A program made the translations under genes and the position numbers. This document shows, piece after piece, positions 1 through 21,763 of a DNA stretch of 21,763 bases. The DNA is taken from positions 1 through 21,763 of IMG/VR virus record IMGVR_UViG_3300008113_001074; one strand, given 5' to 3'. Below the pieces are notes generated by a model that searched no databases, had not been told where the DNA came from, and saw only the letters and a program-made list of their open reading frames with translations. This DNA is from a virus. How positions within the stretch are numbered: the stretch's first letter is position 1; every line of letters starts with the position of its first letter.

Positions 1-420
1 GATGTGATCTTCTGATGCCCATTTTAACCCAGAGATAGAATCATTAGTAATACTACAACGAATATTTTGATCCCAAAGTACATAGTCACTTCTTGCTCCT
101 ACGAAACCTAGTTTTTCTGTGTGATTCTTTAGTAGCTCAATATCTGACTGTAGCTTCTCATAAGTTGTCGGAGTTATAACAACGTCATCGTTAGCAATAA
201 TAATCTCGTCATACCCATCGTAGAACGCCTTAGCCATAGCTTCGTTGTAGGCATCACCAAAGTTTGTAGATACGTTGTATATCCATGTGTGTACAAGCGC
301 AGCATCCTCAACATTTTTACTGGATAGATATACAGGTATGTTCGGACAATACGACTTTATGCTTAAAAGCAGTATGTTTAAACCGATGTTTCCTGTGCTA
401 CAGATGACGATAGCTTGCAT
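1..420 (-). CDS. GT-A-fold glycosyltransferase-like protein, partial (C-terminus off left edge)
   Basis: Reading the complement from an ATG at 420 gives 140 open codons that run off the window without a stop. The N-terminus is a hydrophobic strand (MQAIVICSTGN, residues 1-11). An acidic stretch, DEIIIANDDVVI (residues 71-82), resembles the nucleotide-sugar and metal-binding DXD strand of family-2-like glycosyltransferases. I infer transfer of a sugar to a virion, DNA or host-surface acceptor, but no acceptor can be read from the sequence. It lies 57 nt downstream of a methyltransferase gene, and such pairs are common in phage modification cassettes. The start has no clear Shine-Dalgarno. It could be another Rossmann-like protein; the catalytic C-terminal half is not visible. 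Confidence 0.7.
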   Translation of the reverse strand, partial: MQAIVICSTGNIGLNILLLSIKSYCPNIPVYLSSKNVEDAALVHTWIYNVSTNFGDAYNEAMAKAFYDGYDEIIIANDDVVITPTTYEKLQSDIELLKNHTEKLGFVGARSDYVLWDQNIRCSITNDSISGLKWASEDHI

Positions 421-434
421 AATTATTAATAAGT

Positions 435-488
435 CTGAGAACTAGGGAAAAGGATTCCCATCACTTAACACAACATCCTAATTCTCAG
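435..488 (-). other. Inverted repeat / nested hairpins at the end of the methyltransferase gene
   Basis: The arms CTGAGAACTAG (435-445) and CTAATTCTCAG (478-488) are complementary over 11 bp except for one position that can form G-U in RNA. Inside, GGGAA (445-449) can pair with TTCCC (455-459). The right arm includes the methyltransferase stop codon. There is no U-run, so a classical intrinsic terminator is unlikely. It may be a processing or mRNA-stability element between two leftward genes. Confidence 0.4.
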
Positions 489-1005
489 GCTTTTTAGTAA
501 TGCCCCAAAAATATAAATCAGCCGGACTATCGCAAGTCGAGAATCCATACTCTATAAACTTACTCATATCGCAGCTAGATTTAATGTCATGTTCTGTTAG
601 ATTACGATAATAGTCACCACAAAACGGTGCGTCTGACCTGCTTGTCCTGCTTGTGCCATGCTCAGGTCTGCCTGTAGTAGCGCAAGTCATAATCACTAAC
701 CCTTTGCACATCCTAGCCATATTGTTAAACGTAGCTATCCACTCAGGATTATGCTCAAAGCACTCACAGCTTGCCACTACGTCAAAGGTATTATCAGGGA
801 ACTCTAACTTCTCACCGTACTCTACGATGTCAACTCCCTTACCTTCTCCGAGATCCACCCCAATATAGCTACAATTATCAAAAAACTGCCTTATGGAACC
901 GTTTATATCTAGGCTTCCAATCTCCAAGATTCTTTTCTGGGAGAAATATTGCGGAAACTTTTTCTTCAGACTCGATACAAAGTCGAGTTGACTCTGGTGG
1001 CTCAC
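478..1005 (-). CDS. Class I SAM-dependent methyltransferase
   Basis: This 175-residue protein starts at a GTG that overlaps the previous stop by 4 nt (GTGA). It shows the class I (Rossmann) methyltransferase pattern: motif I ILEIGS (residues 26-31) ending beta-1, an acidic residue at the end of beta-2 (GVDLG, Asp51), and motif IV FDVVASCECFEH (74-85). This is the methyltransf_11 / UbiE-like style, usually acting on small molecules, sugars or lipids; no DNA-methylase DPPY or PCQ motif is seen. The neighbouring glycosyltransferase suggests joint modification of a glycan, but the substrate is unknown. The C-terminus is slightly short for the family, with an unrecognised Arg/His/Asp-rich segment around 112-130. 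Confidence 0.85.
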   Translation of the reverse strand: MSHQSQLDFVSSLKKKFPQYFSQKRILEIGSLDINGSIRQFFDNCSYIGVDLGEGKGVDIVEYGEKLEFPDNTFDVVASCECFEHNPEWIATFNNMARMCKGLVIMTCATTGRPEHGTSRTSRSDAPFCGDYYRNLTEHDIKSSCDMSKFIEYGFSTCDSPADLYFWGITKKPEN

Positions 1006-1178
1006 TTTTTCTTTGCTTTGTTTGTTTTGGTACGGCTTCCACGCATTGGCAGACTAATCTCAATCTCGATCTTTCCGTTTTTCTTACCATTCTTTTCTTC
1101 TTTATCTTCCATCATGCAATTCTTACCGCCTTTGCACTCACCACCTTTACACTTAGGACAAGATTTCATGCCTTTCAT
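1002..1178 (-). CDS. Small Cys/Lys-rich putative zinc-binding protein
   Basis: This is a 58-residue ORF with ATG at 1178. The N-terminus carries CPKCKGGECKGGKNC (residues 7-21), with cysteines at 7, 10, 15 and 21 that could bind one metal ion. A highly charged, Lys-rich C-terminus ends in KKK. The start overlaps the upstream stop (ATGA), and the stop overlaps the methyltransferase GTG (GTGA), so it is translationally coupled on both sides. This makes it likely to be real despite its size. I do not recognise a named family. Nucleic-acid binding is a reasonable guess from charge and cysteines only. Confidence 0.6.
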   Translation of the reverse strand: MKGMKSCPKCKGGECKGGKNCMMEDKEEKNGKKNGKIEIEISLPMRGSRTKTNKAKKK

Positions 1179-1267
1179 TTCTTTTTATTCCTTTCAGATA
1201 TTGCTGCTGCTTTCTTTTTTGCATCAGCTTTTGAACTTGCACCCCAAGCATTTAGACTTAACAGCAA
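1175..1267 (-). CDS. Possible tiny Lys/Ala-rich protein, or frame-shifted 3' half of the next gene
   Basis: A 30-codon frame from a TTG at 1267 reads SLNAWGASSKADAKKK and ends in a run of lysines. It has no ATG start. Its stop overlaps the next gene's ATG by 4 nt, the same junction used throughout this chain, which argues that ribosomes reach this stop. It overlaps the 3' end of the preceding tiny ORF in the -1 frame. Either it starts at TTG (GAAAGG lies upstream), or one base has been gained or lost and it is the C-terminal half of the 1258-1338 gene. Confidence 0.35.
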   Translation of the reverse strand: MLLSLNAWGASSKADAKKKAAAISERNKKK

Positions 1268-1338
1268 GACTTACGACCTTTCTCGTTAAGTCCGCCTTTA
1301 GCGTTCTTCCCAGCTTTCTTTGTCCAAGCAGCACTCAT
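1258..1338 (-). CDS. Tiny Lys/Gly-rich protein resembling DUF6321-type phage proteins, possibly truncated
   Basis: This 26-codon ORF starts at an ATG that overlaps the upstream stop (ATGA). It reads MSAAWTKKAGKNAKGGLNEK and ends GRKSCC. The pattern AWTxKxGKN..GGLNxKGR is what I recall from the N-terminus of DUF6321-type phage proteins, which are normally longer. The early stop, together with the open -1 frame that follows, suggests a broken or frameshifted gene. Function is unknown. Basic composition is shared with its neighbours. Confidence 0.45.
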   Translation of the reverse strand: MSAAWTKKAGKNAKGGLNEKGRKSCC

Positions 1339-1484
1339 TTCTTTTTCTTCGCAGTCTTAGCAGCTAACTTGAAGTCTGCCTTAGTTGGCGCACCTTTGGT
1401 TCCAGGCTTCTTCATCTTTTCGCCAGAACCTTCTTCTATACGCTTACGTTTAGCGTGAATGTTTGCGTAGAGTCCTGTTTTCAT
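1335..1484 (-). CDS. Small basic phage protein (MKTGLYANIHAKRKR family)
   Basis: This 49-residue ORF begins MKTGLYANIHAKRKRIEEGS and continues GEKMKKPGTKGAPTK. I recall this N-terminus as a recurrent small protein of aquatic phages, with no known function. ATG 1484 overlaps the stop of the upstream DUF6496-like gene, and its own stop overlaps the next ATG. More than a quarter of residues are Lys or Arg, with a lysine-only C-terminus, so nucleic-acid binding is plausible but unproven. Confidence 0.65.
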   Translation of the reverse strand: MKTGLYANIHAKRKRIEEGSGEKMKKPGTKGAPTKADFKLAAKTAKKKK

Positions 1485-1648
1485 TTCTTACCTTTCTTTT
1501 TAGATACCCCTGCCTCGCTGAGAGCGATGGCTACAGCTTGCTTTTGAGATTTAACTACAGGGCCACCTTTGCCTGAATGAAGCTCACCCTTACCGAACTC
1601 CTTCATTACCTTGCTAACCTTCTTAGCTGCTTTAGTTTTCTTCATCAT
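1481..1648 (-). CDS. DUF6496-like small basic protein
   Basis: This 55-residue ORF starts with two ATGs (1648 and 1645). It contains KVMKEFGKGELHSGKGGPVV (residues 13-32) followed by KSQKQAVAIALSEAG (33-47), the pattern I associate with DUF6496 (VM.EFK.GKL.SG...RKQAIAIALSEA). Such proteins occur widely in phages and plasmids with unknown function. The gene overlaps the end of the Ref-like nuclease by 17 nt and is coupled to the next gene by ATGA. The family assignment is from memory of the motif, and I am fairly sure of it. Confidence 0.7.
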   Translation of the reverse strand: MMKKTKAAKKVSKVMKEFGKGELHSGKGGPVVKSQKQAVAIALSEAGVSKKKGKK

Positions 1649-1922
1649 TTAAGATTTCCTTTACTTTGTCCAGTAGTTCCCATTGTGTACCATACACACG
1701 CTCCCAAGCCTTGCGACCCATTCCATGTATTCCTTTGTTGCCTCTGTGATGTAAAGGACATAAAGGTAAGGTATTAGTATGACTATTTCGTACTCCTAAA
1801 CCTAATCCTATATCTCGAATATGATGTATCTCGCATGGTGTTTGCGGATAACCTTCATTAAAGCAAATTATACAACCTATATTTGCTACTTTCGATAAAT
1901 ATTCTTTGTCTGATTTCTTCAT
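1632..1922 (-). CDS. Ref-type (P1 recombination enhancement function) HNH nuclease
   Basis: This 96-residue protein has paired cysteines C17/C20, then CEIHHIRD (30-37), PLCPLHHRGNKGIHG (53-67) and a KAWERVYGTQWELL end. This arrangement matches the Ref family, which in phage P1 is a RecA-dependent HNH nuclease that cuts DNA at RecA-made displacement loops and stimulates recombination. The HH pair and the second Cys/His-His set are the likely metal and catalytic sites. P1 Ref has an extra N-terminal disordered region that is absent here, so this is a minimal catalytic form. It is the first gene of a leftward group containing the tiny basic proteins. The gap upstream is shared with a rightward gene. 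Confidence 0.82.
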   Translation of the reverse strand: MKKSDKEYLSKVANIGCIICFNEGYPQTPCEIHHIRDIGLGLGVRNSHTNTLPLCPLHHRGNKGIHGMGRKAWERVYGTQWELLDKVKEILNDEEN

Positions 1923-1946
1923 TGTCTTTTTGTTAATGCCTATTTA

Positions 1947-1974
1947 TTGAGCAGTCATAATTATCTGGTAGCAT
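1947..1974 (+). promoter_or_regulatory. Putative sigma70 promoter with extended -10 for the acidic-protein gene
   Basis: TTGAGC (1947-1952) and TAGCAT (1969-1974) are 16 bp apart, with TGG just before the -10 giving an extended -10. It lies 42 bp upstream of the acidic-protein ATG. The leader contains a small hairpin, ACAGC (1981-1985) with GCTGT (1992-1996). Neither hexamer is perfect, so this is moderate evidence. The isolated rightward gene does need its own promoter. Confidence 0.4.
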
Positions 1975-2015
1975 TCTTTTACAGCGTTCGGGCTGTGTTT
2001 ACTTGGAGAAATTTT

Positions 2016-2234
2016 ATGATCACAATTACTGTTGGCGATATGGTTATTTATGTTGAGTCCGATGATGTTGTTGAGTACGAGGACGATGTTGAGTTTGAGG
2101 ACGATGGTTTTGAGTACGATGAATATGGCATAGCTTGGTCTTTCGATGAAGAAGAAGAAGTCTGGTACTGGTACTGTGAAGAAGATGGCGAATGGTACGC
2201 AGACGAGTTCGATTACTTTGAAGATGAAATCTAA
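2016..2234 (+). CDS. Extremely acidic small protein, possible DNA mimic
   Basis: I place the start at ATG 2016, which is preceded by GGAG at good spacing; the frame opens earlier at 1947 but without a ribosome site. The 72-residue product has about 30 Asp/Glu and no Lys, Arg or His at all. It contains hexad repeats VEYEDD, VEFEDD and GFEYDE, plus clusters of Trp/Tyr (VWYWY). It is the only rightward gene in the first 7 kb, lies among nucleases and a DNA methylase, and has its own candidate promoter. Composition like this is seen in DNA-mimic anti-restriction proteins such as Ocr, but no homology to them is visible; that role is inference. It could also bind metal ions or a basic partner. Confidence 0.75.
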   Translation: MITITVGDMVIYVESDDVVEYEDDVEFEDDGFEYDEYGIAWSFDEEEEVWYWYCEEDGEWYADEFDYFEDEI

Positions 2235-2368
2235 ATAGTAGAACGCTCAAGGAACCGATTAGAAGCCTCCTGAGTACGAAATACGTCAATCCTAGCCTGA
2301 GCCGCTATGAGCATCCAGCGTAGCGTCTGTTTGATTATGTAATCAATCGGAGCGTGCGGATCAGTCAT
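2231..2368 (-). CDS. Small hypothetical protein
   Basis: This 45-residue ORF begins MTDPHAPIDYIIKQTLRWML and continues with an amphipathic Arg/Gln-containing helix (IAAQARIDVFRTQEA). Its ATG overlaps the VRR-NUC stop (ATGA), so it is probably translated with it. Its stop overlaps the end of the convergent acidic gene by 4 nt. I do not recognise a family. The central helix could be a short coiled coil or a weak membrane-associating segment. Confidence 0.6.
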   Translation of the reverse strand: MTDPHAPIDYIIKQTLRWMLIAAQARIDVFRTQEASNRFLERSTI

Positions 2369-2754
2369 TTGCCTTCTTTCAATAACTTGTTAATAGTCTC
2401 TACTGCATTTTCAGGACTTGTGACTACATCTACCTGACCTTTCCAATTGTGATGCCAGATAACCTGATCTGGAGTTAGTTTCCAGAACTTACTGCCGTCT
2501 TTCACCTCTAACAGAAAGTTGTACTTAGCACCGTTCTTATTTAATCCAACCAATAAGTCAGGGCAACCCTTACCTACTGAATGTAAATGTGTAACTGACC
2601 AACCCTCAGCTCGTAATTCACGCTCTACTGCTGCGACTAAGTTAGCAAACTTAATAAACTTATCTGACTTTAGCTCTTTAAGCTCTGGCAAGTTCCAAAT
2701 ACCATCAAATAACTCACATTCATCAGCTATTCGTATTAATTCTGTTTTAGTCAC
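2365..2754 (-). CDS. VRR-NUC-like nuclease with a phage N-terminal helical module
   Basis: This protein has 129 residues. The C-terminal two thirds carry the PD-(D/E)XK core: GKGCPDLLVG (about 62-71), LLEVKDG (about 81-87), and LTPDQVIWHHNWKGQV with a closing ENA helix. This matches the VRR-NUC/Holliday-junction-resolvase-like nucleases common in phages, and the likely metal ligands are the Asp in CPDLL and the Glu and Lys in EVK. The N-terminus (MTKTELIRIADECEL and FANLVAAVEREL) resembles a separate small phage domain usually ending AAAERE, so the protein looks like a fusion. It overlaps the DUF7696-like gene by 8 nt. It probably processes branched DNA during replication or recombination. 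Confidence 0.78.
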   Translation of the reverse strand: MTKTELIRIADECELFDGIWNLPELKELKSDKFIKFANLVAAVERELRAEGWSVTHLHSVGKGCPDLLVGLNKNGAKYNFLLEVKDGSKFWKLTPDQVIWHHNWKGQVDVVTSPENAVETINKLLKEGK

Positions 2755-2953
2755 GCCAATCTCCTTTTAAGCCTCTTGAGCCACGTTCCCACTGCTCTTT
2801 ACAATCTTTCTCTAGCTTATCTGCTGCGTTATTTCCTCGCATCTTACGCACTAGCTGTAGATATTCTGATGACTTGTTTCTGTCCTGCGCTCTCCATCGT
2901 AATACTTGCCAGACTTCACACCGATGTCTTTCTTCTTCAAAAAACTCGTTCAC
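2747..2953 (-). CDS. DUF7696-like small phage protein
   Basis: This 68-residue protein starts at GTG, directly after the methylase TAA and with GAGG upstream. It contains EERHRCEVWQVLRWRAQDR (residues 7-25) and later NNAADKLEKDCKEQW, a pattern I recall from DUF7696 phage proteins, whose function is unknown. It is very charged, with several Arg and Trp residues. It lies between the cytosine methylase and the VRR-NUC gene, so a DNA-related role is possible but not shown. Confidence 0.65.
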   Translation of the reverse strand: MNEFFEEERHRCEVWQVLRWRAQDRNKSSEYLQLVRKMRGNNAADKLEKDCKEQWERGSRGLKGDWRD

Positions 2954-4075
2954 TTAATCCTCATTATTTAAGTTTTTATTAACCATTTCAATTTTTTTAC
3001 CTATCCATGCCATTACAGGAACAGCCATAGAATTACCAAGAGATTTATATCTAGGGCCATCAGGTGACTCATCAGACTTGCGCCAAGGAATGTTAGTGTA
3101 ATTATCGCAGAAGCCCTGAAGACGCTCACATTCTACAGGGGTAAGTCTACGCACAGCCATACTAGATGCATAGACTGCCGCTACTTGGTTTGTTACCTCG
3201 CTTGATTGTGGCGATCTACTTGGATCATTAGCTGCCGTTAATGTAGGAGCGACTACTGATTGCATAACTTTAGGGCCTGTATGCGTTGGGCCTGCCATAT
3301 CTGCTGTTAATGTTGCAGATGTATCTCCTTGCAATGAATAAACTAAGTCAGTAGGACTTTTATAATCTCTTGCGCTTATGGTAGATGCTATTGGTGCAGT
3401 TCCATATTCACCAGAAGATTGTCGATCAAATGTAGCTACACATTCTTCGTGGTTGTTGCGACTGATTCCAAAGCGTGCCGCAATAGTTCCGGCAACTTCT
3501 TCCCCCTGCTTTCTGCTCGGCGCAGTATCCCTGCGCAAGCTTTCTGGCTCAAAAAGAACTTCTGCGGCAGGTTTCCAGTCTCCAAAGTATCCGACAACGA
3601 ACACACGTCTGCGTCTTTGGGCCACTCCGAAATACTGAGCGTCAAGCACTCGATATGCGAACCCATACCCGAGTTCTGCCACCGCCCCGAGGAAGGAACC
3701 AAAGTCCCTTCCGCCACCTGAACTGAGGACACCCGGCACGTTTTCCCATACGAACCACTTTGGTCTAAACTTGTTAAGAATTCCGCAATAGGTGAGCGCA
3801 AGGTTTCCTCTTGGATCATCAAGTCCTTTTCTGAGTCCGGCAACGGAAAATGATTGGCAAGGTGTTCCACCGACCAGAAGTTCAACTGCTTGGTTTCCAA
3901 AATCCCACTCCTTAAATTTAGTCATATCTCCTACATTTTGCACATCAGGATAATGATGAGCCAATACAGCAGATGGAAAAGGTTCAATCTCTGAATATGC
4001 AACAGCTTTCCAACCTAGTGGATGCCATGCTACTGTTGCTGCCTCTATGCCGCTACAAACAGATAGATAATTCAT
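2954..4075 (-). CDS. DNA (cytosine-5) methyltransferase
   Basis: This 373-residue enzyme transfers a methyl group from SAM to C5 of cytosine. Motifs in order are SVCSGIEAATVAW (motif I, 5-17), GGTPCQSFS (motif IV, catalytic Cys73), VWENVPGVLS (motif VI, 109-118), AQYFGVAQRRRRVF (motif VIII, 146-159), a variable target-recognition region, RRLTPVECERLQGF (motif IX, about 309-322) and GNSMAVPV (motif X, 347-354). TPCQ replaces the commoner PPCQ, which is tolerated in phage members. No cognate restriction enzyme is seen, so it is probably an orphan protecting phage DNA. Its ATG overlaps the helicase stop by 4 nt. The 3440-3900 stretch looks more GC-rich than its surroundings and contains a second long frame. 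Target sequence cannot be read from the protein. Confidence 0.95.
   Translation of the reverse strand: MNYLSVCSGIEAATVAWHPLGWKAVAYSEIEPFPSAVLAHHYPDVQNVGDMTKFKEWDFGNQAVELLVGGTPCQSFSVAGLRKGLDDPRGNLALTYCGILNKFRPKWFVWENVPGVLSSGGGRDFGSFLGAVAELGYGFAYRVLDAQYFGVAQRRRRVFVVGYFGDWKPAAEVLFEPESLRRDTAPSRKQGEEVAGTIAARFGISRNNHEECVATFDRQSSGEYGTAPIASTISARDYKSPTDLVYSLQGDTSATLTADMAGPTHTGPKVMQSVVAPTLTAANDPSRSPQSSEVTNQVAAVYASSMAVRRLTPVECERLQGFCDNYTNIPWRKSDESPDGPRYKSLGNSMAVPVMAWIGKKIEMVNKNLNNED
3436..3900 (-). CDS. Candidate overprinted protein inside the cytosine methyltransferase gene
   Basis: A same-strand alternative frame of 154 codons lies wholly inside the methylase (over its residues about 59-213). It starts at TTG 3900, and AAGGAG (3908-3913) lies exactly 7 nt upstream, an ideal ribosome site. 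Motifs include SEWPKDADVCSLSDTLETGN and ACAGILRRAESRGKKLPELL, ending with a plausible helix. I recall similar frames annotated as hypothetical proteins in other phage methylase loci, but cannot verify this here. Caution: the region overlies the conserved methylase motifs IV to VIII, so the alternative frame would look conserved even if untranslated. Confidence 0.35.
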   Translation of the reverse strand: METKQLNFWSVEHLANHFPLPDSEKDLMIQEETLRSPIAEFLTSLDQSGSYGKTCRVSSVQVAEGTLVPSSGRWQNSGMGSHIECLTLSISEWPKDADVCSLSDTLETGNLPQKFFLSQKACAGILRRAESRGKKLPELLRHALESVATTTKNV

Positions 4076-5079
4076 CCTCTAAATCTACCCTTGTTATCAA
4101 AGTCCATCGTAGCTCCACCCCAAGTCTCAATAAACTGCTGACTAGATTGATGGTAATAAAGTCCGTACATCTCTTGAGCCTCACCGTTGCGCTGTTTCTC
4201 GCACATCAAGTAAGCGTCAGGTAAATCCTCCTCGTACTTCTCACCATTGCGCTTACGATTCTCTTTCTGCTTATTGCGCCACATTAAGAATACGTTATCA
4301 ACCTGATCCGTTATAGCCCCAGTACCTTTGATGTCGTACTTACCAGGCTGAACTTCCTCAGACTGTAGCTTGCGGATATGGTGGATCAAGTGAATGTGTA
4401 CGTTATGATCTCGTGCCAATGCAGTTAGTTCATCAACAAAGTATTTCTGCTCGTTGAAATTATCCTCAGCATTACAAACTTTCATTAGTGAGTCAATAAA
4501 AATATGCTCGATGCCTAGCTCAACAGCACAGTACCTAGCCATTGCAATAGTCTGATTCGGAGTTGTGGAACCTTGCTGATCGTAAATGTAGAGATGCTCT
4601 CCTGCAAACTGGTTAAATCGCTGAGTCAATCCTTTTATGTACTTCTCTTTATCGTTAGTAAGTGGATCATCAATAAACTCACCAGCAAACTGTCTAAGCA
4701 TCCTATGAATGGTGCTAGTAGGTTTCATCTCAAATGACGCAATAACGCACTTACGTTTCTGCTTAATCAAATGTAACGCTATCTGACCAGTTATTAGAGA
4801 CTTACCGCCACCGTTACCGCCAGCGTATAAAGTTACCTCACCTAGACGAAAGTTAAAGTCATCCTGTGTCTTAGTCCACGGCATTTTTGCATTATCGTTA
4901 ATAGGTGGATTAATGTAGTTCTCTGTGATCTCATCAAGCCAATCTGAAACAATACGAACCTTCTGACCTACATCGTTATTTTTTAGATACTTTTCTACGT
5001 CAATATCCTGTGATTTAAGTAATCGTGTCTTACGTTCTTCGTCTAGCTGTACCGATACTAATTCTAAATTTGTAGTCAT
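4072..5079 (-). CDS. DnaB/RecA-like replicative helicase (AAA_25/DnaB C-terminal type)
   Basis: This protein of 335 residues has Walker A GGNGGGKS (87-94), an EMKP segment after beta-2 (about 117-120), Walker B HIFIDSL (192-198, Asp196), an HLIHHIRK sensor strand (about 230-237) and a KGTGAITDQVDNVFLMWRNK stretch typical of hexameric DnaB/T7 gp4 helicases. It should unwind DNA at the replication fork using NTP. The first 80 residues are not a primase domain. It follows a separate zinc-finger gene by one base and overlaps the methylase start, so the order zinc finger then helicase looks like a split primase-helicase. A recombinational RecA-like ATPase is less likely, given the DnaB-like C-terminus. 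Confidence 0.87.
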   Translation of the reverse strand: MTTNLELVSVQLDEERKTRLLKSQDIDVEKYLKNNDVGQKVRIVSDWLDEITENYINPPINDNAKMPWTKTQDDFNFRLGEVTLYAGGNGGGKSLITGQIALHLIKQKRKCVIASFEMKPTSTIHRMLRQFAGEFIDDPLTNDKEKYIKGLTQRFNQFAGEHLYIYDQQGSTTPNQTIAMARYCAVELGIEHIFIDSLMKVCNAEDNFNEQKYFVDELTALARDHNVHIHLIHHIRKLQSEEVQPGKYDIKGTGAITDQVDNVFLMWRNKQKENRKRNGEKYEEDLPDAYLMCEKQRNGEAQEMYGLYYHQSSQQFIETWGGATMDFDNKGRFRG

Positions 5080-5080
5080 C

Positions 5081-5377
5081 TTATGTGCCTCGCTGCTTCA
5101 ATGATCCGTTCTTGTGCTTGTCTAAAGCATTTTTAACTTTAGGCATATGGTGTGTATCGTGTGTTTTAGGAAATAACTCACCGATGTCCATACCGATAGA
5201 ACCTACTATTTCCTGCACAGAACAACCACCAAAGCATTTCAATAGGATACGACCATCTTCTAATTCTCTTATCGCTAAGGAAGGACTACGATCTTCATGA
5301 GCAGGACAACTTGCTGTCCATCTATCTCTACCACCTTTTATTTTATTTAGGTTGGATAGTAATTTTTCTACGCTCAT
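5081..5377 (-). CDS. Stand-alone CHC2-type primase zinc-binding protein
   Basis: This protein is 98 residues. It has CPAHEDRSPSL (24-34) and LLKCFGGCSVQEIV (46-59), so C24, H27, C48 and C52 form the CHC2 zinc finger that lets DnaG/T7-type primases recognise template sites. The N-terminus (VEKLLSNLNKIKG) is the usual helix before this finger. There is no TOPRIM catalytic domain here or in the adjacent helicase gene, so by itself it cannot make primers. It may recruit the host primase, or the polymerase domain may lie outside the window. Its start overlaps the DUF1376 stop (ATGA). Confidence 0.83.
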   Translation of the reverse strand: MSVEKLLSNLNKIKGGRDRWTASCPAHEDRSPSLAIRELEDGRILLKCFGGCSVQEIVGSIGMDIGELFPKTHDTHHMPKVKNALDKHKNGSLKQRGT

Positions 5378-6036
5378 TTAGCACCTCTCAGTCTGCCATC
5401 AAATACTGGTTTATTTATAACGTTAGACTTAGGTTCATAAATATCACTCCAGTTATTAGCAATGCTTGTATTCATAGCTAAAATTGGATCAAATCCATTA
5501 TCTTTAATCTTTTGTAACTTAGATAACATTAGCTGTTTAGCTTTTTCTGTCATTGGTTTCTTGATAAATTTCCTAAACTCAACAAAGTCTTTCCAATGAA
5601 TTTCTTCCAACCAATCAGGTAGTTCTAATGTTATTTCTTTGTTTTTTGTTTCTTGTTTATTGTTTATTGTTAGGGTTACGGATGGGTTCCCACTCGTAAC
5701 CGAGTCGGTTTCTGTTTGCTTTTTAGGTCTACCACCACTTTTACCATTGATTTTATTGGTTTTTTTCTGCTTTTTATAGTCAGCTATTTTTTGATCGCAA
5801 TGTTTATTTCTAAAACCGTTATCAACTTGCTGAAAGAACTCATTTAAAATTGTTATGACTTCTTCACGATAATCTTCCAATCTTAAACGTCTGAGCATAC
5901 CGTTAAAATCTTTAGCGATAGGTTCCTCAGTATCGTAATAATGGTCTATTAATCTGCGATAAACAGCTTCCTCAACTAGCGATAGATGAGCTGTGTGTAG
6001 ATTCCAAACGGAAATTTCGAACTTGTAGTAATGCAT
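5374..6036 (-). CDS. DUF1376 phage replication initiation / helicase-loader protein
   Basis: This protein has 220 residues. The N-terminus (HYYKFEISVWNLHTAHLSLV, then EEAVYRRLIDHYYDTEEPI, residues about 3-41) is the DUF1376 domain found in phage replication proteins. A Lys/Asn/Thr-rich linker (about 90-130) follows, containing GGRPKKQ, and a C-terminal helical segment, LPDWLEEIHWKDFVEFRKF, resembles DnaT/DnaC-loading regions. It is probably the origin-recognition or loader protein that delivers the downstream helicase. AAAAGGTGA lies upstream of the ATG. The linker is low-complexity and is probably disordered. The upstream 6037-6140 stretch may contain the origin. Confidence 0.82.
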   Translation of the reverse strand: MHYYKFEISVWNLHTAHLSLVEEAVYRRLIDHYYDTEEPIAKDFNGMLRRLRLEDYREEVITILNEFFQQVDNGFRNKHCDQKIADYKKQKKTNKINGKSGGRPKKQTETDSVTSGNPSVTLTINNKQETKNKEITLELPDWLEEIHWKDFVEFRKFIKKPMTEKAKQLMLSKLQKIKDNGFDPILAMNTSIANNWSDIYEPKSNVINKPVFDGRLRGAK

Positions 6037-6060
6037 AAATCACCTTTTATCGTAAGGTAG

Positions 6061-6098
6061 TTATCACTGTAGGGTGGGATAAGGCAGGACGGTGATAA
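6061..6098. promoter_or_regulatory. Inverted repeat upstream of the replication gene (possible operator or origin element)
   Basis: TTATCACTGT (6061-6070) and ACGGTGATAA (6089-6098) form 10-bp arms with one mismatch around an 18-nt spacer. It lies 25 nt upstream of the DUF1376 start, in the short region between that gene and the zinc-ribbon gene. It could bind a dimeric regulator, form an mRNA hairpin hiding the ribosome site, or act in the replication origin. TTATCAC is DnaA-box-like but one base short. Confidence 0.4.
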
Positions 6099-6139
6099 AG
6101 CGTCTTTTCGGGTTGCACTCCCTAGCCATTCCCATAGAA

Positions 6140-6280
6140 CTATACCGTCTTATTTCTAATCCTGCAAGTCTTACAAATATCACTACTCTTAAACTGTATT
6201 ATCGACCGACTACGTTTGCAAACCGGACATAACTTCGTTGAGAACTGATAAGTCGTTTCCTGCTTCTTCTTTTGCTCCAT
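6140..6280 (-). CDS. Small zinc-ribbon protein
   Basis: This 46-residue ORF lies in the gap after the 6210-6647 gene and overlaps its 3' end in another frame. The ATG at 6280 follows TAGGG with fair spacing. It carries CPVC (residues 18-21) and CKTC (36-39) separated by SRSIIQF, a two-knuckle zinc ribbon, with a basic N-terminus (EQKKKQ) and C-terminus (RIRNKTV). Small proteins of this kind occur next to phage replication genes. It probably binds zinc and perhaps nucleic acid. The paired CxxC motifs in such a short frame make chance unlikely. Confidence 0.7.
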   Translation of the reverse strand: MEQKKKQETTYQFSTKLCPVCKRSRSIIQFKSSDICKTCRIRNKTV

Positions 6281-6647
6281 TTGACAACCCTATATGACAA
6301 AACTCTCTTAATTTCTGACCTCTTGGTGATACTTTTGGTAAAAAATACTTGCTCGATAATGGCGTAAACGGCTTAGGTTCTCTTGGTTTAACGTACTCCA
6401 CACCTTCTATCTTGATGCCTGTTTTAAGCAGTCCAGAAGGGCTGTAGGAGCCTTTAAACTCCTTAAGTAACCCTTCCCTTACCAACTCGTCAAACTCGCA
6501 CCTTAGATTCGCTAAAGTCGGTGCGTTCATCATTCCGTAAGCCTCAACAAACTGCTCAGGGCTTAGCGGATGATTCTTTAGAAAATTCATGCAGATTCGC
6601 CACCTTTTAGTGCCTTCTTTCGGTAGCTCTTGGAACATATCACTCAT
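6210..6647 (-). CDS. Hypothetical phage protein, possible winged-helix fold
   Basis: This 145-residue protein is of unrecognised family. Residues 14-62 (TKRWRICMNFLKNHPLS, then FVEAYGMMNAPTLANLRCEF and FDELVREGLLKEF) read like a winged-helix: helices followed by EGLLK, typical of the strand turn. The C-terminal part is Pro/Lys-rich (VKPREPKPF). It lies between replication genes and a coiled-coil-like gene whose stop it overlaps (GATGAGTGA). A regulatory or DNA-binding role is inference only. Its last 24 codons overlap the start of the zinc-ribbon gene. Confidence 0.65.
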   Translation of the reverse strand: MSDMFQELPKEGTKRWRICMNFLKNHPLSPEQFVEAYGMMNAPTLANLRCEFDELVREGLLKEFKGSYSPSGLLKTGIKIEGVEYVKPREPKPFTPLSSKYFLPKVSPRGQKLREFCHIGLSNGAKEEAGNDLSVLNEVMSGLQT

Positions 6648-6798
6648 CTTTACCCTCTACCTGACGCTTACGCCACAATGACTCTGACTTAGCCATCTGT
6701 TCCTTGAATTTTCTTGTGTTCTCACGTATCTCGTCTAAGCGATCTTCACGCTCGTTATATTCACGCTCGAACTCTTTAAGCCATACTGGATCACGCAT
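6640..6798 (-). CDS. Small charged, coiled-coil-like protein
   Basis: This is a 52-residue ORF. I chose ATG 6798 because AGGAG lies six bases upstream; an in-frame ATG at 6804 is too close. It begins MRDPVWLKEFEREYNEREDR and is one long charged helix (LDEIRENTRKFKEQMAK), with heptad spacing suggesting a coiled coil. It overlaps the following gene's ATG by 8 nt. No family recognised. Confidence 0.62.
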   Translation of the reverse strand: MRDPVWLKEFEREYNEREDRLDEIRENTRKFKEQMAKSESLWRKRQVEGKDE

Positions 6799-6807
6799 CT
6801 CCATCTC

Positions 6808-6906
6808 CTATAACATTAATAAAATAGTAACTGCCACACCTAGTGATACAGCCACCAACACACCTATTGCCATGCCTGTTACTGCTAATCCTATTAATTT
6901 ATTCAT
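6808..6906 (-). CDS. Single-span membrane peptide
   Basis: This 32-residue ORF has a strong GGAGGAAACG ribosome site before ATG 6906. It is almost entirely one hydrophobic helix (LIGLAVTGMAIGVLVAVSLG and VAVTILLML) after a short MNK start. It is the first gene of the leftward block after the control region. Possible membrane anchor or early host-take-over peptide; function unknown. Confidence 0.6.
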   Translation of the reverse strand: MNKLIGLAVTGMAIGVLVAVSLGVAVTILLML

Positions 6907-6964
6907 CGTTTCCTCCAATGAACGAATAGCTTGCCATACTTTTGATGTTTCTGCTTATAAATTA

Positions 6965-6999
6965 TTTCTATTGATTTCTATGTTTCTATTAATAAATAG
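6965..6999. promoter_or_regulatory. TTTCTAT iterations and dyad between divergent operons
   Basis: TTTCTAT occurs at 6965-6971, 6975-6981 and 6983-6989, roughly one helical turn apart. CTATT (6986-6990) and AATAG (6995-6999) form a small dyad overlapping the third copy. It lies between the leftward membrane-peptide gene and the -35 of the rightward promoter, where a repressor or activator would act. The Cro-like gene at 8566 encodes a candidate binder. Confidence 0.5.
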
Positions 7000-7002
7000 T
7001 TG

Positions 7003-7031
7003 TTGACCATGTTTACAAACGTAACTATGAT
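7003..7031 (+). promoter_or_regulatory. Strong sigma70-type promoter for the rightward early operon
   Basis: TTGACC (7003-7008) and TATGAT (7026-7031) are separated by 17 bp, close to the ideal. Transcription should start near 7038 and give a short leader ending in AAGGAG before ATG 7065. It faces away from the leftward genes starting at 6906. This is the clearest promoter in the window. Confidence 0.8.
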
Positions 7032-7064
7032 TCGTACATCAACTAAACAACGAAGGAGAAATAA

Positions 7065-7298
7065 ATGGACTTAACAATATACAAGCAAATGCCTGATTTG
7101 CAAAATGCAGATATAGACTTCCTTAACGACTTAGACGATACGTTACTTGGCAGACCTGCTGAAGATTACGAATGTGAAGAAAAAATGCAGATAGAGCTTG
7201 ATCGTATTGATAACGATATGGATTTATGGGATTCTGAAAGAATTGCTGAATTCGAGCGAGCTATGGATTACAAATCTAAATGTGGGGTGTGGCCATGA
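7065..7298 (+). CDS. Small acidic hypothetical protein, first gene of the rightward operon
   Basis: This 77-residue protein follows a clear AAGGAG ribosome site and is the first gene after the 7003-7031 promoter. It is Asp/Glu/Leu-rich, with YKQMPDLQNADIDFLNDLDD near the N-terminus and a helical, charged centre. No conserved catalytic pattern is visible and the family is unknown to me. Its TGA overlaps the next ATG (ATGA). First genes of early phage operons are often host-interfering, but nothing in the sequence proves this. Confidence 0.72.
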   Translation: MDLTIYKQMPDLQNADIDFLNDLDDTLLGRPAEDYECEEKMQIELDRIDNDMDLWDSERIAEFERAMDYKSKCGVWP

Positions 7299-7474
7299 TA
7301 GACAAATGGATGGTAGCGGAAATAACTTACGTTTTACGCTTAATGGTAGATAAATTTGAGCGTAGAGAATTATCACCTAGCGAACATGAAGTGCTTATGA
7401 TGGCTTACAGAGCCTTAGCACTACCACCGAAAGAAATACATTGGATGGCTAACGAAATGGAGAATGACGAATGA
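7295..7474 (+). CDS. Small hypothetical protein
   Basis: This is a 59-residue ORF. I chose ATG 7295 because it overlaps the upstream TGA (ATGA); an earlier in-frame ATG at 7280 is less likely. It reads MIDKWMVAEITYVLRLMVDK and then a charged segment with ERRELSPSEHEVLMMAYRAL, probably two helices. The family is not recognised. Its stop overlaps the next ATG. Confidence 0.65.
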   Translation: MIDKWMVAEITYVLRLMVDKFERRELSPSEHEVLMMAYRALALPPKEIHWMANEMENDE

Positions 7475-7554
7475 TTAAATGGTTAGACGAGCATCAAGTA
7501 GTTATAATTGGAATCCTTTTAGCGTTATGGATAGTATGTTCAAGTTTTGATTAA
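7471..7554 (+). CDS. Tiny membrane peptide
   Basis: This 27-residue ORF starts at ATG 7471, overlapping the upstream stop (ATGA). It begins MIKWLDEHQ and has one hydrophobic segment (VVIIGILLALWIVCSSF), enough for a single membrane span. It resembles other minimal phage membrane peptides by structure only. The function is unknown. A chance ORF is possible, but the coupled start supports it. Confidence 0.5.
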   Translation: MIKWLDEHQVVIIGILLALWIVCSSFD

Positions 7555-7569
7555 TTCAGGAGATAAATA

Positions 7570-8214
7570 ATGGGACAAGTTAATTTTGAAGTTTATGCTA
7601 GGTTGCAAAAATGCCGTGTAGAGTTGCAAAATATGGAACTCAAGAAATCAGGGCATAACAAATTTGCCGGATACCGTTACTTTGAATTAGGTGATTTTCT
7701 GCCAGCAGTTAATACGCTATTTGATATTTATGGTTTGGCTTACTCGCTACAGTTTGATCGTGAAATGGCTACCATGTTTATCATTGATGTAAAAAATGGT
7801 AACTCAATTAAGTTTACCTGCCCTATGGAGCAAGCGATCCTAAAAGGCTGTATGCCTGTACAGAATCTAGGCGCATCAATAACCTACATTACTCGTTATC
7901 TTTTAGTTATGGCTTTAGCAATATCCGAGCATGACGCTGTGGACGCTTCAGAGCCTACGAAAGAGAAAAAGACTATATCTGCTACAGACGGTGCTAGAGA
8001 AGCCTTAGACGCTCGTTTAGCCGCCTTAGTGGACAAGTTATCGAATCATATTCAGGCACAGTTTGATGCAGGTAATGAATGGGCTGCGTTTGAAGCATGG
8101 GATTTGCGAGATCAGACTACCTATGATGTAACAGCATCAACGGCAGTATGGGCGCAATTAAGCAGTAAATGTCGCAGTACATTAAAGACAATGAATCAAG
8201 AAGCTAAAGGATAA
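7570..8214 (+). CDS. ERF family single-strand DNA annealing protein
   Basis: This 214-residue protein contains KSGHNKFAGYRYFELGDFLP (26-45) and then LGASITYITRYLLVMAL, both characteristic of the ERF superfamily of phage recombinases (P22 Erf and relatives). These proteins anneal complementary single strands and support recombination and genome circularisation. The C-terminal third is a variable Ala/Lys-rich region. A good ribosome site (CAGGAG) lies upstream. The next gene's SSB-like tail suggests a shared ssDNA-handling function, and the Ref and VRR-NUC nucleases on the other strand would work in the same pathway. Confidence 0.87.
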   Translation: MGQVNFEVYARLQKCRVELQNMELKKSGHNKFAGYRYFELGDFLPAVNTLFDIYGLAYSLQFDREMATMFIIDVKNGNSIKFTCPMEQAILKGCMPVQNLGASITYITRYLLVMALAISEHDAVDASEPTKEKKTISATDGAREALDARLAALVDKLSNHIQAQFDAGNEWAAFEAWDLRDQTTYDVTASTAVWAQLSSKCRSTLKTMNQEAKG

Positions 8215-8218
8215 ATAA

Positions 8219-8464
8219 ATGGCATATGAAGCGAAACCAGGTACATTTTCCCTGTTTAAAAATGACAAGAAAGAATCCGACAAACATCCAGATTATCGTG
8301 GAGACGGTAAGGACGCAGACGGTAATGCGATCTGGGTTAGTGCTTGGTTAAAAGAAGGCAAGTCAGGTAAGTTTATGAGCTGCTCATTTAAGTTAAAGGA
8401 CGAGAAGCCTAAAGCAAAGCCTGAAAAGTTTTATGATGACGATTTATCTGACGCACCCTTTTAA
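8219..8464 (+). CDS. Small protein with SSB-like acidic C-terminal tail (DUF736-like)
   Basis: This protein is 81 residues. The core (LFKNDKKESDKHPDYRG, then VSAWLKEGKSGKFMS) resembles small phage/plasmid DUF736-like proteins. The C-terminus DDDLSDAPF is close to the acidic tip of bacterial SSB (DDDIPF), which docks recombination and replication partners. It starts 4 nt after the ERF gene and would be co-translated. I infer it binds or mimics SSB during annealing. The OB-fold is not obvious, so a direct ssDNA-binding role is not proven. Confidence 0.72.
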   Translation: MAYEAKPGTFSLFKNDKKESDKHPDYRGDGKDADGNAIWVSAWLKEGKSGKFMSCSFKLKDEKPKAKPEKFYDDDLSDAPF

Positions 8465-8501
8465 TGTTTAGTCCAGCTAGAGGTGACTTATAACGCTAGC
8501 A

Positions 8502-8548
8502 GCAGGGGCTATTCGTCTCCTTCGGAACACTCTCGGTAGTGACCCTGC
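8502..8548 (+). ncRNA. Possible structured leader hairpin upstream of the Cro-like gene
   Basis: GCAGGG (8502-8507) pairs with CCCTGC (8543-8548). The pairing extends through GCTA (8508-8511) with TAGT (8537-8540) past a 2-nt GA bulge, giving a 10-bp stem around a 25-nt loop that contains TTCG. It sits in the 101-nt gap between the SSB-tail gene and the HTH gene and could be an attenuator, regulatory RNA or ribosome-site control. No known class recognised. Confidence 0.35.
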
Positions 8549-8565
8549 ACTTACAAAGGAAAACA

Positions 8566-8757
8566 ATGAAACTGTTAGATTATTTACAAAAGACTTATGA
8601 CGTTAAGAATGACCGTCAGCTTGCACTAAAGCTAGGATTTAGCACACCTACATTATCTAAGATTCGTACAGGTAAGTATCCAGTTAGCGCAGATATGATT
8701 ATCGCTATCCACGAGACGTTTGGAATGACAATTAAGGATATAAAGAAATTACTATGA
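8566..8757 (+). CDS. Cro/CI-like helix-turn-helix DNA-binding protein
   Basis: This is a 63-residue protein; I chose ATG 8566 because AAAGGA lies 5 nt upstream, although an in-frame ATG lies at 8539. The HTH reads RQLALKLGFSTPTLSKIRTG (about residues 17-36), the classic helix-turn-helix spacing, followed by YPVSADMIIAIHETFGM. It probably binds an operator as a dimer and switches early transcription; the TTTCTAT repeats at 6965-6989 are candidate sites. No integrase or antirepressor is visible, so lysogeny is not implied. Its stop overlaps the next ATG. Confidence 0.82.
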   Translation: MKLLDYLQKTYDVKNDRQLALKLGFSTPTLSKIRTGKYPVSADMIIAIHETFGMTIKDIKKLL

Positions 8758-8957
8758 GAATTCTATTTCTACTAGGAGTTAGCTTGATGTTGCTAGGTAT
8801 TACATTAGCGATACAAGACAAGCTAGAGCATGAATACGAACGTGGCTATCAAGACGCTATACGCTCGTTAAGTACAAGACAAGTTGATAACCTGTGTATT
8901 AAATGGTGGTTTCAGTCTGATCTGGAAGCAGCCAGAAAGAGGGCTTGTGGCAAATGA
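8754..8957 (+). CDS. Small membrane-anchored phage protein
   Basis: This 67-residue protein has an N-terminal hydrophobic segment (ILFLLGVSLMLLGITLAI, residues 3-20), then a charged part with YERGYQDAIRSLSTRQVDNL and KWWFQSDLEAA. The start overlaps the HTH stop by ATGA. It is probably membrane-anchored with a soluble domain on one side. I recall similar unannotated small proteins in phages; function unknown. CIKWW could be a conserved signature. Confidence 0.65.
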   Translation: MRILFLLGVSLMLLGITLAIQDKLEHEYERGYQDAIRSLSTRQVDNLCIKWWFQSDLEAARKRACGK

Positions 8958-9136
8958 CTTGGGTTAAATCTTACTGTGGTGGCAAACCTAACTATACAAT
9001 TGGAGGATACATGGAAACTATTGAAGAAGCGTATAAAAAAAAACGTGAAGAAGTTAAAGACTTAAACGAGATTATCTATCATCTACGCATGGAGATTAAA
9101 CGCCTACAAGAGATAATCACTGAGTCTAAACACTAA
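8954..9136 (+). CDS. Small coiled-coil protein
   Basis: This is a 60-residue ORF whose ATG 8954 overlaps the previous stop. Another in-frame ATG at 9011 has a stronger ribosome site (GGAGG) and would give 41 residues. After MTWVKSYCGGKPNYTIGGY comes a charged heptad-like helix (KKKREEVKDLNEII, then LRMEIKRLQEII), a likely coiled coil. Its end overlaps the convergent phosphoesterase gene by 11 nt. No family recognised. Confidence 0.6.
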   Translation: MTWVKSYCGGKPNYTIGGYMETIEEAYKKKREEVKDLNEIIYHLRMEIKRLQEIITESKH

Positions 9137-10088
9137 TCACTTGCCCTCTAAAGTAAACAAGTCCTTCATCCTCATCAATAACCTCACACAGCTCAGGTGG
9201 CATTAACTTACCATTGTGGAATGTTAGTACCCCAAAACCTGAGCGATGGTTAGCTGGATTATCTTCAGAATACGTAAAGGCATCAGCATCAACTTGAGCT
9301 AATGTACCTGTATCCACACCGTATCTAGTACCGCTATAGTCAGTCCACGGAGTTACTTTAAGGCTGTGCAAATGACCAGTTATCATATTAGCACCAGATT
9401 TTAAAATGTTGTTATAAATACTATGAATTCCATTATGATAACGATGCTTAATCATAGTGTCACCGTTAATCATCAGAGACATTGAGAATCGCCATAGTGG
9501 GAAATGCTCTGCTAGATTCATACCCATTACGCCCTTAAATGTATCGCCTACCTGAGACTGTAAACGAGCGTTAAAGCGTAAATCGTGGTTGCCCCAACAG
9601 AAGTGTAACTGTGCGCCTGTAGCAACCTTCTGAATCTCCTCTAAACGATCCTGACACGCTTCTAGCTCCTGTTTTACCGATGGCATTGATTGCCACGTAC
9701 CACCAGCCGGATGACGAGAAATTGACGCACCGTCAAAAGCATCACCGTTAATGACCACAATCTTAGGTTTTAACTCTTTGACAAGTTTTACAAAAGCCCT
9801 GTGAGCTGTGGAGATAATGTCAGGCCAGTAATGGCAGTCAGAAGCCACCATAACGACACCAGAGTCGATTTTTGCCGTTGCCCTAACTCCGTTCTCAGGA
9901 TAAACAATCTTAGCGTCTGGACTGTTTCTAGCCACTCCTAAGAGCTTAACTCCTTGACGTAATTCGACCTTACGTCTGCGATGGTGAGCGTTACGAACAT
10001 CTATTCCTAAGTGATTAGCGACTGCACTAACACTGCCTAAGTTATTCCATAGCTCAATAAAATGAGCGTCAGTAATTTTTGATCTCAT
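9126..10088 (-). CDS. Metallophosphoesterase with N-terminal helix-turn-helix
   Basis: This 320-residue protein has a full calcineurin-like set: DCH (Asp84-x-His86), GDAFDG (115-120), GNHD (166-169), YHNG (His218) and GHLH (238-241), which bind two metal ions and hydrolyse phosphoesters. The first 40 residues (DAHFIELWNNLGSVSAVANH and a RRRK end) read as a helix-turn-helix, so it may be directed to DNA. Similar phage proteins are thought to be nucleases or phosphodiesterases. The substrate is unknown. It is convergent with the early operon and precedes the lysis region, which may place it among late or middle genes. Confidence 0.87.
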   Translation of the reverse strand: MRSKITDAHFIELWNNLGSVSAVANHLGIDVRNAHHRRRKVELRQGVKLLGVARNSPDAKIVYPENGVRATAKIDSGVVMVASDCHYWPDIISTAHRAFVKLVKELKPKIVVINGDAFDGASISRHPAGGTWQSMPSVKQELEACQDRLEEIQKVATGAQLHFCWGNHDLRFNARLQSQVGDTFKGVMGMNLAEHFPLWRFSMSLMINGDTMIKHRYHNGIHSIYNNILKSGANMITGHLHSLKVTPWTDYSGTRYGVDTGTLAQVDADAFTYSEDNPANHRSGFGVLTFHNGKLMPPELCEVIDEDEGLVYFRGQVISV

Positions 10089-10094
10089 AAGTCC

Positions 10095-10310
10095 TCATGA
10101 AACGTAGCGCACGAACTCACCACACCATTCATCAGAGGCGGTTAGTGCAAAGGAAAAGGAAACGCCACCATTATCTTCAGGTAGCACAGTAGGGGGGAAT
10201 CGGTGACATTCGCCTAAACTTGCTTCTTTGTCCGGCTTAAAGAAGGCACAAGTTCGGCACATCGGCATACAATCAGCAGGAATATTAGAGGCACTTCCTT
10301 TTTTCGACAT
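10095..10310 (-). CDS. Small Cys-rich putative metal-binding protein
   Basis: This 71-residue protein has cysteines arranged C-x3-C-x2-C (CMPMCRTC), then GECHRFPP and a final WCGEF. A cluster of four or more Cys residues with the C-x(n)-RFPP and WC endings recalls a widespread phage family of small zinc or iron-sulfur proteins, whose function is unknown. It overlaps the preceding signal-peptide gene by 26 nt. The position, next to lysis and phosphoesterase genes, is common but does not explain its role. Confidence 0.7.
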   Translation of the reverse strand: MSKKGSASNIPADCMPMCRTCAFFKPDKEASLGECHRFPPTVLPEDNGGVSFSFALTASDEWCGEFVRYVS

Positions 10311-10491
10311 CTTGTAAAGCCTTTTCTAGTTCTTCAATACGATACTGCTGGTACTGAATTACTCTGTTTAGTTCGTTATAAAGCGCACGAGTATTATTTA
10401 CTTCTTCTCTTGATAACAACAGATTGCCATTATCATCTAAAGTCGCTGCCGTTGCAACACTAGCAAGTAATAAAATAGCAATCCATCGCAT
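10285..10491 (-). CDS. Small exported protein, possible Rz-like spanin component
   Basis: I take ATG 10491 as the start because AGGAG lies 6 nt upstream; a longer frame begins at TTG 10497. The 68-residue protein has a signal-peptide-like start (MRWIAILLLASVATA, cleavage after ATA-A). A coiled-coil-like helix follows (NELNRVIQYQQYRIEELEKA). It sits right after the M15 endolysin, so it may help disrupt the outer membrane like Rz/Rz1. There is no lipobox Cys in the usual place and no long proline-rich region, so this is inference. Confidence 0.62.
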   Translation of the reverse strand: MRWIAILLLASVATAATLDDNGNLLLSREEVNNTRALYNELNRVIQYQQYRIEELEKALQDVEKRKCL

Positions 10492-10500
10492 AATCAACTC

Positions 10501-10965
10501 CTAAACTATTAATCCATTGGAATAAACAGTCTTACCGTTTTTAGATGTTGCAGTTAGATTTTGCTTCTTTAGATTCTTAGGATCGTAAGATACGTGAACC
10601 CAGCCGGAATCAGGAACTCCAGGAGTATAGAACTCTAGGATTAGCTGCGTATAAGTTAAATTATCCGAAATCCACTGCGCTAGATCAGCGTTAGGAATAC
10701 TAGGTATCTCTATATCGGCAGCCTGACCTTTGCAATGATCAGAGGACTTCGACCCACCGACCTTAGCATTAACATCTGGATGACGAAATCCAGAATTCAC
10801 CTTAACACCAGTTTTAAAGTTATCACGAATAGGCTGTAGCACCTTCTCGCATAAGGTCTTTAGATTCTGTATATCTGCTTCAGTAGGCTCATTCTTCATG
10901 CCAAAACGTAAAGCAGTCTCGCTCTTAGTTAATTCTTGTAGGCTAAAGTTTTCTGATAACTTCAT
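10501..10965 (-). CDS. M15 family peptidase, probable endolysin
   Basis: This 154-residue protein contains NSGFRHPDVNAKVGG (57-71), SSDHCKGQAADI (74-85) and SGWVHVSY (120-127). The zinc ligands are His77, Asp84 and His124, with the M15_3 (D-Ala-D-Ala/L-Ala-D-Glu peptidase) pattern. It should cut peptidoglycan cross-links to lyse the cell. It has no signal peptide, so a holin is needed; the gene just upstream, overlapping by ATGA, is that holin. Size is normal for phage M15 endolysins. Confidence 0.88.
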   Translation of the reverse strand: MKLSENFSLQELTKSETALRFGMKNEPTEADIQNLKTLCEKVLQPIRDNFKTGVKVNSGFRHPDVNAKVGGSKSSDHCKGQAADIEIPSIPNADLAQWISDNLTYTQLILEFYTPGVPDSGWVHVSYDPKNLKKQNLTATSKNGKTVYSNGLIV

Positions 10966-11366
10966 TTCTTCATATCCATAATCTTCTCAAGTGTGCGACC
11001 ACCGAAATAGAACGACATGACCAGCATACCCCATTGACCAAGCAACTCAACAAAAGCATCAGCTATATCTAATGCAGCAGCATCAAGGATAGCCAGTACC
11101 AAATACGATACCAAAATGTAAATTAATGTCATAGGACGAATGTTCTTAGATAACCAAGAATCACTAGCCATATCAGCTTGCATACGTTCCGTTAGGTTAT
11201 TCTGCTCAACCTCGTATAACTTAGTATCATTAGCCATCTTAGCTAATTCACCATCTTGAGCCATCTTAGCTAGGTCTAACTGAGCCTTAGCTTTAGCTTC
11301 AGGATCAGGAATTAACTTATCAATTAACTTTCCACCTATATTTAGAATTGCGTCTAGTCCAATCAT
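10962..11366 (-). CDS. Holin (3TM family type)
   Basis: Of the two ATGs at 11369 and 11366, I prefer 11366 because the GGAGG ribosome site is 5 nt away; the earlier one overlaps the upstream stop. The product is 134 residues, with a Lys/Asp helix, then hydrophobic segments after IRPM (TLIYILVSYLVLAIL) and GMLVMSFYFGGRTLEKI. This is the layout of the PF11351-type holins (holin of 3TMs). It forms membrane holes so the endolysin can reach peptidoglycan. It is encoded directly before the endolysin and coupled to it. Confidence 0.8.
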   Translation of the reverse strand: MIGLDAILNIGGKLIDKLIPDPEAKAKAQLDLAKMAQDGELAKMANDTKLYEVEQNNLTERMQADMASDSWLSKNIRPMTLIYILVSYLVLAILDAAALDIADAFVELLGQWGMLVMSFYFGGRTLEKIMDMKK

Positions 11367-11887
11367 CATTCCCTCCAATGAAACATACTCCAAATAAAAT
11401 ACAAAATAGCCGTAGCGCAAGCAGTACCAACGATAGCAGCAATAATATTCTGAATTAACTGAATCCTCTCAGCCTTCTTCCTAGCGATCTCACGTAACCT
11501 AACCCTAGCTATACGAGCTTCTTCTTCAGCTTCTTCTTTAGCAGCAGCTACGATAGCGTCCCTACGAGCGCACATCTCCTCGTATAGACCAGTTTCTTCT
11601 GAGTTATTGTAGATAAGCATCTCACGTAGTTCGACCTCTAGTCTGTACAGCTTACGTGATGCAAAGGTAGCGTCTAGTGCTTGTTTGGTTGCTTGCGATA
11701 GCGTTATATTCGGATTCTTCTTGGCTACCGTATCAACAACAGCAACAGACTTAATTTCGGCTTGTTTTTCAAAAAACGTAGAGATGTCGTGATAACACTC
11801 TTGTATATCTTTACCTAATGCGATGGCTCTCTTGACTCCAGCTACAGCAGCCTCCGCAGCAGCAAAGGCAACTGCAACTTCAATCAT
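11366..11887 (-). CDS. Coiled-coil protein with C-terminal membrane segment
   Basis: This 173-residue protein has an Ala-rich helical N-terminus, a long charged middle that is likely coiled coil (ELREMLIYNN, then EEAEEEARIARVRLREIARK), and a C-terminal hydrophobic stretch (IIAAIVGTACATAILYFIW, about 148-166). It overlaps the next gene's start by ATGA. This kind of protein recurs near phage lysis genes. It may be a spanin-like or holin-accessory protein, but I cannot name it. Confidence 0.68.
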   Translation of the reverse strand: MIEVAVAFAAAEAAVAGVKRAIALGKDIQECYHDISTFFEKQAEIKSVAVVDTVAKKNPNITLSQATKQALDATFASRKLYRLEVELREMLIYNNSEETGLYEEMCARRDAIVAAAKEEAEEEARIARVRLREIARKKAERIQLIQNIIAAIVGTACATAILYFIWSMFHWRE

Positions 11888-12069
11888 TTTGGTAATTGTC
11901 CGTTAGAACCTAGCCACATTAACAAGAATAAAGCACCAGCACCAACTATCCAGAATATCTTCTTAACAACAGACTTACCAACTTCTTCGTAAATCTTCTT
12001 AAATGCCACCTCAGCAGCACGTTCAGCTATCTTCTCTATTTGCTCGTCAGATAAGTTGATGTCAGACAT
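11884..12069 (-). CDS. Small single-span membrane protein
   Basis: This 61-residue protein has a soluble helix (SDEQIEKIAERAAEVAFKKI) followed by one membrane span (VVKKIFWIVGAGALFLLMWL) and a short tail. The topology fits small holin-like or antiholin proteins in lysis modules. The stop overlaps the next gene's ATG (ATGA). Its membership in a named family is uncertain. Function as lysis regulator is a guess from location and topology. Confidence 0.68.
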   Translation of the reverse strand: MSDINLSDEQIEKIAERAAEVAFKKIYEEVGKSVVKKIFWIVGAGALFLLMWLGSNGQLPK

Positions 12070-12078
12070 GATTTATCT

Positions 12079-12363
12079 CTACTTAGGATATTTATCTTTA
12101 ACAGCCTGAATAGCTGCCTTCCATGCGTCAATTCCACCGTGATATAACAAGTCAAATTGATCTTCAAACGATGGATATTCAGCAGCTCTTAATCTCTGGT
12201 ATTCCGTAGCTGCCAATTCAGCAACTATTGTAGCGTATTGAGGGAACGCAGCAGCTAATTCCTCTGACGTTGGAATGGTCTCAAAATATACCTCATCAGC
12301 AGAAATAAACTGAGGCTCTAGGCAATCCCTAGAATAAAAACCATTATTAGAATATGCTCTCAT
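12079..12363 (-). CDS. Tail-fibre assembly-type small protein
   Basis: This protein has 94 residues. The C-terminal half ([20 protein letters not shown], then AVKDKYPK) matches the short phage tail proteins encoded after fibre genes, which I recall from many phages (DQLDxLxHGG...KYP). It is probably a chaperone or cap component for the fibre. The ATG overlaps the upstream fibre gene stop (ATGA), so the two are expressed together. Function is by context and motif, not experiment. Confidence 0.75.
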
Positions 12364-13358
12364 ACCCAGTTACCTATTGAAAGATTAGAGCCAGATGCGC
12401 CAATTGGATAAATATAGAAAAATGAACCTGCATTATTTCCATATCCAGCAGTACCAGGAGCATTATTAGTTTGCTGTAAAGGAACAAAAGTACCAGCAGC
12501 ATTAATTGATACAGTTCCTCTTAAAATAATTGGCTCATAAACAATGCCAGTATAGTTACCAGTTACCAAAGTAGCTGTTGTTTGATTAATTAATCCAGTA
12601 TTAAAGTTTGACTGTAAAACCTGATTAAAGCCAGATGCGCTACCAAAAGAAGTAACGTAATAAGCAATATTATTAACCGTAGCTGACCCACCAAAAGCAG
12701 TAAAAATTCCATGTCCTGTAGCAGCTCCAGCAGTTCTTGATAGCATATAAACTGCCTCAAACCCATAAACTGTAGACGCAGATACATTCACGCCTTTAGC
12801 CGAATGTATTGCTGTACTTGATACTGTTTGAGATACGCTAACTGTATATGTACCTGCGCCACCAGTACCAGTTCCTAGTGCAGTTATACGTGTTCCTGAC
12901 GTTACGCCAGTTCCGCAAATTACCTGACCTACAGCAAATGTACCAGCTACAGTTCCACCTACAGTTAATGTAGTTGTTGATATTGAAGATGCTGTTGATG
13001 TTCCACCACTAAATACAGGCTGACCAATAGCAGCTAAACTAAGTCCAGTAGGATCATTAGAATTTAATCTATATAATTGTCCTGATGGCATAACTCCACG
13101 CTGTAATGCTACAGGAGTAAAGTAAGGAGCTAATCCATCATACTCAAAAGCACCCGCTATAGGAGTCGTTACAAGCGTACCAGAAGCGAAATCTAACGGA
13201 GCTAAAGTAGAAGTACCTGCTCCTACCAAAGTACCTGCTTCTAGCGTTTTATTAGATACTGACTGAGTATCTGTAGTACCAACGACTGCCCCTGCCGGAT
13301 TACCTATGCCACCAGCAGGAAAAGTTACGCCAGAAGTACCGTCAATAGTAATAGGCAT
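12360..13358 (-). CDS. Tail fibre / tail spike-like structural protein
   Basis: This protein has 332 residues and is rich in Gly, Thr, Ser and Ala. The N-terminus ([18 protein letters not shown]) is a common phage fibre start. A repeat-rich middle has [20 protein letters not shown] and [17 protein letters not shown], a beta-repeat module I have seen in many aquatic phage tail proteins. It probably binds host surface glycans or connects the fibre. The long hydrophilic beta content and lack of catalytic residues argue against an enzyme. It is followed by the small assembly-type protein. Confidence 0.78.
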
Positions 13359-13510
13359 TATTCATCCGCAGGTAATGGAGTGTTGCCAGCCTCAACCCAA
13401 GCCTTAAACTCTGGATAATCTTCTGTGCAAGTTAAACGACATAAACCATCGTCATCTATACGAGCGTAGATTGTTTTTCCTTCAATAACTGAATGAATTT
13501 TATAAATCAT
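13358..13510 (-). CDS. Small tail-fibre-assembly-type protein
   Basis: This 50-residue ORF was found in the gap between two fibre genes. It starts at ATG 13510, overlapping the upstream fibre stop (ATGA), and ends overlapping the next ATG by one base. The C-terminus ([16 protein letters not shown]) is the typical ending of phage fibre-assembly or fibre-cap proteins. The N-terminus has [17 protein letters not shown], a small beta unit. I infer a chaperone for the upstream fibre. Confidence 0.72.
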
Positions 13511-14637
13511 AGTTCAACACTCCATCCAAAATATGCGCTATCACCACTAGCCGATCCAGTTCTTCCAGATATTGTTCCACCAGCAGTTAGTCCTGAAGCT
13601 ACTGTTAAGGCCACTTGACCGGCAAATGTTTGACCTGAAGTAAATAATGGAACAGAAGAACAGTTTGCAGCTGAACTGCCAGCATATCTAATCGCATAGT
13701 TTGCAGCCGTTCCAGACTGCTCTAAAGCTGTAGGTGCAATTCTCATTGTTACTGGAAATGGAACAGTAAGTATTCCGACCGTAGTTGTTGCAGCAAAACC
13801 ATTTAAAGAAACGTTTGCTTCATTTCCTAAAGATGGGCCAACACGATAATAATACCTCTGACACAAAGCTAACTCAGTCCCATAAGGTCTGTAATCAAAG
13901 CTAGTAGCTGTAGTACCCTTCTCTAGTTGTACGCCAGTAATGTAGAACGTAGCACCGTTAGTGCCTACTACTGATGTTGCGCCTGTCGCTGAGAAAAGAT
14001 TACCAGCACCCCATGCTCCAGCAGTCCCAGATACAGTAGCTCCAGTTCCAAGACTAAATACTACTGTTATACCTACACCATTAGTTGTAAGCCATGTTCC
14101 AGACGTATCACCAGTAATAGTAATTGTTTCTTTTTCCCATGTATTAGCAGCAGTAACTGTGTAGGTAAATGGGTAAACTCTATTTTCTGCGCTGTTTTTA
14201 ATAGCACCGCCAAACGTACCTGTTAAAGAACTACGAACCCAAAACGATAAAGTTACCGTTGCAGCATTAGCAGTACCCCAAGCTAAGTCAGCAGCATTTA
14301 AACCTTCTATTCTTTGGGCAATACCAAATGTTTCAGATGATCCTACTGTGTAAGCAGATAAAGATGTAACTCCAAGATAATTAGTAAATCCAACAGGAGG
14401 CGTTACAGATGCCGCATTTTGCTGAACGCTAAATTTTGATGCTTGAGATAAATAACTGTTCCATCTATCAAGTGTATAAGTTGGGTTTGTAGTAGGAGTA
14501 ACACTCGCACCAGCATTACGCTGATCTATTCTCATGTCACCGTTAATAATACGATTCTTAAACAAAGAAGAACTAGGAGAAAATACACTACCGTTAGAAT
14601 CTGTTATTGAGTCTGCGTTTACTGTTCCGTATGGCAT
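13507..14637 (-). CDS. Tail fibre protein with carbohydrate-binding-like C-terminal region
   Basis: This protein has 376 residues. The N-terminus (MPYGTVNADSITDSNG) resembles fibre starts with a short anchor, followed by IINGDMRIDQRNAG (about 29-42), then beta-rich modules (YTLDRW, FWVRSSLTGTFGGAIK, TFYITGVQLEKGTTATSFDY). That INGDMRIDQRN...QLEKG..TSFDYRP pattern is typical of phage receptor-binding tail proteins with a jelly-roll carbohydrate-binding fold. It probably decides host range. The small assembly protein just downstream likely assists its folding. Confidence 0.8.
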   Translation of the reverse strand: MPYGTVNADSITDSNGSVFSPSSSLFKNRIINGDMRIDQRNAGASVTPTTNPTYTLDRWNSYLSQASKFSVQQNAASVTPPVGFTNYLGVTSLSAYTVGSSETFGIAQRIEGLNAADLAWGTANAATVTLSFWVRSSLTGTFGGAIKNSAENRVYPFTYTVTAANTWEKETITITGDTSGTWLTTNGVGITVVFSLGTGATVSGTAGAWGAGNLFSATGATSVVGTNGATFYITGVQLEKGTTATSFDYRPYGTELALCQRYYYRVGPSLGNEANVSLNGFAATTTVGILTVPFPVTMRIAPTALEQSGTAANYAIRYAGSSAANCSSVPLFTSGQTFAGQVALTVASGLTAGGTISGRTGSASGDSAYFGWSVEL

Positions 14638-14638
14638 C

Positions 14639-14797
14639 TTATACTCCCTTGTTTTCTGCTAACTTAGCTTCTTCTGCTAATCTAGCTGCTTCATCATTTA
14701 CTATCTTGGCAGCATCGTAAGCCGCTTGTTCTTCAGCCGTATATTCGACTTGAGTAACTTCACCAGTTTGTACGTTTACAACGATTCTATGTGTCAT
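14639..14797 (-). CDS. Small tail-associated hypothetical protein
   Basis: This 52-residue ORF was found in the gap between the HNH endonuclease and the fibre gene. It starts MTHRIVVNVQTGEVTQVEYT and continues with an Ala/Glu-rich helix (AAKIVNDEAARLAEEAKLAE). The TGEV..VEYTAEEQAAYDAA motif is a familiar style for small proteins beside phage tail genes. It ends two bases before the fibre gene start. The true role is unknown, but it could be a chaperone or linker. Confidence 0.65.
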   Translation of the reverse strand: MTHRIVVNVQTGEVTQVEYTAEEQAAYDAAKIVNDEAARLAEEAKLAENKGV

Positions 14798-14799
14798 GA

Positions 14800-15291
14800 T
14801 TATTTACCTACATAAAAATTAGTATGAATCAAAGGCTTTGCTTTTAAATATGCTTGTGATGCTTCTTCAACAGTAGCAAACTCGCCTAAATGTATTTGTT
14901 TACCTTTATGATTTATTTTTGCCCTAAATTTACTTCCGTAACGGTAAACTCCACGATAACCTAAAGAACCATGTTTTCTAGGTAACACATCATTTTCCAT
15001 ATTTTCTTGCTGTGTTACACAACGCAAATTATCCCATTTATTGTCTAATTTGTTACGGTTTTTATGGTCAATTTTATCTTTAGGCATTTCACCTGTCATA
15101 TACAAGTAAGCCAAACGATGCAAATAATATCTTTTTTGTTCTATGCAAGTTTCTAAATATCCTGCCTTTGTTAAACTTCCTAAAGAATCTCCAACTTTTC
15201 TTGTTGTCCCATGACGATGTTTTGCCAATGTAAATATTCCAGTATCAGGATCATATTTAACAAGTTCTTTAAGTTGTGATTGAGTAATCAT
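14800..15291 (-). CDS. HNH homing endonuclease with AP2 DNA-binding domain
   Basis: This protein has 163 residues. An upstream start at 15327 is in frame but lies inside the tail gene, so I use ATG 15291. It has YYLHRLAYLYM (55-65), IDHKNRNKLDNKWDNLR (74-90) with the His-Asn-His pattern, and a C-terminal AP2 domain, GYRGVYRYGSKFRAKINHKG (111-130) with HLGEFATVEEASQAYLKAK. HNH-AP2 enzymes are mobile, cutting DNA to spread. It begins 1 base after the tail gene stop, with no good ribosome site. It is probably a free-standing homing endonuclease, not an essential phage gene. Confidence 0.88.
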   Translation of the reverse strand: MITQSQLKELVKYDPDTGIFTLAKHRHGTTRKVGDSLGSLTKAGYLETCIEQKRYYLHRLAYLYMTGEMPKDKIDHKNRNKLDNKWDNLRCVTQQENMENDVLPRKHGSLGYRGVYRYGSKFRAKINHKGKQIHLGEFATVEEASQAYLKAKPLIHTNFYVGK

Positions 15292-15292
15292 T

Positions 15293-15934
15293 TTATTCAA
15301 AAAGTATGTTAATTGTTCCAGCGTCAAATGTGTCTGTGCCGTTAACTGTAGTAATGCGTACTCTGTCTAATGCGCCACCAAGAGTAACGCTTCCTGAAGA
15401 TTGACCTACAACAGCAGCATTTGAATAAGTAAAAACACCTGATCCAACATAAGCATTTGAACCTAAAAGACATATAGTATATAAAGAATGTCTAACACTA
15501 GCTGCTGCTCCAGTTTGATCTAAACCGAATCCAGATGTAAATGCTACTCCTGACTGAGTGGGATAAATACCAGCAGTCCCTAAATATCCTGAAGTTGTAA
15601 CGCTACCTGATCCTATTTGAATCTGCATTAAACTTGTGCCGTTTGTACTAACACCACTAAACATTACAGTAATGCGCTTTATTCCTGTAGGCAAAGAAGT
15701 AAAATCAATACTTGTGCCTGACGTAGATGCAATAGCAGTACCAGAACGAATACCGCCTGATACGCCACCTGATGCAGTTATAGTGCCAGTTATAACTACG
15801 TTTCCAGAACCATCCACCGTTACAGCAGTAGCACCTGAACCTGATCCAGTAACAATATTTAACGTACCGCTAGTGTCTGTAGATATTGCAGTACCACCGT
15901 TGGTAGAATTTCCCGCCACGATAGAATTGGCCAT
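15293..15934 (-). CDS. Tail protein, beta-rich structural
   Basis: This 213-residue protein is rich in Ser, Thr, Gly and Val. The N-terminus MANSIVAGNSTNGGTAISTD and the GSGNVVITGTITASGGV repeat are typical of phage tail-fibre N-terminal domains; the rest (FTSLPTGIKRITVMFSGVST and later QIQIGSGSV) is a beta-sandwich-like module frequently found in phage fibre proteins. It is probably a structural part of the tail or receptor-binding complex. It lies between two endonuclease genes, both placed at tail-gene ends. Confidence 0.75.
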   Translation of the reverse strand: MANSIVAGNSTNGGTAISTDTSGTLNIVTGSGSGATAVTVDGSGNVVITGTITASGGVSGGIRSGTAIASTSGTSIDFTSLPTGIKRITVMFSGVSTNGTSLMQIQIGSGSVTTSGYLGTAGIYPTQSGVAFTSGFGLDQTGAAASVRHSLYTICLLGSNAYVGSGVFTYSNAAVVGQSSGSVTLGGALDRVRITTVNGTDTFDAGTINILFE

Positions 15935-15936
15935 TC

Positions 15937-16683
15937 TTAACTCCTATTCTTACAATTATTAAAATGCCATCTAGGCATTGTCGCAGCACCACCAGTTTTA
16001 TTGCAGTGCGGGCAAGTTATTAAATGATACTTTCTTCCCAAATGAGCATTTCTTATCTTATCTTTTGTTTCTTGTGTATGAGGTTTTGCGTTTTTATGAC
16101 TTTCCCTCATCTTTTGTATTGATTCTTCGGTATGCTTAATACCTTTTCTTTTGCTTGGCTTTCCAATCTTAGATAGAATCATTTTTTGTACTGATTCTGG
16201 ACTTGATTTTATTCCTTTATTCCAAGCAGCCTGTCCTTTTTTAAACTGAGTTTTATTCTCAACATTTTTATTAACTTTAGGAACACGTAATTTCTGTATA
16301 TGTTCTTCAGTTAACTTCTTACCTTTGTTCCAAGCAACTTGACCTTTTTTGGCAATACTTATTTTTTCTCTTGTTTCTTTTGCCATAGGGAACTTTAAAT
16401 TCCCACTATCTCCACCTTGCCTAAGATTAAGACAATTCGGATTGTTTTTTATATAGTCTAAAGTTACGTATCTATTCTCAATATCAAGAATGTATTTATG
16501 TTCACCAATTAGCAATATTTCATATTTTAAATTACTTTTGCCATGTTTTTTAACATAACTTCTCCATCTTAGACCGCTTCCCCAATATCCATTTTGGGAA
16601 ACTCCAACGTGCTTACCGACATAATATTTGCCTGACGTTACATCAGTAATTTTATATAAATGAGCAGGTTTAATATGTTCCAT
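15937..16683 (-). CDS. GIY-YIG homing endonuclease with NUMOD3 repeats
   Basis: This protein has 248 residues from ATG 16683; a longer frame starts in the upstream tail gene. A GIY-YIG-like fold is suggested by HLYKITDVTSGKYYVGKHVG (9-28). Several NUMOD3 units follow, such as WNKGKKLTEEHIQKL, WNKGIKSSPESVQKM and RKGIKHTEESIQKM, which contact DNA. A C-terminal zinc ribbon, CPHC (224-227) with His240 and Cys244, completes it. This is the T4 Seg/Mob type of free-standing homing endonuclease. It starts 11 nt after the upstream tail gene stop and has no clear ribosome site, consistent with mobile insertion. Confidence 0.88.
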   Translation of the reverse strand: MEHIKPAHLYKITDVTSGKYYVGKHVGVSQNGYWGSGLRWRSYVKKHGKSNLKYEILLIGEHKYILDIENRYVTLDYIKNNPNCLNLRQGGDSGNLKFPMAKETREKISIAKKGQVAWNKGKKLTEEHIQKLRVPKVNKNVENKTQFKKGQAAWNKGIKSSPESVQKMILSKIGKPSKRKGIKHTEESIQKMRESHKNAKPHTQETKDKIRNAHLGRKYHLITCPHCNKTGGAATMPRWHFNNCKNRS

Positions 16684-16694
16684 AATATTGTTAA

Positions 16695-17246
16695 CTATAC
16701 AACAACCCATCTTGAACCGCTAGGTACTGTTACCGTTACACCAGAAGCCACCGTTATCGGGCCAGCACTCATTCCGTTCTTATTCGTAGTAATCGTGTAG
16801 TTAGCTGATACCGTATTACTGTTCTCAAAGATAGCTCCACCACCACCGTTAGCACCGCCTACTGGAACCCACGCAGAACCATCATACGTCTCAAGTATTG
16901 CTAAAGTTGTATTATATCTTAGCTGACCTGTAGCAGCAGTAGGACGTTGTGCAGTAGTGCCTGTAGGGATTTTTACAGCTCCAGTGCTGTTAATCACAAA
17001 CGCAGTAGGAACATTGATTGTAGTGCCTGTAAAGCCCACTGTGGAGGACGTATCAGTACCTAGTATTAAGTTACCAGCAATCGTATTCGTAGTGCCGCTA
17101 AACGCTACGTTACCAGTAAATGCTGACGTACCAGTTACGGCTAAGTTACCGCCTACCGTAAAGTTGTCACCAGAAGTACCTACCTGCTGATCCTTTAACT
17201 GCGCCATTAATTCACGAATTGCGTTATTGACAAGGCTAGGAGCCAT
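16695..17246 (-). CDS. Tail-fibre-like structural protein, start uncertain
   Basis: This 183-residue ORF begins at ATG 17246, overlapping the upstream gene. The region reads MAPSLVNNAIRELMAQLKDQ and continues beta-rich (VGGNLAVTGTSAF, PTGTTAQRPTAATGQLRYN), ending WVVV. Its conserved N-terminal phage motif normally continues upstream as SSNTDIDGINLAEG, which is present in the same frame just before the ATG but without any ATG, GTG or TTG start. The upstream in-frame stop is at 17326-17328. So the start is either non-canonical (ATT) or the gene was split by a frameshift from the preceding gene. Confidence 0.75.
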   Translation of the reverse strand: MAPSLVNNAIRELMAQLKDQQVGTSGDNFTVGGNLAVTGTSAFTGNVAFSGTTNTIAGNLILGTDTSSTVGFTGTTINVPTAFVINSTGAVKIPTGTTAQRPTAATGQLRYNTTLAILETYDGSAWVPVGGANGGGGAIFENSNTVSANYTITTNKNGMSAGPITVASGVTVTVPSGSRWVVV

Positions 17247-18733
17247 GCCTTCTGCAAGATTAATACCGTCAATATCAGTATTTGAGCTTGCTGTTGCGAA
17301 GTAGCCTCGCCAACCAATCTAGGTGAAGATGCAGCTAACGATGCCAATGCAGTAGGGAATCCACCCAAAGAGTAAGCTCCTAAACTTGTAGGTATCGCTG
17401 TAGCTCTTTGTAGCCCTCTAGGAGTCATCTCACTCAATGCTTGACCTGATAATGCTGGCATGATGTCACGACCACCTGCTTGCGTTAATTGCTCTGCTAA
17501 CTGCTTTCTCTGACCGTAGTTAGTATTAGCGTTATTACGCATTAAAGACTGTAGTTTACGAATACCTGTATCTGCTGAAGCCTTATTACCTAACGATAAA
17601 GCACGTTCAATCTCACGAATTTGCTCAGTCGAGTCAGAGTAATTCTTCATTACTCTTGAATACGTTGGAGCTTGCTTAGAAATCTCAGACTTAATGGAGT
17701 TATATACGTTACCAACAGCAGCACGAGCATTCTTCTGCTCAAAAGGAATACCCTCAAGAACATCACCAACACGCTTCTTTAGCGCATCCATACCTTCAGG
17801 GGTATGATACTCAGCAGGATTCTCACGCTTCCAATCATCCACAACACGACTAACCTCTGCTACGTCATCAGCAGCCTTTTGGTTGATTACTTTGCCTTTA
17901 TAGACAGTACGATTCTGAGCATTAAGCAAAGCCTTATCAATTCCAGCAAAGTCTAATACTGTCTTATCGCCCTTAATATTAACCATGCCAGAACGATATT
18001 CAGCCTGTTTAGCTGCATTCATGTCTGCTAAGTTTTGTTTAGCGACATCCAACACATCACTAACAGGCACTTCACCACGAATATTTTGTTTAAATTCTTG
18101 AGCGGCCTGACCACCTGAACGACCTGCTTTAAACGCCTCTTTAATAGCAGCAGAACCAGCTCCAGTAGATACACCTAATCCTTCTGTAGCTAACTTAGCA
18201 CCGCCTGATACGACCTTACCAGTTCCTTTTACTGCTAACGATAAAGGATCAACAGCAGCAGCTAGTTTTCCTGCCTTTGGCACAACACCACCAACGCCAG
18301 TAAGAGCAGTAGATACGTCAGCCATGAAACCAGCAGGATCGTTAGCAATAGTACGTTTAGCATTTTCTACTCCACCATAGCGGTCAACATACATTTGACC
18401 TACTTTATTTGCAGCCTCACGAGATGCTTTATCCTCGCCTATAGCCTGAACTAATCTCTCAGGCAGGATATTCTGTAATCCACCAGCAGCAACGTCTAAC
18501 ACTGCTTTACCTGTTTGCAATGGACTTGTAACCGCTTGATAAACGCCTTCTGCCAAGTTAGCAAAAGATGATGGTAAGTTTGAAATTGCTTGTGTAGCTA
18601 CATCGCCAGCACTTAATTTAGGAGCTGGTTGCTTCAATATGTTAGTTTGAATAGCCTGAGATATTTGAGCATCGCTCATTGAGTCAGGAAACTCAACCAT
18701 GCCATGACCAGGAATATCAATAATTTTAGGCAT
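17207..18733 (-). CDS. Internal virion / DNA-ejection-like protein, C-terminal end suspect
   Basis: This 508-residue protein begins MPKIIDIPGHGMVEFPDSMS with DAQISQAIQTN, a motif I recall from many phage internal-virion or ejection proteins. The middle is Ala-rich and helical (DVATQAISNLPSSFANLAEG), with segments like KVGQMYVDRYGGVENAKRT. It is likely packaged in the capsid or tail and enters the host with DNA. The last 25-30 residues (ILILTVLILQKAWLLALSIT) look unlike the rest and overlay the start of a tail-fibre motif in another frame, so the true C-terminus may end near LVGEA. The start overlaps the previous stop by one base. Confidence 0.72.
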   Translation of the reverse strand: MPKIIDIPGHGMVEFPDSMSDAQISQAIQTNILKQPAPKLSAGDVATQAISNLPSSFANLAEGVYQAVTSPLQTGKAVLDVAAGGLQNILPERLVQAIGEDKASREAANKVGQMYVDRYGGVENAKRTIANDPAGFMADVSTALTGVGGVVPKAGKLAAAVDPLSLAVKGTGKVVSGGAKLATEGLGVSTGAGSAAIKEAFKAGRSGGQAAQEFKQNIRGEVPVSDVLDVAKQNLADMNAAKQAEYRSGMVNIKGDKTVLDFAGIDKALLNAQNRTVYKGKVINQKAADDVAEVSRVVDDWKRENPAEYHTPEGMDALKKRVGDVLEGIPFEQKNARAAVGNVYNSIKSEISKQAPTYSRVMKNYSDSTEQIREIERALSLGNKASADTGIRKLQSLMRNNANTNYGQRKQLAEQLTQAGGRDIMPALSGQALSEMTPRGLQRATAIPTSLGAYSLGGFPTALASLAASSPRLVGEATSQQQAQILILTVLILQKAWLLALSITQFVN

Positions 18734-20130
18734 TATTCAAGTCCTCCAGTTTGCTGATTATATTTTCTTACCCCACCAGTAGGAGCAGCAGGAGTCTCTT
18801 GTGGAGTACCTTTAGGAACGTCTATTTTGTAATACTTAGAATACTTTTTACCAGTAGGATCATTAGACATTATTTCGTAATTCTGTTGGTGAGACTGAAT
18901 TTTTGCTCTAGCAACTTTATCTAAACTATCCAATAAAGCATTAATCTCAACAGCAGTAAAGTCACGTAAATTACCACCAGATGCACGAGCAATTAAGCCA
19001 CGTTCAAAGTCAGTAATTGTTCCTTGACCCTTCATTGAGTTAGCAGCGTCTAATTCAAGAGCAGCTAACTGCTGCATAGCCTGAGCTGTGCGAGCTAACT
19101 TTTCTTGAGTATTCTTACCAGAGACACCTAAAGCAGCAGCAAATTGATCTACTGAACGAGGAACTCCAGCTTGGAATCCTTCATAAACACCTGCCGATAG
19201 AATTGGACGTAATTTTTGTACTGCATTAATTGTATTAACTGATGATTTAGCTTGGTTAAAAGATGCTCTAGTATCTTCAACGACACCTTTAGCAAACTCT
19301 TTTTCCATCTCTCTACTACCCATATCAATTACGGTAGCACCAGCTCTACGTTTTGCTATCTCTAATTTATCTAGCTTTTCTTGTAATTGCGCTAACTCAT
19401 TAGGGTTTAATTCTTCAATTTGTTTTCCGTTAAACATTGAAGCAGCAACTCTACGAGGTTCATTAGTAAAGTCAGCTCTCTTTCTTACTATTTCTTCTTG
19501 TTTATCTAAAGCCTCAATTTGCTTTAATACAATTTCTTTTTCTTTTCTTGCTGCTTCACCAGCAACTCCGCTTAGACGATCTAAAGTCTGGAATAACTGC
19601 GCTCTTTTATCTAATGGAGCAGTTACAGGTTCAACTTCAATTATTTTACCTTCAGCATCAAATCTAGGTGCTTGTTGCGGCTGCTGTTGAGTATAAGCAC
19701 GAGATATAGCCATGTTCTCGTTAATCCACTTTAATCCTTCTTTAGGATCAGCACGTAGTAACGCTACCAATGAAGGATTCTTAGCTACTTCAGGAGTTTT
19801 CATTACGTTCTCAACTTCTTTACGTAGCGCATCTGCTTGCTGTATCTGTATCTGCTTTTGACGTATGTCTTGAGCATTCATAGCTTGCTTTAGTCCACCT
19901 TCATAAGCACCGCCAGCACTTTCGAATCCACCTGCTGCTGCACCTAATATGTTTTGCAATGCTGAACGTGGTGGACCATACGCACTCATACCTTTAGCTA
20001 AAGCTAAACCTGCACCTAGCAAGCCCTGTATTTGCGCTCTTTTTTGCAGAGCAGCAGTTTCATCAGCACCTAGTAACCCTTGATATGCTTTAGGTAAAGT
20101 TCCGAACGGTGTTAAATCTTCTATTGCCAT
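18733..20130 (-). CDS. Large helical internal virion protein
   Basis: This 465-residue protein is mostly alpha-helical, with Gln/Ala/Glu/Lys-rich segments (QMQ-poor but IQIQQADALRKEVENVM, KEIVLKQIEALDKQEEIVRK). It has no catalytic motifs. Such proteins in phages lie among ejected internal-virion genes, and the neighbours fit this. The start MAIEDLTPFGTLPKAYQGLL has good spacing; its stop overlaps the next ATG. Packaging inside the virion is my inference. Confidence 0.7.
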   Translation of the reverse strand: MAIEDLTPFGTLPKAYQGLLGADETAALQKRAQIQGLLGAGLALAKGMSAYGPPRSALQNILGAAAGGFESAGGAYEGGLKQAMNAQDIRQKQIQIQQADALRKEVENVMKTPEVAKNPSLVALLRADPKEGLKWINENMAISRAYTQQQPQQAPRFDAEGKIIEVEPVTAPLDKRAQLFQTLDRLSGVAGEAARKEKEIVLKQIEALDKQEEIVRKRADFTNEPRRVAASMFNGKQIEELNPNELAQLQEKLDKLEIAKRRAGATVIDMGSREMEKEFAKGVVEDTRASFNQAKSSVNTINAVQKLRPILSAGVYEGFQAGVPRSVDQFAAALGVSGKNTQEKLARTAQAMQQLAALELDAANSMKGQGTITDFERGLIARASGGNLRDFTAVEINALLDSLDKVARAKIQSHQQNYEIMSNDPTGKKYSKYYKIDVPKGTPQETPAAPTGGVRKYNQQTGGLE

Positions 20131-20137
20131 ATATCAC

Positions 20138-20848
20138 CTAAATTAGTGAAAATTGATTACTTTGCTGACTACCAATAACTGATGGCTTGTAAGGATCAAG
20201 CAATGCAATAGGATCAAAAGGTCTTAGCTGACCTCTAGCCTGTATTGGTACAGCAGGAGCAGATGCAATTTGTTCTGGAGATAATAAACCTTGAGTTGCA
20301 TTTAATGCCGCCAATGATTCACCAGGATGGGCATAAGCAGACTTACCTGCCATACCTAATTTATCCATAAATGAAGGAGCAGTATTAACTGTACTAGGTG
20401 ACATTCCTGCAAAACTTAATCCTGAATTAGTTGCATTTACTGAGCCAATAGTATTTGCAGTATTTGCTGTATTCGCAGCATTTACAGCATTAGAAGGCAT
20501 ACCAGCAAAGCTCATTCCAGCAGAATTCATTGCAGCTAAATTAGCAGCATTAGTTGTGTTAGCCATATTTGCAGCATTAGCTATATTTCCGCCAGCATAA
20601 GATAAAGCAGGTTGAGCAGCCATTGCACTAGTGCCAGCAGCAGTTCCAGTAGCCGCAGCAGTTCCGCCAGTAGCAGCAGCAGTTCCGGCTGTTCCTGCGG
20701 CAGCAGTGCCAGCAGCACCTACACCTAATGCAGTGCCACCTGTAAATCCAACAGTAGCACCTAACATTGCGCCTTTTAATGGATCGTTAGGCTTTAATGC
20801 AGCACCAGCCGCAGCACCTACCATAGCTAAAGTTACTGGATCAGCCAT
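20138..20848 (-). CDS. Ala/Gly/Asn-rich low-complexity virion protein
   Basis: This 236-residue protein has Ala/Gly/Thr runs (GTAAAGTAGTAAATGGTAA) and Asn/Ala segments, with a duplicated unit (SAGMSFAGMPSNAVN and NSGLSFAGMSPSTVN). Hydrophobic low complexity at the N-terminus (VTLAMVGAAAGAALK) could insert in a membrane. It is probably a structural or ejected internal protein. Its start overlaps the upstream gene's stop by one base. No named family. Confidence 0.65.
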   Translation of the reverse strand: MADPVTLAMVGAAAGAALKPNDPLKGAMLGATVGFTGGTALGVGAAGTAAAGTAGTAAATGGTAAATGTAAGTSAMAAQPALSYAGGNIANAANMANTTNAANLAAMNSAGMSFAGMPSNAVNAANTANTANTIGSVNATNSGLSFAGMSPSTVNTAPSFMDKLGMAGKSAYAHPGESLAALNATQGLLSPEQIASAPAVPIQARGQLRPFDPIALLDPYKPSVIGSQQSNQFSLI

Positions 20849-21570
20849 TATTTGCCTCCTGATTGTGTAGTCGTACTAGTACCACCAGAAGGCACACTAG
20901 TGAATAGATTAGTGAATTGTTGTAGCTTCTGCTGTGGCAGTGTCTGTTCGTAGTTGTAACGGTTGATAGCGTCTTGCAGAGCTTTTTGATCGTAAGATTC
21001 TGTAGCTTGTCCTGCTGTTAGCAACTTCTGAATATCTGCGTAATCAGCCTGAGCCATTGTAGGAGCATTAGCAATAGCAGTCATCTGACGATTGCGCTCT
21101 GCTTCAGCAGAATCATAAGCCAATTTACCTGAAGTTTCAGCTAGATTGCGACTAAATATATCTTGAGCTTGATTTACATTTTGACCCATTGCGCTAGAGC
21201 CATAACGACCCATTGATGATGCTTTAGATTGAATACCTTGTACGCCACGAGTATATGCTTCCTCAGCTTGACGATTAGTACCAGCTAATGCACCCTCTAG
21301 GAATGGATTAACACCTCTACCTTTGATTATTCCAAGAGTTTCAGCCTGAGCAGCCTCAGTTAAAGGAGAACCAGCTCTAGCACGTTCAGCCGCTAATCTA
21401 ATAGCTTCCGATGTGGCTTCAGACGGGCTTACATAAGTCTGCCCAGGAAAGAATTGCGCACCAGGTGCTTGGTATTGACGTTTAGCTTCCTCAAGACCAT
21501 ATTCAACATACGGCTTGATGCTTGGATCTATACCACTTGTCGTTGTACTACCTCCGCCACCACCGCCCAT
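20848..21570 (-). CDS. Virion-associated phage protein
   Basis: This 240-residue protein starts MGGGGGGSTTTSGIDPSIKP. A helical region follows (YVEYGLEEAKRQYQ), then GQTYVSPSEATSEAIRLAAE, NPFLEGALAGTNRQ and SSMGRYGSSAMGQ. I recall similar Gly-start and NPFLEG-containing proteins in the structural region of many aquatic phages, often beside internal-virion genes; their function is unknown. The C-terminus is Gln/Thr/Ser rich. No catalytic residues are seen. It begins 1 base after the partial GNAT-like stop. Confidence 0.7.
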   Translation of the reverse strand: MGGGGGGSTTTSGIDPSIKPYVEYGLEEAKRQYQAPGAQFFPGQTYVSPSEATSEAIRLAAERARAGSPLTEAAQAETLGIIKGRGVNPFLEGALAGTNRQAEEAYTRGVQGIQSKASSMGRYGSSAMGQNVNQAQDIFSRNLAETSGKLAYDSAEAERNRQMTAIANAPTMAQADYADIQKLLTAGQATESYDQKALQDAINRYNYEQTLPQQKLQQFTNLFTSVPSGGTSTTTQSGGK

Positions 21571-21571
21571 A

Positions 21572-21763
21572 TTAGACCTCGCAAATCCATTGTTTAGCTT
21601 TGAAGCCGAGCTTCTTAGCCCTACGTTGCCAACCTTGTCGATGGCTAGAGAAAGTTACATATTTTGCATTAGCTTGACTTGCCAAGCCTTTTATGTATTT
21701 TAGCCCATCTTCAACCATTTGATAATCATTTTCTAACGTCCAAGCCGCCCAAACGTGTAGATG
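21572..21763 (-). CDS. GNAT-like acetyltransferase-fold phage protein, partial (N-terminus off right edge)
   Basis: The frame is open from the window edge to a stop at 21572, giving 63 residues. It reads LHVWAAWTLENDYQMVEDG with YIKGLASQANAKYVTFSSHR and ends GWQRRAKKLGFKAKQW. The last block resembles the GNAT C-terminal pattern seen in small phage proteins (FSSxRxGWxRRAxKLGF). An acetyl-CoA loop would be upstream, outside the window, so activity is not shown. It sits before the virion-associated genes, as such proteins often do. Confidence 0.65.
   Translation of the reverse strand, partial: HLHVWAAWTLENDYQMVEDGLKYIKGLASQANAKYVTFSSHRQGWQRRAKKLGFKAKQWICEV

Follow-up and report, generated by a model that had tools for sequence, protein, structure and literature searches.

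Two-part C5-cytosine methyltransferases

The coding sequence for the beta polypeptide of the C5 methylase M.EcoHK31I lies inside that for alpha, in a different reading frame. A passage in PMC3404938 describes M.EcoHK31I (YGGCCR) as an enzyme of one large and one small polypeptide, places motif IX on the small one, and cites a paper (Lee, 1995) whose title states that two proteins are required for M.EcoHK31I. M.AquI also consists of two polypeptides; the same passage has the split fall behind motif VIII and assigns motifs IX-X to the small subunit. In Streptococcus phage MM1, a pair is known by annotation. The record (DQ113772, orf13/orf14) carries the names 'C5 methyltransferase alpha subunit' and 'beta subunit', and beta (1911-2336 of locus L004) lies within alpha (1760-2917), in its +1 frame.

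The arrangement of MM1 is shared by a methylase gene in the window, the whole 21.8-kb stretch of a virus record analyzed here. Its nested protein family and the MM1-type (Firmicute) family align with a probability of 99.4% (hhalign), and tblastn to MM1 yielded 1e-8. The window thus harbors a homologue of MM1 orf14 that likewise sits inside alpha, in the +1 frame. MM1 alpha is about 27% identical to the window alpha, and the MM1/Firmicute form of beta lacks the basic GILRRAxxRGK helix found in the window clade. Relative to the passage on M.EcoHK31I, the distribution of motifs differs: motif IX (RRLTPVECERLQGF) lies on alpha here, while beta has a segment that follows motif VIII. The locus was not classed as a member of the M.EcoHK31I type because motif IX stays on alpha, the comparison being one with its description in that passage. 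A beta with motif IX in the manner of M.EcoHK31I was considered and rejected, as the beta profile showed no similarity to the C-terminal part of alpha. M.AquI, as described there, differs as well, since the window alpha keeps both motifs IX and X. The window alpha/beta pair probably works like M.EcoHK31I and like the annotated MM1 pair.

The methylase gene and its nested frame

The methylase and the nested ORF are located on the minus strand. The gene for the C5-cytosine DNA methyltransferase (alpha, 373 aa) occupies 2954-4075 (PF00145, E=7e-53; TIGR00675, 5.8e-53), with a DnaB-like helicase and an O-like/primosomal gene as neighbors in a replication module. PF00145 spans the whole chain, and motifs I, IV (PCQ), VI (ENV), VIII (QxRxR; GVAQRRRRVFVVG, 3590-3628), IX (3110-3151) and X are all in frame. 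The AlphaFold2 model of the catalytic core has pLDDT values mostly above 90, and Foldseek matched it to M.HhaI and M.HaeIII. By motifs and by fold, alpha is a C5-cytosine methyltransferase. Canonical members commonly have, within the same chain, a DILE..KYxxS segment that lies past motif VIII and ahead of the target-recognition domain; it is outside the formal definition of C5 methyltransferases and is absent from alpha. The PHROG family phrog_864, named DNA primase, also matches the methylase (2954-4075) at 1.6e-59 over profile positions 653-863; going by this match, it is a fused or misnamed family. A search of the 21.8-kb window against Rfam gave no matches.

The nested gene (beta, 154 aa) occupies 3436-3900 in the +1 frame of alpha, as an open reading frame with support from permutation, conservation and periodicity. 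The preliminary description had reported a 154-codon second frame on the strand of the methylase, with an exact AAGGAG 7 nt before a TTG start, and both elements were located inside the C5 methylase gene. The TTG lies at 3898-3900 and the Shine-Dalgarno sequence at 3908-3913, where it spells alpha codons K55 and E56. A TGA at 3922-3924 (alpha codon 51) closes the +1 frame shortly before the start and bounds the nested ORF; a +1-frame stop at this codon is kept in 94% of the homologues. Homologues have TTG, ATG or GTG at alpha codon 58-59, at or adjacent to the same site, usually with AAGGAG 7 nt upstream, and this spacing is 7 in most of them. Codon usage fits the signal: the alpha codons that spell AAGGAG are AAG in 77/87 and GAG in 77/88 homologues, compared with 37% and 44% outside the overlap. 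Copies from bacterial genomes begin at this site too, often behind a Shine-Dalgarno sequence that is weaker. In the Firmicute clade the signal is less regular, some match being found upstream of a start in 52/70 genes.

The nested ORF has a GC content of 51.8%, the rest of the methylase gene 40.8%. The rise noted in the preliminary description is therefore real, and the overlap is richer in GC than the rest in 90/97 homologues. Of the two causes proposed there, dual coding explains the rise, whereas recent transfer is unnecessary because dual coding yields a GC rise in almost all homologues.

Stop avoidance in the +1 frame

Synonymous-codon permutation of the window gene gave a mean of 6.2 stops in the +1 frame, compared with one observed, which is the terminator; none of 300 permutations was as low. 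The open run of the +1 frame was likewise longer than under codon permutation (p=0.003). To extend the count, 80 viral loci were fetched with the methylase protein only, so that the choice of loci does not favor the second frame. The 66 distinct sequences, the window's included, contained 57 stops in the +1 frame of the overlap against 350 expected from synonymous permutation within genes, counts that come from related sequences and not from independent trials, a kinship shared by the +2 frames and the control methylases. Most of the 57 are the natural terminator that closes the region. The +2 frame of the same overlap contained 574 stops. In a distant Firmicute-phage clade, fetched with the MM1 methylase (70 distinct genes), 42 stops were counted in the +1 frame against 490 expected, and 31 of the 42 belong to one disrupted gene (L551). 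Outside the clade, 41 C5 methylases of bacterial genomes showed no stop avoidance in the +1 frame (261 versus 280 expected). Stops in the nested frame of homologues, on which the preliminary description had made its reading depend, are thus avoided beyond chance in both clades.

Constraint on the nested protein

A profile of the nested protein was built from 41 bacterial-genome copies and scored on 43 viral genes. The mean score was 230.6 bits, compared with 71.0 bits on synonymous permutations, and none of 20 permutations per gene matched the observed score. As the permuted genes still reach 71.0 bits, a passive shadow makes up about one third of the signal, and selection is taken to account for the remainder. 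At alpha codons 176-203, most nested residues are conserved at 0.9-1.0 in 97 homologues (FLSxKACxGILRRAEKRGKxLP), those of alpha mostly at 0.3-0.6. Ahead of the nested gene, nucleotide diversity at the three alpha codon positions is 0.231/0.171/0.587, and at codons 176-203 it is 0.506/0.294/0.222; the free third position has therefore moved to the +1 frame. Synonymous variation of alpha is reduced in the overlap, where codon identity at shared residues is 0.46-0.90, compared with 0.31-0.46 outside. A constraint purely at the nucleotide or RNA level was ruled out, because the third positions of the +1 codons vary freely.

The preliminary description had allowed that the frame might be a shadow of conserved methylase motifs. 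A chance ORF of this kind, produced by motifs and codon bias and making no protein, could account for the passive part of the profile score. It is contradicted by the permutation and periodicity results and by the control methylases outside the clade, which have the same motifs and no such frame, and its probability is close to negligible. The alternative put forward there, a nested phage protein, is supported by the stops, the reduced synonymous variation and the better conserved +1 residues at codons 176-203. With stop avoidance and a protein constraint in the second frame that go beyond what the first frame imposes, the nested ORF is, on the sequence evidence, a genuine and strongly conserved overlapping gene.

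Nature of the nested protein

The conserved C-terminal domain of the nested protein comprises residues 98-150 (3451-3609). Its most conserved part reads CSLSDxLExG.xPQ+FFLSxKACxGILRR in the family, and the core of the window protein (DVCSLSDTLETGNLPQKFFLS, 3547-3609) starts over the end of alpha motif VIII in the +1 frame. In canonical C5 methylases, a similar segment is part of the methylase chain itself, directly past motif VIII, e.g. VGDILDNQVDEKYTISDKLWAGHQRRK or DILD..VDEKYTIS. The Firmicute nested profile matched this segment in frame 0 of at least 10 control methylases, 21-54 residues past QxRxR; the reversed profile gave no matches among the control methylases. Conversely, a profile of the canonical segment had 81 matches to nested proteins at E<0.01 (best 6e-9) and none to the alpha chains in either clade at this threshold. 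Comparison of profiles by hhalign yielded 96% for the Firmicute and 85% for the window clade with a canonical subset picked for its KY..S motif, and less than 0.4% with reversed columns. Against the unselected canonical set, the window clade reached a probability of 58%, and the match of this clade to the canonical segment by single-sequence profile was weaker (mean 1.8 bits). Judged by these profiles, the nested C-terminal core is homologous to the segment that separates motif VIII from the target-recognition domain in canonical enzymes. Together with the lack of a match in alpha, this identifies the nested gene as the carrier of a segment displaced from the methylase and no longer present in alpha.

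Helices of the nested protein were assigned to residues 102-108, 119-132 and 138-152. The AlphaFold model of beta is confident only at about residues 111-150, which are helical, while the N-terminal ~95 residues are predicted to be disordered. In phages with inserts in alpha, the N-terminal part of beta is cut off. Neither by sequence nor by fold did the nested protein give a convincing match in the PDB. The PHROG family phrog_16143 ('DNA methyltransferase', 139 positions) matches it at 1.5e-12 and also matches 81/87 homologues; the entry provides the family name and mentions neither nesting nor a displaced segment. Keyword searches of the literature found no description of the nested family.

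Distribution and descent

At 167/167 viral and database loci, the nested frame lay in +1 relative to a C5 methylase. The same was true of 166/166 additional ORFs, taken from gut, actinobacterial and other viruses. Bacterial genomes of many phyla had 78 of 81 nested ORFs in +1, the other three belonging to split or frameshifted methylases. The offset also confirmed the nested frame in P1-like dmt and in the archaeal virus Drs3. Across whole genomes, the frame was present in each in-clade methylase and missing from the rest. A tree of motifs I-VIII placed the carriers on one side of a single branch with a support of 86/88, although this tree is not independent of the nested gene because part of the alignment overlaps it. 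The result is consistent with a single origin of the nested-gene methylases.

Split and interrupted methylases were observed among the relatives. Fourteen methylases are split in two, some of them near-copies and with sequencing error possible, and in 12 of the 14 the C-terminal half (motifs IX-X) is in the +1 frame, the frame of the nested gene (L005, L168, L184, L211, L234, L391, L392, L399, L400, L403, L415 and L472). A single ORF of L234 holds both the nested protein and motifs IX-X. L472 (844-2645), from Mycobacterium phage Thibault, has its methylase gene interrupted by an HNH endonuclease gene, and the nested protein keeps its conserved C-terminal part intact as gp104. The dmt gene of the P1-like phage RCS47 (L003) contains an intein-like insertion at about methylase residue 80, after the catalytic PC of motif IV. 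The insertion removes the 5' half of the nested frame, and the nested C-terminal domain is still open. The annotation of P1 includes dmt-A and dmt-B (PMC10695390). One in-frame stop breaks the methylase frame of L178 (2295-3564), with the nested ORF open across it; error or decay are possible causes.

Two-subunit model

The overlapping gene is proposed to encode a small second subunit (beta) of a phage C5-cytosine methyltransferase, with a probability of roughly three in four. Ribosomes would initiate internally on the methylase mRNA, using the conserved AAGGAG/TTG site, and read the +1 frame. Beta would most likely bind alpha and supply in trans the segment past motif VIII, i.e. the entry of the target-recognition domain, completing the DNA-recognition side, since the beta domain is homologous to a segment that alpha lacks. 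Methylase activity would need beta. The recognition region of alpha, residues 191-283, is predicted by AlphaFold with low confidence, which fits a missing partner and could also reflect alignment depth. The confident alpha core, the weak region 191-283 and the helical C-terminus of beta are in keeping with the model and not decisive. The in-clade methylase of phage SpSL1 modifies the phage genome by methylation at a defined motif (PMC6755750); the nested ORF is open in its gene. This shows that carriers of the nested gene are active enzymes and says nothing on the need for beta.

The nested protein may be real and have a job of its own, as a regulator, an anti-restriction factor or in another phage function, merely sharing the DNA of the methylase. 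Coding constraint alone does not reveal the role of a protein, and the C-terminal helices lack a clear fold match in the PDB. Such a function is nevertheless unlikely, given that no free-standing nested protein was found among several hundred loci, that all members of one methylase clade have the gene and methylases beyond this clade lack it, and that the core of the protein is homologous to a segment of methylases absent from alpha. Programmed +1 frameshifting near motif VIII, in place of internal initiation, would yield motifs I-VIII joined to the canonical segment. Motif VIII followed by the DILE segment is indeed the order of canonical enzymes, and the +1 position of the C-terminal half in 12/14 split methylases points the same way. 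Yet the conserved start at codon 58-59, from which the +1 frame stays open and under constraint, lies 100 codons ahead of the segment, and neither this nor a conserved AAGGAG is required for a shift near motif VIII, which leaves frameshifting improbable, more so than a separate function. A beta subunit made by internal initiation is the preferred reading. Its extension to the whole group is put forward with less assurance, though still as the favored view: a large clade of C5 methylases from phages and prophages, including P1-like dmt and that of an archaeal virus, would be obligately two-part, the segment having shifted once, long ago, into the +1 frame and having been produced ever since as a nested subunit of its own.

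Implications

The alpha/beta naming of MM1 and the PHROG family for the nested protein are already known. The breadth of the arrangement, the proof of dual coding from sequence and the recognition of a displaced enzyme segment in the nested part appear to be new. Dual coding on the same strand is unusually wide and old here, extending over phages and prophages of many bacterial phyla, and over part of the nested length the second frame is more constrained than the first. If the two-subunit model is true, one stretch of DNA encodes, in two frames, two interlocking parts of one enzyme, and the system offers a direct test of the splitting of an enzyme into interleaved frames. Many phage C5 methylases would then be annotated with half of their parts, the second subunit being mostly missed. 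Studies on orphan methylases that clone alpha from a gene recoded with synonymous codons would destroy the second subunit unnoticed.
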